Below, piece by piece: positions 1 to 64,000 of a stretch of 64,000 nucleotides of DNA. A model generated the notes under the pieces. It was not told where the DNA came from. It saw nothing but the letters and a program-made list of their open reading frames with translations, and searched no databases. This DNA comes from Propioniciclava soli (GTDB taxonomy: Bacteria; Actinomycetota; Actinomycetes; Propionibacteriales; Propionibacteriaceae). Position 1 is the stretch's first letter. The number at the start of each line of letters is the position of its first letter. A program made the translations under genes and the position numbers. The stretch covers positions 1 to 64,000 of the forward strand of contig NZ_JACYOT010000018.1 in NCBI RefSeq assembly GCF_014858005.1, in the 5' to 3' direction.

Positions 1-36
1 GTGGGCACGCGGACAGATTGTTCAGCAGGCTCCTAG

Positions 37-1175
37 GTCGAGGCGCACGCTGGCGAGGTTGATGAGAATGGTCACCGGCTGGTGGTACGCAACGGCTTCC
101 ACGACCCGCGGGAGGTCGCGACCTCGGCGAGGGCGGTGCCCCGCGGGTCAACGACAATCGCATCGACGAGGCGACCGGGGAGCGGAGGCGGTTCTCCTCG
201 GCGATCCTGCCCGCGTGGGCGAGAAAGTCGCCGGGGGTGGCGCAGGTGCTGCCGCGTCTCCACCTGCACGGCCTGTCCAGCGGGGACTTCGTGCCCGCGT
301 TGGAGCAGTTCCTCGGCTCGACCGCGGGCCTGTCCGCGGCGACGGTCACCCGGCTCACGACCCAGTGGCGCGACGACGCGACGGCGTTCGGCCAGCGGTC
401 TGTGGCCGATTCGGACTACGTGTACCTGTGGGTCGACGGGATCCACCTGAAGGTCCGGCTCGAGCAGGACAAGGTGTGCCTACTGGCGATGATCGGGGTC
501 CGCGTCGATGGGACCAAGGAGCTCGTGGCCCTGGCCGACGGGTTCCGCGAGAGCAGCGAGTCCTGGGCCGATCTGCTGCGCGACTGCAAGCGTCGTGGCA
601 TGCGCGCGCCAGTCCTCGCGGTCGGCGACGGCGCGCTGGGGTTCTGGAAGCCGCTGCGCGAGGTGTTCCCCGACACTCGGGAGCAGCGCTGTTGGTGGCA
701 CAAGCTCGGAAACGTGCTCGCGGCGCTGCCGAAGTCGGCGCATCCGGGCGCGAAGGCCGCGCTGGCCGAGATCTTCAACGCCGAGGACAAGGACCACGCC
801 CTCGTCGCCGCGAAGGCGTTCGCCGACGACTACGGTGCGAAGTGGCCCAAGGCCGTCGCGAAGGTCGTCGACGACCTCGACGTGCTCCTCGCGTTCTACG
901 ACTACCCCGCCGAGCACTGGATCCATTTGCGCACGACGAACCCCATCGAAAGCACGTTCGCCACCGTGCGGCTTCGGCAGCGCGTCACCAAGGGCCCCGG
1001 CTCGCGCGCCGCGGGAATCGCGATGGCGTTCAAGTTGATCGAGTCCGCCCAAGCACGCTGGCGCGCGGTGAACGCACCCCACCTCGTCGCCCCGGTCCGC
1101 GCCGGAGCCGAGTTCAAGAACGGCAAGCTCCTCGAACGACCGGACGAATCAGGAGATGACGTTCACGCCGCCTGA
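37..1175 (+). pseudogene. IS256-family transposase, 5'-truncated and frameshifted
   Basis: The intact part (from about 237) is a 312-residue mutator-type transposase. The first catalytic Asp is in 'YVYLWVDGIHLK', the second in 'VGDGALGFW' and the Glu in 'RTTNPIESTFATVRLR', the usual IS256 DDE layout. The conserved upstream stretch 'ENGHRLVVRNGFHDPREVAT' is present but in another frame. Comparing it with the family pattern, about 11 nt (the segment before 'APRVNDNRIDEATGERRRF') appear to be lost near position 137. An in-frame TAG at 34-36 removes the rest of the N-terminus. The copy is therefore probably inactive. It borders the low-GC gene pair that follows. Confidence 0.85.
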
Positions 1176-1181
1176 CCGGCC

Positions 1182-1206
1182 GATCCGCAGGCTTGACTAT
1201 TACTCC
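1182..1206 (+). repeat. Probable right-end inverted repeat of the IS256 element
   Basis: The sequence GATCC..CTTGACTATTACTCC just after the transposase stop has the look of an actinobacterial IS256 right end. No left-end partner is visible in the window, so this rests on position and resemblance only. Confidence 0.4.
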
Positions 1207-1273
1207 ACACGGCGGCGCCGGAGCTTGTACAGTCCTGTCAGGACGGCCGGCTCAATCGACAAGGGTGCCCTCT

Positions 1274-2676
1274 ATGTCTGTTCGTGCGGTGATCGTGGGC
1301 TCTGGTCCCGCGGGGCTGTTCTGCGCTCACACCCTCTCGCGTGCTGGATTTGAAGGAGAGATTGTTGTGCTTGAGGCGGGGCACGCCCTTGAGCAACGGT
1401 TCATCCCGGGATCCGACTGGTCGTTCGACCCGCGCAGTGTCTTGGAGGGCGAGGCGGCGCCGGCTTCTTGGCAGACTGCAAGCTGTGCCTCTCTCCGACG
1501 GCCGGCACCCAGTTCTCGAGTGAGGTCCTGGATGATTACGGCCGAGCACTGACAGATGTGGATATCAGCATTTGGCAACGTCTTCTTGACATCGGTCATG
1601 AGATTCGCAGGGCAAGCCCTAACCCCCTCCAAATCCGCGCCGCCCATTCAGCCCTTGAACGCTCGGGTCTTACGTGCGAGACGTATCCGGTGCGCCCACT
1701 CGGCAGTGACATGGCGTCGCGATTTCTACGATCTTTGACGCAGGATCTGAGTCGGAATGGGGTCGATTTTCGGTACGATCATCAAGCTCTGCGGGTGCAC
1801 CAATTCCCGGATGGATTTCGGATTAGTGCTATGCACAACGGCACTCCCGCAGAGGAGTTTGCCACGCACCTGTTCTTGGCAGTTGGCTGGGCGGGCAGCT
1901 CTCGCCTCCAGAGCTTGATGCCAGGCATAGCGACACAACCCAACGACCTTGATATAGGAATGCGAATCGAGTTCCCGCATTTCGGTGGCTCGCAGATGCG
2001 CGAAGCTGGGGATAATCCGAAGATCAAGTTTTCGGACGGCACGTCGTACGCAAAGACTCACTGTCTAGTCCACAAAGGCCGTGTCTTCTACTACTACCTG
2101 GATGAGCACTGCCTTGTTGATGCGCATGCCGTGCGCGACTTTCCTACACGGGCTAGTTCGGTAAATATGCTATATCGGATTCCTGCAGGGCATGTGCGGG
2201 ACCCTTTGGTCGTGTTTGGGGCGATTTCTACGATTGCGCGCGAGTTTGGTGAGGGTTTGCCGTTGAGTCAGCCTCTGGAAGCGCTCATGGGGAGACGCTT
2301 GAAGGCTGTGGACGGATCCTACGCGCCGACCCTCCCTCCACCTGAGTCGCGCGAGGTCGACCTCACCTACGTGTTCCCCGAGCGTATCGTCAGCGCGATC
2401 CGCGAGCTGGTAACGAGGCTGGCGGACTTCGCGCCCTCGATCCTCAGCCGGGAGGCGATGGTTTACGCGCCGGCTGTGCAGTGGGTGATGCCACGCCTGA
2501 AGCTGGATCGTCACTTCGCGGTCCCTCGCGCGCAGAGAGCCTGGTGCATCGGGGATGCCACGGGTACGACGGCAGGGGTGCTTCCGGCGGCGGTTTCGGG
2601 CATCGTTGCTGCGAGGGACGCGCTGACACAAATGAAGGGCGGAGAGATCCAAGACCGGATTTGGGGAGAGTTATGA
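1274..2676 (+). pseudogene. FAD-dependent dehydrogenase (COG2509-like), single-base frameshift
   Basis: The ATG at 1274 opens 'MSVRAVIVGSGPAGLFCAH', a Rossmann FAD-binding motif (GxGxxG). The frame is lost at about 1454. There GAGGGCGAGGCGGC is one G short of the GAGGGCGAGGGCGGC that would give 'EGEGGAGFLADCKLCLSP', a stretch resembling the GGAG-x-x-SDGKL signature of COG2509 dehydrogenases. The remaining 400 residues run to 2676 and end with 'CIGDATGTTAGVLPAAVSGI', the usual second FAD-contact motif. Restored length would be about 467 aa. The stop overlaps the next ATG (ATGA at 2673), so the two genes were co-transcribed and coupled. The lesion is either real decay or a sequencing error in a G run. 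Substrate is unknown. Confidence 0.7.
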
Positions 2677-3788
2677 GTGCCTTTTCTGTCACTGGTGAGC
2701 GGCCGATGCTATACATCGCAGGCGGATTAACCAAGGCTTCTGATGAGAATCTGGAGATCTATGGAGATATCCGTGAGGGCTGCAATGCCGCGGGCTACGA
2801 CAGTTACCTCCCCCATGAAGAAACTGGTTCACGCAAAGATAATCTGGATCCACGCAGAGTCTACGGCGCAAACATTGGCGCGATAGATCGAAGCGTTGGG
2901 GTGGTTGCCGATGTGAATGTTGCCTCCCACGGTGTCGGGATGGAGATCCAGCACGCGTTCGACCGAGGGATTCCTGTCATAGCGTTGGCGCATGCACAGA
3001 GCGATGTATCTAGAATGCTACTGGGCCATCCTGGTCTTGTAGACGGGGTAGTGCGGTACGCGCGCAGGTCCCAGGTATCTTCACTGGTGAGCACTGCACT
3101 TAACTCCCGTCTGCGTGCAATAGGAACTCCCAGAGGGCGCCTTATCTCCGTTGAAGGCCCTGATTTTGTGGGGAAGTCGACTTTACTGAATGCGCTTGTT
3201 GGCGGTTTGGAAGAGGACTTCCCGAACCGGGTCTCGGTTGTCACAGATCCGCCTTGGAAGCTACCTCCGTGGGGAGAACTGAATACACTCCTCCGTTCGG
3301 CTAACGAACTGAGTCCGGAGGCGGAAGCGCTTCTCTTTGGTACCGCGCGAGTCGACAGTTACCTACGTTCTATCCGGCCTGCGCTCGAGATGGGGCACGT
3401 GGTAATTTGCGACAGGTTCATCGATTCTTGGTTCGCTTATCAGTCAGTGCGCTTTTCAGAGCAAGGCCGGGAGAATGCTCTTGAATTCCTCATGTCACAG
3501 CAGAGACATCTTGAGCACGAGGGAGTGATAGCGCCGCCGGGCCTAACGCTTGTGCTTATGGCGTCGACCGATGAACTCCTTAGACGAGGCGAGTCGCGCG
3601 CCACAAAGGACAAGTATGAGGCGGGCTCCTTCCAAACGCGTGTCATCGATGCGTACGAGACGTTGGTCGAGCGGCAACCGTTCCGGATGGTGCGAATCGA
3701 GACAACGGGCAGGAGCCCCGGAGAGGTGCATCACCTGGCGCTGCAGATGGCGAGAGCCTACCTTGCCGAAGCGATCGGGGAGGCCTGA
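2673..3788 (+). CDS. Nucleoside 2-deoxyribosyltransferase-like / thymidylate kinase fusion
   Basis: A 371-residue two-domain protein. Residues about 10-135 resemble nucleoside 2-deoxyribosyltransferases and deoxynucleotide N-hydrolases: 'MLYIAGGLT' at the start and 'GVGMEIQHAFDRGIPVIAL' with the expected catalytic Glu at 91. Residues 156-371 form a dTMP-kinase domain, with P-loop 'EGPDFVGKST' (161-170), 'DRFIDSWFAYQ' (247-257, the DRY/F motif with AYQ) and an Arg-rich lid near 305-315. The ATG is chosen because it overlaps the previous stop and keeps domain one complete; longer in-frame starts lie inside the upstream gene. Base composition is visibly lower in GC than the rest of the window, and IS remnants flank the pair, suggesting transfer. 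The fusion may couple breakdown or exchange of a modified deoxynucleotide to its phosphorylation; this is inference. Confidence 0.75.
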   Translation: MSAFSVTGERPMLYIAGGLTKASDENLEIYGDIREGCNAAGYDSYLPHEETGSRKDNLDPRRVYGANIGAIDRSVGVVADVNVASHGVGMEIQHAFDRGIPVIALAHAQSDVSRMLLGHPGLVDGVVRYARRSQVSSLVSTALNSRLRAIGTPRGRLISVEGPDFVGKSTLLNALVGGLEEDFPNRVSVVTDPPWKLPPWGELNTLLRSANELSPEAEALLFGTARVDSYLRSIRPALEMGHVVICDRFIDSWFAYQSVRFSEQGRENALEFLMSQQRHLEHEGVIAPPGLTLVLMASTDELLRRGESRATKDKYEAGSFQTRVIDAYETLVERQPFRMVRIETTGRSPGEVHHLALQMARAYLAEAIGEA

Positions 3789-4075
3789 GCCGGCGCGCTT
3801 GATCCACTAGAGCTAGATCCGGCAGCTGCCGCCTTCAGCGCAGCGCCCGGAGATGGGCAACTTGGTTGTTTGACCTCAGGCTCGGCCTGGCCAAGGCTCG
3901 GGCTCAGGTGTCCTGGGTGGTCGCTCATCTCGGCTGCCGCCTGGTCGGGTTGGCTCTGATTGGCCCTGCACAGCCTCGGACGCGCCTAGGCCGTGAGAGA
4001 CTCAAGGGGGGCTCCGGCGCTCGGAGTAGAGTTGCCCTCCCTGCTCGAACCGGTTGTAGAGCTTGAGGAGGAAGC
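3789..4075. other. Non-coding stretch before an IS110 fragment
   Basis: No coding region is supported here. The right-hand part directly precedes an IS110-family start codon with a good ribosome site (GAGGAGGAAGC). In IS110-group elements the segment between the left end and the transposase encodes the bridge RNA, so this stretch may hold a remnant of one. No clear inverted repeat marks the left end, as expected for IS110. Confidence 0.3.
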
Positions 4076-4194
4076 GTGGATGCCAGCGTCATCGGGATGG
4101 ACCCACACAAGCGGTCAATGGCCATCGAGGTCCTCAATCCAGCGGAACGGGTTGTGGCCAACACCGTTTCGCGACCGACGCGGCGTGGATTACC
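4076..4194 (+). pseudogene. IS110-family transposase, N-terminal fragment
   Basis: From a GTG start the frame reads 'VIGMDPHKRSMAIEVLN', the DEDD-type N-terminus of IS110 transposases (first catalytic Asp in 'GMDPHKRS'). Similarity stops at about 4194, exactly where the inverted repeat of an ISL3 element begins (GGCTCTTC at 4195). Only about 40 residues remain, so no function is expected. The rest of the IS110 gene was not found on the other side of the ISL3 block. Confidence 0.65.
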
Positions 4195-4873
4195 GGCTCT
4201 TCATACCTGCGGTGGGGGCACGGTGAGTCCGCCGCCGATGAGGAGCATGCGTAGCCGGTAGTTCGCTCGGTTCCGGAACCCTCTGGCGATGCGGCGGTGG
4301 AGCTCGATGAGCCCGTTGATGCTCTCGGTGCCGCCGTTGGAGGCGCGGCCGGTGTCGAAGTAGGCCAAGTACGCGTCCTTCCACTGCTTCAGCGTCCGGC
4401 CGAGGCGGGCGATTTCGGGGATGGGGCAGGACGGGAAAACCGTTGACTACCTGTTCGGCAAGCTCACGTCCTCGGGTGGTGTCGGGGTCGGCGTAGGCGG
4501 CCCGAACGCGTTGGGCACATTGCCAGGCGACGTGGACGGCGTCGTGACGCTCGTCGGCGGCGATCGCCGCGGCGAGGCAGGCCTGCTGCTTGTCGGTGAG
4601 TCGCTCAGCCACACAGCGCAGTACGTCCCGGATCCCGTACAAGGGATCACCGAAACGGCCACGATGGCCGAGGGGCTCCTGCTGCACGCGACGGCGCACC
4701 TCATCGACCGCATGCCCAGCCAAGGCAACCACATGGAACGCGTCGAGGACAGCAGTGGCGTCGACGAGCAAGTCAGCCGATCGCGTTCTTGTAGCCACGG
4801 AACGGATCCAGGGTGGCGACCTCGACCCTCTGCCTGAAGGTCTTGCCGCCCTGGTCCAGCCACGTCTTAAACA
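4195..4873 (-). pseudogene. ISL3-family transposase, C-terminal fragment with frameshifts
   Basis: Read on the minus strand this is the second half of an ISL3 transposase: 'FKTWLDQGGKTFRQRVEVAT', 'LDPFRGYKNAI', then in another frame 'AVLDAFHVVALAGHAVDEVR' and 'RVQQEPLGHRGRFGDPLYGI'. The tail is in a third frame (family pattern 'RLGRTLKQWKDAYLAYFDTG' to 'NYRLRMLLIGGG'). At least two frameshifts (near 4785 and 4400) and the loss of the N-terminal half make it dead. The transposase-distal end keeps an ISL3-type terminal repeat at 4195. The upstream half was removed where the second ISL3 element starts at 4874. Confidence 0.75.
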
Positions 4874-4898
4874 GGCTCATCACAGTTGAGGGTGTAGA
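4874..4898 (+). repeat. ISL3 left inverted repeat
   Basis: It matches the right end at about 20 of the first 24 positions (GGCTC-T/A-TCACA..GAGGGTGTAG). Confidence 0.75.
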
Positions 4899-4994
4899 GC
4901 TGGGGTGAGCTGACGGGCGCGTCGGTCCGTGGATGAGGGGTCGAGGCCTCCCGATGATGGAAGTTCTCACACCACCCATCCGGAAGACCCCGAC

Positions 4995-6303
4995 GTGCCC
5001 CACGCTACCTTCGTCCGCCCTGACCTGACTACGTTTGCTCGCCTCGACGAGCTCCGCTTGGAGGTGGTCGGTCAGTACGTCGAGTCGAAGCGGGCGGTCC
5101 TGTCGTGTCGGGTCATCGATGATGACCAGTGGTGCCGTCGGTGTGGCTGTCAGGGTGTTCCCCGGGGGACGGTGGTCCGACGGCTGGCGCACGAGCCGTT
5201 CGGCTGGCGGCCCACCGTGTTGCTGGTCACCGTGCGCCGCTACCGCTGCGCCGAGTGCGGGCACGTGTGGCGCCAAGACCTGACCAAAGCCGCCGAACCG
5301 CGGGCCAAGCTGTCCCGACGTGGTCTGCGGTGGGCGCTGGAGGGGATCGTGGTGCAGCACCTCACGATCGCCCGGGTCGCCGAGGGCCTGGGTGTGTCGT
5401 GGAACACCGCCAACGACGCCGTGTTGGCCGAAGGCAAGCGCGCCCTGATCGATGATCCCCACAGGTTCGATGGCGTCGCCGTGCTCGGTGTCGATGAGCA
5501 TGTGTGGCGGCACACCCGCAAAGGCGACAAGTACGTGACCGTCATCATCGACCTCACCCCGGTCAGGGACAACACCGGCCCCGCACGGCTGTTGGACATG
5601 GTCGAGGGCCGCTCCAAACAGGCGTTCAAGACGTGGCTCGCCGCCCGCCCCAAGAACTGGCGTGACAAGGTGGAGGGTCGTCGCGATGGACGGCTTCACC
5701 GGCTTCAAAACCGCCACCACCGAAGAACTCCCCGACGCCACCCCCGTACTGGACCCGTTCCACGTCGTCCGGTTGGCCGGTGAGACCCTCGACCAATGCC
5801 GAAGACGGGTCCAGCAGACCCTGCACGGCCACCGTGGCCGCGCTGGTGATCCGCTCTACCGCGCCCGGCGGATGTTGCACAACGGCGCCGGGCTACTCAC
5901 CGCCAGGCAGAAGACGCGGCTGGAGGCGTTGTTCACCGGCGACGACCACGTCGAGGTCGAAGCCGCCTGGGCCGTCTACCAACAGATGATCGCCGCCTAC
6001 CGAGAACCCGACAAGCCCAAGGGCAAGGCGCTCATGAAGGCCGTCATCACCGCCATCGGCAGCGGCGTCCCCGCCGCCCTCCACGAGGTCATCACCCTCG
6101 GCCGAACGATGACCAAGCGGGCCGCCGACATCCTCCCCTACTTCGACCGTCCCGGCACCTCGAACGGCCCCACCGAGGCCCTGAATGGCCGCCTCGAACA
6201 CCTCCGCGGCAGCGCCCTCGGCTTCCGCAACCTCACCAACTACATCGCCAGATCACTCCTGGAGACCGGCGGCTTCAGACCCCAACTACACCCTCGATTG
6301 TGA
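4995..6303 (+). pseudogene. ISL3-family transposase, one-base insertion
   Basis: The GTG at 4995 gives the family-typical start 'VPHATFVRPDLTTFARLDEL'. The N-terminal zinc-binding region has CxxC pairs in 'CRRCGCQG' and 'RCAECGHVW', followed by a helix-turn-helix and the catalytic core ('GVDEHVWRHTRKGDKYVTVI'). At about 5675 GTGGAGGGTCGTCG has one G too many; without it the protein would read 'DKVEVVAMDGFTGFKTATTE'. The second part (to 6303) carries 'PVLDPFHVVRLAGETLDQCR' and ends 'GFRNLTNYIARSLLETGGF'. Corrected length is about 435 aa, normal for the family. ISL3 transposases are not known to use programmed frameshifting, so the gene is most likely inactive unless the extra G is a sequencing error. 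Confidence 0.8.
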
Positions 6304-6309
6304 AGAGCC
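6285..6309 (-). repeat. ISL3 right inverted repeat
   Basis: Reverse complement of the left end. The transposase stop codon (TGA, 6301-6303) lies inside it. Confidence 0.75.
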
Positions 6310-6561
6310 GGATTGGTCGTTCACTCTTCGCAACGAACTGGGCATCGTCTTCCTGGTCACCAAGCACGCGTGGAAGCACCTGATCGAGCGTGCGGCGGGC
6401 GCCCTCCTGGAGGGCTTGGGATCGGTGGGCCTCACCCGAGCCGAGATCTCTCAGTGGTGTAGTGGCATTCCGGCGCGCGAGGTATCTCGGCTCCGGCTGG
6501 CCGCTCGGAACGCTCCGACCGGGGAGTTCAGTGGCGCGCCATAGCAGCGCCGTCGGGTGGT

Positions 6562-7833
6562 TCAGGGGCCAAGGAGTGCGAGGGGGACGACGGCGATGCC
6601 GTCCGGGCGGCGGTAGGCGTGGGTGCCGGTGTAGATGATCATGCGGTCGACGAGGCGGTCGCCGAGTTGTTCGCTGAGCCAGTTCAGGTGTTCGACGTCG
6701 GCGGGTCTGATGGTGTCGGTGAGTTTGACCTCGATCGCGAGGGTGGAGCGGTCGGCCGTCTCGACGATGAGGTCGACTTCGTGGTCGGTGTTCTTGGTGC
6801 GCAGGTGCCCGACGCGGGCGTCAGCCGCTTCGGCGTAGACCCGTACCGATTGGGCGGCCAGCGACTCGAACAGTGCTCCCAGCCAGGTGCCGGTGGCAGC
6901 GTGGACGCGGTTACCCTGTCCGCGCAGAAGTCCGGCCTTGCCGACGCCGACAAGGCGGGCGGCCAGGGCCGGGTCGACCAAGTGGTGCTTGGGAGAATGG
7001 GTGAGCCGCTTGAGAGGGGAGAACGCCGGCGTCCAGGCCTCGATGGGGTCGAGCAGGTAGATCCGTTGGAGGTGTTGGCGGTAGATGTCGGCAGTCTGCC
7101 GAGCCGGCTTGTCGCCCTCGCCTGGTGTTGCGGCCGCCAAGATCGTGGCGAAGGTGGCGTCAGTTGCGGTCGCGGCGGCATAGGCGGCCAACCACGCCCG
7201 CAGGGCTGCCGGACGCCGCACGCTCACCCCGCTGTCGGGCAACTCGCGGTCCACGATGCGGGTGAGGTAGCTGTCGAGTTGGACCTGGCGGGCCCGTTCG
7301 GGCAGGTCGCGGATCCCGGGGAACCCGGACCGGAGGATCTCGTCGGTGTAGGTGGGCAGGTCGATGGGGGAGATGCCGGTGATGGCAGGCTGGGTCCCGT
7401 CGAGCATGCCTCGCAGGGACACGGACGGTTCGGCCAGGGCTCGTTCGCTGAACGCCAGCGGCCTCATGGTCAGGCTCACGATGCGCCCTGCCCCCGAGTG
7501 GATCCGCACCCCTGGTGCCACGTCGGCCGAACCGGCCAGCAGAAAGCGGCCTCCGGTGGGGTCGTCGTCGACCGCGCGTCGTACCCGGTCCCACACGTCG
7601 GGTTCGAGTTGCCACTCATCGATGAGGACCGGGCCGGGGACGTCCGTGACCAGGTCCAGGTGGCTGGACAGCGCTGTTCGCTCGTTGGGGTTGTTCAGCG
7701 ACATCACGGTGGCGACCCGTTGCGTGGCGGTGGCGGTCTTGCCCACCCCCTTGGCTCCTTCGAGGGCGATGGCGGCGAGGTGCGGGAAGAGATCGTCAAG
7801 GGTCTCGTCCACGATCCTGCGCCGATAGTCCAC
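6562..7833 (-). CDS. AAA_14/DUF4143-type ATPase
   Basis: A 423-residue protein of the AAA_14 plus DUF4143 family. Walker A is 'EGAKGVGKTA' (residues 25-34) and Walker B-like is 'PVLIDEWQLEP' (68-78). The middle section ('SGFPGIRDLPERARQVQLDS', 'YLTRIVDREL') is typical, and the C-terminal region 'DHEVDLIVE...LAIEVKLT' looks like a PD-(D/E)XK nuclease fold. The start is a GTG at 7833. Members are common in genomic islands and their role is not established; some are suspected of defence or toxin-like functions. Three spaced repeats directly upstream probably control the promoter. It lies between IS elements and unknown genes, consistent with an accessory gene. Confidence 0.9.
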   Translation of the reverse strand: MDYRRRIVDETLDDLFPHLAAIALEGAKGVGKTATATQRVATVMSLNNPNERTALSSHLDLVTDVPGPVLIDEWQLEPDVWDRVRRAVDDDPTGGRFLLAGSADVAPGVRIHSGAGRIVSLTMRPLAFSERALAEPSVSLRGMLDGTQPAITGISPIDLPTYTDEILRSGFPGIRDLPERARQVQLDSYLTRIVDRELPDSGVSVRRPAALRAWLAAYAAATATDATFATILAAATPGEGDKPARQTADIYRQHLQRIYLLDPIEAWTPAFSPLKRLTHSPKHHLVDPALAARLVGVGKAGLLRGQGNRVHAATGTWLGALFESLAAQSVRVYAEAADARVGHLRTKNTDHEVDLIVETADRSTLAIEVKLTDTIRPADVEHLNWLSEQLGDRLVDRMIIYTGTHAYRRPDGIAVVPLALLGP

Positions 7834-7844
7834 CCGATGGACTC

Positions 7845-7906
7845 TAACAGTTGGACGTACTGCTACCTAACAACTGGACGCTTACGTAACTAACATTTGG
7901 ACGCAG
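7845..7906. promoter_or_regulatory. Three direct repeats, 23-bp pitch, upstream of the AAA_14 ATPase
   Basis: TAACAGTTGGACG (7845), TAACAACTGGACG (7868) and TAACATTTGGACG (7891) share TAACANNTGGACG and are spaced exactly 23 bp apart. They start 12 bp upstream of the ATPase start, so a regulator (possibly the protein itself) could bind here cooperatively. No other copy was noticed in the window. Confidence 0.6.
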
Positions 7907-8461
7907 CTCGCAAGCTTCCCGTGCCCCCTTCCATGACCGTCAGTACCGTCGTCGTGTTGGCCAGTCGATACGCCGCTGCTCGTCGAAGGCTGGGACGCTT
8001 GGCAGCCGTCGGCTTACGCTGGAGCGCAGCCCTGGACGCGGATTCACCCGGATCCAAAGCTCAGGCCATCCCCACGCCCTCCCCACAACAATGGTGCCGC
8101 CATGCCGATCGACGATCAAAAGTCCTTGTCAGGAGAGTGCGTGCGGGCGCGAGGGAGCTTCAACTCCTCTCTCGCGCACCGAGAGACATGTCTCCCCGAG
8201 TGCGGTCCTTAACCTTGACGTCTCCGTCGTCCAGTAGACCGCAATGTGGCCGGTGGCCGATGGCGGTCGGACTCGTCGTCCTGGGTGGGGCGTGTTTCGC
8301 AGGCCCGACCCGGGAGCGCCGGTGGCAGACAGTGCCTCCAGCGGATTGGCGCCGAGCGGGCCCCCTCGGACGTGTTGGGACATGCCGCTGTGAGGTGCTC
8401 CCGGCGCGAACCAGTCGTCCTCGGGATGGGCGTATGGTCCGTGCGCGTAGTCGCTTTGACG
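7907..8461. other. Gene-poor stretch
   Basis: Open frames here are arginine/serine/proline-rich and look like noise. The only structure seen is a 12-bp perfect palindrome, GAGACATGTCTC (8183-8194), after a GC-rich imperfect hairpin around 8140-8180. No function can be assigned. Confidence 0.4.
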
Positions 8462-8826
8462 ATGACCCCAGCGGCTCCCGAGCGGGCTATCAGGACGATC
8501 GGTATCGCTACCGCGCTGGATGGCGACACGCTGGTCACTGCGGACCCCGTTCGCCTGCGCCTGCTCGGCATCTACGCCCCCGAACTGGGTCACGACGGCA
8601 GCCCGGACGTTTGCGGTGCTGCGAGCGCCCACGAGCGGCTCAGCGAACTCGTCGGTACACACCGCATGGTCGTGAACTCCTCGGGACAAGGCCGGTTCGG
8701 GCGAACCTCGGAAACAGTCGAGGTCGCTGGATCGGATACGGCGTTGGCCCAGCTGCAGCTCTTCGCCGAGGAGTCCCCGTTCCTCGTGGTCGTGCTCGCG
8801 AAGGCCTGGTCCCGCCGGCAACGCCC
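8462..8826 (+). pseudogene. Staphylococcal-nuclease-like (thermonuclease) remnant
   Basis: From the ATG at 8462 the frame contains 'ALDGDTLVTADPVRLRLLGI' and 'YAPELG', then 'CGAASAHERLSELVG' and 'GRFGRT'. This matches the SNase pattern DGDT..V.....VRLLGIDAPE..CG..A...L.. and YGR, but the catalytic-region residues are altered (Tyr for Asp in IDAPE, no clear catalytic Arg between). After 'TALAQLQ' similarity ends, and the frame runs on antisense to the next gene without a family-like C-terminus. A truncated or decayed copy is the most likely reading; a diverged lipoprotein-type SNase is less likely. Confidence 0.45.
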
Positions 8827-8838
8827 CCGCGCTCACTC

Positions 8839-9600
8839 TCAGCCCTCGGGCCCCCGCAGGAACACCTGCGCGCTGCCACCCAGCTCGACGTCGACCCGGG
8901 TGCAGGACGCCGCGGAGTCAACGCGCGTGAAGGTCGGCCAGTGGTGGTCGTCCCCCAAGATCTGTGTGACGGCCCGTTCGGCCTCGGGCAGCGTGAGACA
9001 TTGCTCGGCCACCTGCGTCCGCAGAGCAGCACTCAGGACCGTCGGCGCCACGTCGGATTCGGGCATGAAGTTCTCTGCGACGATCACTTCCTGATCCGCA
9101 GCAACCATGGCCACTGAGCACGGGCTGGCGGGGCGTGCGTCATCGCGCTCCGTGATCGTCCAGCGGTGGAGGCCCAATCGGGACAACTCCTCCTGGACGA
9201 ACCCCGTCATCTCGTCCGCAGAGAAGCAACGGCTGAGGCCGCCGTCGACGTAGTCGTCGAGCGACTGCCCCAGCTCCGCAACCCTGTCCTCGCCCTCCGT
9301 GATCGCTGGCACGAGCGTGGCGTCGGCGGGTCTCCCGACGGAGGGGCCAACGACAAGCCGGCCATCGATGAGCCGCACGGCCACCGGGTCCGCAATCGGC
9401 CCCTTGCCCGTGAGCTCGGCGTAGCTCCTGCAGTCGGCGACTGGGTCGTCGCTCATCGACGCGCCGCCGTACCGGCGCTCATCGTTCCAGAGCGTCCCGG
9501 TCGTGGCCTCCCAACTCGTCACGCAGTTCAGCCCGTCATGGGCGCCCACATACCACTCGTTGTACAGGTGGTAGCCCGCGTACGCGGTGCCGCCGCCCAA
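8839..9600 (-). CDS. Hypothetical cysteine-rich protein
   Basis: A frame of 253 residues with coding-like composition; the product is not recognised. It begins 'LGGGTAYAGYHLYNEWY' at a TTG codon, with a stop (TGA, 9613-9615) just upstream. Six cysteines spread over the rest ('LNCVTS', 'VADCRS', 'LSRCFS', 'ASPCSV', 'EQCLTL', 'ASCTRV') suggest an exported, disulfide-bonded domain. No complete signal peptide or anchor precedes them, so the N-terminus may have been lost by a frameshift near 9600, where the upstream gene ends in an overlapping frame. The 3' end converges on the nuclease-like remnant. Confidence 0.5.
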   Translation of the reverse strand: MGGGTAYAGYHLYNEWYVGAHDGLNCVTSWEATTGTLWNDERRYGGASMSDDPVADCRSYAELTGKGPIADPVAVRLIDGRLVVGPSVGRPADATLVPAITEGEDRVAELGQSLDDYVDGGLSRCFSADEMTGFVQEELSRLGLHRWTITERDDARPASPCSVAMVAADQEVIVAENFMPESDVAPTVLSAALRTQVAEQCLTLPEAERAVTQILGDDHHWPTFTRVDSAASCTRVDVELGGSAQVFLRGPEG

Positions 9601-10085
9601 CGCGAGCGCATCTCACCCAGGCTCAAGGCGAAGATCGCAGTGAGCTCGAACTGCAGGCGCTCGTCAGCGTTCGGGATCATCCGCGTCGCCTGCCTGGCGC
9701 CTGTCTTGGCCAACTCCAGGGCGGCCTTCTTGGCGGCGGTCTTGGCGGCGGAAACGGCGACCGCCTTCGCACCGGCTTTGGCAGCCCCTCCTCCGGGGAT
9801 GAACGAGATGCCCAACTCGGCGGCGATGCCACCGACCATCACCGCCGTCCCAGCGGCGCTGATCGCCGTTACGTAATGACGCTCGAGCATCGCGAAAATG
9901 TCGGCTGGGGACGCATCCGGGTGGCGCCGGCGCATCCGGCGGACATACTCGCGTGCCACCCCTCGGCGGCCCCTAACCGCCTCGACGATATCCCGCTCAG
10001 CCTCGTCGGCCGCCAACTCGGCGGCGACCGTCACCTGCTCGAGAGAGTCGCCCACCTCAGCGAGCTCAGGGTCAACGTGCGTCAT
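9528..10085 (-). CDS. Hypothetical protein with Gly/Ala-rich membrane-like segment
   Basis: A 185-residue frame. It has an acidic and basic helical N-terminus with 'RRRHPDASPADIFAMLERHY', then 'VTAISAAGTAVMVGGIAAEL' and 'ISFIPGGGAAKAG', then 'PNADERLQFELTAIFALSLG'. This order resembles a poorly described actinobacterial family in which a RRRHPDASP motif precedes a Gly/Ala-rich putative membrane region. The last 25 residues ('RWAAAPRTRATTCTTSG') look out of frame and overlap the downstream gene by 73 nt. A frameshift joining the two frames would make a single protein of about 415 aa. Function unknown. Confidence 0.5.
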   Translation of the reverse strand: MTHVDPELAEVGDSLEQVTVAAELAADEAERDIVEAVRGRRGVAREYVRRMRRRHPDASPADIFAMLERHYVTAISAAGTAVMVGGIAAELGISFIPGGGAAKAGAKAVAVSAAKTAAKKAALELAKTGARQATRMIPNADERLQFELTAIFALSLGEMRSRWAAAPRTRATTCTTSGMWAPMTG

Positions 10086-10325
10086 TGTTCCTGCCCTTCC
10101 ATGTCCGGCGTGGGCCTACTCTATGGCGACGATCATGTTGAAATCGAGTTCCTTCGTCTCGGGGACGACACGGGCCGACCATGGATCGTCGACGTTGTGG
10201 CCTAAGCGCTGTGCTCTACGGTCGACCTTGTCCCTTTCGGCACAGGAGGGACCGGGGCGTCCTGATCGGAAGTGTCTCTGACGCGAACGCCTGCGACCCC
10301 ATGCTGTCGAGACTGATGAAATCCC

Positions 10326-10354
10326 TTGACAGCGCGGATTCGCGGGTGTTTTCT
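10326..10354 (+). promoter_or_regulatory. Possible promoter of the SLH-type gene
   Basis: TTGACA (10326-10331) is a consensus -35 box. The hexamer 17 nt downstream (TTTTCT) is a weak -10. A GGGACG/CGTCCC hairpin lies between this and the start codon. The rest of 10086-10325 shows nothing I can identify. Confidence 0.35.
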
Positions 10355-10388
10355 GTGCGTCGGGACGCTCGTCCCCGTCACAGAAAGC

Positions 10389-11468
10389 ATGCCCATGAAG
10401 CGCTTCCGCGCCTATGGCGTGGCGTTGGCCACCGTCGGCCTCCTCGCCTCAGCCTCGGCTGTCCCCGCCGCCCACGCGGCACCGTCCTCGGCGCTCCACC
10501 CCACCTCTGCCGCCCAACCGTCCGTCACCCATGCGGCCGAGTTGGCCCAACCGACGGAGGTCGCCACCGCCACACCTTTGGAACTCTCGATTGTTCGAGG
10601 GTGTTTCGAGCGTGACGCCTCCCTGACGGGGCTCTGGGTCACGTACACCAACCCCACCGCGCAATCGCAGGTCGCGCTGTTTGCCGTGTCCGATGCGAAC
10701 GCCTCCCTGACCGCCACTGACACGATGAGTGTCGCCGTCGAGCCCTTCGGGGAACAGACGGTGAGCTACGAAGCCGAGGGCGGGGCGTCCTACCGCTTCT
10801 GGGAACTCTCCACCCCGGGTGAGGAATGGAATGCGCTGGGCAGCCTGCCCGACTGCGGCAACGGCGACCCGTTCACCGATTCGGACTACTTCGCCCATCA
10901 GTTCGGCGAGGAGATCAACTGGATGTATTTCAGCGGTACCTCCACCGGGTGGGCCGAGCCGGACGGCTCGCGCACCTATCGGGGCCTGAACTCGATGAAC
11001 CGCGACGCGATGGCGGCGTTCCTCTACCGGCTCGCCGGGAGGCCCGCGTTCACGCCGCGGGGGCAGACCTTCACCGACGTGTCGCCGCAGACCGCTTTCT
11101 ACACCGAGATCGAGTGGTTGGCGTCCACCGGCATCACGACCGGCTGGCGCGAGGCCAACGGCACGGCCACCTACCGCCCGCTGTCCCCGGTGAATCGCGA
11201 TGCGATGGCGGCGTTCTTGTACCGGTTCTCGCTCCTGCAGGGTTTCCCGTCCTTCTCCGCCGATCCCAACAGCTACTGGTTCGTCGATGTTCCCCCGGGT
11301 ACGGAGCACTACGACGCGATCGAGTGGATGTATGAGTTCGGCCTTTCGACCGGCTACCAGATCGGCGGCGACCTTCAGTACCGGCCCACGCAGCCGGTCA
11401 AGCGTGACGCTTTGGCCGCGTTCCTGTTCCGCTACACCGATCAGATGGGCCTTGGCCCCAACGCCTGA
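10389..11468 (+). CDS. Secreted S-layer-homology-type repeat protein
   Basis: A 359-residue exported protein. 'MPMKRFRAYG' is followed by a hydrophobic stretch and a cleavage site near 'PAAHA-APSS'. The C-terminal half has three repeats of the pattern FTDV/FVDV..F..EIEWL...GI.TGW....YRP..PV.RDAMAAFLYR ('VNRDAMAAFLYRF', 'VKRDALAAFLFRY'), the S-layer-homology type common in actinobacterial exoproteins. The middle region (about 60-150) is a beta-rich domain I do not recognise. Such repeats usually attach proteins to cell-wall polymers or mediate surface display. A strong hairpin follows the stop. ATG 10395 is an equally possible start. Confidence 0.75.
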   Translation: MPMKRFRAYGVALATVGLLASASAVPAAHAAPSSALHPTSAAQPSVTHAAELAQPTEVATATPLELSIVRGCFERDASLTGLWVTYTNPTAQSQVALFAVSDANASLTATDTMSVAVEPFGEQTVSYEAEGGASYRFWELSTPGEEWNALGSLPDCGNGDPFTDSDYFAHQFGEEINWMYFSGTSTGWAEPDGSRTYRGLNSMNRDAMAAFLYRLAGRPAFTPRGQTFTDVSPQTAFYTEIEWLASTGITTGWREANGTATYRPLSPVNRDAMAAFLYRFSLLQGFPSFSADPNSYWFVDVPPGTEHYDAIEWMYEFGLSTGYQIGGDLQYRPTQPVKRDALAAFLFRYTDQMGLGPNA

Positions 11469-11486
11469 GGTGACGCGCCAGACGCG

Positions 11487-11516
11487 CTGGGTCGGACGGG
11501 CATCCGTCCGGCCCAG
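11487..11516 (+). terminator. Hairpin terminator after the SLH-type gene
   Basis: CTGGGTCGGACGG-GCAT-CCGTCCGGCCCAG forms a 13-bp stem (one G-T pair) with a 4-nt loop, 18 nt after the stop. There is no T run, as is common in high-GC bacteria. Confidence 0.65.
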
Positions 11517-11820
11517 CCGTCGTCAAGGCCGAGCCAGGGCAACCCAGGGGCGCGAAAGGGCGCGGCTGGGCTGATGCCGGCGTAGATGATCGGGAGGGCG
11601 TCGGCGTGGCTCGTGGGATTCGCGGTCGCCGCCGGCTGGGGCTGGATGTTGGCTGCCGGGGTGGGTGAAGGGTCTGCGCCGTGATCCCCGACCGGACTAT
11701 CCTTCGGACCATTCACTCAACCGCTGGGTCACGAGGGTGAGGTGGGCGTCGAGATCTTTGGAGGGGCGGTGCGATCACTGGTGCCGGGCGCAGCGAGCGC
11801 TCGTCGACGTCCCTCTTAAG
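11517..11820. other. Stretch without a supported gene
   Basis: A minus-strand frame over 11441-11716 is Pro/Ala-rich but matches nothing I know and overlaps the terminator. I treat it as non-coding. Confidence 0.4.
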
Positions 11821-12222
11821 TCACACGGCCACGATCTCGATGAGCTCGTCCAGGCCGGCAAGGTCGCCCGCGTTGCGGGTGTAGAGGCGCGCCCCGTGCG
11901 CATGTGCCGTGGCGGCAATGAGCAAGTCCATGACGCGTCCCCGCGGTTGGCGGCCCACGTCGACCACGGCCGCCGCAAGGCGGCCGTAGCTCACGGCGAC
12001 TGCGGCGTCAACGGGGAGTGGGTCGAAGTGCGTCTGGAGTCCGCTGAGCCGGCGCAGCCTCTCAGCCCGAACTGCCGCGGTCTTGGCCACGAGAACGCCG
12101 AACTGGAGTTCGGCCACGGTGATGGCACTGATCGCGATTTCACCCGGAAGGGGAGTGAGGCCACCCCCGATGACGACGCTGGTGTCGAGGATCGCCCTGA
12201 CCGGCGGGCTGGTGGGGCTCAC
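11821..12222 (-). CDS. vapC: PIN-domain toxin (VapC type)
   Basis: A 133-residue PIN-domain ribonuclease. The acidic residues are in place: 'AILDTSVVIGG' (Asp), 'AELQFGV' (Glu), 'RVMDLLIAATA' (Asp) and 'LYTRNAGDLAGL' (Asn-x-x-Asp). VapC toxins cleave tRNA or rRNA and are held inactive by the cognate antitoxin. Its start overlaps the stop of the antitoxin gene by 4 nt (ATGA), so the two are translated together. Length is typical. Confidence 0.92.
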   Translation of the reverse strand: MSPTSPPVRAILDTSVVIGGGLTPLPGEIAISAITVAELQFGVLVAKTAAVRAERLRRLSGLQTHFDPLPVDAAVAVSYGRLAAAVVDVGRQPRGRVMDLLIAATAHAHGARLYTRNAGDLAGLDELIEIVAV

Positions 12223-12467
12223 GAGCCTGCCCAGGGGTCACGCACCTCGCTGTCGAGCAGCTGTCGGTCCTGCTCCCAGTCGGGGTCCGCAGGGCCGCTG
12301 AAGAGCTCGGCCACATCGCGCCAGGACCGCCAGGGCGTCGCGCGGGTCGGGACGAGGCGCGCGCTTGGTCGCCCGGAGACGGTGATGGTGATCTCCTCGC
12401 CAGCCTCCACCTGGCGCACCAGTTCAGATGCCTCCTGGCGCAACTCTCGCAGCCCGACGCTCTTCAT
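12219..12467 (-). CDS. vapB: Antitoxin of the Phd/YefM type, partner of VapC
   Basis: An 82-residue protein starting 'MKSVGLRELRQEASELVRQV' and continuing 'EAGEEITITVSGRPSARLVP', the Phd/YefM DNA-binding fold. The C-terminal 35 residues ('WRDVAELFSG..DPDWEQDR') would wrap the toxin. It is first in the operon, upstream of and overlapping the toxin gene. A 16-bp inverted repeat lies 10 bp before its start, which fits autoregulation by the complex. No Shine-Dalgarno is visible, and the leader is probably very short. Confidence 0.9.
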   Translation of the reverse strand: MKSVGLRELRQEASELVRQVEAGEEITITVSGRPSARLVPTRATPWRSWRDVAELFSGPADPDWEQDRQLLDSEVRDPWAGS

Positions 12468-12476
12468 GCCGCGAGG

Positions 12477-12492
12477 GTAGCACTTGTGCTAC
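12477..12492. promoter_or_regulatory. Palindromic operator of the toxin-antitoxin operon
   Basis: GTAGCAC-TT-GTGCTAC has perfect 7-bp arms with a 2-nt centre, 10 bp upstream of the antitoxin ATG. It overlaps the likely -10 region (TGCTAC on the minus strand), a standard autorepression layout. Confidence 0.7.
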
Positions 12493-12557
12493 TCCGCGAC
12501 GTGCCGAGTCCAGGGAGTCCCCGCGCCAGCCGTGCCCCGATGGGGGAGTCTGGACGC

Positions 12558-13064
12558 ATGCGCGGTTTCGTACTGGTGGGTGGTTGGCCGGCCTCGGGCA
12601 AGACGACGTTGGGCCGTGATCTGGCGGACGCCCTGGAGTTCGACTTCCTCTCCAAGGACGAGGTCAAGGAGGCGCTCATGGATGAGCTCGGGGCGTCCGC
12701 CACGGTCGAGGAGTCTCGGCGCCTCGGGCGGGCGGCGGTGGCCGCCGTGCTTCGTGCGGCTCGCGGCTGTCGGGCGGCGGTCATCGACAGCACGTGGTTC
12801 CCCTACACCGCGCCCATGGTCGACGCGCTGCCGGGCCCGTTCGTCGAGATCCGCTGCGAGGTGCCCGTGTCCGTGGCGCGGGCCCGCTACCGGCAGCGGG
12901 TGCGCGATCTGCGTCACCTGGACGCCCAGCGCACCGAGGCCGAGCTGTGGGGGGAGCCCGTGGCTCCGCTGGCCGTCGGCCCGCTCGTCAGCGTCGACAC
13001 GTCGGTGCCCGTGGACATGCCAGGTCTGGCCGAACAGGTCCGGGGGCACCTCACCCGCGGGTGA
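12558..13064 (+). CDS. P-loop (AAA_33/zeta-like) kinase
   Basis: A 168-residue protein opening with 'MRGFVLVGGWPASGKTTLGR', a Walker A motif near the N-terminus as in AAA_33 and small-molecule kinases. 'FDFLSKDEVKEAL' and 'AVIDSTWFPY' are the following conserved strands, and 'ARARYRQRVRD' is an Arg-rich lid-type segment. ATG 12558 is preferred to the upstream ATG 12486 because it has GGGGGAG about 9 nt upstream and places the P-loop at the usual distance. The substrate (nucleoside, sugar or antibiotic) cannot be told from sequence. It is divergent from the toxin-antitoxin operon. Confidence 0.75.
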   Translation: MRGFVLVGGWPASGKTTLGRDLADALEFDFLSKDEVKEALMDELGASATVEESRRLGRAAVAAVLRAARGCRAAVIDSTWFPYTAPMVDALPGPFVEIRCEVPVSVARARYRQRVRDLRHLDAQRTEAELWGEPVAPLAVGPLVSVDTSVPVDMPGLAEQVRGHLTRG

Positions 13065-13115
13065 GATTCCGGTGGGCGCGGGACGCCAGGTTCGGCGCGG
13101 CTCCGCGGTCAACAA

Positions 13116-13271
13116 CCCGTCGCACCTACGCTCATCGACCTCGAGGTAGTCGCGGCCCCAGTCGGCTCGTTGCTCGTTGATGCGTTGCTCCTCGGCCTCC
13201 TCGCGCGACAGCGGCTCGCGGCGTCCGCGGAGGGCGTCTCACCAGTGCGAGAGCCGACTCTGCTCGCCCAT
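13116..13271 (-). pseudogene. Small gene with a nonsense codon (remnant)
   Basis: On the minus strand GGGGAAACG precedes an ATG at 13271 that reads 'MGEQSRLSHW' and then TGA. Beyond the stop the same frame continues as 'DALRGRREPLSREEAEEQRI' and 'NEQRADWGRDYLEVDERR', which has strongly protein-like, charged helical composition. A TGG-to-TGA change would explain the break. Where the original gene ended is unclear. I do not recognise the family. Confidence 0.35.
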
Positions 13272-13300
13272 CGTTTCCCCTTCGTCACAACGAACGGCAC

Positions 13301-14005
13301 TCAGGCCGCGCGCTCTTCCCTCCGCAGACGCCACCAGAACCAGACCGCGACCACGGCCGCCAGCAGGGAGAACCCGACGCCCAGATACCCCGCTCCCGGG
13401 GGGACGTCCCAGTTGGCCTGGCTCACCATCGCCGCCAGCGCCATCACGACGATCGCGTGCACCATTCCGATCTGGGTGGTCGCCGCGAGCAGGACGACGA
13501 TGCCCGCGCCCGTCTCATCGGGCAGGCCGGTGGGAGCCATGCACAGCGCGATCACGCCGGCCAGCACGGACGCCTCCAGGGCGAGCCCGAGGATGATCGT
13601 GGCGGCCGATCCCGCGGGGAGCAGGCCGGTCGCGTCCGCGACCACGAACGCGATGGCCACCACGCCGGGCAGCGCGGCGACGATCCGTCCCACCCCCTCG
13701 ACCGGTAGCGCCGGCACGAGCACCAGCCACGCGAGGGCCAACACGATGGCCGCGGGCGCCCCGAAGGCGATCACCTCGTCCAGGCCACGGCCGGGGGAGG
13801 GCAGCGGAAAGATCATGGGGACGTCCATGGCCTCCAGGCAGCCGTCGGAGAAGGAGCGCCCGAAGCGGTAGCCCTGCAGCACGCTGCCGCTCAGCATGCT
13901 CCCGGCGCACGGACGCCAGAAGATCGCCAACGCGGCCGTCTGCAGGGCAGCACCGACCATCAGGAGGGCCGCGGAGACCAGCCACAGTGCCGAGCGCGTA
14001 CGCAT
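13301..14005 (-). CDS. Hypothetical multi-pass membrane protein
   Basis: A 234-residue protein with about six hydrophobic segments: 'LWLVSAALLMVGAALQTAAL', 'AAIVLALAWLVLVPAL', 'IVAALPGVVAIAFVVADA', 'TIILGLALEASVLAGVIAL', 'IGMVHAIVVMALAAMV' and 'GVGFSLLAAVVAVWFWW', ending in a basic tail 'RRLRREERAA'. The frame is open far upstream, but the ATG at 14005 is chosen because a -10 box TACCAT lies exactly 6 nt before it (leaderless arrangement), and sequence further upstream belongs to the divergent promoter region. No family is recognised. Confidence 0.7.
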   Translation of the reverse strand: MRTRSALWLVSAALLMVGAALQTAALAIFWRPCAGSMLSGSVLQGYRFGRSFSDGCLEAMDVPMIFPLPSPGRGLDEVIAFGAPAAIVLALAWLVLVPALPVEGVGRIVAALPGVVAIAFVVADATGLLPAGSAATIILGLALEASVLAGVIALCMAPTGLPDETGAGIVVLLAATTQIGMVHAIVVMALAAMVSQANWDVPPGAGYLGVGFSLLAAVVAVWFWWRLRREERAA

Positions 14006-14132
14006 GGCGGCATGGTAGTCCCCCCATGACCAAGCCCCGCGCTGACCCGGACGCGCGGCGTCCCCACCGGACGGGCTTGATAACGAGCGGGTCACGGATC
14101 GGTCACCGCGCCATTTCTGTGGCGGAATGCGC

Positions 14133-14160
14133 TGGACATTCGGTGCGCCGGCCCTAGATT
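14133..14160 (+). promoter_or_regulatory. Promoter of the liv operon
   Basis: TGGACA (14133-14138) and TAGATT (14155-14160) are 16 nt apart and about 60 nt upstream of the GTG start of the binding-protein gene, which has its own AGGAGG. Confidence 0.55.
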
Positions 14161-14219
14161 GTGGCCAACCCTTTCTCCGGGCAGGGGACTGGCCTTTGAC
14201 CACAGCAGGAGGACCCACC

Positions 14220-15473
14220 GTGACCATCCACCGTCGCGCGGTACTGGCCGGCTTCGCCGGCGTTGCCGCGACCATCACGCTCAGCGGCTGCGGTTCGCGC
14301 ACCGCCACCACCACCACGACCGGCGAGAGCACCGCCGGCAGCGGCAGCACCGGAGCCGCGTCCGGCAACGTCGCCAAGATCGGCTTCATCGCACCCCTCT
14401 CGGGCGGCCTGTCCGCCATGGGCACGGGCATGCGCAACTCGGTCGACCTCGCGATCAAGCAGGCCAACGAGTCCGGCGCCATCCCCGGCTGGACCCTCGA
14501 GCTCGTCGCCGAGGACGACCAGGGCCAGCCCGACCCGGGCCGCAACGCCGCCACGAAGCTCGCTGGCGACAGCGACATCGTCGGCGTCGTCGGCCCGCTC
14601 AACAGCTCCGTGGGCCAGGCGATCCAGCCGGTGCTGGACGCCGCCACCATCGCCCTGGTCTCCCCGGCCAACACCAACCCGACGCTCACCAAGGGCGCCG
14701 ACCTGGCCAACCCGCAGCGGGCCTACGCGAGCTACTTCCGCACCTGCACCACGGACGCCGTCCAGGGGCCCTTCGCCGCGCAGTACCTGCTCGACAACGG
14801 CTTCACGCAGGTCGCCACCGTCCACGACAAGAAGGCCTACGGCCAGGGCCTCGTGGAGGCGTTCACCACGGCCTTCACCGAGGGCGGCGGCACCGTCGTC
14901 GCGGCCGAGACCATCAACCCCGACGACAAGGACTACTCGGCCGTCATCACCAAGGTCGCGGCGTCCTCGCCGGCGGCGCTGTACTACGGCGGTGAGTACC
15001 CGAACGCCGGCCCGCTGAGCCAGCAGATGAAGGCGTCCGGCCTCAACGTGCCCCTCATGGGCGGCGACGGACTCTACGACGCGGCCTACATCGAGCTCGC
15101 CGGATCCACCTCGGACGGCGACCTCGCCACCTCGGTCGGCGCACCCACCGACTCGCTGCCGTCGGCACAGGCGTTCGTGGACGCCTACGACGCGGGCGGG
15201 TACGCCGAGGGCTACTCTGCCTACGGCATGTACGCCTACGACGCCGCCAACGCGATCATCGAGGCCCTCAAGGTCAGCCTCGCGGACGCCGACGCCGCCG
15301 AGGGTGCCCGCGAGGCCACCGTCGAGGCCCTCAACGACGTCGACTTCGAGGGGGCGTCGGGCCGGGTCGCGTTCGACGAGTTCGGCGACTCGGTCTCCCG
15401 CGTGCTCACCGTCTACAAGGTCACCGGCGGGGAGTGGGTCGCCGACACGACCCAGGACTTCCAGGGCAGCTGA
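14220..15473 (+). CDS. livK: Branched-chain amino-acid-type ABC transporter, substrate-binding lipoprotein
   Basis: A 417-residue lipoprotein with signal 'VTIHRRAVLAGFAGVAATIT' and lipobox 'LSGC' (Cys 24), then a Ser/Thr/Gly-rich linker. The periplasmic-binding-protein type I fold starts at 'AKIGFIAPLSGGLSAMGTG' and includes 'DDQGQPDPGRNAATKLAG', 'IVGVVGPLNSSVGQAIQPVL' and 'VHDKKAYGQG', all typical of LivJ/LivK. The GTG start follows AGGAGGACCCACC. It captures the substrate outside the membrane for the permease encoded just downstream. The family also binds aromatic acids, urea and short amides, so leucine/isoleucine/valine is only the default guess. Confidence 0.92.
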   Translation: MTIHRRAVLAGFAGVAATITLSGCGSRTATTTTTGESTAGSGSTGAASGNVAKIGFIAPLSGGLSAMGTGMRNSVDLAIKQANESGAIPGWTLELVAEDDQGQPDPGRNAATKLAGDSDIVGVVGPLNSSVGQAIQPVLDAATIALVSPANTNPTLTKGADLANPQRAYASYFRTCTTDAVQGPFAAQYLLDNGFTQVATVHDKKAYGQGLVEAFTTAFTEGGGTVVAAETINPDDKDYSAVITKVAASSPAALYYGGEYPNAGPLSQQMKASGLNVPLMGGDGLYDAAYIELAGSTSDGDLATSVGAPTDSLPSAQAFVDAYDAGGYAEGYSAYGMYAYDAANAIIEALKVSLADADAAEGAREATVEALNDVDFEGASGRVAFDEFGDSVSRVLTVYKVTGGEWVADTTQDFQGS

Positions 15474-15549
15474 CCGGATCGCAGACCACAGCGCGGTGGG
15501 GAGTTCCGGCGGGCGTGCCGGAACTCCTCACCTCGTGCGAAGGAGACCG

Positions 15550-16509
15550 ATGGACCTTTTCCTCCAGCAGTTGGTGAACGGGCTGAGCCTGGGAGCGCTG
15601 TACGCGCTCATCGCCGTCGGCTACACCGTCGTGTACGGCATCGTCCAACTCATCAACTTCGCCCACGGGGAGATCTTCATGGTGGGCGCGTTCGGGGCGT
15701 ACACCACGTGGATGCTCATGGGTGCCCCCGCCAGCCTGAGCGTCGGGATCGCCCTGGGCGTCGTGCTGCCGGCCATGCTGCTGGGCGGCATCGTGACGTC
15801 GGTGACCGTGGCGCTGCTCATGGAGCGGCTGGCGTACCGTCCGCTGCGCAGCGCGCCGCGCCTCGCGCCGCTGATCTCGGCGATTGGCATCTCGATCGCG
15901 CTGCAGGAGGCCGTCCGCCTCTTCTACGGCCGCATCCCGGGTTTTCCGGACAGCCGTCGGGCCATCCCGTTCCCGGTCATCGAGGGCATCACCGGCCGCA
16001 CGGTGCAGTTCGGCGGCCTCACGATCCAGTACTCCGCACTGTTCACCCTGGGCGCGCTGGCGGTCTGCACGGTGCTGCTGTGGTGGTTCGTCAACAAGAC
16101 CCGCATGGGCCGGGCGATGCAGGCCACGAGCCAGGACGCCGACACCAGCCGCCTCATGGGCATCAACGTCGACCGGGCCATCGCGACGGCCTTCGCGGTG
16201 GGCGCGGCGCTGGCGGCAGTCGCCGGGCTGGCGCACGGGCTGCGCTACAACAACATCGACCCGCTGATGGGCTTCCTCTCCGGGTTGAAGGCGTTCACCG
16301 CCGCCGTGCTCGGCGGCATCGGCAACATCAACGGCGCCGTGGTCGGCGGCCTGACGCTCGGGGTCGTCGAGGCCATGGCCACGACCTTCATCCCCGGCCA
16401 GTTCGGCAGCTCGGCCTGGAAGGACGTGTGGGCGTTCGTCCTGCTCATCCTCGTGCTCGTGTTCCGGCCACAAGGCCTCCTCGGTGCGAAGGTGGTGGAT
16501 CGCGCATGA
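15550..16509 (+). CDS. livH: Branched-chain amino-acid-type ABC transporter permease LivH
   Basis: A 319-residue integral membrane protein. 'MDLFLQQLVNGLSLGALYAL' and 'VYGIVQLINFAHGEIFMVGA' are hallmark N-terminal motifs of LivH. 'AVLGGIGNINGAVVGG' near the C-terminus is the conserved EAA-like loop that contacts the ATPases. The start follows AGGAGACCG. It forms the transmembrane pore with LivM; the LivM start overlaps its stop (ATGA). Confidence 0.95.
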   Translation: MDLFLQQLVNGLSLGALYALIAVGYTVVYGIVQLINFAHGEIFMVGAFGAYTTWMLMGAPASLSVGIALGVVLPAMLLGGIVTSVTVALLMERLAYRPLRSAPRLAPLISAIGISIALQEAVRLFYGRIPGFPDSRRAIPFPVIEGITGRTVQFGGLTIQYSALFTLGALAVCTVLLWWFVNKTRMGRAMQATSQDADTSRLMGINVDRAIATAFAVGAALAAVAGLAHGLRYNNIDPLMGFLSGLKAFTAAVLGGIGNINGAVVGGLTLGVVEAMATTFIPGQFGSSAWKDVWAFVLLILVLVFRPQGLLGAKVVDRA

Positions 16510-18269
16510 ACCGGCCCGCGTTTCTCGCCTCCTTCGAGCGGTTTGCCGCTCCTGGACGCCTCGTCGCGCTGGTCGGCACGGCGCTGCTGCTCGCGGCCCC
16601 GATGCTGCCCTGGGCCTACCGCCCCGCGCTCGACGACATGACCTTCTGGTTCGCCCCCTCGCCCCTGCAGTGGTGCGGCCTGGCGCTCACCGTCGTGCTG
16701 CTGGCCTGCCTGGTGCTCGGGTGGGTCGTCCGCCCCCAGGGACGCCGCAGCCTCGGCCGCCGGCTCAACTTCAACCGCGGCGCCCGCGCCGCCGCGATCG
16801 CGCTGCTGGCGTTCGTCGCGGTCGTGTTGGTGGCCAGCGCGCTGGAGCTGGCCGGGCTGGTCGCGCTCGAACCGGGCGGTTGGCTCGCCCTGGCCGGCGC
16901 CATGCTGGCGGCCAGCGGCGTCCTGACCCTGCCGCGCGGGGAAGAGCCCACGCTGCGCACCCTGCGCTCGCCCGCCTGGTTGCAGATCCTCGGCATCGTG
17001 CTCGCGCTGGCCTTCGTGCTGTTCGTCGCCGCCTACGGCCTCGACCTGGACGACCCCGGCGCCTTCTTCAGCTTCGGCGTCTGGGCCGGCGTGGTCGTCT
17101 GGGTGGCAGCCCAGGTGGGTCTGCTGGGCTGGCTCTCCACCGCGGCCGGGCAGAACCGGTCGGTGCTCGTGCTGAGCGCGTTCGTCGTGGCCTTCGTCTT
17201 CCCGTTCACCCAGAACGGCTCGGACGCCAACATGTCGATCGCGGCCGGCGTCCTGATCTTCGCCGCCACCGCCATGGGCCTCAACATCGTGGTGGGGCTC
17301 GCCGGCCTGCTCGACTTGGGCTACATCGCGTTCCTGGGAGCGGGCGCCTTCACCGCGGCGGTGCTCAGCGAGTCGGCGTTCGCCACCATCGGCTGGAGCC
17401 CGCCGTTCCCCATCGTCGTGCTGATCTCGGGGTGCGTCTCGGCGCTGCTGGGCCTGCTCATCGGCTCGCCCACGCTGCGCGTCTCCGGCGACTACCTGGC
17501 CATCGTGACCCTCGCGTTCGGTGAGATCTTCCGCATCTCGATGAACAACCTCGACGGCACGGACGGCCCCAACCTGACGCGCGGCTCCAACGGCATCCCG
17601 GCGATCCCGAACCTCGACTTCTTCGGCTTCGACTTCGGCTCCCCGCACGACATCTTCGGCATCACCATCGGCCGCTTCGCCAACTACTACTGGCTGCTGC
17701 TGCTCGTGATGGGCCTGATCATCCTGGTGTTCACCAACCTCAACCGGAGCCGCATCGGACGCGGCTGGGTCGCCATCCGCGAGGACGAGCGGGCCGCCGA
17801 GGCGATGGGCGTCAACACGTTCGGCCTGAAGCTGCTGGCCTTCGCCGGCGGCGCGTTCCTGGCCGGCGTCGCGGGCTCCGTGAAGGCCCACGTCGACGTC
17901 TCCGTCACGCCCGACCAGTACATCTTCCTTGAGTCGGCGTTCCTCGTCGCCGGCATCGTGCTCGGCGGCATGGGCACGGTGGGCGGCGTCCTCGTCGGCG
18001 CCACCGTGCTGAAACTGCTGCCGGAGAAGCTGCGCTTCTTCGAGGACTACCGCCTGCTGACCTTCGGGCTGCTGCTCGTGGTCATGATGCGATTCCGGCC
18101 CGAGGGGCTCATGCCGGACGAGCGGCGTCAGCTCGAGTTCCACGATGACGACGAGGAGCTCGCCGACGAGGTGGCCGACGACGTGGCTGCGCACCGTGTG
18201 GGTTCGGTCGTCGAGGGCACGTCGGCCGAGCCTGGATCCGGCGCCACCGCGAAGGGAGACCACCGATGA
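16506..18269 (+). CDS. livM: Branched-chain amino-acid-type ABC transporter permease LivM, long N-terminus
   Basis: A 587-residue permease. The canonical LivM core starts near residue 240 ('MSIAAGVLIFAATAMGLNIV', 'GLAGLLDLGYIAFLGAGAFT') and includes 'SGDYLAIVTLAFGEIFRI' and 'GGMGTVGGVLVGATVL'. The first 230 residues add several extra hydrophobic segments and an Arg-rich loop ('PQGRRSLGRRLNFNRGAR'), making the protein much longer than usual LivM (about 300-430 aa). The C-terminal 50 residues are acidic ('EFHDDDEELADEVADDVAAH'). It overlaps livH by 4 nt and livG by 4 nt. Confidence 0.93.
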   Translation: MNRPAFLASFERFAAPGRLVALVGTALLLAAPMLPWAYRPALDDMTFWFAPSPLQWCGLALTVVLLACLVLGWVVRPQGRRSLGRRLNFNRGARAAAIALLAFVAVVLVASALELAGLVALEPGGWLALAGAMLAASGVLTLPRGEEPTLRTLRSPAWLQILGIVLALAFVLFVAAYGLDLDDPGAFFSFGVWAGVVVWVAAQVGLLGWLSTAAGQNRSVLVLSAFVVAFVFPFTQNGSDANMSIAAGVLIFAATAMGLNIVVGLAGLLDLGYIAFLGAGAFTAAVLSESAFATIGWSPPFPIVVLISGCVSALLGLLIGSPTLRVSGDYLAIVTLAFGEIFRISMNNLDGTDGPNLTRGSNGIPAIPNLDFFGFDFGSPHDIFGITIGRFANYYWLLLLVMGLIILVFTNLNRSRIGRGWVAIREDERAAEAMGVNTFGLKLLAFAGGAFLAGVAGSVKAHVDVSVTPDQYIFLESAFLVAGIVLGGMGTVGGVLVGATVLKLLPEKLRFFEDYRLLTFGLLLVVMMRFRPEGLMPDERRQLEFHDDDEELADEVADDVAAHRVGSVVEGTSAEPGSGATAKGDHR

Positions 18270-19225
18270 CGGCCCACGCCCACGGAGCCTCTGCCCACCC
18301 CGCCGCCGGACGCGAGACCGGGGCGCCGGCGTCCGGCTTGCTGCAGGCGCGGGACGTGACCATGCAATTCGGCGGGCTGACCGCCGTGAACCAGGTGTCG
18401 CTCGACATCCACCGCGGCGAGATCCTCGGCCTGATCGGGCCCAACGGCGCGGGCAAGACCACGTTCTTCAACTGCCTTACCGGCATGTACCCGCCCACCT
18501 CGGGCAGCGTGCTGCTCGACGGGCAGGTGCTGCCGCCCAAGCCGCGCAAGGTGGCGGCGGCGGGGGTGTCGCGGACGTTCCAGAACATCCGGCTGTTCCA
18601 CAACATGACGGCCCTGGAGAACGTGATGGTGGCGCGGTACTGCCGCACCCGGACGAACGCGCTCGACGCGATCTTCCGGCTGCCCCGTCACCGGCGGGAG
18701 GAGGTGGAGACCCGCGAGGTGTCCCAGCGGTGGCTGGAGTTCGTGGGGCTCGGCCACACCACCGACCTGCTGAGCCGCAACCTGCCCTACGGCGACCAGC
18801 GGCGCCTCGAGATCGCTCGGGCGCTCGCCCTCGAACCCAAGCTGCTGCTGCTCGACGAACCCACGGCGGGCATGAACCCGCAGGAGACGCGCGAGGCGGA
18901 GGAGCTGATCCAGCGCATCCGGGGGCTCGACATCGCCGTGCTCGTCATCGAGCACGACATGCGGTTCATCTTCAGCCTCTGCGACCGGGTCGTCTGCCTC
19001 GTGCGCGGTGAGGTGCTGGTGGAGGGGACGCCCGCGGAGGTGCAGCACGACCCCCGCGTGATCGAGGCCTACATCGGCGGCTCCGTCGACCTCCCGAACG
19101 CGGCGCCGGCGCCCGAGGCGTCCCTGGCGCACCTGCAGCCGAGCAACCCCGTGCTCGAGATGCCGCCGAACGCGGCCAACCCGATCCTCGGCGCCCGGCG
19201 CCGGCGAGGAGACCACGATGCTTGA
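18266..19225 (+). CDS. livG: Branched-chain amino-acid-type ABC transporter ATPase LivG
   Basis: A 319-residue ABC ATPase. Walker A is 'GLIGPNGAGKTTFFNCLTG', the signature region is the degenerate 'NLPYGDQRRLEIARAL', Walker B is 'LLLLDEPTAGMNP', and the switch His is in 'VIEHDMRF'. A YGDQRR signature in place of LSGGQ is normal for LivG. A C-terminal extension of about 50 residues ('SVDLPNAAPAPEA...') is less conserved. It overlaps livM by 4 nt and livF by 8 nt. Confidence 0.95.
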   Translation: MTAHAHGASAHPAAGRETGAPASGLLQARDVTMQFGGLTAVNQVSLDIHRGEILGLIGPNGAGKTTFFNCLTGMYPPTSGSVLLDGQVLPPKPRKVAAAGVSRTFQNIRLFHNMTALENVMVARYCRTRTNALDAIFRLPRHRREEVETREVSQRWLEFVGLGHTTDLLSRNLPYGDQRRLEIARALALEPKLLLLDEPTAGMNPQETREAEELIQRIRGLDIAVLVIEHDMRFIFSLCDRVVCLVRGEVLVEGTPAEVQHDPRVIEAYIGGSVDLPNAAPAPEASLAHLQPSNPVLEMPPNAANPILGARRRRGDHDA

Positions 19226-19928
19226 GGTGAAGGACCTGGTGGTGGCCTACGGCCGCGTCCAGGCGGTGAAGGGCATCTCCTTCACGGTCGAGCAGGGGCA
19301 GATCGTCTCCCTGCTGGGCACGAACGGGGCGGGCAAGACGACGACGCTGCGCACCATCTCGGGGCTGTTGAAGCCGGTCTCCGGCGAGATCTGGTTCGAG
19401 GGCGAGCGGCTGGACGGCGTACCGGCCCACCAGATCGTCACGCGCGGCATCGCGCACTCGCCCGAGGGGCGCCGGCTGTTCCCGCGCATGAGCGTGGAGG
19501 ACAACCTGCTGCTCGGGGCCTTCACGCGCCGGGACGCCGCGGGGGTCCGCCAGGATCTCGACCGGGTGTACGGGCTGTTCACGGTGCTGGGTGAGCGGCG
19601 CAACCAGGCGGCGGGCCTGTTCTCCGGGGGCGAGCAGCAGATGCTGGCCATCGGACGGGCCATGATGAGCCGGCCGCGGTTGCTGATGCTCGACGAACCG
19701 TCGATGGGCCTCTCGCCGATCATGACGCAGACGATCATGCGGACCATCGCCGACCTGCAGGCCGAGGGCACCACGATCCTGCTGGTGGAGCAGAACGCGC
19801 AGGCCGCGCTGCAGCTCTCCGACCGCGGCTACGTGCTGGAGGTGGGGGCGATCACGTTCTCCGACACCGGCGCCGCGCTCCTCGAGGACGACCGCGTCAA
19901 GCGGACCTATCTCGGAGTCGACCTCTGA
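19218..19928 (+). CDS. livF: Branched-chain amino-acid-type ABC transporter ATPase LivF
   Basis: A 236-residue ATPase. Walker A is 'SLLGTNGAGKTTTLRTISG', signature 'FSGGEQQMLAIGRAM', Walker B 'LLMLDEPSMGLSP', followed by 'LLVEQNAQAAL', all typical of LivF. Its length is standard. It is the last gene of the importer operon and converges on codA; no clear terminator hairpin was found in the 149-nt gap. Confidence 0.95.
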   Translation: MLEVKDLVVAYGRVQAVKGISFTVEQGQIVSLLGTNGAGKTTTLRTISGLLKPVSGEIWFEGERLDGVPAHQIVTRGIAHSPEGRRLFPRMSVEDNLLLGAFTRRDAAGVRQDLDRVYGLFTVLGERRNQAAGLFSGGEQQMLAIGRAMMSRPRLLMLDEPSMGLSPIMTQTIMRTIADLQAEGTTILLVEQNAQAALQLSDRGYVLEVGAITFSDTGAALLEDDRVKRTYLGVDL

Positions 19929-20077
19929 GGTCGTGACCACCGGTCCGCAGCGGGCGTGGCGGGTTCCGACGAAAAGCTGACAGTGAGTGCGTGCTCATTC
20001 GCGCGCTGAGCGTGCCGAGGCGTGCGTCACAGAATCGAGTGTCGCCTTTATCGTCGCACCGGCCCGGCCAGGGAGCT

Positions 20078-21313
20078 CTAGAAGAGCGCCTCGCGCACCG
20101 CGGGCTCGGAGCGGGCGATGAGGCGTCCGTCGCGGTAGGACCGCAGCACGGGGGCGTTCCAGTTGAGCGCGTCGAACCAGCTCGGGGCGTCCAGCACGAC
20201 GAAGCGGGCGGGGCGCCCCACCTCGATGCCGTAGTCATCGCCCAGGTTCAGCGTCCGTGCCGCGTTGTGGGTGACGAAGCGGTGGGAGTCGCACAGCTCG
20301 CCGTAGCCCATCTGCTGGGTGACGTACATGCCGTGGAACACCACGTCGCGCAGGTTGCCGGTGCCGAGCGGATTCCAGGGGTCCTGGATGTCGTCGGTGC
20401 CGAAGCTGACGTTGATGCCTGCCGCGGTGAGCTCCTTCACCCGCGTCACGCCGCGCCGCTTCGGGTAGGTGTCGATGCGCCCCTGCAGGTGGGTGTTGAC
20501 CAGGGGGTTCGCCACGAAGTTGATGCCACTCAGCCGCAGCAGGCGCAGCAACCGCGTGAAGTAGGCGTTGTTGTAGCTGTGCATCGCCGTGGTGTGGGAC
20601 GCCGTGACGCGGCTCCCCAGGCCCAGCTCGTAGGCGCGGGTCGCGAGGGTCTCCAGGCCGCGCGACGCCTCGTCGTCGATCTCGTCGCAGTGCACGTCCA
20701 TGAGCAGGCCGCGCTCGTGGGCGAGATCGCAGGCGAAGTTGAGCGACTCCACCGCGTACTCCCGGGTGAACTCGAAATGGGGGATAGCACCGATGGCGTC
20801 CGCACCGAGATCGGCAGCCTTCTCCATGAGGGCCCGGCCGTCCGGGAACGAACAGATCCCCTCCTGCGGGAACGCCACGATCTGCAGCGTCACGAAGTCG
20901 GCCAGCTCCTCGCGCAGTTCGAGCAGGGCGCGCAGGGCGGTGAGGTCGGGGTCGGTGACGTCCACGTGCGTCCGGATGTACTGGACGCCGAACGTCGCCT
21001 GCTGCCGCACCACCCGGTTCACCCGGGCCTTGACGTCCGCGACGGTCAGCAGCTCCTTGCGCTCGGCCCACCGCTCGATGCCCTCGAACAGCGTCCCGGA
21101 CTGGTTCCAGGCCGGCTCGCCCGCGGTGAGCACGCTGTCGAGGTGGATGTGGCTCTCCACGAACGGGGGCAGCGCGAGGCGCCCCTCGGCGTCCCAGGAC
21201 TCCTCACCCTCGGACGCCGCCAGCCCGGGATCGATGGCCGCGAAGACGCCGTCGGTGACGCGGAGGTCGACGCGGCCCTCGCGCCCGGGCAGGGTGACGT
21301 TGCGGATCAGCAT
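20078..21313 (-). CDS. codA: Cytosine deaminase
   Basis: A 411-residue amidohydrolase converting cytosine to uracil and ammonia in pyrimidine salvage. The metal ligands are visible: '[10 protein letters not shown]' (His 55 and 57), '[12 protein letters not shown]' (His and the catalytic Glu), '[12 protein letters not shown]' and '[11 protein letters not shown]' (Asp). '[16 protein letters not shown]' and '[16 protein letters not shown]' are family-typical. It lies 4 nt after the permease gene in the same direction, forming a codBA operon. Confidence 0.92.
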
Positions 21314-21317
21314 GGGC

Positions 21318-22613
21318 TCAGTTGATCACGTCGGCGTCCGCGCCGTGGCCGGAGGTGAGGGGCGCCACCTCGCGCGCGCCGCGTCCGAGCACCAGCTCGC
21401 CGATGAGGTAGCAGGCGATGGCGACGGCCATCGCGTTGATCGACGCGATGCCAACGGGCACGAACCAGCCGACCAGCCCGCCCGCGACCACGCCGACGAC
21501 CGCGCCGAGGTTGACCGGGCGGGTCGGACGCACCTCGGAGAGGTACTCGGCCTTGTGGCGGAAGTAGTCAACGATGAGGATGGCGCCGATGGGCGGCAGG
21601 GCGGCGTTCAGGAACGACAGCCAGCCGACGAAGTTGTCGTAGAGCCACAGCGCGCCGAGCGTGCCAAGAATGCCGGCGACCAGCACCAGCGGGCGCTTGC
21701 GGACCTTCGTGATGTTCGCGAAGCCGAGGCCGGAGGTGTAGAGGGCGTTGTTGTTGGTGGTCCAGATGTTGGCACCGAGCACGAGCAGGGCGGGAATCGC
21801 GAGGCCCTGGGCGATCATCACGTAGAAGATGTCCTGCTGCCCGGTGAAGGCGCCGCCCACGGCGCCGAACGCGAACATCAGGGTGTTGCCGAGCAGGAAC
21901 GCGATCACCGTCGTGACCACCGCGCTGCGGGCGCTGCCGGCGAAGCGGGTGAAGTTCGGCGTGGCCGTGCCGCCGGAGATGAACGAGCCGATCACCATGC
22001 CCACCGCCGTCAGCAGCGGCAGGCCGGTGGACGCGGCGAAGATGGCCTCGAGCCCGCCGCCTTCGGCGGTGGCGGTCACCATGGAGTAGGTGCCCAGGAT
22101 CGCGATGAGCGGCACGGAGACGAAGCTCACGATCTCGATGGCCTTGATGCCGAAGTAGGCCGAAGCCGTCATGAGCGCGCCGGCGACCACCACGATGATC
22201 CAGGGGTTGACACCGAGCAGCTCGGCGGCGGGCAGCGCGAACATGGCCACGCCGACGCCGAACCACCCCATCTGGGTGAGCGCGATCAGCGCCGACGGCA
22301 GGAACGACCCGTGCGTGCCGAACGCGTGGTGGGCCATGAGGTCCATGCCCAGGCCGGTGCGGGCGCCGATGTGGGCGAGGAAGCCGGTGTAGACGGCCAG
22401 GATTGCCCCGCCGATCAGCACGGCCGCGACGAACCCGGCGAGGTCGAGCCCGTTGCCCAGCGTCGCGCCGACGCTCATGGACGCGGAGAAGAACGTGAAC
22501 CCCAACATCACGAATCCCACCGCCCAGAAGCTGCGGCGGGCCCGCACCGGGACGGGTTCGAGGGAGTAGTCGCTGTCGGTCTCGCGGATCTCGGTGGTGG
22601 TTTCGGACGCCAT
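21318..22613 (-). CDS. codB: Cytosine permease (NCS1 family)
   Basis: A 431-residue membrane protein with about 12 hydrophobic segments. '[20 protein letters not shown]', '[18 protein letters not shown]' and '[20 protein letters not shown]' match the CodB branch of the NCS1 transporters. The ATG at 22613 has GAGAGGCG 6 nt upstream, and earlier in-frame codons lack this. It would import cytosine by cation symport for the downstream deaminase. Confidence 0.92.
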
Positions 22614-22706
22614 GGGCTCGCCTCTCAGGGTGGTGCGGTCGGCGAGCAGGTTATCCCGTGGGCTGTTGCGGCGGTGTTTCGCGTCCACCCGAGCGGTGCG
22701 GACGGG

Positions 22707-22844
22707 TCAGCTGCGCAGGTACTTGATCGCCGCCGCCGCGACCAGCACGAGCACCGCGAGGTGCAGCACTCCGAAGACCAGGGCGATCAGAGGAAACGCG
22801 ACTTCCATTCCGTTGGGCGTGAGCGGGCCGAGGGGGTCACCCAT
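22707..22844 (-). CDS. Small single-pass membrane protein
   Basis: A 45-residue frame, 'MGDPLGPLTPNGMEVAFPL', followed by one long hydrophobic helix ('IALVFGVLHLAVLVLVAAAA') and the tail 'IKYLRS'. The composition is convincing for a real membrane peptide, but the start is uncertain (ATG 22808 or a codon upstream of 22844 are possible) and no ribosome site stands out. It lies between codB and the TetR gene, all on the same strand. Function unknown. Confidence 0.5.
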   Translation of the reverse strand: MGDPLGPLTPNGMEVAFPLIALVFGVLHLAVLVLVAAAAIKYLRS

Positions 22845-22969
22845 CAGAGGGACGTTTCGCTGGTGCGCGGCAGCCAAGCAGCCGACGGACAAATCGCGAT
22901 GGGGGTGGGCGACATGGGTGGCACCTCTCTGGAGGGCGTTCGGTTTGAAGGCGTTCGGGTGGCGTCAGT

Positions 22970-23620
22970 CTAGGACTGCTGGCCCGCGCCGTCGAGGGGT
23001 TCGTCCCCGCGCCAAGCGGCGATGGTGCGCGTGACGAACGTGCGGGTCGCGGTGACCACGTCGGTGCTCGGATCGAGCAACCACTGCAGCCCGATGCCGT
23101 CCAGCACGGCCGTCACGAGACGGACCTCCGTCGTGATCTCAGCCGGGGTGAGGGGCCGAATGTCCCCGGCGTCGACCGCCTGGGTGAGGTGGGACGCCAG
23201 GGTGGCGAGATTGCCGGTGTAGCGGGCCTGGACGAACGCGTGCGCGGGGTGGTCGGCGCTGGACGCCTCGGCGGCGATCGTGGTGAACAGCTCCAGCAGG
23301 CCGCGGTGGTGCACGTGCCCGGCCATCACGTCGGGGAGGCGGCGGAAGTAGTCGAGCCCCACCACGTCGGCCAGATTCCCCGCAACGGTCTGGCGATCCC
23401 ATTCGGCCAGGACGGCCGTGAGCAGGCCCTCCTTGCTGCCGAAGTGCTGCAGCAGCGTGGCGTGGGACACGCCCACGCGCTCGGCGATCGTGCGCACCGA
23501 CCCGCCCGCAAAGCCCGCCTCCCCGAACACGTCGATCGCGGCGGCCACGATCTGCTCACGGCGGCGGATGCCGGCGCGGTAGGGGCCTCGGGGCTTGCGG
23601 GTGCCAGTCACGCCGCTCAT
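22970..23620 (-). CDS. TetR-family transcriptional regulator
   Basis: A 216-residue protein with an N-terminal helix-turn-helix: 'RREQIVAAAIDVFGEAGFAG', then 'GSVRTIAERVGVSHATLLQH' and 'FGSKEGLL'. The C-terminal ligand-binding half is not assignable. It is transcribed divergently from a short-chain dehydrogenase and an aldo/keto reductase, with a palindrome in the shared 82-nt gap, so it probably represses that pair and itself. Confidence 0.92.
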   Translation of the reverse strand: MSGVTGTRKPRGPYRAGIRRREQIVAAAIDVFGEAGFAGGSVRTIAERVGVSHATLLQHFGSKEGLLTAVLAEWDRQTVAGNLADVVGLDYFRRLPDVMAGHVHHRGLLELFTTIAAEASSADHPAHAFVQARYTGNLATLASHLTQAVDAGDIRPLTPAEITTEVRLVTAVLDGIGLQWLLDPSTDVVTATRTFVTRTIAAWRGDEPLDGAGQQS

Positions 23621-23650
23621 TGTCCCCCCTCCGGTTCTGGACGAAAACCT

Positions 23651-23660
23651 ACCATCTGGT
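23651..23660. promoter_or_regulatory. Candidate TetR operator and SDR promoter region
   Basis: ACCA-TC-TGGT is a 10-bp inverted repeat in the divergent gap. It is followed directly by TATAGT (23661-23666), a good -10 box for the dehydrogenase gene, so a bound repressor would block RNA polymerase. Confidence 0.5.
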
Positions 23661-23702
23661 TATAGTATTGCTGTAGACGCAGCCGAGACAGGGGAGATCA
23701 TC

Positions 23703-24560
23703 GTGAGCACCGATTCGCAGGTGTGGTTCATCACCGGCGCAGGGCGGGGGATGGGGTTGCACTTCGTCCGGGCGGCGCTGGCAGCCGGGCATCGCGTCGT
23801 CGCCACCGGACGCGAGCCCGACGCCGTCCGCCGTGCCCTGGCCGAACAGGAGCAGGCCGAGGACGATCTGCTGGTGACCCGGCTCGATGTCACCGAGCCG
23901 GCTGAGGCGAGCGCGGCCGTCGAGGAGGCGGTGGCGCGGTTCGGCCGCATCGACGTGCTGGTCAACAACGCCGCGACCTTCCACGGTGGATACTTCGAGG
24001 AGCTGACGCCCGAGGAGATCGCCGACCAGCTCGCCACCACCCTGGTAGGCCCGATGAACGTCACCCGCGCCGTGCTGCCGGTGATGCGCCGGCAGCGGTC
24101 CGGGCACGTCTTGTCCATCTCCTCGGGGGCAGGGCTGGCCGGCTTCGAGTTCAACTCGGCCTACTCCGCCGCCAAGTTCGGGCTCGAGGGGTGGATGGAG
24201 GCGCTGCAGCCGGAGGTGGAACCGTTCGGCATCCACACCACCATCGTGAATCCCGGCTTCTTCCGCACTGAGCTCCTCACCCCCGACTCGGCCACCTTCG
24301 CCGCCCCCTCCATCGCGGACTACGCGGAGCGCCACGCCCAGCAGGTGCAGCAGTACCAGGACATGAACGGCCACCAGGAAGGCGACCCCGCCAAGCTGGC
24401 CCAGGCGCTGCTCACCCTCGCCGCCCTGCCGGAGCCGCCGCGTAGGTTCATCGCGCTCGCGGCGATCCTCGCGGTGGCCGAGCAGAAGGCCGCCACGCTC
24501 CGCGCCCAGGCCGAGGCCCACCGGGAGCTCTCCAGCTCCCTCGCGTTCGAGGACGCCTGA
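23703..24560 (+). CDS. Short-chain dehydrogenase/reductase
   Basis: A 285-residue SDR. The cofactor site is 'WFITGAGRGMGLHFVRAALA' (TGxxxGxG), followed by 'DVLVNNAAT' and the catalytic Ser-Tyr-Lys in 'SISSGAGLAG..SAYSAAKFG'. GTG 23703 is chosen because GGGGAG lies 8 nt upstream and the -10 box is 36 nt before it. Together with the next gene it probably acts on a carbonyl or alcohol whose presence is sensed by the divergent TetR protein; the substrate is unknown. Confidence 0.9.
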   Translation: MSTDSQVWFITGAGRGMGLHFVRAALAAGHRVVATGREPDAVRRALAEQEQAEDDLLVTRLDVTEPAEASAAVEEAVARFGRIDVLVNNAATFHGGYFEELTPEEIADQLATTLVGPMNVTRAVLPVMRRQRSGHVLSISSGAGLAGFEFNSAYSAAKFGLEGWMEALQPEVEPFGIHTTIVNPGFFRTELLTPDSATFAAPSIADYAERHAQQVQQYQDMNGHQEGDPAKLAQALLTLAALPEPPRRFIALAAILAVAEQKAATLRAQAEAHRELSSSLAFEDA

Positions 24561-24642
24561 CGCGCCGACCGCGTCCCCCTTCGGCCTCCGACCACCGACC
24601 AAGCCCCCCGTACCAAGCCCTCCCCGCAACCAAGGAGTCCTG

Positions 24643-25677
24643 ATGCAGTACCGAATCCTCGGCACCACCGGCGTGCGGGTGTCGACCATCTGCCTCGGCA
24701 CCGCGACCTTCGGCGTCGCTCCCACGGCCCAGGACGCCGACCGGGTCGTCGGCGCCGCGTCCGATCTGGGCATCAACTTTGTCGACACCGCCGATGTGTA
24801 CGGCCACATGCCGGTGTTCGACCGCCCCGGCGCCCCGGCCGCGGCCGACCGCGAGCCGGCCGAGACCATCCTGGGACGCGCCCTGCGCGGCCGCCGCGAC
24901 GACTGGGTGGTGGCCACCAAGTCGAACGGGATCGTCGGCCACGGCGTCAACGACCGCGGCCTGTCGCGCCGCCACATCATCCGCCAGGTCGAGGAGAGCC
25001 TCCGCCGGCTCGGCACCGACTACATCGACCTGTACTACGCCCACGACCCCGACCCGGACACACCCCTCGAGCAGACGCTCGCCGCCTACGACGACCTCAT
25101 CCGGCAGGGCAAGATCCGCAGCGTCGGCTTGTCCAACCATCCGGCGTGGCAGGTCGTCCAGGCCCTGTGGATTGCCGATGACCGCCGGCTGAACGCCCCC
25201 GTCGCGGCCCAGGTGAAGTACAGCCTGGTCGATCGGACCGCCGAGCAGGAACTGGGCCCGGCGTGCGACCGCTTCGGCATCTCGATCGTCCCTTATGCCC
25301 CCCTGCACGGCGGGCTGCTCGCCGACCTGGCGGTGCTCGACCGGCCCGTCTCGGGCGACCAGCGCTTCCAGGGCGCCGGCTTCCCCGAGGCGGAGGTCGC
25401 GCTGGCCCGCGAGGTCGACCGGCTGAGCCGGGAGTGGGGCTTGGAGCCGTTCCAGACCTCGTTGGCCTGGCTGCTCTCCCGCCCCGCGGTGACGTCCGCG
25501 ATCGTCGGCGCCGAGTCCGTCGACGAGCTCCGCGCCAACGCGTCCGCCGCCGACATCCGGCTCGAACCCGAACAGCTCGACGCCCTGACCGATCTCGCGC
25601 TGCAGCGCCCGCCCTTCGAGCACCGGGCCGGGGACGGCCCCGCGCGTCCGGCCGGCGAGGCGGACGCCGGCGCCTGA
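24643..25677 (+). CDS. Aldo/keto reductase
   Basis: A 344-residue NADPH-dependent oxidoreductase. It starts 'MQYRILGTTGVRVSTICLGT'; the catalytic set is Asp and Tyr in 'NFVDTADVYG', Lys in 'VVATKSN' and His in 'LYYAHDPDPD'. 'KIRSVGLSNHPAWQVVQAL' is also typical. AAGGAG stands 7 nt before the ATG. It follows the SDR gene by 82 nt in the same direction and is followed by a strong hairpin, so the two likely form one transcription unit. Confidence 0.93.
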   Translation: MQYRILGTTGVRVSTICLGTATFGVAPTAQDADRVVGAASDLGINFVDTADVYGHMPVFDRPGAPAAADREPAETILGRALRGRRDDWVVATKSNGIVGHGVNDRGLSRRHIIRQVEESLRRLGTDYIDLYYAHDPDPDTPLEQTLAAYDDLIRQGKIRSVGLSNHPAWQVVQALWIADDRRLNAPVAAQVKYSLVDRTAEQELGPACDRFGISIVPYAPLHGGLLADLAVLDRPVSGDQRFQGAGFPEAEVALAREVDRLSREWGLEPFQTSLAWLLSRPAVTSAIVGAESVDELRANASAADIRLEPEQLDALTDLALQRPPFEHRAGDGPARPAGEADAGA

Positions 25678-25694
25678 GCTGCCCCGGGCACGCG

Positions 25695-25726
25695 CACGGG
25701 CCGGACGCGAAGGCGTCCGGCCCGTG
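25695..25726. terminator. Bidirectional hairpin terminator
   Basis: CACGGGCCGGACGC-GAAG-GCGTCCGGCCCGTG is a perfect 14-bp stem with a tetraloop between two convergent genes. Confidence 0.75.
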
Positions 25727-25789
25727 GTGGGGTGTGCGGGGGTGGGTGGGTCGCACCCTCTGGGTGGGTGGGTCTTGGCGGGGTGAGCC

Positions 25790-26683
25790 TTACGGCGTGG
25801 GGGAGCCGCCGTTGACGTTCAGGGTCTCGCCGAGGACGTAGCTCGACTCCTGCGACGCGAGGAACACGTACGCCGGCGCGAGCTCGGCGGGCTGGCCACC
25901 GCGTCCGATCGGGGTCGACTGGCCGAACTCGACCAGCTTCTCCATCGGCTGCCCGTAGGTGGGCTGCAGCGGCGTCCAGATCGGGCCCGGGGCGACCGCG
26001 TTGACGCGGATGCCCTTGGCGGCGAGCTGCTGGGCGAGGCCCTTGGTGAAGTTGTTGATCGCGCTCTTCGTGGTGGCGTAGTCGAGCAGGTTCGGCGACG
26101 GGTTGTACGCCTGGATCGACGTGGTGTTGATGATCGCCGACCCGGCCGGCAGGTGCTCCACCGCGGCCTTCGTGATCCAGAACATCGCGTAGATGTTCGT
26201 CTTCATCGTGTGGTCGAACTGCTCGTCGGTGATGTCGGCGATGTCGTCGACCGACACCTGCTTGCCGCCGTTGTTGACGAGGATGTCGAGCCCGCCGAAC
26301 TCCTTGACGGTCTTCTCGACGATGTCCACGCAGTACTCGCGGTCCTTGAGGTCGCCGGGCAGGGCGAGCGCCTTGCGGCCGGCCTTCTCGATGAGCGCGA
26401 TGATCTTCTCGGCGTCCGGCTCCTCCTCGGGGAGGTAGCTGATGGCCACGTCGGCGCCCTCACGGGCGAACGCGATCGCGGTGGCCGCGCCGATGCCGGA
26501 GTCGCCACCGGTGATGAGGGCCTTGCGGCCCTCGAGGCGTCCGGTGCCGCGGTAGCTGTCCGCGCCCAGGTCGGCGAGGGGCTTGAGGTCGCGGTCGAGG
26601 CCCGGCTCGGGCTGCGTCTGCTCCGGCGGGGAGATCTTCTCGTACTGCGTCACGGGATTCTGGAAGCTGTACTGGTCTGCCAT
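25790..26683 (-). CDS. SDR-family oxidoreductase (general-stress type)
   Basis: A 297-residue SDR with the N-terminal extension seen in the YdaD/YhdF/GSP39 group ('MADQYSFQNPVTQYEKISPP'). The cofactor motif is 'ALITGGDSGIGAATAIAFAR', then 'DILVNNGGKQ' and catalytic 'NTTSIQAYNPSPNLLDYATT' followed by Lys. It ends 'YVLGETLNVNGGSPTP'. The ATG at 26683 is preceded by a G-rich ribosome site; the frame is open further upstream but this start fits family length. Members are often stress-induced; the substrate is not known. Confidence 0.9.
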   Translation of the reverse strand: MADQYSFQNPVTQYEKISPPEQTQPEPGLDRDLKPLADLGADSYRGTGRLEGRKALITGGDSGIGAATAIAFAREGADVAISYLPEEEPDAEKIIALIEKAGRKALALPGDLKDREYCVDIVEKTVKEFGGLDILVNNGGKQVSVDDIADITDEQFDHTMKTNIYAMFWITKAAVEHLPAGSAIINTTSIQAYNPSPNLLDYATTKSAINNFTKGLAQQLAAKGIRVNAVAPGPIWTPLQPTYGQPMEKLVEFGQSTPIGRGGQPAELAPAYVFLASQESSYVLGETLNVNGGSPTP

Positions 26684-26855
26684 ACCCCCCACGCTACTCG
26701 TCGGGGCGCCGCCGGAACTCCCCCCAAAGGGCACATCTGCGACGCCCTCGACCGGCACCGTGCGGAGGCTGCGTGGGGGCCGTCCCGGCTGGTGCGCGGG
26801 GAGCGAGGTGCAGCCGCGGGGTGGTCGGCGGGGCGACTCCACCGCGGGGCCGGGT

Positions 26856-26861
26856 TAGTCT
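26856..26861 (+). promoter_or_regulatory. -10 box (TAGTCT) of the MscS gene
   Basis: TAGTCT lies 7 nt before the GTG start, implying a leaderless transcript. Confidence 0.5.
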
Positions 26862-26868
26862 CGATCGG

Positions 26869-28146
26869 GTGGAGAACGAAACCGGCGAGGTGGTCATCGA
26901 TGTGCTCAGCGTGCTGCTGTACGCGACGGCCGGGTTGGCGCTCGGGCTGCTGCTGTCCTTCCTCCTCACCCTCGCGGTGGCGCTGCTGCGCCGGCGGCGT
27001 CCGGGCCTGACCCACGTCTCGCTGCGGCTGCGCGTGCCGCAGCGGGTGTTCTTCGCGGTGCTCGGCGTGGGCGTGGGGCTGCTGGTCGGCACCAGCGCGC
27101 AGGTGCTGGGCGAGCAGTGGGACGACTACGCGACCCTGCAGCACGGGGTGTTGATCGCGGTGATCCTGGCGGGGGCGCAGCTCGCCGCCGGCCTGCTCCG
27201 CGCCGTGGAGGACTCGGTGAACGCCCGTCGGGCCCGCACGGGCGCCCACGGCGACGCCCTGCGCGTCCGCACCCAGCTGCAGATGGTGCGCCGGGTCGGT
27301 GTCGCCCTGGTGTGGCTGGTTGCGATCGCATCGGTGCTGCTGACGTTCGACGCCTTCCGCGCCATCGGGGCGTCGGTGTTCGCGTCCGCCGGCATCCTCT
27401 CGATCGTGGCCGGCCTGGCCGCCCAGTCGTCGCTGAGCAACATCTTCGCGGGCCTGCAGATCGCCTTCTCGGACGCCCTCCGCGTGGGCGACACCGTGGT
27501 GATGGAGGGGGAGACCTCGCGGGTGGAGGAGATCACGCTCACCTACGTGGTGCTCCGCGTGTGGGACGGGCGCCGCCTCGTCGTGCCGTCCACCCTGTTC
27601 ACCGCGCAGTCGTTCGAGAACTGGACGAAGACCGACCCGGCGCAGCTCGGCGCCGTGATGTTCGATCTCGACTGGCTCGTGCCCGTGGAGGCATTCCGCT
27701 CCGAGGCGCTGCGACTCGTGGAGGGCAACCCGCTGTGGGACGGTCAGACCGCCGGCGTGCAGGTGACCGACAGCCAGAACGGGCACGTCGAGCTGCGGTT
27801 GCTCGTGTCGGCCCGCAACTCCGACGACCTGTGGAACCTGCGCTGCCAGCTGCGCGAGGATCTCGTACTCTGGCTGCAGACCGATGCCTCCTACGCCCTG
27901 CCGCGCACCCGCCTGGAGCCCGAGCCCACCTCGGCACCGCCCAAGCCCGTCCGCGACCAACTGGTCGAGGAGACCCGCGAAGCCCTGCGCGCCGAGCGGG
28001 CCGCGCTGATCGCGGCCGCACCGCCCGCCGAGCCGGAGCCCACGCCCGAGCCGGAGCACGCCCACGGCCTGGGGTGGCCGTCCCTGCGCTGGTTCCGCCG
28101 CCGCGACCGTCGCGCGGAGGCCGACCCGGCGGAGCCGGACGCCTGA
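26869..28146 (+). CDS. MscS-family mechanosensitive ion channel
   Basis: A 425-residue membrane protein. Hydrophobic segments lie near residues 10-35, 55-75, 90-105 and 140-160, then the pore-lining helix and beta domain 'SVFASAGILSIVAGLAAQSS', 'LSNIFAGLQIAFSDALRVGD' and 'TVVMEGETSRVEEITLTYVV', as in MscS/YnaI. The tail after residue 350 is Pro/Glu-rich and probably disordered. The GTG at 26869 is selected by the 7-nt spacing from a TAGTCT box. It would release solutes on osmotic downshock. Confidence 0.88.
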   Translation: MENETGEVVIDVLSVLLYATAGLALGLLLSFLLTLAVALLRRRRPGLTHVSLRLRVPQRVFFAVLGVGVGLLVGTSAQVLGEQWDDYATLQHGVLIAVILAGAQLAAGLLRAVEDSVNARRARTGAHGDALRVRTQLQMVRRVGVALVWLVAIASVLLTFDAFRAIGASVFASAGILSIVAGLAAQSSLSNIFAGLQIAFSDALRVGDTVVMEGETSRVEEITLTYVVLRVWDGRRLVVPSTLFTAQSFENWTKTDPAQLGAVMFDLDWLVPVEAFRSEALRLVEGNPLWDGQTAGVQVTDSQNGHVELRLLVSARNSDDLWNLRCQLREDLVLWLQTDASYALPRTRLEPEPTSAPPKPVRDQLVEETREALRAERAALIAAAPPAEPEPTPEPEHAHGLGWPSLRWFRRRDRRAEADPAEPDA

Positions 28147-28177
28147 GCCTCGCCACTGAGCCCGGTCGGCGCAGGCG

Positions 28178-30553
28178 TCAGGTCAGCGACTGCGCCCGCA
28201 GCCGCAGGGCGTTGCCGATCACGGAGACCGACGACAGCGCCATCGCCGCGGCCGCCAGGATCGGTGAGAGCAGCAGCCCGGTGAACGGGTAGAGCACGCC
28301 CGCGGCGATGGGGATGCCGGCCGCGTTGTAGACGAACGCGAACACCAGGTTCTGCCGGATGTTGCGCATCGTCATGGCGGAGAGGGCGCGGGCCGTCACG
28401 ATGCCGGTCAGGTCGCCGCGCAGCAGCGTCACGCCGGCCGACTCGATCGCCACGTCGGTGCCGGACGACATCGCCAGGCCGACGTCGGCCGCGGCCAGGG
28501 CCGGGGCGTCGTTGACGCCGTCGCCCGCCATCGCCACCACGCGACCCTCCCCGCGCAGCCGCTCGACGACCGCGGCCTTCTGGTCGGGCATCACCTCGGC
28601 CTCGACCTCGTCGATCCCCAGGCCGGATGCCACGGCCCGCGCGGTCGTCGCGTTGTCGCCGGTCAGCATGACGACACGGATGCCGTCCTCCCGCAGCGCG
28701 GCGAGCGCGGCGGGGGTGGATTCCTTGACCCGGTCGGCGATCACGAGCAGGCCCGCGAGGGAGCCGTCCACGGCGGCGTACACCACCGTGGCGCCCTCGC
28801 CGCGGAGCCGGTCGGCGTCCGCGTCCAGGGCCGCGGTGTCGACGCCGTCGGAGCGCAGGTGGGTGCTGGTGCCCAGCCGGACGCCGCGGCCGTCGACCGT
28901 GCCGGTGACGCCGCGGCCGGCGGGGGCGTCGAAGTCCGCCACACCGGGCAGCTCCAGGCCTCGCTCGGAGGCCGCCTCGACGACCGCGCGGGCCAGCGGG
29001 TGCTCCGAGGCGTTCTCGACGGCGGCGGCCAGCCGCAGCAGCTCATCCTCGGTGAGGCCCGCACCGGGCGCCACGACGACCTGCGTCAGCGCGGGGCGTC
29101 CCTCGGTGAGGGTGCCGGTCTTGTCGACCACGAGGGTGTCGACCTTCTCCATGCGCTCGAGCGCCTCGGCGTTCTTGATGAGGACGCCCTCGCGCGCGCC
29201 GCGTCCGACGCCGACCATGATCGACATGGGGGTCGCCAGCCCGAGCGCGCAGGGGCACGCGATGATGAGGACGCTGACCGCGACCACGAGGGCGTGGGCC
29301 AGCCGGGGGTCGGGCCCGACGAGCGCCCAGACGACGAACGCCAGCACCGCGACCCCGAGGACGACGGGGACGAACACGCCGGAGACCTTGTCGGCCATCC
29401 GCTGGATCGGGGCGCGGGAGCGCTGCGCGTCGGCGACCATGGCGACGATGCGGGCGAGCATGGTGTCGCGGCCGATCTTCTCGGCGGTCACGAGCAGCGA
29501 GCCGGTCTGGTTGAGCGTGCCGCCGATGACGGTGTCGCCCACCTCCTTTGTGACCGGCATCGACTCGCCCGTCACCATCGACTCGTCCAGCGTCGAGCGG
29601 CCCTCGACCACCGAGCCGTCCACCGGCACCTGCTCGCCCGGGCGGACGCGGAGCCGGTCGCCGAGACGCACCTCGTCCAGCGGCACCTCGGCCTCGCCGT
29701 CGTCGGTGACGCGGCGGGCCGTCTGCGGGGTCAGGTCGAGCAGCGCCCGGATCGCACCGGAGGTCGCCTCACGGGCGCGCAGCTCCAGCACCTGGCCGAG
29801 CAGCACGAGGGTGGTGATGACCGCGGCGGCCTCGAAGTAGACCGCCACCGTGCCGTGCTGGTCGCGGAAGGCGTCCGGGAAGATGCCGGGCGCCAGCGTC
29901 GCCACCGTGCTGTACAGCCAGGCCACGCCGGTGCCCATGGCGACCAGCGTGAACATGTTGAGGCTGCGGGCGCGCACCGACGCGACGCCGCGCACGAAGA
30001 AGGGCCAGCCGGCCCACAGCACCACCGGGGTGGCGAGCGCGAACTGCACCCACACCGAGACGCGCGCATCCACCGCCGCCGCGATGGCCGGCACCAGGTG
30101 CGAGCCCATCTCCAGGGCGAAGACGGGCAAGGAGAGCGCCAGGGCGATCCAGAACCGGCGGGTCATGTCGGCCAGCTCGGGGCTCGGGCCGGAATCCGCC
30201 GTCACCGTGACCGGCTCCAGCGCCATGCCGCACAGCGGGCAGGAGCCCGGGTGGTCCTGGCGGACCTCCGGGTGCATGGGGCACGTCCACTCATCGGCGT
30301 CGACGGCGGACGCCTCGGCCTGCACGGCAGGGTCGGCGTGGCTGGCATGGCCGGCGGGACCGCCGGCGTGGGCGTCCGGATCGGCCAGGAACGTCTCCTT
30401 GCACCCGGCCGAGCAGAAGTGGTGGGTGACGCCGTCGTGGACGGCGTGGTGGTCGGTGGCGCGGGGGTCCACCGTCATGCCGCACACCGGGTCGAGGACG
30501 GCCTCGGGGTCGCGCTGGTCGGCGCCGGAGTGGGTGTGCTGGTGTTCGGACAT
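28178..30553 (-). CDS. copA: Copper-transporting P1B-type ATPase
   Basis: A 791-residue metal pump. The N-terminus has a His-rich start, a YHS-type domain ('[20 protein letters not shown]', '[19 protein letters not shown]') and a second Cys-rich module ('[20 protein letters not shown]'). The core has '[15 protein letters not shown]' (the CPC ion-binding motif), the phosphorylated Asp in '[12 protein letters not shown]' and the hinge '[20 protein letters not shown]'. The last two helices carry 'YNAAG' and 'MALSSVS', the P1B-1 pattern of Cu(I) exporters. A CsoR-like site sits in its promoter. Expected role: copper export from the cytoplasm. Confidence 0.92.
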
Positions 30554-30559
30554 GCATCC

Positions 30560-30587
30560 ATGGTACCCCAGGGGGGTATCACGACAA
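30560..30587 (-). promoter_or_regulatory. copA promoter with CsoR-like operator in the spacer
   Basis: On the minus strand TTGTCG (30587-30582) and TACCAT (30565-30560) are 16 nt apart. The palindrome TACCCC-AG-GGGGGTA (30564-30578), of the CsoR type, fills the spacer. TACCAT is 6 nt before the ATG, so the message should be leaderless and repressed until Cu(I) releases CsoR. No csoR gene is in the window. Confidence 0.7.
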
Positions 30588-30601
30588 GCGCTGGCCGCCC
30601 G

Positions 30602-31447
30602 TCAGAGGCCGAGCAGGTGCTCCAGCACGCGGAGGACGCCGTGGTCGGCGTTCGAGGACGCCCCGTACCGCGCGCGCTCGCGGATGGCCGGGTGGGCGTT
30701 GGCGGTCGCGAACGACCAGTCGGCCTCGTCCAGCATCTCGGCGTCGTTGAAGAAGTCGCCGAACGCGACGGTCTGCGCGCGGGTCACGCCGAGGTCGGCC
30801 TGCAGGGCGCGCACGGCCGCACCCTTGTTGATGCCTGCGGCCATGATGTCGATCCAGTTGCGGCCCGACACGACCACCTGGTGGTCGGCGGCGAACTCGG
30901 CGAAGCGCGCCACGGAGACCTCGGCGTCGTCGAAGTCGTAGACGGCCATCTTGATGATCTCGTCGTCGACGGCCAGCTGGTCGGCCACGAGCTGCATGGT
31001 CACGTAGTAGGGGGAGCACGCGGTGAGGAAGGCGTCGTCGGTGCGTTCGAGGTAGGCCGCGCGCTTGCCGCAGACCACGACCCCGAGGTCGAGCCCGTCG
31101 GCCCGGGCCGCGCGAGTGGCCGCCACGACGGACTGCCACAGGCTGGGCGGCAGGACGGCCGACGACACCTCGGCGCCGTCGCGCACCACGTACGTGCCGT
31201 TCTCGGCGATCAGCGACATGCCGTCGAGCGCGCGCTCGAACAGTGTCTCCAGGGTCGCGCGCTGGCGTCCGGACGCCGGCGCGAACACGATGCCGCGCTC
31301 ACGCATCACGTCCAGCAGCGGCCAGAACTCGTCGGGCAGGTGGCCGGCGTCGTCCAGCAACGTCCCGTCCATGTCGCTGACGACGAGCCGCAGATCGGCG
31401 TCCCGAGGCAGGTGGTGGTGCGGCACGGCCACGTCAGGCCCCGTCAC
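30602..31447 (-). CDS. HAD-superfamily (Cof-type) phosphatase
   Basis: A 281-residue Cof/IIB-type HAD hydrolase. Motif I is 'LRLVVSDMDGTLLDDAGHLP' (nucleophile Asp), motif II includes 'FAPASGRQRATLETLF', and the C-terminal motif is 'NKGAAVRALQADLGV' then 'VAFGDFFNDAEMLDEADWSF'. The GTG at 31447 overlaps the stop of the preceding lipoprotein gene (GTGA). Likely substrates are sugar phosphates or nucleotides; nothing here narrows it. Confidence 0.9.
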   Translation of the reverse strand: MTGPDVAVPHHHLPRDADLRLVVSDMDGTLLDDAGHLPDEFWPLLDVMRERGIVFAPASGRQRATLETLFERALDGMSLIAENGTYVVRDGAEVSSAVLPPSLWQSVVAATRAARADGLDLGVVVCGKRAAYLERTDDAFLTACSPYYVTMQLVADQLAVDDEIIKMAVYDFDDAEVSVARFAEFAADHQVVVSGRNWIDIMAAGINKGAAVRALQADLGVTRAQTVAFGDFFNDAEMLDEADWSFATANAHPAIRERARYGASSNADHGVLRVLEHLLGL

Positions 31448-32325
31448 TGCACGGCCACGTCGACGCGCCGGTTGAGGGCATCGTCGTCGCTGACCGGGGC
31501 GTTGGCTGCGTTGCCCTGCACGAGCAGGGACTGGCTCGGCACCCCGGCCGCCTCGAGGGCGGCGGCGACCACGTTGGCCCGCTCCAGGGCGAGCGCCTCG
31601 TTGCCGGATTCCGAGCCGCGGGCGTCCGTCTGGCCGACGACGGTGAGGGTCGTGTCGGGGCACTGCGCCACGAGCTCGGCGATCTCGGCGACGGCGGTCT
31701 GCGACGCGTCGGTGAGGTCGGTCGAGCCTGTCTCGAACACCAGGGCGGGTGGCTGGGACGCCTCCCGCACCTTGGCGCCGACCACGGTGCACAGCTCGAC
31801 GATGGCGATGGTGTCGGTGACCTCGGCGTCGGGGAAGGCGGTGGTCACGGCGTCCACCGCGGCCTGTCGCTCGGCCTCGTCGGTGACGGTGCCGGCCACG
31901 ACGGCGTCCCCCGCGTTCACGTTGAGGCTCACGGCCTCCACGCCGACGAGCTCGGACGCCAGCGCCGTGAGCGCGTCGGCGTCCGGCAGCCACGCGCCGT
32001 CGACCACGGTGAGCTGGTCGTCCACCGGCACCCCGGCGCCCAGGCCCGCCGAGACGGCGGCGACGGCGGCCGCGCGGGCGGCGTCGTCGGTGGCGGCGCC
32101 GGCCAGGGTGAACGTGCCGTCGGCGACCGTCAGGGAGAACTGGGCGACCGGCGCCGCTGCGGGGGTCGGGGCAACGGTCGCGGTGGCCGTGGCGGAGGGC
32201 GTCGGGGCCGGCGCGGTGCAGGCCGCCAGCGGCGCCAGGGTGAGCAGGCAGGCCAGCGCGGCGGCGGCCCGGCGGCGGTGCGCGACGGCGTCCGGGCGGC
32301 GGGGAAGGGTGTGCGGAATGGTCAC
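31444..32325 (-). CDS. BON-OmpA domain lipoprotein (ArfA-like architecture)
   Basis: A 293-residue exported lipoprotein with an Arg-rich N-region, hydrophobic core and lipobox 'LAAC', then a Pro/Thr/Ala linker. Two BON-like repeats follow ('FTLAGAATDDAARAAAVAAV', 'VVAGTVTDEAERQAAVDAVT'), then an OmpA peptidoglycan-binding domain: 'LVFETGSTDLTDASQTAVAE' and 'VVGQTDARGSESGNEALALE'. The order BON then OmpA is that of mycobacterial ArfA (OmpATb). It may anchor the membrane to peptidoglycan. The GTG start is chosen so that the signal peptide has normal length; it is coupled to the HAD gene downstream. Confidence 0.8.
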   Translation of the reverse strand: MTIPHTLPRRPDAVAHRRRAAAALACLLTLAPLAACTAPAPTPSATATATVAPTPAAAPVAQFSLTVADGTFTLAGAATDDAARAAAVAAVSAGLGAGVPVDDQLTVVDGAWLPDADALTALASELVGVEAVSLNVNAGDAVVAGTVTDEAERQAAVDAVTTAFPDAEVTDTIAIVELCTVVGAKVREASQPPALVFETGSTDLTDASQTAVAEIAELVAQCPDTTLTVVGQTDARGSESGNEALALERANVVAAALEAAGVPSQSLLVQGNAANAPVSDDDALNRRVDVAVQ

Positions 32326-32497
32326 CCCCCGACGATAACGCCGCGGGGTGGGGCGGCGGCGTCCCCGCCCGGCGTCCGGGCCGGGCGGGCGCGGGCTCGT
32401 GGGCCGCTGACTAGGGGTGGCGCGGCCCGGGGCCAACAACGAGCAACCGGGGCCACCGGCCACCCTTCCGGGGGTGGGTTGCGGTGGGCCGGCGGGC

Positions 32498-32503
32498 TAG
32501 GAT
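32498..32503 (+). promoter_or_regulatory. -10 box (TAGGAT) of the SbnA/Y4yA operon
   Basis: TAGGAT is 7 nt before an ATG (32511) that opens a 7-codon frame. This spacing recurs at other genes in the window. No good -35 is seen. Confidence 0.5.
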
Positions 32504-32510
32504 GTGCCCC

Positions 32511-32534
32511 ATGAGCGGCCGAGGCGGACGATGA
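32511..32534 (+). CDS. Possible leaderless upstream peptide MSGRGGR
   Basis: A seven-codon frame (MSGRGGR then TGA) begins 7 nt after the TAGGAT box and ends overlapping the ATG of the SbnA-like gene (ATGA at 32531). If transcription starts where the box predicts, this ATG is the 5' end of the message and the first enzyme would be translated by coupling. It could be chance. Confidence 0.35.
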   Translation: MSGRGGR

Positions 32535-33487
32535 CGACCGTGCCCACCGGCACGCGCGCGAGAATCGGCAACACCCCGTTGGCCCGTCTCGACCGCCTGC
32601 CCACTCCGCGCGGCGTGCGCGCCTGGGGAAAGCTCGAGTGGTTCAACCCCGGCGGCAGCGCGAAGGACCGCTCCGCCCAGGCCATGGTGGACGCCGCGCT
32701 GGCGTCCGGCCGGATCGGCCCGGGCTCGGTGCTCGTGGAATCCAGCTCCGGCAACTTCGGTGTCGCCCTGGCCCGGCTCTGCGTGCGGCACGGCATGACC
32801 CTGCACGTCGTGGTCGACCCGCGCTCCAACCGCACGACGGTCGCCACGATGCGCGCCCTGGGGGCGACCGTCCACGAGCTGACCGAGCCCGACCCCGACA
32901 CCGGCGACTGGCTCACTGCGCGCATCGCGAAGGTCGCCGAGCTGCGCGAGCGGTGGCCCGACGCGTACTCCCTCGACCAGTACTCCAACCGGGCCGCCCT
33001 CCGCGCCCACGCCGACGGCACGATGGCCGAAATCGTGCGCGACCTCGGCCGCGCCCCCGACGTGGTGGTCGTCGCCACGTCCACCACCGGCACGATCGGC
33101 GGCTGCCTGACCCACGTGCGCGAGCAGGGGCTCGACACCGCGGTGGTGGCGGTCGACGCCGAGGGCAGCGTGCTGTTCGGCGGACGCCGCGGGCAGCGGC
33201 TGCTCTCGGGGTTCGGCGCGGGGATCGTGCCCGGCCTGGCCGAGGGCGTGGTGCCCGACGACGTCGTCCGCGTCTCGGACGCCGCGGCGGTCGCCGGCTG
33301 CCGCCTGCTGGCGCGCACCGAGGGCATGCTCGTGGGCGCCTCGGCCGGCGCGGTCGTCCACGCGATGACGACGCTGGCGGTGGGGGACGCCGACGTGGTC
33401 GGCATCTTCCACGACGCCGGTCTCGCCTACCTCGACACGGTCTACGACGACGCCTGGGTGGCCGAGCACGTGGGCGCGTTGCCGTGA
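32531..33487 (+). CDS. SbnA-like PLP-dependent enzyme (cysteine-synthase fold)
   Basis: A 318-residue fold-type II PLP enzyme. The PLP lysine is Lys 45 in 'NPGGSAKDRSAQAM', the substrate loop is 'VESSSGNFGVALARL' (69-83), and 'TSTTGTIGGCL' is the phosphate-binding region. The NPGGSAKDR and SSGNFG pattern is closer to SbnA (O-phosphoserine plus glutamate to N-(1-amino-1-carboxyethyl)glutamate) than to CysK or CysM. It heads a four-gene overlapping operon with an FAD/NAD-binding protein and a Y4yA protein, so a role in making a modified amino acid or metallophore part is likelier than cysteine synthesis. No SbnB homologue is present. Confidence 0.78.
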   Translation: MTTVPTGTRARIGNTPLARLDRLPTPRGVRAWGKLEWFNPGGSAKDRSAQAMVDAALASGRIGPGSVLVESSSGNFGVALARLCVRHGMTLHVVVDPRSNRTTVATMRALGATVHELTEPDPDTGDWLTARIAKVAELRERWPDAYSLDQYSNRAALRAHADGTMAEIVRDLGRAPDVVVVATSTTGTIGGCLTHVREQGLDTAVVAVDAEGSVLFGGRRGQRLLSGFGAGIVPGLAEGVVPDDVVRVSDAAAVAGCRLLARTEGMLVGASAGAVVHAMTTLAVGDADVVGIFHDAGLAYLDTVYDDAWVAEHVGALP

Positions 33488-34950
33488 GCGGTGCCGGCGG
33501 CGGAGGGCGTGGCAGCGGCGTCCGGCGGGTCGCCGTGCTCGGTGCCGGCCCGCGCGCGTTGTGGGCGGCCGAGTGCCTGGCGGACGCCGCCGCCGACATC
33601 ACCCTCGACGTCTTCGACCCCCGCCCGCCGGGGGTCGGCTCGGCCTATGCGGTGGACCAGCCGCGGCACCTGCGGCTCAACGTCACCTCCGCGATCGTCC
33701 GGACGGGCCTGGGTGCGTTCGACGACTGGCGGCGAGCCCGCGGCGAGGGTGCCGAGCTCGACCCCTTTCCGCCGCGCGCCCTGGTGGGTGCCTTCCTGGC
33801 CCACGCCTGGGCCGCGGTCGCCGAGCGCCTCGACGTCCGCCACCACGCGGTCGCGGCCACCGCGCCGCGTCCCGAGGAGGGCCGTTGGCGCGTCGGCGGG
33901 CCGGACGCCGCCGGTGAGCTGTACGACGAGGTGTTGCTCGCGACCGGCCACGAGTCCGCCTGGCCCGGCGCCTGGCACCACGCCCGCCCCGACGCGGTGC
34001 CCGCGTTCCCCGTCAACGGGCTCACGCCCGAGCGCGTCCCGGCCGGACGCCCCGTGGCCGTGCGCGGCACCGCGCTGACCTTCATCGACGCCGCGCTCAG
34101 CCTCACCGAGGGTCGCGGCGGGCGGTTCACCGACGCCGGCTACGAGACCGGCGGTGCCGAGCCCACCATCGTGCCGTTCAGCCGGCACGGCCGCTTCATG
34201 GAGCCCAAGCCGGAACCGGACGGACCCCTGGCTGCCCTGGACCTCGCGGAGCCCCGCGCGGCGGGCGCCGGCGCGATCGCCAGCACCCCCGGCAGCGCCC
34301 GGTGTGTCGCCGAGGCGGTGCGCGTCACGGCCCAGGCGTACCTGCGGCAGGCCGGCGGCAGCGGTGACGTGGCCGCCGTGCTGGCCGGCACCGACGGCAG
34401 CGCCGATCCGGTCGCCGACCTGCGCCGCTCGCTGGCCGTGGTGCGCGGCGAGGAGCGTCCGCACGCGCCGTGGGCGGTGGGGCAGGCGTTCCGGGACCTG
34501 TACCCGGCGATCATCGCCTCGCTGTCCTTCGAGCGCTGCCCGGCGGGGGAGTGGGCCACCTTCGCCGCGCTCGCCGCCACCCTCGAGCGCGTCGCGTTCG
34601 GGCCACCGCCGGTGAACGCCGCCAAGGTGCTGGCGCTGGTGGACGCCGGCGTCCTCGCCCCGCCGTCGCGCACCGAGCCCGCCGCCGAGGCCCGGGTGGA
34701 CGCCGTGATCGCGCCCCCCGGCGTGGTGCCCGGCAGCCTGACCGCCGCCCTCGTCGGCCGCGGCATCGGACGCCTCGCCTCCGGCCGCCGGGGGTTGCGC
34801 GTCGGGCCAGACGGCGGCGTCCCCGGTTGGCCGGGGTTGGCCGCGGTGGGCCGCAGCACCGAAGACGTGGTGATCGGCAACGACACCCTGTCCCGTACCC
34901 TTCATGACGTGGTGCCCCGTTGGGCCGAGAAGGTGAGCCGCGATGCCTGA
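33484..34950 (+). CDS. FAD/NAD(P)-binding protein (NAD_binding_9 type)
   Basis: A 488-residue flavoprotein-like enzyme. The nucleotide motif is 'RRVAVLGAGPRALWAAECLA', with the family-typical follow-on 'PPGVGSAYAVDQPRHLRLNV' and, later, 'YDEVLLATGHESAWPGAWHH' and 'TALTFIDAALSLTEGRGG'. This places it among FAD/NAD(P)-binding proteins of the pfam13454 kind, which include amino-acid N-hydroxylase relatives and many of unknown role. The GTG start overlaps the SbnA-like gene by 4 nt, and its end overlaps the Y4yA gene by 8 nt. It could oxidise the SbnA product or hydroxylate an amine; both are inference. Confidence 0.75.
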   Translation: MSGAGGGGRGSGVRRVAVLGAGPRALWAAECLADAAADITLDVFDPRPPGVGSAYAVDQPRHLRLNVTSAIVRTGLGAFDDWRRARGEGAELDPFPPRALVGAFLAHAWAAVAERLDVRHHAVAATAPRPEEGRWRVGGPDAAGELYDEVLLATGHESAWPGAWHHARPDAVPAFPVNGLTPERVPAGRPVAVRGTALTFIDAALSLTEGRGGRFTDAGYETGGAEPTIVPFSRHGRFMEPKPEPDGPLAALDLAEPRAAGAGAIASTPGSARCVAEAVRVTAQAYLRQAGGSGDVAAVLAGTDGSADPVADLRRSLAVVRGEERPHAPWAVGQAFRDLYPAIIASLSFERCPAGEWATFAALAATLERVAFGPPPVNAAKVLALVDAGVLAPPSRTEPAAEARVDAVIAPPGVVPGSLTAALVGRGIGRLASGRRGLRVGPDGGVPGWPGLAAVGRSTEDVVIGNDTLSRTLHDVVPRWAEKVSRDA

Positions 34951-36319
34951 GACCGTGACGTTGCAGGGGCAGCCCCCGCTGACCCCCCGTTGGGAACCGT
35001 GGATGCGTGCCCTGCTCGCCGACCCCGAGCGCGTGGCCGCGATCGTCGCCGAGCACGGCTCGCCGGTCAACGTGCTGAACCCCGAGCCGCTGACCCGCAA
35101 CGCTGCGGAGCTGACGTCGCTGGGCCCGGTGCGCGACCTGGAGATCCAGCTGTTCTTCGCCCGCAAGGCCAACAAGGCGCTCTGCTTCGTCGACGCCGCA
35201 GCCCGCGCCGGGTTGGGCGTCGACGTGGCCAGCGAGGCCGAACTGGCCCAGGTGCTGGACGCCGGCGTCCGGCCCGAGCGGATCATCGTGTCGGCGGCCA
35301 TCAAGAACCGTGCCCTGCTCTCCCTTGCCCTGACCCACGGCGTGACGGTGTCGCTCGACCACCTCGGCGAACTCGCCGAGCTCACCGCGCTGGCCGCAGC
35401 CACCTCGGCCGGGGGGCGCGGCGTCCGCCCGCCCGTCGCGTTGCGGCTCGCGCTGCCGCCCAGCTCCGGCGTCGCCCCCACCCGATTCGGAGAACTGGCC
35501 GACCGGTGGCTGGGCGCCGATCTCGACGGCGTGGACGTGACCGGCGTCCACTTCCACCTCAACGGCTACAGCGCGGCCGAGCGCGTCACCGGCATCGTCG
35601 CGGCGTGCGACCTCGTGGACGCCCTGCGCGACCGCGGCCACCGCCCGTGGTTCGTGGACGCGGGCGGCGGCGTCCCCATGAGTTACCTGGATGACGCGCA
35701 GGAGTGGGAGACGTTCTGGGAGGCCCAGCGCGCGGCCGTCGCCGGCGAGGCGGAGCCGCTGACCTGGAACGGTCACCCGCTCACCACCGTCTACCCCTAC
35801 CACCAGCAGCCCACGCGGCGGGCCTGGTTGACCGCGGTGCTCGACGCGCCCGCCCGGCGTGGTGAGGGATCGGTGGCCCAGGCGCTCGCGGGCCGGCGGC
35901 TGAGCCTGCACCTCGAGCCGGGCCGCGCGCTGCTGGACGGCTGCGGTCTGACCCTGGCGCGGGTGGCGTTCACCAAACAGCGCAGCGACGGCGTCGGCCT
36001 CATCGGCGTCGAGATGAACCGGACGCAGTGCCGCACCACCTCCGACGACTTCCTCGTGGATCCCGAGCTGGTCACCTGGTCGGGCGCCGACGCGCCCTTC
36101 ACCGGCTTCCTCGTCGGGGCCTATTGCATCGAGAACGAGCTGATCCTGCAGCGGCGGCTCACCGCGCCGGGCATCGCGCCGGGCGACATCGTCGCGCTGC
36201 CGAACACCGCCGGGTACTTCATGCACATCCTCGAATCCGGCTCCCACCAGTGGCCGCTGGCGCGCAACGTGGTCTGGCAGGACGCCGGGCCCCTCCGGCA
36301 GGACCGCATCAATGGCTGA
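34943..36319 (+). CDS. Y4yA-type PLP enzyme (Orn/DAP decarboxylase fold)
   Basis: A 458-residue fold-type III PLP protein. The lysine is in 'LFFARKANKALCFVDAAARA' (Lys 75), followed by 'GVDVASEAELAQVLDAGV', the Gly-rich phosphate loop 'WFVDAGGGVPMSYL' and 'LHLEPGRALLDGCGLTLARV'. 'EMNRTQCRTTSDDFLVDP' is characteristic of the Y4yA group named after a Rhizobium NGR234 gene that lies near a cysteine-synthase-like gene (recalled, not searched). It probably decarboxylates an amino acid or a conjugate. It overlaps both neighbours. Confidence 0.8.
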   Translation: MPETVTLQGQPPLTPRWEPWMRALLADPERVAAIVAEHGSPVNVLNPEPLTRNAAELTSLGPVRDLEIQLFFARKANKALCFVDAAARAGLGVDVASEAELAQVLDAGVRPERIIVSAAIKNRALLSLALTHGVTVSLDHLGELAELTALAAATSAGGRGVRPPVALRLALPPSSGVAPTRFGELADRWLGADLDGVDVTGVHFHLNGYSAAERVTGIVAACDLVDALRDRGHRPWFVDAGGGVPMSYLDDAQEWETFWEAQRAAVAGEAEPLTWNGHPLTTVYPYHQQPTRRAWLTAVLDAPARRGEGSVAQALAGRRLSLHLEPGRALLDGCGLTLARVAFTKQRSDGVGLIGVEMNRTQCRTTSDDFLVDPELVTWSGADAPFTGFLVGAYCIENELILQRRLTAPGIAPGDIVALPNTAGYFMHILESGSHQWPLARNVVWQDAGPLRQDRING

Positions 36320-37067
36320 CCCCCAACGCGACGGCCTGCTGGGCCCGGGCGGACTCGTCGGTGAGGTGCGCGCGTTCGTGGACGCCGCACTGCTGCACCC
36401 GGTCGAGCGCGACCACACCGAAACCACCGCGCAGCTCCGACGCCGCCGCATCGTCGTCACCGTCACGGCCATCGCCGGGGCGCTCGCGCTCGGCGCGGCG
36501 CTGGCGATCCGCCCCGGTGATCCGCTGTTCTACCCGGCGACGCTGGGCATCGCGGCGATCTGGGCGGTCGGGGCGTTCGCGTCCGGACGCCTCCACCTCG
36601 GCCGGGCGCACACCCGCTCCGGGGGGCAGAGCCGTGCGGTGCTGCAGGGCTTTCTCCTCGGCGCGGCCCTGCTCGGCATCTTCGTGCTGGGGGCGTTCGT
36701 CGTCAGCCGCATCCCGGTGCTCCGCGGGCCGGTGGAGGGGCTGCTCGACCACGCGCGCTTCGGCTCGCTGTGGATCGTCGCGCTCGTGACGGCGATCAAC
36801 GGCATCGCCGAGGAACTCTTCTTCCGCGGCGCGACCTATGCCGCCCTGGACCGGCGGTGGAACCTCGCCGGATCGACGGTGCTCTACGCGGCGTCCACCC
36901 TGTTCTCCGGGGTGCCGCTGCTCACGTTCGCGGCCGCCTGCCTCGGCCTGCTCACCGGCGCGCAGCGCCGCGTGACAGGCGGGGTGTTGGGGCCGATCGT
37001 CAGCCACCTCACCTGGTCGCTGGGCATGCTGTTCGCCCTGCCCCTGGTGTTCTCGACAGGAGTCTGA
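36312..37067 (+). CDS. CPBP-family intramembrane protease
   Basis: A 251-residue membrane protein with about six hydrophobic segments. Motif one is 'INGIAEELFFRGATYAALDR' (EExxxR), and motif two is in 'GGVLGPIVSHLTWSLGMLFA' (HxxxN/W type). It overlaps the Y4yA gene by 8 nt and is the last member of the operon. CPBP proteins beside biosynthetic genes often process or give immunity to a peptide product, or act in export; which of these applies here is unknown. Confidence 0.85.
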   Translation: MADPQRDGLLGPGGLVGEVRAFVDAALLHPVERDHTETTAQLRRRRIVVTVTAIAGALALGAALAIRPGDPLFYPATLGIAAIWAVGAFASGRLHLGRAHTRSGGQSRAVLQGFLLGAALLGIFVLGAFVVSRIPVLRGPVEGLLDHARFGSLWIVALVTAINGIAEELFFRGATYAALDRRWNLAGSTVLYAASTLFSGVPLLTFAAACLGLLTGAQRRVTGGVLGPIVSHLTWSLGMLFALPLVFSTGV

Positions 37068-37071
37068 ACCC

Positions 37072-38484
37072 ATGACCGAACCCACCACGACCGAATCCCG
37101 CCTCGCGCTCGTCACGGGCGCCTCCGGCTCGATCGGCGCCCTCCTCGTGCCGAAGCTGTTGGACGCCGGCTTCCGCGTCCGCGTGCTGGCCCGTACGCCC
37201 GGCAAGCTGAACGACGACTGGCGTGACCGCGTCGAGGTCGTCCAGGGCGACGCCTCCGAGGCCGAGGACGTCCGCCGCGCCGTCGAGGGGGTCGACGTCG
37301 CCTACTACCTGCTGCACTCGATGGACTCCGACGGCAACTTCGCCGAGCGCGATCGCTTGCTGGCCCACACCTTCGCCGACGCCGCGGCGGCGGCCGAGGT
37401 GGGACGCCTCGTGTACCTCAGCGGGCTGCACCCGGACGGGGTGGAGCTGTCCGATCACCTCGCCTCCCGGGTGGAGGTCGGCGAGATCCTGCTCGCCTCG
37501 GGGGTGCCGACCGCGGTGTTGCAGGCCGGCGTCGTGCTCGGTGACGGTTCGGCGTCCTTCGACATGCTGCGCCACCTCACCGAGCGGCTGCCCGCGGCGT
37601 TCGGGCCGCGCTGGCTGAACAACCACATCCGCCCGATCGCCGTCGACGACGCGCTGTTCTACCTGCTGCGCGCCGCGGACCTGCCGGCCGAGGAGTCCCG
37701 CCCCATCGACATCGGCATGGACGAGGTGTTGACGTACTCCGACATGATGCGTCGCTACGCCCGGGTCGTGCGGCTGCACCGGCGCCGGATCGGCACCGTG
37801 CCGGTGCTGACGCCGGAACTCGCGTCGTACTGGGTCGGTTTCATCTCACCCGTGGACGCCGCCATCGCGCGTCCGCTGGTGGGCAGCCTCACCCACGACG
37901 CGGTGGGCGACATCGCGGACGCCCGCCGCCTGCTCGGCGAGCCGGAGGGTGGGCTGACCGGCTACGACGCCGCGATCCGCCGCGCAACCCGCGATCTCGA
38001 CCCCCACCGCTGGGGCCGGACGGCGGGCCGGGTCGTGCTGGGCGTGGCCGCCACCGCGGTGGTCGGCTCGGTGCTGAGCAATCCGGACAGCCGGTGGTTC
38101 CGCCGGCTCGACAAGCCGGACTGGCAGCCGCCGAACGTGGCGTTCCCGCTGGTGTGGAGCGCGCTGTACGGGCTGATCGCCGTGGCGGGCACGGCCACCG
38201 TGGCCGACCTGGCCGAGGACGACGAGCACGAGGCATCCGAGGCGTTCGGGTGGGCGCTCGCGGGGAACCTGGTGCTGAACGCCGCCTGGAGCGGGCTGTT
38301 CTTCCGCGCCCACAACCTGCCGCTGGCCACTGCGGGCGCGGCGGCGCTCGCCGCGTCGTCGGCCGACCTCACGCGCCGGGCCGCCCCCGCGGGTTGGGGC
38401 AAGGCGGCCGCGCTGGGTGCCTACACCGCCTGGTGCGGGTTCGCCACGGCGCTGTCGGCGTCGCTGGCGCGCCGCAACCGCTGA
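37072..38484 (+). CDS. NAD(P)-binding epimerase-like / TspO (MBR) fusion
   Basis: A 470-residue fusion. Residues 10-310 are an NmrA/SDR-type NAD(P)-binding domain ('LALVTGASGSIGALLVPKLL', 'DVAYYLLHSMDSDGNFAERD', 'LVYLSGLHPDG'). Residues about 325-470 form a TspO/MBR domain with five hydrophobic helices and the aromatic pattern 'WFRRLDKPDWQPPNVAFPLV' and 'WSALYGLIAVAG'. TspO proteins bind tetrapyrroles and isoprenoids, so the fusion may link a reductase to such a ligand at the membrane. AGGAG stands about 10 nt before the ATG. It starts 4 nt after the CPBP stop and may share the operon. Confidence 0.85.
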   Translation: MTEPTTTESRLALVTGASGSIGALLVPKLLDAGFRVRVLARTPGKLNDDWRDRVEVVQGDASEAEDVRRAVEGVDVAYYLLHSMDSDGNFAERDRLLAHTFADAAAAAEVGRLVYLSGLHPDGVELSDHLASRVEVGEILLASGVPTAVLQAGVVLGDGSASFDMLRHLTERLPAAFGPRWLNNHIRPIAVDDALFYLLRAADLPAEESRPIDIGMDEVLTYSDMMRRYARVVRLHRRRIGTVPVLTPELASYWVGFISPVDAAIARPLVGSLTHDAVGDIADARRLLGEPEGGLTGYDAAIRRATRDLDPHRWGRTAGRVVLGVAATAVVGSVLSNPDSRWFRRLDKPDWQPPNVAFPLVWSALYGLIAVAGTATVADLAEDDEHEASEAFGWALAGNLVLNAAWSGLFFRAHNLPLATAGAAALAASSADLTRRAAPAGWGKAAALGAYTAWCGFATALSASLARRNR

Positions 38485-38507
38485 GCGGGGGCCGGGCGCC
38501 GCTCAGC
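38480..38507. terminator. Hairpin spanning two convergent stop codons
   Basis: GCTGAGCG (38480-38487) pairs with CGCTCAGC (38500-38507). The TGA stops of both convergent genes lie within the arms. Confidence 0.45.
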
Positions 38508-41427
38508 CGACGCGCAACGCGAACGACGCGGACGCCGGCCGCGGCCAGAGCGCGAACCGGGGCCGGACGTCGGGCCCGCACGAGCGGGACCCCAGGCCGT
38601 GCTGGGCGAGATCCAGCACCAGGTGCGTGGCCTGCGGCGGCGGCAGCTCGTGCGGGTGCGCCGCGGCGGCCAGCTCGGCCGCGCTGTGGAGGCCGACGGT
38701 GAACCCGACGCGGTGACCCGCAACCGGCGTGGTCGTGACCGTGAGCGGGGGCACGCCCTCGCCCGTCAGCGTCAGCTCGCGCAGGCCGGCCCGGTGCCCG
38801 GATTCCTGCGGCACCGCGTAGGGCACCGTCAGCTCGGCGACGTCCGCCTCGAACCGACCCACGCGCGCCGCGGCGTCGCTGTCGGGGTAGTTCTCGTGCG
38901 GTCCGGTGCCGAACCAGGCGGCACGGCCGTGGCCCAGCGGCAGCTCGAAGGCCAGGCCGATGCGGGGCCACGTGCGATCCCACCCCGTGGAGGGCGTGAC
39001 GTCCACCGCGCAGGTCAGTGCGCCGTCGGTCCAGGCCCAGCGCTGCTCCACCACGACGTGCTGGGCGATGCCGGCCGGAGCCACGAGCGTGCGCACGAGG
39101 AGGCCGTCAGCGTCGGCGTCGGCGGCCAGGACGCGGTGCTGCAGCCGGTCGAGCCCCGCCTCGCGCCAGCGCGCGGCCGAAGAGGGGCCGGGGGCGCCGA
39201 GCCCGCCGGTCTCCTCCGGTGCGCCCAGCTCGTAGGAGCCGAAGCCGCTGAGCAGATCGTTCTCGGTGGGTGCCCGCCACAGCGTCAGCTGGCCGCCGGT
39301 CAGGGCGAGCCCGCCGAGGGAGGTCAGGCGTCCGGATTCATCGAACGTCGCCTCGCCCAGGGTGTAGCCCGACGCCGTCGCCACCCCCGGCTCGGCGGAG
39401 GTGGCGCCGGGCGCGGGTGCTGTGGCCTCGCGGAGCTGGCGCTGCGCGGAGGTCACCACGTGGCCGGCGTCGGCCCACGGGGCGGCGGCGGCCAGCTCGG
39501 CGCGCACGGTGAGCCAGTGCTCGCCGGGGGCGTCCAGGGAGAGGTCGGGCAGCGCGGCGGACGCCTCCGCCCCCGCAAGCACCGGCGGCACGTTGAGGGT
39601 GCCGGACGCGACGACGTGACCGTCCACCTCGTGGTCCCAAGCGAACGTGAGGTCCGCGGTGTCGCCGTCGTGGCGACGGTTCTCGACGGTCACGGCGCCG
39701 GTGCCGACGTTCACCTTGATGGGCGTGACAACGGCGGCGAACTCCGCGAGCGCGGGGGAGGGCGTCCCGTCGGCGAGCAGCAGGCCGTCGCACACGAAGC
39801 TGCCGTCGTGGAACTCCTCGCCAAAGTCGCCACCGTAACCGTGGAACGGCGTCCCGTCCGCGGTGTGGGTGAGCAGGCCGTGATCGCGCCACTCCCACAC
39901 GAAACCGCCGTGGATCGCCGGGTGGGCGTCGAACACCTCCTCGTACTCGGCCACGCCGCCGGCACCGTTGCCCATGGCGTGCACGTACTCGCACAGCATG
40001 ATCGGACGCCCCGCGCGCGCCACCGTCAGGCGGCGCAGCTCCTCCAGGGGCGCGTACATGCGGGAGACCACGTCGGGCACGAGGTCGTCGTGGTCGCCCT
40101 CGTAGTGGATCGGACGCGACGGGTCGCGGCGCCGCAGCCAGGCCGCCATCGCCGCCAAGTTGCCGCCCACGCCGGCCTCGTTGCCGAGCGACCACGCGAT
40201 GATGCAGGCGTGGTTCTTGTCGCGCTCGAGCATGCGCTCGGCGCGGTCGAGGTACACGTCGCGCCAGGCGGGGTCGTCCGACGGGTTGCCCTGCCAGCCG
40301 GCGGCGACGAAGCCGTGGGTCTCGATGTCGCACTCGTCGATCACCCAGAACCCCAGCTCGTCGGCCAGGGCGAGCAGCGTGGGGTGCGGCGGGTAGTGGC
40401 TGGTGCGGATCGCGTTGACGTTGTACCGCTTCATCAGCTCGAGTTGGCGGCGCAGCTCGGCGGGGTCGACGACGCGGCCGTTCACGGGGTCGAAGTCGTG
40501 CCGGTTCACCCCGCGCAGCCGGACGCGGCGGCCGTTGACCAGCCAGGCATCGCCGTCGATCTGGACGCGACGGAACCCGACGCGCAGCTCGATCGACTCC
40601 ACCTCGTTGGCGACGGTGACCGTGTACAGCCGCGGCACGTCGGCGCTCCAAGGCTCGACCTCGCCCACGGCGATCGTGCCTGGCGCGTCGGCGTCCACCG
40701 TGGCGTCCAGGCCGAGCTCGGGGCAGGTGATCCGCACCGGGCCGGTGGCGCGCAGTTCGGGGGTCAGCGTGCCGCGTCCGGTGGCGGGGTCGACATCGGC
40801 GCGGAGCCACACGTCGTCGATGCCGCCGGCGGGCCGGTGCAGCAGCGTCACCTCGCGGAAGATGCCGGGCAGCCACCACTGGTCCTGGTCCTCCACGTAG
40901 GTCATCGCCGACCACTGGTGCACGCGCACGTGGAGGGTGTTCTCACCGGGGCGGACGGCGTCGGTCACGTCGAGCTCCTGCCGCAGCCGGCTGCCGCGCA
41001 CGACGCCGACCTCGACGTCGTTCAGCGTTACGACCCCGATCGACTCGATGCCGTCGAACCGCAGCACCACGCGGCCGTCGTCCAACCAGGCCGCGGGCAG
41101 GTCGAAGGTGCGCCAGTGGTCGCCGGTGGGGTTGGCGTCCGGCACGTGTGGCGGGTCGAGCGGGAAGGGGTAGAGCACGTTGTTGTACGCCGGACGCCCG
41201 TAGCTCCCCTCTCCGCGCAGCACCCAGTGGGAGGGGACGTCGATGGTGTCCCAGCCTGCGTCGTACACCCCGGGGTTGGACGCCAGCGCCGCCGCCTGGG
41301 CGGGCGTGGCCGAGTGGCGGAACCGCCAGGCCCCGCCCAGGTCGATGCGCTCAGCCGTGCTGCTCAGCTCCGAGCGGGGGGCGACGCGCATCCCCGAGCC
41401 GGGGGAGATCTCTTCGATGTGCTTCAT
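38503..41427 (-). CDS. lacZ: Beta-galactosidase, glycoside hydrolase family 2 (LacZ type)
   Basis: A 974-residue enzyme. The N-terminal jelly-roll and sandwich domains contain 'VPSHWVLRGEGSYGRPAYNN', the TIM barrel has 'VRLRGVNRHDFDP' and 'NAIRTSHYPPHPTLLALADE', the acid/base Glu is in 'IIAWSLGNEAGVGGN' and the nucleophile Glu in 'PIMLCEYVHAMGNGAGGVAE'. The C-terminal domain ('WFGTGPHENYPDSDAAARVG') is the LacZ small-chain fold. Length is normal. It hydrolyses terminal beta-galactosides; no permease or regulator adjoins it. Confidence 0.95.
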   Translation of the reverse strand: MKHIEEISPGSGMRVAPRSELSSTAERIDLGGAWRFRHSATPAQAAALASNPGVYDAGWDTIDVPSHWVLRGEGSYGRPAYNNVLYPFPLDPPHVPDANPTGDHWRTFDLPAAWLDDGRVVLRFDGIESIGVVTLNDVEVGVVRGSRLRQELDVTDAVRPGENTLHVRVHQWSAMTYVEDQDQWWLPGIFREVTLLHRPAGGIDDVWLRADVDPATGRGTLTPELRATGPVRITCPELGLDATVDADAPGTIAVGEVEPWSADVPRLYTVTVANEVESIELRVGFRRVQIDGDAWLVNGRRVRLRGVNRHDFDPVNGRVVDPAELRRQLELMKRYNVNAIRTSHYPPHPTLLALADELGFWVIDECDIETHGFVAAGWQGNPSDDPAWRDVYLDRAERMLERDKNHACIIAWSLGNEAGVGGNLAAMAAWLRRRDPSRPIHYEGDHDDLVPDVVSRMYAPLEELRRLTVARAGRPIMLCEYVHAMGNGAGGVAEYEEVFDAHPAIHGGFVWEWRDHGLLTHTADGTPFHGYGGDFGEEFHDGSFVCDGLLLADGTPSPALAEFAAVVTPIKVNVGTGAVTVENRRHDGDTADLTFAWDHEVDGHVVASGTLNVPPVLAGAEASAALPDLSLDAPGEHWLTVRAELAAAAPWADAGHVVTSAQRQLREATAPAPGATSAEPGVATASGYTLGEATFDESGRLTSLGGLALTGGQLTLWRAPTENDLLSGFGSYELGAPEETGGLGAPGPSSAARWREAGLDRLQHRVLAADADADGLLVRTLVAPAGIAQHVVVEQRWAWTDGALTCAVDVTPSTGWDRTWPRIGLAFELPLGHGRAAWFGTGPHENYPDSDAAARVGRFEADVAELTVPYAVPQESGHRAGLRELTLTGEGVPPLTVTTTPVAGHRVGFTVGLHSAAELAAAAHPHELPPPQATHLVLDLAQHGLGSRSCGPDVRPRFALWPRPASASFALRVG

Positions 41428-41485
41428 GGCACCTCCTGGGTTCGACCCTACCGAGCCGGGGCGGTGCCCGTGGCGGCCGACCCCC

Positions 41486-41491
41486 TAGTCT
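41486..41491 (+). promoter_or_regulatory. -10 box (TAGTCT) of the glycosyltransferase gene
   Basis: It lies 7 nt before the ATG at 41499 (leaderless layout), although GGAGG also lies in that 7-nt gap. Confidence 0.45.
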
Positions 41492-41498
41492 GGAGGCC

Positions 41499-42503
41499 AT
41501 GGCTGATCGTCCCCGTGACCGCAAACCGATCGCGAGCACCATGGTCAGCGAGGCACCCCGGTGGAACCAGGTGGTGCACTCCGACGGCCTCGTCGAGGGC
41601 AAGGGTGGGCTGGCGGATCTGGCGTCCCTGTGGCGCGGAACCCGCGGGTACGACACCGTCATCCTGTTGGGGTCCGTGCCCCTGGCCAAGCGCTACCGCG
41701 ATCTCGTGCTGGCCGCGTTGCTGCGCTGGCGGCGTCCCCGGCCGCGCGTAATCCTCACCGACTGCACCTGGGCCGAGGGCAGCGCGACGCTCGCGCGCCG
41801 GTGGCCGTTGCTCGCGCCGCTGCTGCCCGCGCTGCACCGGTCGCTCGTGCGCGCGCTGGACGGCCCGCACGTGACCTACGCGGTGCTGAGCCGTGCCGAG
41901 GCGCAGGAGTTTCCCCGCCGCTGGCGCGTCGACCCGGAGCGGGTGGTGTTCACCCCCTTCCCCAGCACCGTGGATCCGGACACCCCACGGCGGTACGGCG
42001 ATCACGCGTTCGCCGGCGGCAACTCCCAGCGCCGCCACGACCTGCTGGAGGAGGCGTTGGGCGATGCCCCCTTCACCACCGTGGTCGCCTCCCGGTGGGA
42101 GCCGCGTCGGCCCAGCCCGAGCCTGCGCTGCGGGCCCGTCCCCCACGAGGAGTTCGTCCGCCTCCTGGCGGAGGCGCGCGTCGTCGTGGTGCCCCTCGAC
42201 GATGCGGACGGACGCTCCGCCGGCCAGCAGACCTACCTCAACGCGATGCTGCTCGAGAAGCCCGTGGTGGTCACCGACAGCATCGGGGTGCGCGACTACA
42301 TCGAGGACGGAGTGACCGGCGTGGTCGTCGACGCCGACCCCGACGCGCTGCGGGCCGCCGTGGCCGACGCGATGGATCCGGCCCGCGCCGAGCACTACCG
42401 GGCCCTCGGCCAGCGGGCCCGCGAGGCCGTGCTTGCCCGCTTCACCCGCGAGCACTACTTCGACGAGCACCTCTTGGGTCTGGCCGGGTTCCCGACGGAG
42501 TAG
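41499..42503 (+). CDS. Glycosyltransferase (GT-B, family 4-like)
   Basis: A 334-residue protein. The C-terminal half is typical of GT-B enzymes: 'EEFVRLLAEARVVVVPLDDA', 'SAGQQTYLNAMLLEKPVVVT' and 'GVRDYIEDGVTGVVVDADPD' (the E-x7-E type nucleotide-sugar site). The N-terminal half ('YDTVILLGSVPLAKRYRDLV', 'VILTDCTWAEGSATLARRWP') is less conserved. Earlier starts in the same frame lie inside the divergent lacZ gene. Donor and acceptor are unknown; the absence of a signal peptide suggests a cytoplasmic or membrane-associated role in glycolipid or wall polymer synthesis. Confidence 0.78.
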   Translation: MADRPRDRKPIASTMVSEAPRWNQVVHSDGLVEGKGGLADLASLWRGTRGYDTVILLGSVPLAKRYRDLVLAALLRWRRPRPRVILTDCTWAEGSATLARRWPLLAPLLPALHRSLVRALDGPHVTYAVLSRAEAQEFPRRWRVDPERVVFTPFPSTVDPDTPRRYGDHAFAGGNSQRRHDLLEEALGDAPFTTVVASRWEPRRPSPSLRCGPVPHEEFVRLLAEARVVVVPLDDADGRSAGQQTYLNAMLLEKPVVVTDSIGVRDYIEDGVTGVVVDADPDALRAAVADAMDPARAEHYRALGQRAREAVLARFTREHYFDEHLLGLAGFPTE

Positions 42504-42543
42504 TGGCCCGGGCCGGGGAGTGACGCCCGCGGCGTCCTGGGGT

Positions 42544-43188
42544 TCACTTGTCCTGGCAGCAGCGCTTCGGAGCCGGATCCTCGAACGGCACCAGCGTGCC
42601 CCCGATCGCGGGCTGGACGGCCAGCACCCAGCGGCCACCCTGCAGATACGGCCGGACATGGTTGCGCGTCTGCAACGGCGTCTCGGGGGTGAACGCCCCG
42701 CCGAGCGAACTGACCGCGTCGATGGCGGAGGCGTCGGTGACCTGCGCGACCGGAACGACACCCCTCAGGGCGTCCACCCCGGGGTAGACCACCGCGCGCC
42801 CCGCGGTGCCGGACGCCCGCGCCTCGAGCGCCAGCGCGGCCCCGTGGAAGCCGGCGGACGCCCCCGCGCTCGCCCCGCCCACGACGACCGCGGCGGGGCC
42901 GGGGAGTGCGTGGTCGTGCGCGTGGGCCGGGCCCGAGGCGTCCGGAGCGAACGCCGCCGCGACGAGGGCGGCCAGGTCGGCGTCCGAGGGGGCCGCGTCC
43001 GAGGAGGCGACGTCCGGAAGATCGAGGGTGTAGGCGATGTGGGCGCCGTCACCGTCGGTGACGACGTGGGTGACCACCCAGACGGGCGCGAGCCCGCGCT
43101 CGGCGAGCCGCCCGCAGGCGGCCCGGAGCGCGGGCTCGGCGTCGAGGGCGTCGCTGACGCCCTGGTCGACTCCGACGCGACGTGTCAC
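42544..43188 (-). CDS. Hypothetical protein, coupled to the PHP gene
   Basis: A 214-residue protein I do not recognise. The GTG at 43188 overlaps the stop of the PHP-domain gene (GTGA), so the two are translationally coupled. It is rich in Ala/Val/Gly with 'HAHDHALPGPAAVVVGGASA' in the middle and ends in a basic, Cys-containing tail 'KRCCQDK'. No signal peptide or membrane helix is visible. The His cluster and terminal Cys pair may bind metal, matching the His-rich partner; this is speculation. Confidence 0.65.
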   Translation of the reverse strand: MTRRVGVDQGVSDALDAEPALRAACGRLAERGLAPVWVVTHVVTDGDGAHIAYTLDLPDVASSDAAPSDADLAALVAAAFAPDASGPAHAHDHALPGPAAVVVGGASAGASAGFHGAALALEARASGTAGRAVVYPGVDALRGVVPVAQVTDASAIDAVSSLGGAFTPETPLQTRNHVRPYLQGGRWVLAVQPAIGGTLVPFEDPAPKRCCQDK

Positions 43189-44942
43189 CGGCGAGGCAGC
43201 ACGAAGATCGCGTTGGTGTAGAACCACAGGTCCTGCCACGGGTTGGCGTCACCGACGACGTCGATGGCCGGGCCGGTGGCGTCCACCGAGCTGCCGTAGA
43301 AGCCGGCCTGGGTGCGCTTGCCGTCCGAACCGCGCAGGCGCACGTAGAAGCCCGTGTCGCCGACCTCGCCGAGGTCGTAGGTGAGCTCGATGACGTCGGT
43401 GCGGCCCGTCACGTCCCAGGTCTGGACGACCTTGGTCTCGGGGGTGTGGAGCGTGTCGGCGTCCGACACCGGCCCGGTGACCCGGCCCTGGATGACGTCG
43501 ACCTTGGCCAGCTTCGGCACGAACGTGGCCCAGTTGGGGAACTGCGCCGGCACGATGCGGACGACGAGCTGCGCGCGCTGGCCACGCCTGGCCGTGAGCA
43601 CACCGCCGAGGTGGGCCTCCTGGTTGTTGAGGCGCACCCGCACGTCGAGCGACTCCAGCAGCCGGCCGTGGTCGACCCACACGCAGTGGTTGCGCAGCCC
43701 GGTCATGACGTTGGCGTAGCTGGCCTTGTTCGCGCCCACCACGGTGCGGCTGTAGAAGCCCGGCCAGTAGTCGCCCGCGCTGGTGTTCGGCGAGCCGGAG
43801 TACTCCGGCGCGTTGTAGAAGCCCTTGGCGTTGAAATCGCTCCCGGCGCCGCGCTGGGCGGTGTCGAGGTAGTTGCTGTGGCTGTCGGAATTCGCCGAGA
43901 TGCCCCAGTGCTTGCCCTCGGCGAGCATCGAATCCCACAACCCACCGACGGTGGCGGTGTAGAAGTCGAAGCCACCCCACGTGCGGTAGGACTCCAGCGG
44001 GTAGCCGGCGAACGAGTTCGCGCCCGGCGCGTTGCCGTAGTAACCGCGGGCCGAGCCCGGGCCCAGCTGCGTGGTGGAGATGCCGGCCGCCTGGTGACCC
44101 GGCGCACCCTCCCAGCCGACCGCGATGCTCGGGTCGGTGTCCCGCCAGCCGCGCACCTCGTGGGGGGAGTCGATGCCGTTGCGGGCGGGGTGGTTGGCCA
44201 GGAAGAGGGCGTCGTCGATCTGCTTGCGCTTGACCGAGTCGGACAGGAACATGATGCCGTCGCGCGCCAGCGCCTCGTTCGCGGGCGTGTTGCCCGTGGC
44301 GGAGCGGACGCGGCCGTCGAAACCCTCCTCGAACCGCCGCATCACCGAGACCTCGTGCTGGCCCGGGTGGACGATCACGGTGCCGTGCTCGGCGGCGGGA
44401 ATGTTCCACTCGAGGCCCTGGAAGATGAAGGCATTCGGGTGGCGCTTGCGGGAGGCCTGGATCTCGGGGTTGACGTTCTCGACGCCGATGCGGACGTGCT
44501 GCTCGCTGCCGTGGTCGGTGATGACCATCCAGTCCAGGCCGTAGGCGACGCCGTGCTGCACCTGGTCCTCCACCAGGTACATGCCGTCGGAGGAGTAGCG
44601 GGTGTGGATGTGGTGGTCGCCGGCGAGCCAGACCTTGGGGGCCTTGTTGTTGGTGCCGCGCCCGCTGCTGTCCGCCTCCTCGGCGGCGGCCGTGGCGACC
44701 CCGCTCGCGGTGACCAGGGACGCCGTCGCAGCACCCGCGCCCAGGACGCCGGCCGCGCGCAGGAATCCGCGGCGACCGAGCTGGTGGGGGCTCAGCTCCT
44801 TGTCGGGAATCCCGAGGTCGACGACGACCGCCTCCGACTCGCTGATCTCCTCGTGGTGATGGTGGTGGCCGTGACCGCTGTGGTCGTGGTCGTGGTGGTG
44901 CCCGTGCTCGTGCGTGTGACCGTGGTCGTGATCGTGGCCCAT
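43185..44942 (-). CDS. Tat-exported PHP-domain protein with histidine-rich N-terminus
   Basis: A 585-residue protein. Residues 1-30 contain 17 histidines ('MGHDHDHGHTHEHGHHHDHD'). A twin-arginine signal follows much later ('HQLGRRGFLRAAGVLGAG', RR at 57-58, then a hydrophobic stretch to about 90). The mature part has PHP phosphoesterase motifs 'GDHHIHTRYSSDGMYLVED' (His and Asp ligands) and 'DWMVITDHGSEQHVRI'. Later regions include 'HWGISANSDSHSNYLDTAQR' and a beta-rich C-terminus. It likely hydrolyses a phosphoester outside the cell using bound metals loaded before Tat export. The ATG at 44942 is the only start that includes the His tract; a start just before the Tat motif cannot be excluded. 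Confidence 0.8.
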   Translation of the reverse strand: MGHDHDHGHTHEHGHHHDHDHSGHGHHHHHEEISESEAVVVDLGIPDKELSPHQLGRRGFLRAAGVLGAGAATASLVTASGVATAAAEEADSSGRGTNNKAPKVWLAGDHHIHTRYSSDGMYLVEDQVQHGVAYGLDWMVITDHGSEQHVRIGVENVNPEIQASRKRHPNAFIFQGLEWNIPAAEHGTVIVHPGQHEVSVMRRFEEGFDGRVRSATGNTPANEALARDGIMFLSDSVKRKQIDDALFLANHPARNGIDSPHEVRGWRDTDPSIAVGWEGAPGHQAAGISTTQLGPGSARGYYGNAPGANSFAGYPLESYRTWGGFDFYTATVGGLWDSMLAEGKHWGISANSDSHSNYLDTAQRGAGSDFNAKGFYNAPEYSGSPNTSAGDYWPGFYSRTVVGANKASYANVMTGLRNHCVWVDHGRLLESLDVRVRLNNQEAHLGGVLTARRGQRAQLVVRIVPAQFPNWATFVPKLAKVDVIQGRVTGPVSDADTLHTPETKVVQTWDVTGRTDVIELTYDLGEVGDTGFYVRLRGSDGKRTQAGFYGSSVDATGPAIDVVGDANPWQDLWFYTNAIFVLPRR

Positions 44943-45135
44943 GACTCCTCGTTTCGCTCGGTGCGTGATCGGATCACCCGTGACGCTAGAAGTCGTCCAC
45001 GAACTCCAGCGACGCGGTGGCCTACGAAACAGTGAAGGGTGAGTGAACGGACGGGGGTGGGCAACCTCCGGCGCGTCCGGCGTCCCGAGGGCTGGGCGCA
45101 CGGAGTCCGTGTTCGTCAGAATCTCTGATGAATTG

Positions 45136-45328
45136 TCACGTGGCGCGCTCGGGCATCACGTGGCGCACCCCGGAGTCACGTGGCGCACCCCGGAGTCACG
45201 TGGCGCACCCCGGAGTCACGTGGCGCAGTGGAGCTCACCTCGAGGCCCTTGCACGGGCCGCCAGGTGAGCTGCGCTGCGCCACGTGGAGTTCACCTGCGC
45301 CAGGTGAAGCCGAACTGCGCCACGTGGG
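45136..45328. repeat. Array of CACGTG sites on a 20-bp pitch, inverted halves
   Basis: Five forward units of TCACGTGGCGCACCCCGGAG or variants start at 45136, 45156, 45176, 45196 and 45216, exactly 20 bp apart (the middle three are identical). Three units in the opposite sense (TGCGCC then ACGTG or AGGTG) start at 45276, 45296 and 45316, also 20 bp apart. CAGGTG/TCACCT variants fill the centre. The gap 44943-45353 has no gene; the array lies upstream of the PHP gene and downstream of the DUF1349 gene. It could be a cooperative regulator-binding site or a REP-like dispersed repeat. Confidence 0.85.
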
Positions 45329-45353
45329 TACGTTGGAGCCGGTTGAGCGGGGT

Positions 45354-45941
45354 CTAGTGCAGGGACGCGTCCGCGGCACCGCGTGACCAGCCGGTGAACC
45401 GCACGGTGAGGCCCGCCCGGGTCGGGGCGGCGCAGAACGGCCCGGCCCGCCAGGCCAGCGCCGGGTCGATGGGGGCGACGCGCACCAGGCGCCAGTCCTC
45501 GTCGGTGCAGCGTGCGCGCACGGTCACGGCGTCCCCCGACCGGCTCACCCGCACAGTGATCTCCCGACCCTGCCAGCCGTCGACCCGGCCGACCGACCAG
45601 TCCGAGACGCCGGCCGTCACCACGGCGCCCACACCCAGGTGGCCGTCGGCGAACTCGACGCCGGCCTTCACCCAGTGCTCCGCGTCGGCCCGCAGCAGGA
45701 CGCCGGCCTGGTCGAACTGCTCGCTGGCACCCCACGCGAACGACACCTCCATCGCCGCCCCGTCGGGGAGGTCGGCGAGCAGCCCCGGCGCGTCGTCATG
45801 GATGAAGCCGTAGGACGTGACGCGCCACAGGTCGCTGCCCTCGGCCGGCTCGACGACCAGGGCGTCGCCGTCGGCGTCCGCCCGGACGGGCGCAGTGGTC
45901 CAGGTACCGGCGCTCCAGGGCAGCTTCTCCACGTGCTCCAT
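45354..45941 (-). CDS. DUF1349-family protein
   Basis: A 195-residue concanavalin-like beta-sandwich protein. 'SDLWRVTSYGFIHDDAPGLL', 'QFDQAGVLLRADAEHWVKAG' and 'VEFADGHLGVGAVVTAGVSD' match the DUF1349 pattern (QAGL.v..d...W.K.G.E...). A -10 box CAGGCT stands 6 nt before the ATG. Proteins of this family have a carbohydrate-binding-like fold and no proven role. It is divergent from the DNA glycosylase gene. Confidence 0.82.
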   Translation of the reverse strand: MEHVEKLPWSAGTWTTAPVRADADGDALVVEPAEGSDLWRVTSYGFIHDDAPGLLADLPDGAAMEVSFAWGASEQFDQAGVLLRADAEHWVKAGVEFADGHLGVGAVVTAGVSDWSVGRVDGWQGREITVRVSRSGDAVTVRARCTDEDWRLVRVAPIDPALAWRAGPFCAAPTRAGLTVRFTGWSRGAADASLH

Positions 45942-45988
45942 GGGCCCAGCCTGCCACGGGCGGCTAGCCTGTGCGCCGAGGAGGCCCG

Positions 45989-46837
45989 ATGCCCGAGGGT
46001 GATGCGGTGTGGCGCACGGCCCGGCGGCTGCACGACGCGCTGGCCGGGGATGCCCTGGTGCTCAGCGACGTGCGCTGGCCCAGCCTGGCGACCGCCGACC
46101 TGGGCGGCTGGACGACCGTCGAGGTCATCCCGCGCGGCAAGCACATCCTGCATCGCCTCCGCTCCCCGCAGGGGGCGACGTGGACGCTGCACTCCCACCT
46201 CCGCATGGACGGAACGTGGCGCGTCGCCCCCGCCCGCGCCAAGCGCCCCACCGGCCACCGCGTCCGGGTGCTGCTCGGCACCACCAGGGTCACCGCCGCC
46301 GGCTCCAGCCTCGGCATGCTCGACCTCGTGCCCACGGGAGAGGAACGCCGCCTCGTCGGCCATCTCGGGCCCGACCTGCTCGGCCCCGACTGGGACGCCG
46401 CGCGCGCCGTCGCCAACCTCCGCGCCGACGGTGGGCCGCTCGGCCCCGCGCTGCTCGACCAGCGCCACCTGGCCGGCATCGGCACCCTGTGGGCCGCGGA
46501 GTCGCTCTTCGCCGAGCGCCGCCACCCGCTCACCCCGGTGGCCGAGCTCACCGACGCCGACCTGCTCGCGCTCGTCGAGCGCGCCCGCGTGCTGATGGAG
46601 CGCAGCCTCGTCACCGGCCGGGGCTCGGAGCAGAACGGTCCGCGCGCCCCCGTCGGCGGGGAGCGCTACCGGCCCAGCCCCGACCGGCAGGGGGCCGGAG
46701 AGACGTTCCACGCCTTCGCCCGCGTCGGGCGTCCCTGCCACCGGTGCGGCACGCCGATCGCCCAGCTGGACGCCGGCCCGCGCGCCCAGGAGCGCGGGTT
46801 CTCGTTCTGCCCGGTCTGTCAGCCGGCGACCGGTTGA
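45989..46837 (+). CDS. Nei/Fpg-family DNA glycosylase
   Basis: A 282-residue base-excision repair enzyme. It starts 'MPEGDAVWRTARRLHDALAG' (catalytic Pro and Glu after Met removal), contains 'RGKHILHRL' (active-site Lys) and ends with a zinc finger 'RPCHRCGTPIAQL' and 'FSFCPVCQ'. The PEGD start groups it with endonuclease VIII-like proteins (actinobacterial Nei1/Nei2) rather than Fpg (PELPE). GAGGAGG lies just upstream. It removes oxidised pyrimidines and cleaves the abasic strand. Its end overlaps the convergent hydroxylase gene by 19 nt. Confidence 0.9.
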   Translation: MPEGDAVWRTARRLHDALAGDALVLSDVRWPSLATADLGGWTTVEVIPRGKHILHRLRSPQGATWTLHSHLRMDGTWRVAPARAKRPTGHRVRVLLGTTRVTAAGSSLGMLDLVPTGEERRLVGHLGPDLLGPDWDAARAVANLRADGGPLGPALLDQRHLAGIGTLWAAESLFAERRHPLTPVAELTDADLLALVERARVLMERSLVTGRGSEQNGPRAPVGGERYRPSPDRQGAGETFHAFARVGRPCHRCGTPIAQLDAGPRAQERGFSFCPVCQPATG

Positions 46838-48186
46838 GCCGTGCGGCCGGAGGCGAGGGGGATCGGGACGAACATCTCCGGTTCCTCCTCCGGCACCAGC
46901 GCGGTCGGCCCCCACACCCAGTCGGTGAAGGCCCAGTCGTGCGGATCGATCGTGTCGAGCACCGCGTTGCGCTGCAGGCGCTCCTCATTGTGCAGGTGCC
47001 AGAGCTCTCCCCAGACCCGGCCGGTCTGCAGGATCCGGCGGCAGTGCTCCGGCCGCACCGCGTCGTAGGCGGTCAGCACGGCGTCCCAGTCCACGGCACC
47101 GGACGCGTCCCGCTGGCGCCGCACGTGCTGGCCGAGCACCCAGCCGTCCTCGATCGCCATGATCGCACCCTGGGCCATGTACTGCAGCGGCGGGTGGGCG
47201 GCGTCGCCGAGCAGCGCGATGCGGCCGGTGACCCACGTCATGATGGGGTTGCGGTCGAACATGCGCCACCACCGGTCGCGCCACATGAGCGGCAACCCCT
47301 TCTGCACCGCCGCGCAGGTGCCCGTGAAGGCGGCGTCCAGCTCGTCGGGCGTGCCCCAGTCCTCCTCACCGGCCAGCGCCTTGGGCGACTCGAAGACGGC
47401 CACCTGGTTGAACATCTCCCCGGCACGCAGGCCGTACTGCACGAAGTGGCAGCCGGGCCCGATGTAGACCTGCACGGCCTGCTCGTCGATCCCGTTGTCG
47501 CGCGCCTGATCGATGGGCACCGCGCCGCGATAGGCGACGTAGGCGGAGTTCACCGGCTCATCGTCGACCAGCAGCTTGCGTGCGATCGAGTGCAACCCGT
47601 CCGCGGCGATCACCACGTCGGCCTCGTCACTCGAGCCGTCGTCGAACGTGACGCGCGCGCCGACCGCCGTCGTGGCGTAGTCGACGCAGCGGACGCCGCC
47701 GTGCAGCTCCACGCCGAGCGCCTGGGCCGCGCGCAGGAAGACGCCGTGCAGGTCGGAGCGGTGGATCACCATGTAGGGGTACCCGTAGCGTTCCTCGACT
47801 TTCCGCAGGTCGAGTGTCAGCAGCGCCCGGGCGTCGAGGGCGTCGCGCATCACCATCCGCTCGGGCAGGACGCCGAGGCGCTTGGCCTCCTCCAACAACC
47901 CCATCTGGTCGAGGATGCGGGTGCAGTTCGACGCGATCTGCATGCCCGCACCGACCTCTCCGAAGGCGCGCTGGCGCTCGTACACCTTGACGCGCAGCCC
48001 GGCCTGGGTGAGGTTCACCGCGGTGGAGAGCCCGCCGATGCCGCCGCCGATGATGATGACGTCGGCGCGCTGGCCGGAGGTGAACTCGGCGACCTCGGTG
48101 CCCTCCCGCCGGGCGGTCTCGTCCCCGGCGGGCGGCGCACCGGCCGGAGGGGTGGCGGCCGTGCGGGAGTTGGCTTCGTTGCTCAT
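46819..48186 (-). CDS. 3-Hydroxybenzoate 6-hydroxylase (FAD monooxygenase)
   Basis: A 455-residue class A flavoprotein hydroxylase. The FAD motif is 'ADVIIIGGGIGGLSTAVNLT', the second 'VVIAADGLHSIARKLL' (DG) and the third 'ITMWVTGRIALLGDAAHPPL'-like stretch reads 'TGRIALLGDAAHPPLQYMAQ'. The ATG at 48186 has a perfect AGGAGGAG 5 nt upstream. A Ser/Ala/Pro-rich 40-residue N-terminus precedes the fold. The assignment as 3-hydroxybenzoate to gentisate rests on its position in a complete gentisate operon; salicylate 5-position chemistry needs a different enzyme type. It is the last gene of the operon. Confidence 0.82.
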   Translation of the reverse strand: MSNEANSRTAATPPAGAPPAGDETARREGTEVAEFTSGQRADVIIIGGGIGGLSTAVNLTQAGLRVKVYERQRAFGEVGAGMQIASNCTRILDQMGLLEEAKRLGVLPERMVMRDALDARALLTLDLRKVEERYGYPYMVIHRSDLHGVFLRAAQALGVELHGGVRCVDYATTAVGARVTFDDGSSDEADVVIAADGLHSIARKLLVDDEPVNSAYVAYRGAVPIDQARDNGIDEQAVQVYIGPGCHFVQYGLRAGEMFNQVAVFESPKALAGEEDWGTPDELDAAFTGTCAAVQKGLPLMWRDRWWRMFDRNPIMTWVTGRIALLGDAAHPPLQYMAQGAIMAIEDGWVLGQHVRRQRDASGAVDWDAVLTAYDAVRPEHCRRILQTGRVWGELWHLHNEERLQRNAVLDTIDPHDWAFTDWVWGPTALVPEEEPEMFVPIPLASGRTAQPVAG

Positions 48187-48244
48187 GGACTCCTCCTGTG
48201 TTCGTTCGTGGATGACGCGTGCGTGTCGGGTGGTTCGGGTCGGC

Positions 48245-48958
48245 TCACAGCCAGGGCCCCAGCTCGGGGACGCCGCCGCCGTCGGTGGTGAGGCCGGCGT
48301 GGTCACGGCCGGCGAGGTACGCCGCGATCTGCGCCAGCGGCCCGCGCACGGTGACCGGATCGCCGTCCCCGGCCAGTTCCCACCGCTGGTCGGCATCGGT
48401 AGGCGCCACGTGCAGCGCAGGGCCCGAGCCGCCGCGCTTGGCGACGATGTCGTCCACGAGCGCGCCCAGGAAGTCGGCCGGCAGGTCGGCGAACGTCACG
48501 TCGCCGCCCAGGTCGACGGCGTGCACCATGACCTCCCGCGCGCGCAGCCACGGCGTCTCGGACGCCGGCAGCGTCCGCCCCCGCGCGGTGCGCACCTCGG
48601 CGCTCCACGTGGCGTCGTCGAAGGCGTCCCAGTCGGACGCCAGCGCCGCGGCGGAGGCGTCCAGCCACGCCACCAGGTCGGCGGCGGAGCGCTGCGCACC
48701 CGCCTCGATGTCGGCGTTGCGCTGCTCCGGTGAGGTGTACATCGGCGTCTCGACGCCGGTGCGGGCCCACGTGGCGAGGTTGCGCAGCGCCTCGGCATTG
48801 GCGGCCACGTGGGCCACGAGGTGTTTGCGGCTCCACCCCTGCAGCGCACTGGGCTCGGCGAGGGTGGCGTCGTCGGGGGCGAGTGAGCGCAGGGCACGCC
48901 GGACGAGGTCCGTGCCCTGCGCCGCCCAGCGGCGGCCGTCGGCCGGGGTGCGGTTCAT
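48245..48958 (-). CDS. Mycothiol-dependent maleylpyruvate isomerase
   Basis: A 237-residue protein of the DinB/MDMPI fold. 'LQGWSRKHLVAHVAANAEAL' holds the His used for the metal, 'TPMYTSPEQRNADIEAGAQR' is typical of the MDMPI N-domain, and 'WLRAREVMVHAVDLG' carries the remaining ligands (Glu and His). The enzyme converts maleylpyruvate to fumarylpyruvate with mycothiol, the actinobacterial thiol. The ATG overlaps the stop of the hydrolase gene by 4 nt. Confidence 0.88.
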   Translation of the reverse strand: MNRTPADGRRWAAQGTDLVRRALRSLAPDDATLAEPSALQGWSRKHLVAHVAANAEALRNLATWARTGVETPMYTSPEQRNADIEAGAQRSAADLVAWLDASAAALASDWDAFDDATWSAEVRTARGRTLPASETPWLRAREVMVHAVDLGGDVTFADLPADFLGALVDDIVAKRGGSGPALHVAPTDADQRWELAGDGDPVTVRGPLAQIAAYLAGRDHAGLTTDGGGVPELGPWL

Positions 48959-49782
48959 CCCGCCACCACCTCGTTGGAGACCGAGCCGATGCCCTCGATC
49001 GTGCAGGTCACCGTCTGCCCGGCAGCGAGGTAGACGGGCGGTTTGCGGGCGTGGCCGACCCCGCCGGGGGTGCCCGAGGCGATGAGATCGCCCGGGTTGA
49101 GCCGGATCATCGTCGACACGTACTCCACCAGCGCCACCGGGTCGAACACCAGGTCGCCCGTGGTGTCGGACTGCATGGTCTGGCCGTCCACCTCCGTGGA
49201 GATCGCGAGGGCCGGGCGGACGCCGCCCACCTCGTCCGGCGTCACCAGCACGGGGCCGACCGGGGTGGTGGAGTCGAAGTTCTTGCCCTGGGTCCACTCA
49301 CGGGTGCGGAACTGCCAGTCGCGGCACGTGATGTCGTTCATCACGGTGAACCCCGCGATCGCCGCCTCCGCCTCCGCGCCGGACGCCCGACGCACCGGCT
49401 TGCCGATGACGACGACCAGCTCGGCCTCCCAGTCGAACTCCTGCGTCTCCTCGGGCCGCACGATCGGGTCGTGGGCGCCGATGAGGGTGTCGGCGAATTT
49501 CGGGAACAGCGTCGGGTGCTCCGGCAGGGGGCGTCCCATCTCGGTGATGTGGGTGGCGTAGTTCAGCCCCACGCACACCACCTTGGAGGGGTGGCCGATG
49601 AGGGTGGCGTACTCGGCGTCGGACGCCGAGCCGATCACCGCGGACGCCGCTGCGGCGGCGTCCGCCCAGTCGTCTCGGGCGAGGAAGTCGCCCAGGTCGG
49701 CTGCGCCGAGGTCGATCAGGTGGTCGGCGTCCACGCGGACCGCGCGGGTGCCGTCGGGCGTGCGTATCGTGGCGAGCTTCAT
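48955..49782 (-). CDS. Fumarylpyruvate hydrolase (FAH family)
   Basis: A 275-residue FAH-fold hydrolase. 'KVVCVGLNYATHITEMGRPL' and 'PTLFPKFADTLIGAHDPIVR' lead to the metal site 'FDWEAELVVVIGKPVRR' (ExE), followed by 'GFTVMNDITCRDWQFRTREW' and 'GDLIASGTPGGVGHARKPP'. In this operon it should split fumarylpyruvate into fumarate and pyruvate. Its ATG shares one base with the stop of the dioxygenase gene (TGATG); the longer upstream frame lies in that gene. Confidence 0.88.
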   Translation of the reverse strand: MKLATIRTPDGTRAVRVDADHLIDLGAADLGDFLARDDWADAAAAASAVIGSASDAEYATLIGHPSKVVCVGLNYATHITEMGRPLPEHPTLFPKFADTLIGAHDPIVRPEETQEFDWEAELVVVIGKPVRRASGAEAEAAIAGFTVMNDITCRDWQFRTREWTQGKNFDSTTPVGPVLVTPDEVGGVRPALAISTEVDGQTMQSDTTGDLVFDPVALVEYVSTMIRLNPGDLIASGTPGGVGHARKPPVYLAAGQTVTCTIEGIGSVSNEVVAG

Positions 49783-50918
49783 CAGTTCTTCTCCACCTCG
49801 ACGCGGGCCAGGTCCAACTTCTCGAAGATGGGGCAATCGGAGAATCGGAACAGGTCGAGGTGGCCCGAGTCGGAGCCGTCCTGGCCGGCGTCCGCCTGCG
49901 CGGAGAACGGCACCCAGCTCGGCACGACGAACATGTCACCGCGCTCGACGTTCCAGTGGGAGTCGCCGATGGTGACCGAGCCGGCCCCGTCGAACACCTG
50001 GAACACCGATGAGCCGGTCTCCTTCAGCGGTGCCGTCTCGCTCCCGGCCGCGATCCGGTGGAACTCGGTGCGGATCGTCGGCAGCACGTCCAGCCCCGTG
50101 TTCGGGTTGGTGTAGCGGACGGCGGCGTGGCCCGGCTCGACCGTCACCGCGTGGCCGGCTTTCTCGAGCTGGAGTTGGTCACGCAAGGCGGCGTCGGTGA
50201 ATTCCCACCGGTAGGCCAGCAGCGGCGACTTGGGGGTCGGGCCGACGAAGCTGAGCGGGGTGAGGCCGGGGCGTCCCCACAGCATCTCGGCGCGGGAGAC
50301 GTCCGGGGTCTCGAGGGCGTCCAGCTCCTCGGGGCCGAACTCGAAGAAGGTCGACTCGATCTCGTACTGGAACGGGATGTCGAGGCCGTCGATCCACGCC
50401 ATCGAGTGCTGAGAGGGGTTCTGGTGGGCGTGCCACGCCCAGCCGCCCTGGGGCAGGAAGTCGCCGCGGCGCATCGGCACCGGGTCGGAGTTGACGACCG
50501 TCCAGACGCCCTCACCCTCCACGACGAACCGGAAGGCGTTCTGGGTGTGGCGGTGGTAGGGGGCGATCTCCTCGGGGCACAGGTACTGGATGGCGGCCCA
50601 CAGCGTCGGGGTGGCGTACGGGCGTCCGCCGAGGGTCGGGTTGGCCAGGGCGATCGCCCGGCGCTCGCCGCCGCGGCCGACCGCGACGATCTCGCCGGCC
50701 TTCTCGGCCAGCTTGATGAGGTTCTGCCACCGCCACAGGTGGGGCGCGGCCTTGCTCATCGGGTGGAACGGCATGAGGTCGCCGATCTCGTACCACAGCG
50801 GAATCAGCATCTCCTCGGAGAAGCCGCGGTAGAGCTCGACCAGCTCCGGGGTCACCGGGGGCTGGTTGGGCGCGTCCTTCGCCTCGAGCCGGACGGGGGT
50901 CGGGTGCGTGTTGGGCAT
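49782..50918 (-). CDS. Gentisate 1,2-dioxygenase
   Basis: A 378-residue bicupin. The iron site is 'APYHRHTQNAFRFVVEGEGV' (HxH) and 'GWAWHAHQNPSQHSMAWIDG'; the C-terminal cupin has 'SSVFQVFDGAGSVTIGDSHW'. 'RWQNLIKLAEKAGEIV' and 'RRAIALANPTLGGRPYATPT' are strongly typical of gentisate dioxygenases. It opens the ring of gentisate to maleylpyruvate. It follows the transporter gene by 58 nt. Confidence 0.93.
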   Translation of the reverse strand: MPNTHPTPVRLEAKDAPNQPPVTPELVELYRGFSEEMLIPLWYEIGDLMPFHPMSKAAPHLWRWQNLIKLAEKAGEIVAVGRGGERRAIALANPTLGGRPYATPTLWAAIQYLCPEEIAPYHRHTQNAFRFVVEGEGVWTVVNSDPVPMRRGDFLPQGGWAWHAHQNPSQHSMAWIDGLDIPFQYEIESTFFEFGPEELDALETPDVSRAEMLWGRPGLTPLSFVGPTPKSPLLAYRWEFTDAALRDQLQLEKAGHAVTVEPGHAAVRYTNPNTGLDVLPTIRTEFHRIAAGSETAPLKETGSSVFQVFDGAGSVTIGDSHWNVERGDMFVVPSWVPFSAQADAGQDGSDSGHLDLFRFSDCPIFEKLDLARVEVEKN

Positions 50919-50976
50919 GTCTGGAAACTCCCTTGACTTCGGTGGTGTGCGGTGGGGTGCCGTGGGTTGAGGTGTG

Positions 50977-52368
50977 TCAGTGGCCGATGACCGGGCCGGA
51001 GGGCTTCTCCGAGGTCGGGCGCGAGACGGCCAGGGTGATGAGCAGGGTGAGGGCCGCGAGGGCGGCGGCGACGGCGAACATGATGAAGTTGCTGCTCGTG
51101 CCCTGGCTGACGTTGGCGCCGGCCAGCGTGACGAGGGCGCCGCCGAGAATCGGGGCGGTGATGGCGCCGATGCGTCCCATGCCGGTGCCGAAGCCGAGCG
51201 CGGAGCCGCGCAGGCTGGCCGGGTAGTGGCTCGCGATCGCGGCCAGCACGAGGCACTGGGTGCCGTGGGTGCCGATGCCGGCGAACACGAGGGCGAGGTT
51301 GGCCACGAGCGGGTCGCTCGGGTAGGTGAGGAGGAAGGCCAGGCCCAGGGCGGCCAGCGCCGCGGCGGCGATGCCGGACTTCAGGGGCCCGAAGCGGACG
51401 CCGGCCCACGCGGTGGCCACCGAGCCGATGACGGCACCGATGTTGAGGCTGAGCAGGAACAACAGCGGGTTGAACATCAGCGTGCGGTAGTGCGGGTCGG
51501 CACCCATCAGCTTGGGCAGCCAGGTGCCGAGGCCGTACCAGGTGAACAGCGTGAAGATGGACGCGAGCGCGAACATCACGCTCGCGAGGGCCCACCGCTG
51601 GGAGAACAGGGCGCGCAGGCCGCGGGGGCGCGGCGAGGTGGATCCAGCCTCCGCCTCGGTCGGCGTCTCGGCGTGGGCGGCGACGACCTCCTCGAGGGTG
51701 TGGTCGACGCCCCAGGCGGAGGCGATGCGCCGGGCCTCGTCCTCGCGGCCGCGGGCGCGTAGCCAGGACGGCGACTCGGGCATGATCCAGGCGGCGACGG
51801 CGAGGATGACGAATCCGACACCGGCCAGGGCGTACATGGTGCGCCAGCCCGGCTCGGGCAGCATGACCAGGCCGAGCAGAGCGGCGATCGAGCCGCCGAT
51901 GGGGATGCCGGACATCATGACCGTCGAGACGAAGGAGCGCTTGCGGGCCGAGACGAACTCGGCCGTGATCGCGTTGGCCGACGGCACGAGGCCGCCGAGA
52001 CCGATGCCGGCGAGGAACCGGAACACCCCGAACATCTCCTTGTTCACGGCGAAGAAGATCGCCACGGTGAACACCGTGAAGACCAGCCCGCAGGCCAGCA
52101 CGGTCTTCTTGCGGCCCAGCCGGTCGGCGATGTCGCCGGCGCCCAGGGCGCCGAACAGGGCGCCCACGAACACGAGCGATCCCATGAAGCCGGCCTCGGT
52201 GGGGTTGAGGTTCCAACCCGGCTCCGTGATGGCCATGATGGTCGGCAGCGTGGTGCCGTACACGATGAGGTCGTAGCCGTCGAGGACCACGATGAGCCAG
52301 CACAGGGCGATGACCAGCCAGGCGGGCTTGGTACGCGTACCGCGACGCGTAGACAGCGTTGTCGTCAT
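50977..52368 (-). CDS. MFS aromatic-acid:H+ symporter
   Basis: A 463-residue transporter with 12 predicted helices. 'LCWLIVVLDGYDLIVYGTTL' is the DGYD motif of the aromatic acid/H+ symporter group (PcaK, MhbT, GenK), and 'GDIADRLGRKKTVLACG' is the loop 2-3 MFS signature. It should import 3-hydroxybenzoate or gentisate. It is first in the catabolic operon and divergent from the IclR regulator. Confidence 0.9.
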   Translation of the reverse strand: MTTTLSTRRGTRTKPAWLVIALCWLIVVLDGYDLIVYGTTLPTIMAITEPGWNLNPTEAGFMGSLVFVGALFGALGAGDIADRLGRKKTVLACGLVFTVFTVAIFFAVNKEMFGVFRFLAGIGLGGLVPSANAITAEFVSARKRSFVSTVMMSGIPIGGSIAALLGLVMLPEPGWRTMYALAGVGFVILAVAAWIMPESPSWLRARGREDEARRIASAWGVDHTLEEVVAAHAETPTEAEAGSTSPRPRGLRALFSQRWALASVMFALASIFTLFTWYGLGTWLPKLMGADPHYRTLMFNPLLFLLSLNIGAVIGSVATAWAGVRFGPLKSGIAAAALAALGLAFLLTYPSDPLVANLALVFAGIGTHGTQCLVLAAIASHYPASLRGSALGFGTGMGRIGAITAPILGGALVTLAGANVSQGTSSNFIMFAVAAALAALTLLITLAVSRPTSEKPSGPVIGH

Positions 52369-52410
52369 GGCGGAAACAGTGCGGCAGGGCGCCGCGGCGG
52401 CGGAACAGTT

Positions 52411-52425
52411 TTCTGCAAGACAGAA
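52411..52425. promoter_or_regulatory. Probable IclR operator
   Basis: TTCTG-CAAGA-CAGAA is a 5-5-5 inverted repeat in the 87-nt gap between the transporter and regulator genes, the place and shape expected for an IclR-family site. Confidence 0.6.
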
Positions 52426-52455
52426 TTGTGTGGTCGGATCGTGAGAAGATGCGCC

Positions 52456-53232
52456 ATGCCGCAGCCCGCCCGCACCGTGAAGGAGCGGCCCCCGTACGCG
52501 ATCGCGAGCGTTGACCACGCGCTGCGTCTGGCGGCCCTGCTGCAGCTCGAGGGACTCGTCACGGTGACGGACGCCGCCGCGCACCTGGGCGTCGCGCCGA
52601 GCACCGCCCACCGCCTCCTGGCCATGCTCGTCTACCGCGACTTCGCGACCCGCGAGGGCCGCGGCTACCGCGTCGGGCCGGTGCTCGCGTCCGTCGGCCG
52701 GGCCCAGGGGGGCACCGGACGCCTCCGCACGGCCGCCCTGCCACGCATGGTGCGGCTCATGGAAACCTTTGAGGAGACCGCGACGCTCACGGTTCGTACG
52801 GGTCGGCTCGTCCGGTTCGTCGCCGAGGTGGAGTGCGAGCGGACGCTGCGGGTCGGCCACCGCACGGGGATGGTGTTCCCCGCGCACCGCACCTCGGGCG
52901 GCCTGGCGCTGCTGGCGGAACTCTCCGACGACGCGGTGGAGGAGCTGTACGACCAGGCCGCCGACGACGAGGAGAAGCCGGATCTGGCTTTGCTGCTCAC
53001 GCGGCTGGCCTCCGTGCGCGAGCAGGGGTTCGCCCTGAACAAGGGTCTGTCCGAGCGGGGTGTACTCGCCATTGGCCACGCCGTGCACGGGGCGGACGGC
53101 GTCGCGGTCGCGTCCCTGGGGTTGGCGATGCCGGCCAGCCGCTTCGAGCCGCGGCTCGTGCGACCCATGGTGGCCGCCCTGCGCGCGGGAGCCCGGGAGA
53201 TCCAGGCCCGGTTGGCCGAGGAACAGCACTGA
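52456..53232 (+). CDS. IclR-family regulator of the gentisate cluster
   Basis: A 258-residue regulator. The N-terminal winged helix is 'YAIASVDHALRLAALLQLEG' and 'VTDAAAHLGVAPSTAHRLLA'; the effector domain includes 'HRTGMVFPAHRTSGGLALLA' and 'REQGFALNKGLSERGVLAIG'. The ATG at 52456 is chosen over one at 52426, which falls next to the operator. It is divergent from the gentisate operon and probably controls it in response to the aromatic substrate or an intermediate. Confidence 0.92.
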   Translation: MPQPARTVKERPPYAIASVDHALRLAALLQLEGLVTVTDAAAHLGVAPSTAHRLLAMLVYRDFATREGRGYRVGPVLASVGRAQGGTGRLRTAALPRMVRLMETFEETATLTVRTGRLVRFVAEVECERTLRVGHRTGMVFPAHRTSGGLALLAELSDDAVEELYDQAADDEEKPDLALLLTRLASVREQGFALNKGLSERGVLAIGHAVHGADGVAVASLGLAMPASRFEPRLVRPMVAALRAGAREIQARLAEEQH

Positions 53233-53283
53233 CCCGCGGCACCCGGCTGGCCGAGGCGGCCCGGGCCCACGGGCTGAATCCGA

Positions 53284-54207
53284 TCACGCTGGGGTGACGG
53301 CGCCTCCATCCCGCAGCCGAGCCGTGTGGACCGGCGCCGGCTGGGGGAGCGACGCCGAGCAGGTGAGCTGGGCGGGCGGAGCGGACGCCACGTCGACCCG
53401 CACCCGGTGGGTGTGGCCCGCGGCGACCACCGCGACCTCCGCGCCGCCGGGGTCGCGCTGCAGCACGCGTGAGGTCACGGCGCCCAACCGCCTCTCGGCG
53501 AGCTGGCGCCGCACCGCCGCCTCGGCTGCCTGCGCCACCCACGGCACGGTCGTGCGGCCGCGATGGTGCTCCAGCGACAGCCGCCCGGCGAGGTGCTCGG
53601 CCACGACGACCGGACCAGACTCCGGGGTCAGCCGGCCGTAGGCGTGGGCGTCCGGGAGGCAAAGGAGGTTGGCGGCGAAACGGTCGCCGCCGAGGTGGGA
53701 CGACTCCCACACCTGCGCCGGCCACCGGTGCGCCAGCGCCGCGGCCAGCGGACGCCCGCGCTCGGCGCAGCAGGCGTCGTGGCGCCCGTGGGTGCACACG
53801 AGCAGGAGCGGTTCGTCCCAGCGCGGCAGGCCGACGCCGTCGGGCGTCCGCACCCCGGCGAGGTCCCAGTCCAGCAGCTCGGCCGGGTCGGCCACGCGCG
53901 TCGTCTCCACCCACCCGTGCGCCGCGTTCACCACGAACACCCGCCGGGGGCCCGGCTCACCGCGCCCGGGCCGGCGGATCAGCACCGGCCGGACGCCGAG
54001 CTCCCGCTCCCACGCCCTCAGCCGGCCGCGCACCTCGGGCGCCAACCGTCGGTTGCGGAGCACCGCGGGGCCCCACGGGCCCGGGTCCTCCAGCAGCACG
54101 AACCGCCCGACCGTGGACGCCGTTGCCGTCAGCGGCTCGGAGCGCGCCTCGCTCGCCGCCGCGCAACGAAAGGGCTCCGGGGGTGCCGCGACGGCGTCCG
54201 GCGTCAC
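53284..54207 (-). CDS. Sucrase/ferredoxin-like (thioredoxin-fold) protein
   Basis: A 307-residue protein of the sucraseferredoxin-like family. The hallmark is 'LLLVCTHGRHDACCAERGRP' followed by 'VWESSHLGGDRFAANLLCLP', the Cys and His residues of a presumed [2Fe-2S] or thioredoxin-like site; 'FVLLEDPGPWG' lies near the N-terminus. Its GTG start overlaps the stop of the JmjC gene (GTGA), so the products are made together. A redox or electron-supply role for the oxygenase is an attractive inference, but no function is proven for the family. Confidence 0.85.
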   Translation of the reverse strand: MTPDAVAAPPEPFRCAAASEARSEPLTATASTVGRFVLLEDPGPWGPAVLRNRRLAPEVRGRLRAWERELGVRPVLIRRPGRGEPGPRRVFVVNAAHGWVETTRVADPAELLDWDLAGVRTPDGVGLPRWDEPLLLVCTHGRHDACCAERGRPLAAALAHRWPAQVWESSHLGGDRFAANLLCLPDAHAYGRLTPESGPVVVAEHLAGRLSLEHHRGRTTVPWVAQAAEAAVRRQLAERRLGAVTSRVLQRDPGGAEVAVVAAGHTHRVRVDVASAPPAQLTCSASLPQPAPVHTARLRDGGAVTPA

Positions 54208-55334
54208 CGCACCACTTCCAGCAACCCCTCACGCACGAGCCGGCGGACCAGCACGACCGCGCTGTCGGTGTCGAGGTGGTCGGCCACGTCGGCCGCGGTG
54301 AACGCGCCGGACTGGCCGGCGATGTCGTCCACCGCCCCCGCGATCCGGGCCGGCACGGTCAGGACGCGGTCGCCCAGCAGCAGGCGCAGGCGCTCGCCGT
54401 CGGGCCGGATCACGCAGGTGCTGCCCGGACGTCGCCGCACTGGGGTGTCGGCGGTGAGATCGGTGACATCCAACCGGTCGAGCAGGCCGCCGCCCAGCAC
54501 AGGTTGGCGTCCGGAGCCGAACGTGCGCTCGAAGGACGCCAGCATGGGCTCGACCTCGCTGGTGCGCACCGCGTCGGCCACCTCGGCCAGCTTGGCCCGC
54601 AGGGCGGCGGCGAGGGCGTCCGGATCGGCGAACAGATCCGCCGGCAGCGGGCCCGCCAAGGCGTCGGCGGCGAGGATCGGGTCGACGACCCGACGCACCA
54701 AGTCGCGCCACACGTAGCGGTTGATGCCGATCGTGACGTGCAGGGACGCGGTCGCCTGCGTGCGCGCCATGTGCGGCGTGCCGGTGGGCAGGTACATGCT
54801 CGTGCCCGGCACCATGCGCACCTGGTGGGCGCCCGCGTCGTCGTGGACCTCCCACTCCTTGGCGCCGAACGTCTGGAACACGAACACGTCGTGGCTGTCG
54901 GAGTGCAGCGCGAAGCCCTGCGAACCGGGCGGGGTCAGGTAGGCGTTGGCCTGGCAGGGGTGGCCGAGCGCGGTCTCGAGGCCGCGGACGAGCTGGCGCA
55001 GCGGCTCCCAGTAGCGCTGCAACCCCTGGAAGACGATGGTGGCGCCGTCGGAGAACAGGTCGAGCACCTTGCGGGGGTCGATCAGCCCCGTCATCGGCTT
55101 GCCGGCGATGGACGCCTGCCGCGTGAAGCGGCTCTCGGCGAGCACCGAGCCGGATTGGGCGAGGCGCAGCTGCGGCGTCCGCAGTGCGGTCTGGGTGATC
55201 AGGTGGTCGGCCTGCTCGATGTCGAACAGCCCGGCCAGGTCGGCCTCGGGGATGGTGTGGACGTGGATCCGGCGACCCCACACCTCCTCGATGAAGGTGT
55301 GGGCGTCGCCGGAGAGCAGATCGAGTGGGTCCAT
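54204..55334 (-). CDS. JmjC/cupin-type 2-oxoglutarate oxygenase
   Basis: A 376-residue protein of the Cupin_4 group (YcfD/NO66/MINA53 type hydroxylases). The Fe(II) ligands are His 144 and Asp 146 in 'GFALHSDSHDVFVFQTFGAK' and His 188 in 'YLPTGTPHMARTQ'. 'FQGLQRYWEPLRQLVRGLET' precedes the core, and the C-terminal 100 residues form a winged-helix-like domain. Relatives hydroxylate ribosomal proteins; here the gene is 3 nt from a repetitive Asp/Gly protein and overlaps a redox protein, so that repeat protein is a plausible substrate. Confidence 0.88.
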   Translation of the reverse strand: MDPLDLLSGDAHTFIEEVWGRRIHVHTIPEADLAGLFDIEQADHLITQTALRTPQLRLAQSGSVLAESRFTRQASIAGKPMTGLIDPRKVLDLFSDGATIVFQGLQRYWEPLRQLVRGLETALGHPCQANAYLTPPGSQGFALHSDSHDVFVFQTFGAKEWEVHDDAGAHQVRMVPGTSMYLPTGTPHMARTQATASLHVTIGINRYVWRDLVRRVVDPILAADALAGPLPADLFADPDALAAALRAKLAEVADAVRTSEVEPMLASFERTFGSGRQPVLGGGLLDRLDVTDLTADTPVRRRPGSTCVIRPDGERLRLLLGDRVLTVPARIAGAVDDIAGQSGAFTAADVADHLDTDSAVVLVRRLVREGLLEVVR

Positions 55335-55337
55335 CGC

Positions 55338-55763
55338 TCAGGCGTCGACGCCGTCGGCGTCGGAGGAGTCGCCGTCCACCCCGTCGGTGCTGTCGCCGTC
55401 GGTGCCGTCGGCATCCCCGCCGTCGACGCCGTCGGCGTCGGAGGAGTCGCCGTCCACCCCGTCGGTGCTGTCGCCGTCGGTGCCGTCGGCATCCCCGCCG
55501 TCGACGCCGTCGGCGTCGGAGGAGTCGCCGTCCACCCCGTCGGTGCTGTCGCCGTCGGTGCCGTCGGCATCCCCGCCGTCGACGCCGTCGGCGTCGGAGG
55601 AGTCGCCGTCCACCCCGTCGGTGCTGTCGCCGTCGGTGCCATCGGCATCCCCGCCGTCGACGCCGTCCGCGTCACCGCCGGAGGCCTGCGGGCCGGGCGT
55701 CTCCACGCCGGAACCGGACGTGATGAGCTCGTCGTCGCTGAGGGGTTCGGTGTTCTCGGTCAC
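55338..55763 (-). CDS. Asp/Gly repeat protein, possible substrate or RiPP precursor
   Basis: A 141-residue, extremely acidic protein. The first 30 residues are non-repetitive ('MTENTEPLSDDELITSGSGV' then 'ETPGPQASGG'). Residues 31-134 are four near-identical 26-residue units beginning 'DADGVDGGDADGTDGDSTDG', and the chain ends 'DADGVDA'. The GTG start has AAGGAG 6 nt upstream, which supports translation. The D-x-D-G spacing resembles calcium-binding repeats, but the clean leader/repeat division and the oxygenase encoded 3 nt downstream also fit a modified peptide. I recall similar actinobacterial proteins annotated 'BatC', without a known function. Confidence 0.8.
   Translation of the reverse strand: MTENTEPLSDDELITSGSGVETPGPQASGGDADGVDGGDADGTDGDSTDGVDGDSSDADGVDGGDADGTDGDSTDGVDGDSSDADGVDGGDADGTDGDSTDGVDGDSSDADGVDGGDADGTDGDSTDGVDGDSSDADGVDA
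55362..55673 (-). repeat. 78-bp tandem repeat, four copies
   Basis: The same DNA segment recurs every 78 bp (for example CGGAGGAGTCGCCGTCCACC at 55361, 55439, 55517 and 55595). Almost no silent differences exist (one G-to-A at about 55639), so the copies were made or homogenised recently. Confidence 0.95.
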
Positions 55764-55896
55764 GGGATGCTCCTTCGTGAGTGGGTCCGCGCCGCGGCGA
55801 CGCGATGCTCCCGACCCTAGTGGGACGCCGCCGGTGCCGCCAGCCCCCGGATCAGCCGCAGCGCACTAGGATCGGAGGCCAACCGAGGAGGTGCCC

Positions 55897-56571
55897 ATGG
55901 GCAAGAAGGCCGAGAAGAAGGCTGAGAAGAAGGCGGCGCGCAAGGCCGAGGCCAAGGCGCTGCGCAAGGCGGAGGAGAAGAAGGCCCGCAAGGCCGAGAA
56001 GAAGGCCGAGGCGGTGAAGGCGGAGGCGGCTGCGGCGCAGGCGGCCGAGGTCGAGGCCGATGCGGCCGCCGCGATCGAGGCCGAGCAGGCCGAGGCTGCC
56101 CAGCTGGTCGAGGCCGAGGCGCCGGTGAGCCCGCCCGCCCGCAAGCCGGTGCTCTTCCAGAAGGACTACGGTCGCCAGCCCTACGTCGTGAACGTCGAGA
56201 AGGCGACGCTGGCCAACAAGCACTTCCGCAAGACCATCTGGACCGGCGAGCACCTCCAGTTGACCTACATGACCATCCCGCCGGGCGGCGACATCGGCCT
56301 GGAGGTGCACCCCGACACCGACCAGTTCCTGCGCGTCGAGCAGGGCACCGGGCGCGTCCAGATGGGGCCGGCCGAGGACGAGCTGACCTACACCCGCCGC
56401 GTCACCGGCGACTTCGTCGTGCTCGTGCCCGCCGGCACCTGGCACAACATCACCAACACCGGCCGAGACGATCTCAAGCTGTACACCCTGTACGGCCCGC
56501 CGGACCACGTCGCCGGCACGGTGCACCGCACCCAGGCCGATGCCGAGACCGACCCGAACGAGGAGCACTGA
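55897..56571 (+). CDS. Cupin-domain protein with Lys/Ala-rich N-terminus
   Basis: A 224-residue protein. Residues 1-70 are a highly charged helix built on repeats of KKAEKKA ('MGKKAEKKAEKKAARKAEAK') that shifts to Glu/Ala-rich, probably a coiled coil or nucleic-acid-binding tail. Residues about 85-215 form a single cupin: 'GGDIGLEVHPDTDQFLRVEQ' and 'VLVPAGTWHNITNTGRDDLK' with the metal-binding His/Glu set. ATG 55897 has GAGGAG 6 nt upstream. The cupin core resembles mannose-isomerase-like cupins often linked to stress; the substrate is unknown. Confidence 0.82.
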   Translation: MGKKAEKKAEKKAARKAEAKALRKAEEKKARKAEKKAEAVKAEAAAAQAAEVEADAAAAIEAEQAEAAQLVEAEAPVSPPARKPVLFQKDYGRQPYVVNVEKATLANKHFRKTIWTGEHLQLTYMTIPPGGDIGLEVHPDTDQFLRVEQGTGRVQMGPAEDELTYTRRVTGDFVVLVPAGTWHNITNTGRDDLKLYTLYGPPDHVAGTVHRTQADAETDPNEEH

Positions 56572-56615
56572 GCTCGGGGGGAGCACGGTGCCCTGACGCA
56601 GGGCATGATGGAGCC

Positions 56616-56978
56616 ATGTCCGAAGATCCCCGCTGGCTGTACCGGCAGATGATCGACGCCATGGTGGTGTCGTGCGCGCAGGGTCAGGGCCAGATCAGCG
56701 CCCAGCGCGTCCGCGTGGGCGTCTGGAACGACAACGCGGACGAGATCGCCGACGTCGATCCGTCGCCGCAGGCCATGAACACGGTGCTGGCGTCCTTGTC
56801 GGAGGCGCAGCGCGAGGCGTTGGCCGTCCTGTTCGCCGAGGAGTTCGCCTCGGGGGTGTTCAACGCCCTCGAGGTGCTGCACGCCGCGCGTTGCACCCAC
56901 TTCGAGGAGGGCTACGACGGCGACCCGAGCGATGACTTCCTCGGCCGCATGGACGGGTGGACCTGGCCGGACGCCTGA
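56616..56978 (+). CDS. Hypothetical protein
   Basis: A 120-residue acidic protein with no recognised domain. It reads '[20 protein letters not shown]' and later '[20 protein letters not shown]' and '[20 protein letters not shown]', which looks like a compact all-helical fold. A CATGAT box ends 6 nt before the ATG, implying a leaderless message. It lies 44 nt after the cupin gene on the same strand and converges on the RarD gene. Confidence 0.7.
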
Positions 56979-56997
56979 GCGCGGCGCCGCGTCCGGA

Positions 56998-57945
56998 TCA
57001 GACTGGCGGGGTGACCCGCTGTTTGCGCGCGCGGGCGAACACCGAGCTCAGGTACACCGCCGAGCCCGCCCACACGAGCACCAGCCCCGCCCAGTACGAC
57101 AGCCCGACCACCTGGCCGAACACGGTGATGCCGAGGCCGAACTGAATCGTGGGGCCGAGGTACTGCAGCACGCCGACGACGCCGAACGGCAGCCTCGGCG
57201 CCGCGAGCGCGAACAACCACAGCGGCAGAGCGGTGAGGACGCCGGCGAGCACGAGCAGGGCGGACGCGCGGGCGTCCGACCCGAAATGGCTGGCACCCGT
57301 GGCGGCCAGCCACGCCCAGTAGGCCAGCGCGAGCGGAACCAGCAGGCCCGACTCGACGAACAGCCCCTCCAGCGCGCCGAGCTTCGCGCGCTTCTTGACC
57401 ACCCCGTACAGACCGAAGGACGCCGCCAGGAGCAGCGAGACCCACAGGCCGCGCCAGTTCTCCCAGGCGATGACGCTGACGCCGACCAGCGCGAGCAGGG
57501 TGCCGGTCAGGCCGCCGCGGGTCATGCGCTCGCCGAACAGCCAGACGCCGAGGACGATGTTGACCAGGGGATTGATGAAATAGCCCAAGCTGGCCTCGAC
57601 CACGTGGGCGGAGTTCACGGCCCAGATGAACGTCAGCCAGTTCAACCCGATCAGCAGGGATGCCGCGGCCAGCCAGGGCAGCTTGTCGCGGCGGGCGGCG
57701 TCGCGCAGCCACCCCCACGGGCGCCGGAGCGCCAGCAGGACGAGACCGACCGCGGCCAGCGACCACACCACGCGGTGGGCGAGGATCTCCATCGGGCCGG
57801 ACGGCTTGAGCAGGGGGAACAGCAGCGGGAAGAAGCCCCAGATCACGTAGGCCGCGACACCCGACGCCAGGCCGATCGAGCGCTCGCGCGAGCCGTCGTC
57901 GGGCGCGGGCACGGTACCGCCGGGGGCGGCTGCTGGGTGGGTCAC
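56998..57945 (-). CDS. rarD: RarD-type EamA-family permease
   Basis: A 315-residue membrane protein with ten predicted helices. '[20 protein letters not shown]' and '[20 protein letters not shown]' at the start, '[20 protein letters not shown]' and '[20 protein letters not shown]' in the middle, and '[20 protein letters not shown]' near the end are characteristic of RarD. The family belongs to the drug/metabolite transporters; the substrate is undefined. Length is normal. Confidence 0.92.
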
Positions 57946-58004
57946 CGGCTCACCCTACGCCCGCGGCCGCCGGACGGTCGTCCGGGTCCACCCGTGGCCT
58001 CCGT

Positions 58005-58010
58005 TAGGCT
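58005..58010 (+). promoter_or_regulatory. -10 box (TAGGCT) of the dcd gene
   Basis: It lies 7 nt before the GTG start, consistent with a leaderless message. Confidence 0.5.
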
Positions 58011-58017
58011 GCGGAGC

Positions 58018-58596
58018 GTGCTGTTGTCAGACCGCGACATCTCCGCCCAGATCGATGCCGGACGCGTCCGGCTCGACCCGTTCGACGCCGCGCTGATCCA
58101 GCCCTCGAGTGTCGACGTGCGCCTCGACCGCCACTTCCGGCTGTTCGACAACCACAAGTACCCGTTCATCGACCCGGGCGAGGAGCAGCCCGAGCTGACC
58201 CGGCTCGTGCAGGTCGACCCGGACGAGGCCTTCGTGCTGCACCCCGGCGAGTTCGTGCTCGCCTCGACCCTGGAAGAGGTGACGCTGCCGGACGACCTCG
58301 CCGCCCGCGTCGAGGGCAAGAGCTCGCTGGGTCGGCTCGGGTTGTTGACGCACGCGACCGCGGGGTTCGTCGACCCGGGGTTCACCGGCCACGTGACCCT
58401 GGAGCTGAGCAACGTCGCCACGCTGCCCATCAAGCTCTGGCCGGGCATGAAGATCGGGCAGTTGTGTTTCTTCCAACTCAGCTCGGCCGCCGAGCACCCT
58501 TACGGCACGCGGGAGCGGGGCAGCCACTACCAGGGGCAGCGGGGCCCGACGGCGTCGCGGAGCTGGAGCAACTTCATCCGCGGTGGGGTGAGCTGA
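58018..58596 (+). CDS. dcd: dCTP deaminase
   Basis: A 192-residue trimeric-dUTPase-fold enzyme. '[20 protein letters not shown]' and '[20 protein letters not shown]' at the start, '[20 protein letters not shown]' with the catalytic Glu region, then '[17 protein letters not shown]' and the C-terminal '[15 protein letters not shown]'. Actinobacterial forms often convert dCTP directly to dUMP. The GTG at 58018 is supported by the 7-nt spacing from the -10 box. It supplies dUMP for thymidylate synthesis. Confidence 0.95.
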
Positions 58597-58614
58597 GCCT
58601 CGCGGGCGGGTGGG

Positions 58615-59508
58615 TCAGACGGGCTCGGCCAATACCTGGGCCAGCGTGTGCTGACCGACGGCGAAGAGCTCGGGGGAGTCGTCGCTCATCGTCGCGAAGA
58701 TGAGGCCGAGATGCAGGGCCCACGCCTTGGCGCGCTGCCAGGTCGCCGCGTCCACGAGGCCGCCGTCGTCGAGGCGCTCGGTGAAGATGCGGCGTCCGTC
58801 GGCGTCGAAGGTCAGCCACGCGGTGGCCAGGTCGGTGGCCGGGTCGCCGGCGGTGAGGTCACCCCAGTCGATGATGCCGGTGAGGGTGCCGTGGCCGTCG
58901 GTGATCAGGTTGTGGGGGTGGAGGTCGCCGTGCACCCAGACGTCGACGCCGTCGAACTCCGGCGCGTGCGACCAGGCGTCCCAGCGGGCGAGCAGGGCGT
59001 CCGCCTCGGCGAACCCGGCGGCGCGCTCGCGGACGCGGGCGTCGAAGCGTTCCTGCGCCAAGGAGACCCCGCGGACGGGGTTGAGCGGCGCGTCGGGGGA
59101 GGCCGGCAGGTGGAGGCACCAGAGGGCGTCGGCGAGCTGCTCGGCGAAACCGGTGCGCTCGGCCGGGGTGACGCGCGAGGCGCCGACCCCGGGAATGAGG
59201 TTGACCACCGACCACACCCAGGGGTAGCGCTCGCTGGGCCGGCCGACGAACACGGGCTGCGGCACGTCGACGTCGAGCCCGACGGCCAGCCTCGGCAGCC
59301 AGCGCACCTCGTTCTCAACGAGGGAGGAGGACGCCTCGCGGCGTGGGAAGCGGGCGATCAGACCGTCGCCGATCTGGTAGAGCTCGTTGTCCCACCCCGA
59401 GTCGAACGCGCTGCGCGGCAGATCGGCGAGGTCGGGTGCCTGCTCGGCGAGCAGATCGGCCACGAGGGCGTCGTCGATCACGACATCGGCGGCTGGAGCG
59501 GTGGGCAC
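58615..59508 (-). CDS. Aminoglycoside phosphotransferase-family protein
   Basis: A 297-residue kinase-like protein. The N-lobe has 'SGWDNELYQIGDGLIARFPR', the catalytic loop is 'VWVHGDLHPHNLITDGHGTL' and the metal site is 'GIIDWGDLTAGDPATDLATA' (DxD-type). These are standard for the APH/choline-kinase fold (MphB-like). Resistance cannot be concluded from sequence; many such chromosomal proteins act on unknown small molecules. It converges on dcd. Confidence 0.88.
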   Translation of the reverse strand: MPTAPAADVVIDDALVADLLAEQAPDLADLPRSAFDSGWDNELYQIGDGLIARFPRREASSSLVENEVRWLPRLAVGLDVDVPQPVFVGRPSERYPWVWSVVNLIPGVGASRVTPAERTGFAEQLADALWCLHLPASPDAPLNPVRGVSLAQERFDARVRERAAGFAEADALLARWDAWSHAPEFDGVDVWVHGDLHPHNLITDGHGTLTGIIDWGDLTAGDPATDLATAWLTFDADGRRIFTERLDDGGLVDAATWQRAKAWALHLGLIFATMSDDSPELFAVGQHTLAQVLAEPV

Positions 59509-59643
59509 ACATCCATTCCACAGCCGATGCCGCCAAATCGGCTGGTCGGGTGGCGTGGTTGCCGCCTATTGCCCGGTTGCCCCGCTCGGCCGCCGCTGCC
59601 GTGGCCCGCAGGGGCGGTGGCTGGCCTGCGGCATGATGGGGCC

Positions 59644-60273
59644 ATGAGCGTGCTCGAGGCGGCCTTCCGCGGCCAGCGTGTGGTCGTCTGCTTTCCCCCG
59701 GACGGCTTCGCCGACTGGGTGCCGGCGGCCGAGGTGTTGCTCATGGAGGGGTTCCGCACGTGGCAGCTGCCCCACAGCCAGCTCGCGCTGCTGCCCGACG
59801 TGCTCTCCCTCTACGCGCGGCGCGCGCGCGTGGGCGTGGGGCACGTGGTGGACGCCGCCGGCGTCCGCGCGGCGGTCGAGGCCGGGGCGCACTTCGTCAG
59901 CGCGCCCGTGCACCTGCCCGAGATGGTCGAGGCGGCCGGGGATGTGCCGCTGCTGACCGGCGGGCTGACCCCGCAGGAGATTGCCGCCGCGCTCAGCGCG
60001 GGCGCCGAGGCGGTGCAGGTGACGCCGGCCGACGTGATGGGCTCCGGGTATGCCCGCTCGCTGCCGCCGCTGTTCCCCGGGGTGCCGCTCGTCGCCGCAG
60101 GGCGGCTCGAGCGCTACCAGGCTGAGATGTGGCTCCAGGCGGGCGCTGCGGCGGTGAGCGTCGAGGGCGTGATCCTGCAGCCCGAGACGGGGGGGAAGAC
60201 GCCAAACGAGCCGTCCGAGGTGCGGCGGCGGTGCCAGGGATTCGTGCAACTGCTGGCAACTCCCGAGTCCTGA
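59644..60273 (+). CDS. KDPG-aldolase-like protein lacking the Schiff-base lysine
   Basis: A 209-residue TIM-barrel protein with the layout of 2-keto-3-deoxy-6-phosphogluconate aldolases: 'VGVGHVVDAAGVRAAVEAGA', 'HFVSAPVHLPEMVEAAGDVP', 'LLTGGLTPQEIAAALSAGAE' and 'PGVPLVAAGRLERYQAEMWL'. Where true enzymes have VKFFPA with the catalytic Lys, this protein has 'AVQVTPADVMG' (Gln 125), and the usual Glu region reads 'WQLPHSQLALL'. It is therefore unlikely to use the classical mechanism. A CATGAT box is 6 nt before the ATG. It may be a regulator, a different lyase or a relic. Confidence 0.7.
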   Translation: MSVLEAAFRGQRVVVCFPPDGFADWVPAAEVLLMEGFRTWQLPHSQLALLPDVLSLYARRARVGVGHVVDAAGVRAAVEAGAHFVSAPVHLPEMVEAAGDVPLLTGGLTPQEIAAALSAGAEAVQVTPADVMGSGYARSLPPLFPGVPLVAAGRLERYQAEMWLQAGAAAVSVEGVILQPETGGKTPNEPSEVRRRCQGFVQLLATPES

Positions 60274-60291
60274 GGGACGCCCCAGTTTGCG

Positions 60292-60308
60292 GCTGAGACT
60301 TTCTCAGC
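60292..60308 (+). promoter_or_regulatory. Short perfect hairpin upstream of the SH3-peptidase gene
   Basis: GCTGAGA-CTT-TCTCAGC has 7-bp arms and a 3-nt loop, 46 nt before the start. It may be an operator or the end of the upstream transcript; there is no T run directly after it. Confidence 0.4.
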
Positions 60309-60354
60309 TAACTTTGTGGAGTCACTTACCTGTAACACGTTCGGAGACCGCCTC

Positions 60355-61500
60355 ATGTCGAATCCTCGTCGCCTCTCGGAGACCGCTGTCGAGTGCCCGG
60401 AGCAGGCGCAGGCCGAGGCGTTCAACGCCTCCCCGCGTCGGCAGGCCCGCACCCAGGGTCAGCTCCTCCGTGCGCGCATCGCCCCCACGGCCGTCTCGCT
60501 GGCCCTGCTGGGTGGTGTGACCGGCCTGTCGTTCGGGCTGAAGGGCACCGAGACCGCCGTGGCCGTCCCGGCCCCCGTCCGCGCGGACGACGCCACCTCG
60601 CGCACCGATGCGCGCGCCGCGCTGGAGAGCGCCGAGACCCTCGCCGCTGACGACGCCACCGCCGAGGTGCCTGCTGAGGGTGCCGCCGAGGTGCCGGCCG
60701 ATGCTGCTGCCGAGGTACCGGCCGATGCTGCTGCCGAGGCCCCCGCCGAGCCGGTGGCGGAGCCCGTCACGTTCGCCGTCGGCTCCTGGACCACGTCCAT
60801 CGGTGCCGCCGCCGGCGACAAGTACGCGCAGAAGACCGCGAGCCTGCGGGCCCGCGCGACGCAGGACTCCGACAAGCTCGGCAGCCTGAAGGTGGGCGAC
60901 AAGATCGCCGTCACCGACAAGGTGGAGAACGGCTACCGCCAGGTCAACCACGACGGCAAGGTCGCCTGGGTCTACGACGAGCTGCTGGCCGACACCCCGC
61001 CCGTCGTCGAGACCCCCAAGCCCGTGGCGACCGCCGCCGCGTCGAGCAGCAAGGCGTCCTCCGGCACCGCGTCCGCGAGCAAGGCGTCCTCGGGCACGGC
61101 ATCCGCGGCGGCCGCGTCCTCGTCCGGCAGCGCCGAGACCTACACGGGGTCGACCTCCTACTCCGGCGGCTCGGTGCTCGGCCTCAAGCCGAAGGCGATG
61201 GTCGTCTACAACGCGGTCACCGCGAAGTGGTCGTTCCAGTCGATCGGCGGCTACCGCGCGAGCAGCCTGTCGAACCACCAGTACGGCGGTGCGATCGACT
61301 TCATGACGTTCAAGGACTCGGCGAAGGGCTGGGCCGTGGCCAACTACGTGGCCGCCAACGCCGACGCGTTCGGCATCGACCACATCATCTTCGAGCAGAA
61401 GATCTGGACGCCCTACCGCCCCTACTGGCGCCCGATGGCCGACCGGGGCAGCATCACCGCGAACCACTACGACCACGTGCACGTGTCGGTGAAGCTCTGA
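60355..61500 (+). CDS. Secreted SH3-domain cell-wall peptidase (LAS/M15-like)
   Basis: A 381-residue exported protein. A long polar N-region of about 45 residues precedes a hydrophobic signal ('IAPTAVSLALLGGVTGLSFG'). Then comes an Ala/Glu/Pro-rich linker with 'EVPADAAAEVPADAAAEAPA', an SH3b domain ('SLRARATQDSDKLGSLKVGD', 'HDGKVAWVYDELL'), a Ser/Ala linker, and a C-terminal domain with 'SIGGYRASSLSNHQYGGAID' and 'HYDHVHVSV'. The His-x5-Asp and HxH pattern is that of LAS metallopeptidases acting on peptidoglycan. GGAG lies 8 nt upstream of the ATG. A strong terminator follows. Confidence 0.85.
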   Translation: MSNPRRLSETAVECPEQAQAEAFNASPRRQARTQGQLLRARIAPTAVSLALLGGVTGLSFGLKGTETAVAVPAPVRADDATSRTDARAALESAETLAADDATAEVPAEGAAEVPADAAAEVPADAAAEAPAEPVAEPVTFAVGSWTTSIGAAAGDKYAQKTASLRARATQDSDKLGSLKVGDKIAVTDKVENGYRQVNHDGKVAWVYDELLADTPPVVETPKPVATAAASSSKASSGTASASKASSGTASAAAASSSGSAETYTGSTSYSGGSVLGLKPKAMVVYNAVTAKWSFQSIGGYRASSLSNHQYGGAIDFMTFKDSAKGWAVANYVAANADAFGIDHIIFEQKIWTPYRPYWRPMADRGSITANHYDHVHVSVKL

Positions 61501-61515
61501 TTGCACCCCCATCCG

Positions 61516-61560
61516 CGACGCCCGCTCCTCCCCCAACTGGGAGCGGGCGTCGTTTTGTTT
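61516..61560 (+). terminator. Rho-independent terminator
   Basis: CGACGCCCGCTCC pairs with GGAGCGGGCGTCG (13-bp perfect stem, 11-nt loop) and is followed by TTTTGTTT. It is the only classical T-run terminator noticed in the window. Confidence 0.92.
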
Positions 61561-61589
61561 GCGGGGCCCGGGGTGTCGGAGGGACGCCG

Positions 61590-61595
61590 TAGGCT
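61590..61595 (+). promoter_or_regulatory. -10 box (TAGGCT) of the pgi gene
   Basis: It is 7 nt before the ATG (leaderless layout), 30 nt after the preceding terminator. Confidence 0.5.
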
Positions 61596-61602
61596 GAGAT
61601 CC

Positions 61603-63246
61603 ATGACGAACGTGACCGCCACGGACGCGTGGCACAAGCTCGCTGACCTCAAGGACGGCTTCCGTCCCGACCTGCGCGGCTGGTTCGCCGCGGACCCCGA
61701 CCGGGCAAAGGATCTGACCCTGACCGCGGGTGACCTGCACGTCGACCTGTCCAAGAACCTGCTGAACGAGGCGGTGCTGGGTGCGCTGGTGGAACTGGCC
61801 GATGAGGTCGGTCTGGCCGCCAAGCGCGACGCCATGCTGGCCGGGGAGCACATCAACACGACGGAGGACCGCGCGGTGCTCCACACGGCGCTGCGGCGTC
61901 CGAAGGGCGACTCGTTGGTGGTGGACGGCGTCGACGTGGTGGCCGACGTCCATGCCACGCTCGAGCAGGTGTACGCCTTCGCGCGCAAGGTGCGCTCGGG
62001 GGAGTGGACCGGCGTGACCGGCGAGACGATCACCACGGTCGTCAACATCGGCATCGGCGGTTCCGACCTCGGCCCGGTGATGGTGTACGAGGCGCTGAAG
62101 CCCTATGCGGACGGCCCCGAGGTGCGGTTCGTCTCCAACATCGACCCGACCGACGTCCACGAGAAGACGCGGGATCTCGACCCGACCCGCACACTCTTCA
62201 TCGTGGCGTCCAAGACGTTCACGACCCTGGAGACCATGACGAACGCGCGCATGGCGCGCGACTGGTTCCTCGCCGGGCTGGCCGACGCGGGCGTGGCCGC
62301 CGACGGGGCGATCGCGAAGCACTTCGCGGCCGTCTCGACGGCGCTGGACCTGGTGGAGGAGTTCGGCATCGACCCGGCGAACGCCTTCGGGTTCTGGAAC
62401 TGGGTGGGCGGCCGGTACTCGGTGGATTCGGCGGTCGGCACCGCCGTCGTCGTGGCGATCGGGCCCGAGAACTTCGCCGATTTCCTGGACGGCTTCCACC
62501 AGATCGACGAGCACTTCGCGTCCGCGCCGTGGCGGGAGAACGTGCCCGCGCTGATGGGGCTGCTCAACGTCTGGTACGTGAACTTCTTCAAGGCGTCCAC
62601 CCACGCCGTGCTGCCGTACGCCCAGTACCTCCACCGCTTCGCGGCCTACCTGCAGCAGCTCACGATGGAGTCCAACGGCAAGGGGGTCAAGGCCGACGGG
62701 TCGCCGGTCGACACCGAGACCGGCGAGGTGTTCTGGGGTGAGCCGGGCACGAACGGGCAGCACGCCTTCTACCAGCTCATCCACCAGGGCACGCAGCTGA
62801 TCCCCGCCGACTTCATCGCGGTCGCCACCCCGGCACACCCGATCAAGGACGGCGACGTCGACGTGCACGAGTTGTTCCTGGCGAACTTCTTCGCCCAGAC
62901 CAAGGCGCTGGCGTTCGGCAAGACGGCGGCCGAGGTGCGCGAGGACGGCGTCGCGGAGGATCTGGTGAGCGCCAAGGTGTTTCCGGGCAACCGGCCGACG
63001 ACCTCCATCATGGCGCCCGCGCTGACCCCGTCCGTGGTGGGCCAGCTCATCGCGCTGTACGAGCACATCACCTTCACCCAGGGCGTCGTGTGGGGCATCA
63101 ACAGCTTCGACCAGTGGGGCGTCGAGCTGGGCAAGGTGCTGGCGAAGCAGATCGTGCCGGCGATCACCGGGGACGCCTCCGCCCTGGCCGACCAGGATCC
63201 GTCCACCCGAGGGCTCATCGAGTACTACCGGGCCCACCGGGCGTGA
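61603..63246 (+). CDS. pgi: Glucose-6-phosphate isomerase
   Basis: A 547-residue enzyme interconverting glucose 6-phosphate and fructose 6-phosphate. '[20 protein letters not shown]' is the substrate loop, '[20 protein letters not shown]' the phosphate loop, '[20 protein letters not shown]' the first signature with the active-site Arg, '[20 protein letters not shown]' carries the catalytic Glu and His, and '[16 protein letters not shown]' is the second signature with the C-terminal Lys nearby. Length is standard. Its stop overlaps the methyltransferase start (GTGA). Confidence 0.97.
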
Positions 63247-64000
63247 GCCCGGCCGACCACCGGGAGGTCAACCGCGCCAACTGGGACGCCCGGGCCGACG
63301 TGCACGCTGGCCCGGGCGGCTACCCGCTCGACGCGGTGGACGACCCCTCCTGGCTGTCGTCGGTCGTCCGGTTCGATCTGCCCCGGCTGGGGGACGTGGC
63401 CGGGAGGGACGGGGTGCACCTGCAGTGCCACCTCGGCCTCGAAACGATCAGCCTGGCACGCCTGGGGGCCCGCATGACGGGCCTGGACCTGTCGGGCCGA
63501 TCGCTCGAGCACGCCCGGGCGCTCGCCGAGCGGGCCGGGGCCGACATCGACTACGTGAGGGCCGACGTGTACGACGCGGTCGAGGCCCTGGGCGGCCGGC
63601 GCTTCGACCTGGTGTACACGGGCATCGGAGCCCTGTGCTGGCTGCCGGACATCAAACGGTGGGCGCAGGTCGTGGCCGCGCTGCTGCGCCCGGGTGGCCG
63701 GCTGTTCGTCCGCGACGGGCACCCCGTGTTGCTGAGTGCCCTGGGCGTCGTCGTGCGCGACGACCACCCCGATCGCGCCCAACAGCCGTGGCTCTCCGGC
63801 CCGGGGCAGGCGACCCCGGCGTTGGAGCTGCCGTACTTCGAGACCGCCGAGGGCATCACGTGGCGCGACGAGCGGAGCTACGCGGGAGAGGGGGAGGTGG
63901 CGGCGCCGGAGTCCCACGAGTGGAACCACGGGCTGGCCGAGATCGTCACGGCGGTGATGGACGCGGGTCTGGTGCTGGAGCTGCTGGTCGAACACGATTC
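63243..64000 (+). CDS. Class I SAM-dependent methyltransferase, cut by the window edge
   Basis: From a GTG overlapping the pgi stop the frame is open to the last base (about 252 residues, 3' end missing). The N-terminus '[13 protein letters not shown]' and the SAM site '[20 protein letters not shown]' and '[20 protein letters not shown]' are typical of a branch in which LQCHxG replaces DxGxG. '[20 protein letters not shown]' and '[17 protein letters not shown]' are motifs IV to VI. Substrate unknown. Translational coupling suggests co-expression with pgi without implying a shared pathway. Confidence 0.85.

Follow-up and report, generated by a model that had tools for sequence, protein, structure and literature searches.

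The short Asp/Gly-repeat gene, the JmjC_2 oxygenase gene and the Suc/Fer ferredoxin gene that lie side by side in the window (the 64,000-nucleotide stretch of Propioniciclava soli DNA analyzed here) form a unit that is conserved across Actinomycetota and also occurs in two Myxococcota MAGs. We consider it likely that these genes serve RiPP-like modification of a multi-core peptide, with the oxygenase oxidizing the repeated aspartates. An earlier note on the window had described three closely spaced genes on one strand, a 141-residue protein with four 26-residue D/G repeats, and JmjC iron ligands at H144, D146 and H188. These observations were all confirmed (Table 1), and the unit proved larger than first seen. 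The repeat and JmjC ORFs are separated by 3 nt and the JmjC and Suc/Fer ORFs overlap by 4 nt, while the repeat copies agree at 99% of positions, consistent with four 26-residue units. Pfam matches were obtained for the oxygenase (JmjC_2, 8.7e-17) and the ferredoxin (Suc_Fer-like, 7.9e-19), and no Pfam or NCBIfam model matched the repeat protein. Across the repeat DNA, further reading frames are open as well. A description of the three-gene unit was not found in the literature searched, and five motif strings were likewise unmatched there.

Table 1. Features of the three-gene unit, in window positions.
Feature	Position	Strand	Remarks
Asp/Gly repeat protein, precursor-like	55338..55763	-	141 aa, GTG start
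Likely ribosome-binding site AAGGAG	55770..55775	-	6 nt before the repeat-ORF GTG; direct sequence reading
Leader motif LSDDELIT, repeat-protein residues 8-15	55719..55742	-	Fits L-x-D-D-[DE]-[IM]-x-T
Repeat-protein core	55343..55673	-	4.2 copies of an Asp-rich 78-nt (26-aa) unit; Tandem Repeats Finder
JmjC_2 (ROX/NO66-type) Fe(II)/2OG oxygenase	54204..55334	-	376 aa, ATG start
Predicted Fe(II)-ligand span H144-D146-H188 of oxygenase	54771..54905	-	Invariant in two alignments
Oxygenase ligand codons H144, D146, H188	54903-54905, 54897-54899, 54771-54773	-	
C-terminal winged-helix domain of oxygenase, residues 292-376	54207..54461	-	Candidate leader-binding domain
Suc/Fer thioredoxin-like [2Fe-2S] ferredoxin	53284..54207	-	307 aa, GTG start, CX8C + HX3D

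Loci were gathered by JmjC sequence similarity alone, giving 142 loci with 122 distinct JmjC genes in three sets that overlap, some loci being common to more than one set. An ORF with Asp repeats lies just upstream of JmjC in 135 of the 142 loci (117/122 distinct JmjC genes). The pairing is not due to chance: of the 12,304 ORFs in the loci, 101 others pass the same repeat criterion. The earlier note had named separation of the genes in related genomes as the outcome that would count against it, and the genes instead stay adjacent across the phylum. RiPP pathways are characterized by a precursor gene next to that of its modifying enzyme, an arrangement that these loci show with their putative precursor. 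Five distinct JmjC genes fail the criterion: three lie at contig edges, and the other two prove to have GADHGAD repeats on reading. Conversely, L045 and L243 (a locus that recurs as L362) pass, yet their upstream ORFs look degenerate when read. Suc/Fer directly follows JmjC in 128/142 loci (111/122 distinct JmjC genes; 26/32, 75/80 and 27/30 in the individual sets) and is absent beside some intact repeat and JmjC units (L044, L045, L048, L053, L106, and L136). In the phylum-wide set, which partly overlaps the earlier ones, 27 of 29 loci pass the repeat criterion and 24 have an adjacent Suc/Fer; among the 18 newly met genes 16 pass, with L375 having DGTDQG repeats on reading and L384 being a contig edge. 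JmjC relatives at 1e-20 or better, some distant homologs included, were present in 128 of the 293 genomes that represent the window's order and 42 of the 296 that represent the phylum. Many soil and water bacteria carry the three-gene unit.

The repeats also mark off this group from other JmjC_2 genes. Among 50 class-wide loci (30 from the search and 20 hand-picked among lower matches; L259 contributes no JmjC row and L253 three), the 25 rows scoring at least 322 all pass the repeat criterion, 24 of them on reading, and none of the 26 rows scoring 216 or less has repeats on reading. Some class-wide JmjC_2 genes outside the group sit behind a short single-core peptide of 35-49 residues. These single-core relatives, the leader motif, the winged helix of the oxygenase and the replacement of HX3H by HX3D in the ferredoxin had been overlooked in the earlier note.

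The repeat motifs vary by lineage, and what persists is dense, evenly spaced Asp. In 92 cores selected by a narrower criterion (107/142 loci), which leaves out the majority of cores in class C and many in class B, there is a median of about 20 Asp per core, the Asp residues are spaced 2-3 residues apart, and Asp-Gly is the commonest pair (862 Gly after Asp). Asp recurs in 115/115 distinct cores, a count that is partly built in because the repeat criterion itself demands Asp. The weight therefore rests on how often that criterion is passed, on the shortfall of the other residues (at least three copies of Gly in 111 cores, of Thr in 81 and of Ser in 76), and on cores made almost only of Asp with Ala/Ser (L119, L122, and L138, of DADAADADA type). 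The earlier note had proposed the repeated Asp, or Ser/Thr, as the modified residues: Asp holds up as the candidate, being dense in cores from different lineages, and Ser/Thr were rejected as general targets because of that shortfall. Gly, scarce in the DADAADADA-type cores, was set aside as an unlikely general target too.

Ahead of the core, 81 of the 115 distinct precursors have the motif L-x-D-D-[DE]-[IM]-x-T. Four positions are forced or restricted by the search pattern, which demands Asp at +2 and narrows the choice at +0, +4, and +5. The unforced positions in 78 precursors are nonetheless conserved: 72 have Thr at +7 and 58 have Asp at +3. Leu occupies +0 in 73 of the 78, where L, I, V, or M was allowed. 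A leader separate from a variable core is characteristic of RiPP precursors, and these 81 sequences are so organized. Most of the class B precursors in the window's order are without the motif. The precursors are of low complexity, and three others tried besides the window's had no Pfam or NCBIfam match. Comparison of coding sequences indicates that they are under protein-level constraint, as pN/pS was 0.02-0.29 in 23 partly overlapping pairs, picked for at least 80% amino acid identity and equal length, a choice that lowers the ratio.

The window's oxygenase contains the HXD...H iron triad of ROX-type JmjC_2 oxygenases, and its three ligands are invariant in alignments of 22 (A1) and 47 (A2) rows, the window's sequence included. 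Its best PDB profile matches were NO66 (2e-35) and MINA (8e-29), with YcfD lower, and a match to PDB 4csw, named only as a cupin 4 family protein (4e-12), spans the C-terminal domain. AlphaFold2 modeled the oxygenase with a pLDDT of 94.4 and the C-terminal domain alone with 95.3. The latter, a ROX-type winged helix, is predicted as strands followed by three helices, an order that fits that of RREs (three strands, then three helices). Membership of the RRE family by sequence was rejected, as hhalign gave a probability of 0.4 to PqqD and there was no Pfam PqqD match. The winged helix is probably the domain to which the leader docks. Presence of the leader and of the winged helix are associated (70/9/4/29), an association confounded by relatedness. 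Docking of a leader could not be universal, because class B precursors mostly lack the motif and the oxygenases of L042 and L049 have no winged helix.

For the third gene, the earlier note had reported the Cys-His motifs of Suc/Fer proteins. CX8C is present in the window protein and in most JmjC-linked copies, but HX3H reads HX3D in the window protein, the second cluster His being replaced by Asp. Among 128 linked copies, two lack the motif and the remaining 126 comprise 125 HX3D and one HX3E; the linked copy L295 reads HX3C. A ligand set of the 2Cys-His-Asp type is apparently unstudied for ferredoxins. The variant was rejected as a mark exclusive to the trio, as HX3D Suc/Fer proteins not linked to JmjC occur in ten genomes, four of which hold a repeat-linked JmjC elsewhere; for one of the other six (G384) no JmjC_2 was among the matches listed. 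One HX3D Suc/Fer (L214) adjoins a periplasmic-binding-protein gene and ABC-transporter genes. No siderophore context was seen by eye in the other unlinked loci inspected, and such a context was rejected as a rule. In two single-core relatives (L261 and L265) a FhuF_C-type [2Fe-2S] protein adjoins the JmjC gene.

We propose that the small ORF encodes a precursor in which an N-terminal recognition motif precedes a core of repeated Asp units, and that the oxygenase would hydroxylate these Asp residues with Fe(II), O2, and 2-oxoglutarate, the beta carbon being the likeliest site; other oxidations fit the data equally. As a [2Fe-2S] redox partner, the Suc/Fer protein may maintain the ferrous state of the oxygenase iron while each chain undergoes some 20 or more turnovers, or may alternatively reduce iron bound by the product. 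The outcome would be a poly-beta-hydroxyaspartyl peptide that binds metal or acts as a signal, and of these functions we favor metal chelation. If this is right, the unit represents a large class of RiPP-like systems with multiple cores in Actinomycetota, ROX-type JmjC enzymes can hydroxylate a peptide densely, and a three-gene cassette for producing poly-hydroxyaspartate peptides is at hand. A more specific version, that these are phylum-wide ribosomal metallophores or iron stores in which poly-Asp becomes a poly-beta-hydroxyaspartyl chelator and the 2Cys-His-Asp protein is a ferric reductase, is hinted at by the FhuF_C-type neighbors and the ABC-transporter context described above, and we regard it as speculative and on the unlikely side.

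It is feasible, though we lean against it, that the repeat protein is a substrate of the oxygenase which is neither cut nor exported and serves as a modified acidic metal buffer or Ca-binding protein in the cytosol. ORF clustering of the loci, which is noisy because choosing ORFs by length in GC-rich DNA also brings in antisense ones, found no further gene family conserved around the trio (the next largest is in 12 loci, on both strands and at varied positions), and hence no conserved leader-removal protease, exporter, or regulator; no signal sequence is evident by eye in the precursors. Leader-removal and export genes are absent from some RiPP clusters. DxDxDG loops bind Ca, and the Asp spacing of the cores resembles them, but a PDB sequence search with the repeat protein had no match, and a Ca-binding repeat by homology was rejected. 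Furthermore, the leader set apart from the core resembles RiPP recognition, and the single-core relatives resemble ordinary RiPP precursors.

A less probable alternative, which we consider unlikely, concerns the chemistry: the oxygenase may perform Gly alpha-oxidation with chain cleavage, desaturation, or cross-linking rather than Asp beta-hydroxylation, and the ferredoxin would then be a catalyst in its own right. More than one activity is known among JmjC enzymes, Asp-Gly is the predominant pair, and the ferredoxin and JmjC genes overlap, but Gly is scarce in the DADAADADA-type cores. Even less probable is a sensor of Fe, O2, or 2-oxoglutarate in which the repeat protein stays in the cytosol as a read-out and acts on some other process according to how far it is hydroxylated. 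An Fe/2OG enzyme, a [2Fe-2S] protein, and many like sites could give a graded output, but the clustering found no conserved regulator or target nearby, and no convincing IdeR- or Zur-like box was present in the 68 regions upstream of leader-bearing precursors. The best IdeR match had 5 mismatches of 19 in one region (6 for the best of one shuffle each), the best Zur matches (5 of 15) equaled the shuffles, and iron or zinc regulation was rejected. That the oxygenase is an ordinary ribosomal-protein hydroxylase beside a chance high-GC repeat, as its NO66 and MINA matches and the open frames of the repeat DNA might suggest, is scarcely credible and already contradicted by the recurrence of the repeat ORF, its protein-level constraint, and the lack of repeats beside JmjC_2 genes outside the group.

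Returning to the proposed modification system, its closest relatives by domain are the ROX enzymes (NO66, MINA53, and YcfD; PF08007), which share the JmjC_2 domain, the ligands, and the C-terminal winged helix with the window's oxygenase and act on Arg or His of ribosomal proteins, whereas the gene for the trio's oxygenase lies between those for an Asp-repeat precursor and for a ferredoxin. The cupriachelins are of non-ribosomal origin, and the trio's loci, by comparison, have no conserved transporter or iron box. They are described as lipopeptides and beta-hydroxyaspartate siderophores, with which the trio's product would share its proposed Fe(III)-binding group (PMC10484230). The JmjC enzymes BipG/BpmG and the related cupin-like PbsQ are described as hydroxylating a side chain inside a RiPP precursor, at one Orn and from clusters with MNIO, arginase, rSAM, and a TldD-type protease (PMC12707348, PMC12257519). 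The trio, by contrast, has no evident modifying enzyme other than the oxygenase, which would face about 20 Asp per core. The nearest printed hint of the unit that we found is a remark by Bregman et al. (2025), who report that PF08007 is fused to RRE-like folds in proteins of fish and algae, and place the closest bacterial homologs (~30% identity) in RiPP-like contexts; the passages concerned mention neither a unit of this kind in bacteria nor a precursor, a repeat, a leader motif, or a partner ferredoxin (PMC12710340). The Apd1/Aim32 ferredoxins have CX8C and profile PF06999 in common with the window's Suc/Fer protein, but Aim32 is described with HX3H in place of the HX3D of the trio (PMC8482512).

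A phage, plasmid, or defense link was rejected: the unit had no match in phage records, 65 plasmid records had partial and distant matches with none covering 80%, and PADLOC matched no defense system. No PHROGs family matched the repeat or Suc/Fer protein, while the JmjC protein matched three families of unknown function (best 3.7e-13).

The trio of Asp-repeat precursor ORF, JmjC_2 oxygenase gene and Suc/Fer ferredoxin gene lies as the earlier note had placed it, on one strand and with the same short gap and overlap, and it is a real, widespread unit. Pfam matches the second and third proteins to JmjC_2 (8.7e-17) and Suc_Fer-like (7.9e-19); the repeat protein, whose DNA holds 4.2 copies of a 78-nt unit (99%), has no Pfam match, and NCBIfam gave none for any of the three. 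Searches queried with nothing except the JmjC protein or an alignment of it found matches in 31 of 147 genomes of the window's family, 128 of 293 of its order (at 1e-20) and 42 of 296 of the phylum, the window's own genome having a single one. A scan of named genomes gave at least 572 relatives, of which the best 80 were kept; these include Piscicoccus, Micropruina, Nocardioides, Aeromicrobium, Mycolicibacterium, Gordonia, Rhodococcus and Cellulomonas, as well as Acidimicrobiia, Nitriliruptoraceae, others, one deltaproteobacterial MAG and one Myxococcales MAG.

Features of the window and of loci (L) from other genomes
Sequence	Feature	Position	Strand	Remark
Window	Asp-repeat ORF	55338-55763	-	
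Window	JmjC gene	54204-55334	-	3-nt gap to repeat ORF
Window	Suc/Fer gene	53284-54207	-	4-nt overlap with JmjC
Window	Divergent cupin gene	55891-56571	+	long Lys/Ala/Glu-rich N-terminus; directly upstream of trio
Window	Gentisate 1,2-dioxygenase-like and fumarylacetoacetate-hydrolase-like proteins	48955-50918	-	both named by eye; transporter ORF (by eye) nearby
Window	IclR regulator	52426-53232	+	profile match
L261	FhuF_C-type [2Fe-2S] protein	3782-4645		beside single-core JmjC gene, replacing Suc/Fer
L265	FhuF_C-type [2Fe-2S] protein	3967-4830		beside single-core JmjC gene, replacing Suc/Fer
L214	HX3D Suc/Fer	7942-8757		adjoins Peripla_BP_2 protein and ABC-transporter genes
L215	Distant JmjC_2 gene	5849-7249		YcaO/azoline-like neighbours (by eye, no profile)
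L216	Distant JmjC_2 gene	6158-7414		NHLP-leader-like small ORFs (by eye, no profile)
L375	Very long precursor-like ORF before JmjC gene	about 13-1414 of reverse complement	reverse	

An identified JmjC gene was present in 142 loci (L061, in which none was found, was left out) from overlapping sets, and 122 of these genes were distinct as judged by the active-site stretch. By an Asp-based test for an upstream repeat ORF, such an ORF stands immediately 5' of JmjC in 135 of the 142 loci and for 117 of the 122 distinct genes; Suc/Fer stands 3' in 26/32, 75/80 and 27/30 loci (111/122 distinct), so that the three genes are neighbours in related genomes, as the earlier note's reading supposed. The five distinct misses are three contig edges (L062, L082, L109) and two loci, L051 (=L156) and L056 (=L155), with GADHGAD repeats; L045 passes but is weakly repeated on reading, and 101 other ORFs among 12,304 of the same loci also pass. 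Part of the Suc/Fer misses are contig ends, whereas L044, L045, L048, L053, L106 and L136 have enough flanking DNA. ORF clustering of the loci, which was noisy, found no further conserved neighbour, and the cupin gene lies outside its conserved neighbour families. Further along the window, the gentisate dioxygenase region with its IclR gene looks like an aromatic-acid catabolism operon.

A class-wide PF08007 search supplied 50 loci (30 returned and 20 picked from lower matches; two shared with the 142). All 25 JmjC rows scoring at least 322 pass, including L243, a degenerate acidic ORF on reading; at 216 or below 5 of 26 pass, namely four short single-core peptides and one unrelated ORF, and none of the 26 has true repeats on reading. 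Phylum-wide, 27 of 29 loci pass; 4 are shared with the 142 and 7 with the class-wide set, and 16 of the 18 new ones pass, the others being a contig edge (L384) and L375, with DGTDQG-type repeats on reading. The L375 ORF carries YGPRDASSADGTDQG-type repeats, unusual for Tyr/Arg in the repeat. When 105 JmjC proteins were placed in a quick tree, the repeat-linked ones formed one group (SH-aLRT 89), which also holds four long-branched no-repeat rows of unsure placement.

Cores of the 115 distinct precursors fall into D[AS]DG[TV]DG (n=62), EGPADGGAEGxPGV/DGGADGGA (n=31), GEGxADGGxNPxGHDGGADGxA (n=14) and others (n=8). Residues with at least three copies per core are Asp in 115, a count partly built in because the test itself demands Asp, Gly in 111, Ala in 110, Thr in 81 and Ser in 76; the weight lies in the near-universal passing of the Asp-based test while motif and other residues vary. 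In L119, L122 and L138 the core consists almost entirely of Asp together with Ala or Ser. Among 92 cores examined none contains Cys, Asp is mostly spaced at 2-3 residues, and the median is 20 Asp per core. The pN/pS was 0.02-0.29 in 23 precursor pairs (L130/L135 differ by 23 synonymous and 1 non-synonymous changes), and these low values indicate that the precursor frame is translated and constrained; since similar pairs were picked, the ratio is biased towards low values.

Near the N-terminus, 81 of the 115 precursors have the leader motif L-x-D-D-[DE]-[IM]-x-T. A count of 78 precursors used a pattern with Asp required at +2 and a restricted choice at +0, +4 and +5; where that pattern leaves the residue free, 72 of the 78 have Thr at +7 and 58 have Asp at +3. 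Within the window's order the motif is missing from most class B precursors, while some with B-type cores from outside it (L239, L242) retain a DDDMTT leader.

The Fe ligands that the earlier note had picked out in the oxygenase (H144, D146, H188) are invariant in 22-row and 47-row alignments. Its best relatives of solved structure are NO66, MINA, YxbC, a cupin-4 protein (4csw) and YcfD. The model of the oxygenase has pLDDT 94.4, and the C-terminal domain modelled alone (pLDDT 95.3) consists of strands, then three helices. Comparable domains of eukaryotic PF08007 proteins are termed RRE-like in the available text of PMC12710340; we did not adopt this class here because profile comparison with 18 PqqD sequences gave a probability of just 0.4. 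In 70 cases the leader motif is accompanied by an R-[EQD]-[GA] signature at the last helix; 9 have the leader only, 4 the signature only and 29 neither, a co-occurrence that offers weak evidence, as the leader-less precursors are largely kin. Two class B enzymes, L042 and L049, wholly lack the winged helix, and their precursors lack the leader motif.

Aim32, of the same family as Suc/Fer, has CX8C and HX3H motifs (available text of PMC8482512), whereas nearly all linked copies have HX3D. A His motif of this kind is found in 126 of 128 JmjC-linked copies (125 HX3D, 1 HX3E; distinct copies: 108, 1 and 2 without motif), and it is HX3D in 19/19 linked copies of a second sample and in 24/24 of the phylum-wide set; the linked copy of L295 has HX3C, reading HLGGC in place of HxGGD. 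In the second sample, 22 loci without JmjC gave 19 HX3H, 1 HX3D and 2 motif-less. HX3D as a marker of this unit alone was rejected: when an unlinked HX3D protein served as the query of a third search, unlinked copies with this motif turned up in 10 genomes, four of which (G375, G392, G406, G419) have a repeat-linked JmjC elsewhere, and G384, one of the other six, has no JmjC_2 match listed in its sample. Judged from these copies, HX3D marks a subfamily broader than the trio. Separately, no JmjC gene was seen among the listed ORFs of the 17-kb L214 locus.

Under the mechanism we propose, the winged helix would hold the acidic-hydrophobic leader, the JmjC site would move along the repeats hydroxylating Asp, and the ferredoxin would re-reduce iron, either in the oxygenase or in the product. 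The precursor peptide is very probably the oxygenase substrate and Asp probably the modified residue; beta-hydroxylation is the chemistry we somewhat favour, and metal chelation is a tentative end function. The basis of these gradings is the synteny rate; the partly built-in counts do not enter into them. Beta-hydroxyaspartate is an Fe(III) ligand of siderophores (available text of PMC10484230); that no exporter, protease or iron box was found speaks for restraint over a secreted siderophore, and we consider an intracellular chelator or store as likely.

The unit is apparently undescribed, being new as a RiPP-like class made of known superfamilies. Five repeat/leader strings had no match in the literature searched, which omits most subscription papers and leaves absence from print unproven; the phrase 'sucrase ferredoxin' occurs in two fungal papers, as far as their accessible text goes, and JmjC with RiPP leads to biphenomycin and RRE papers.

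Outside the repeat group, several JmjC_2 genes (L247, L249, L251, L254, L248, L250, L218, L225, L227, L232, L261, L262, L265) lie behind an ORF of 35-49 aa in which a hydrophobic/acidic leader is followed by a short single-core tail that contains Asp, ending for example in SDSDGSDG or GTDGSSDFI. An HLGGD Suc/Fer is also close by in L247 and L254, and together with the FhuF_C-type partners this suggests that all these JmjC/Asp-peptide systems belong to one broader family in which the [2Fe-2S] partner can be exchanged. A prolyl oligopeptidase is present in L261 as well. The surroundings of the distant JmjC_2 genes in L215 and L216 look like RiPP clusters.
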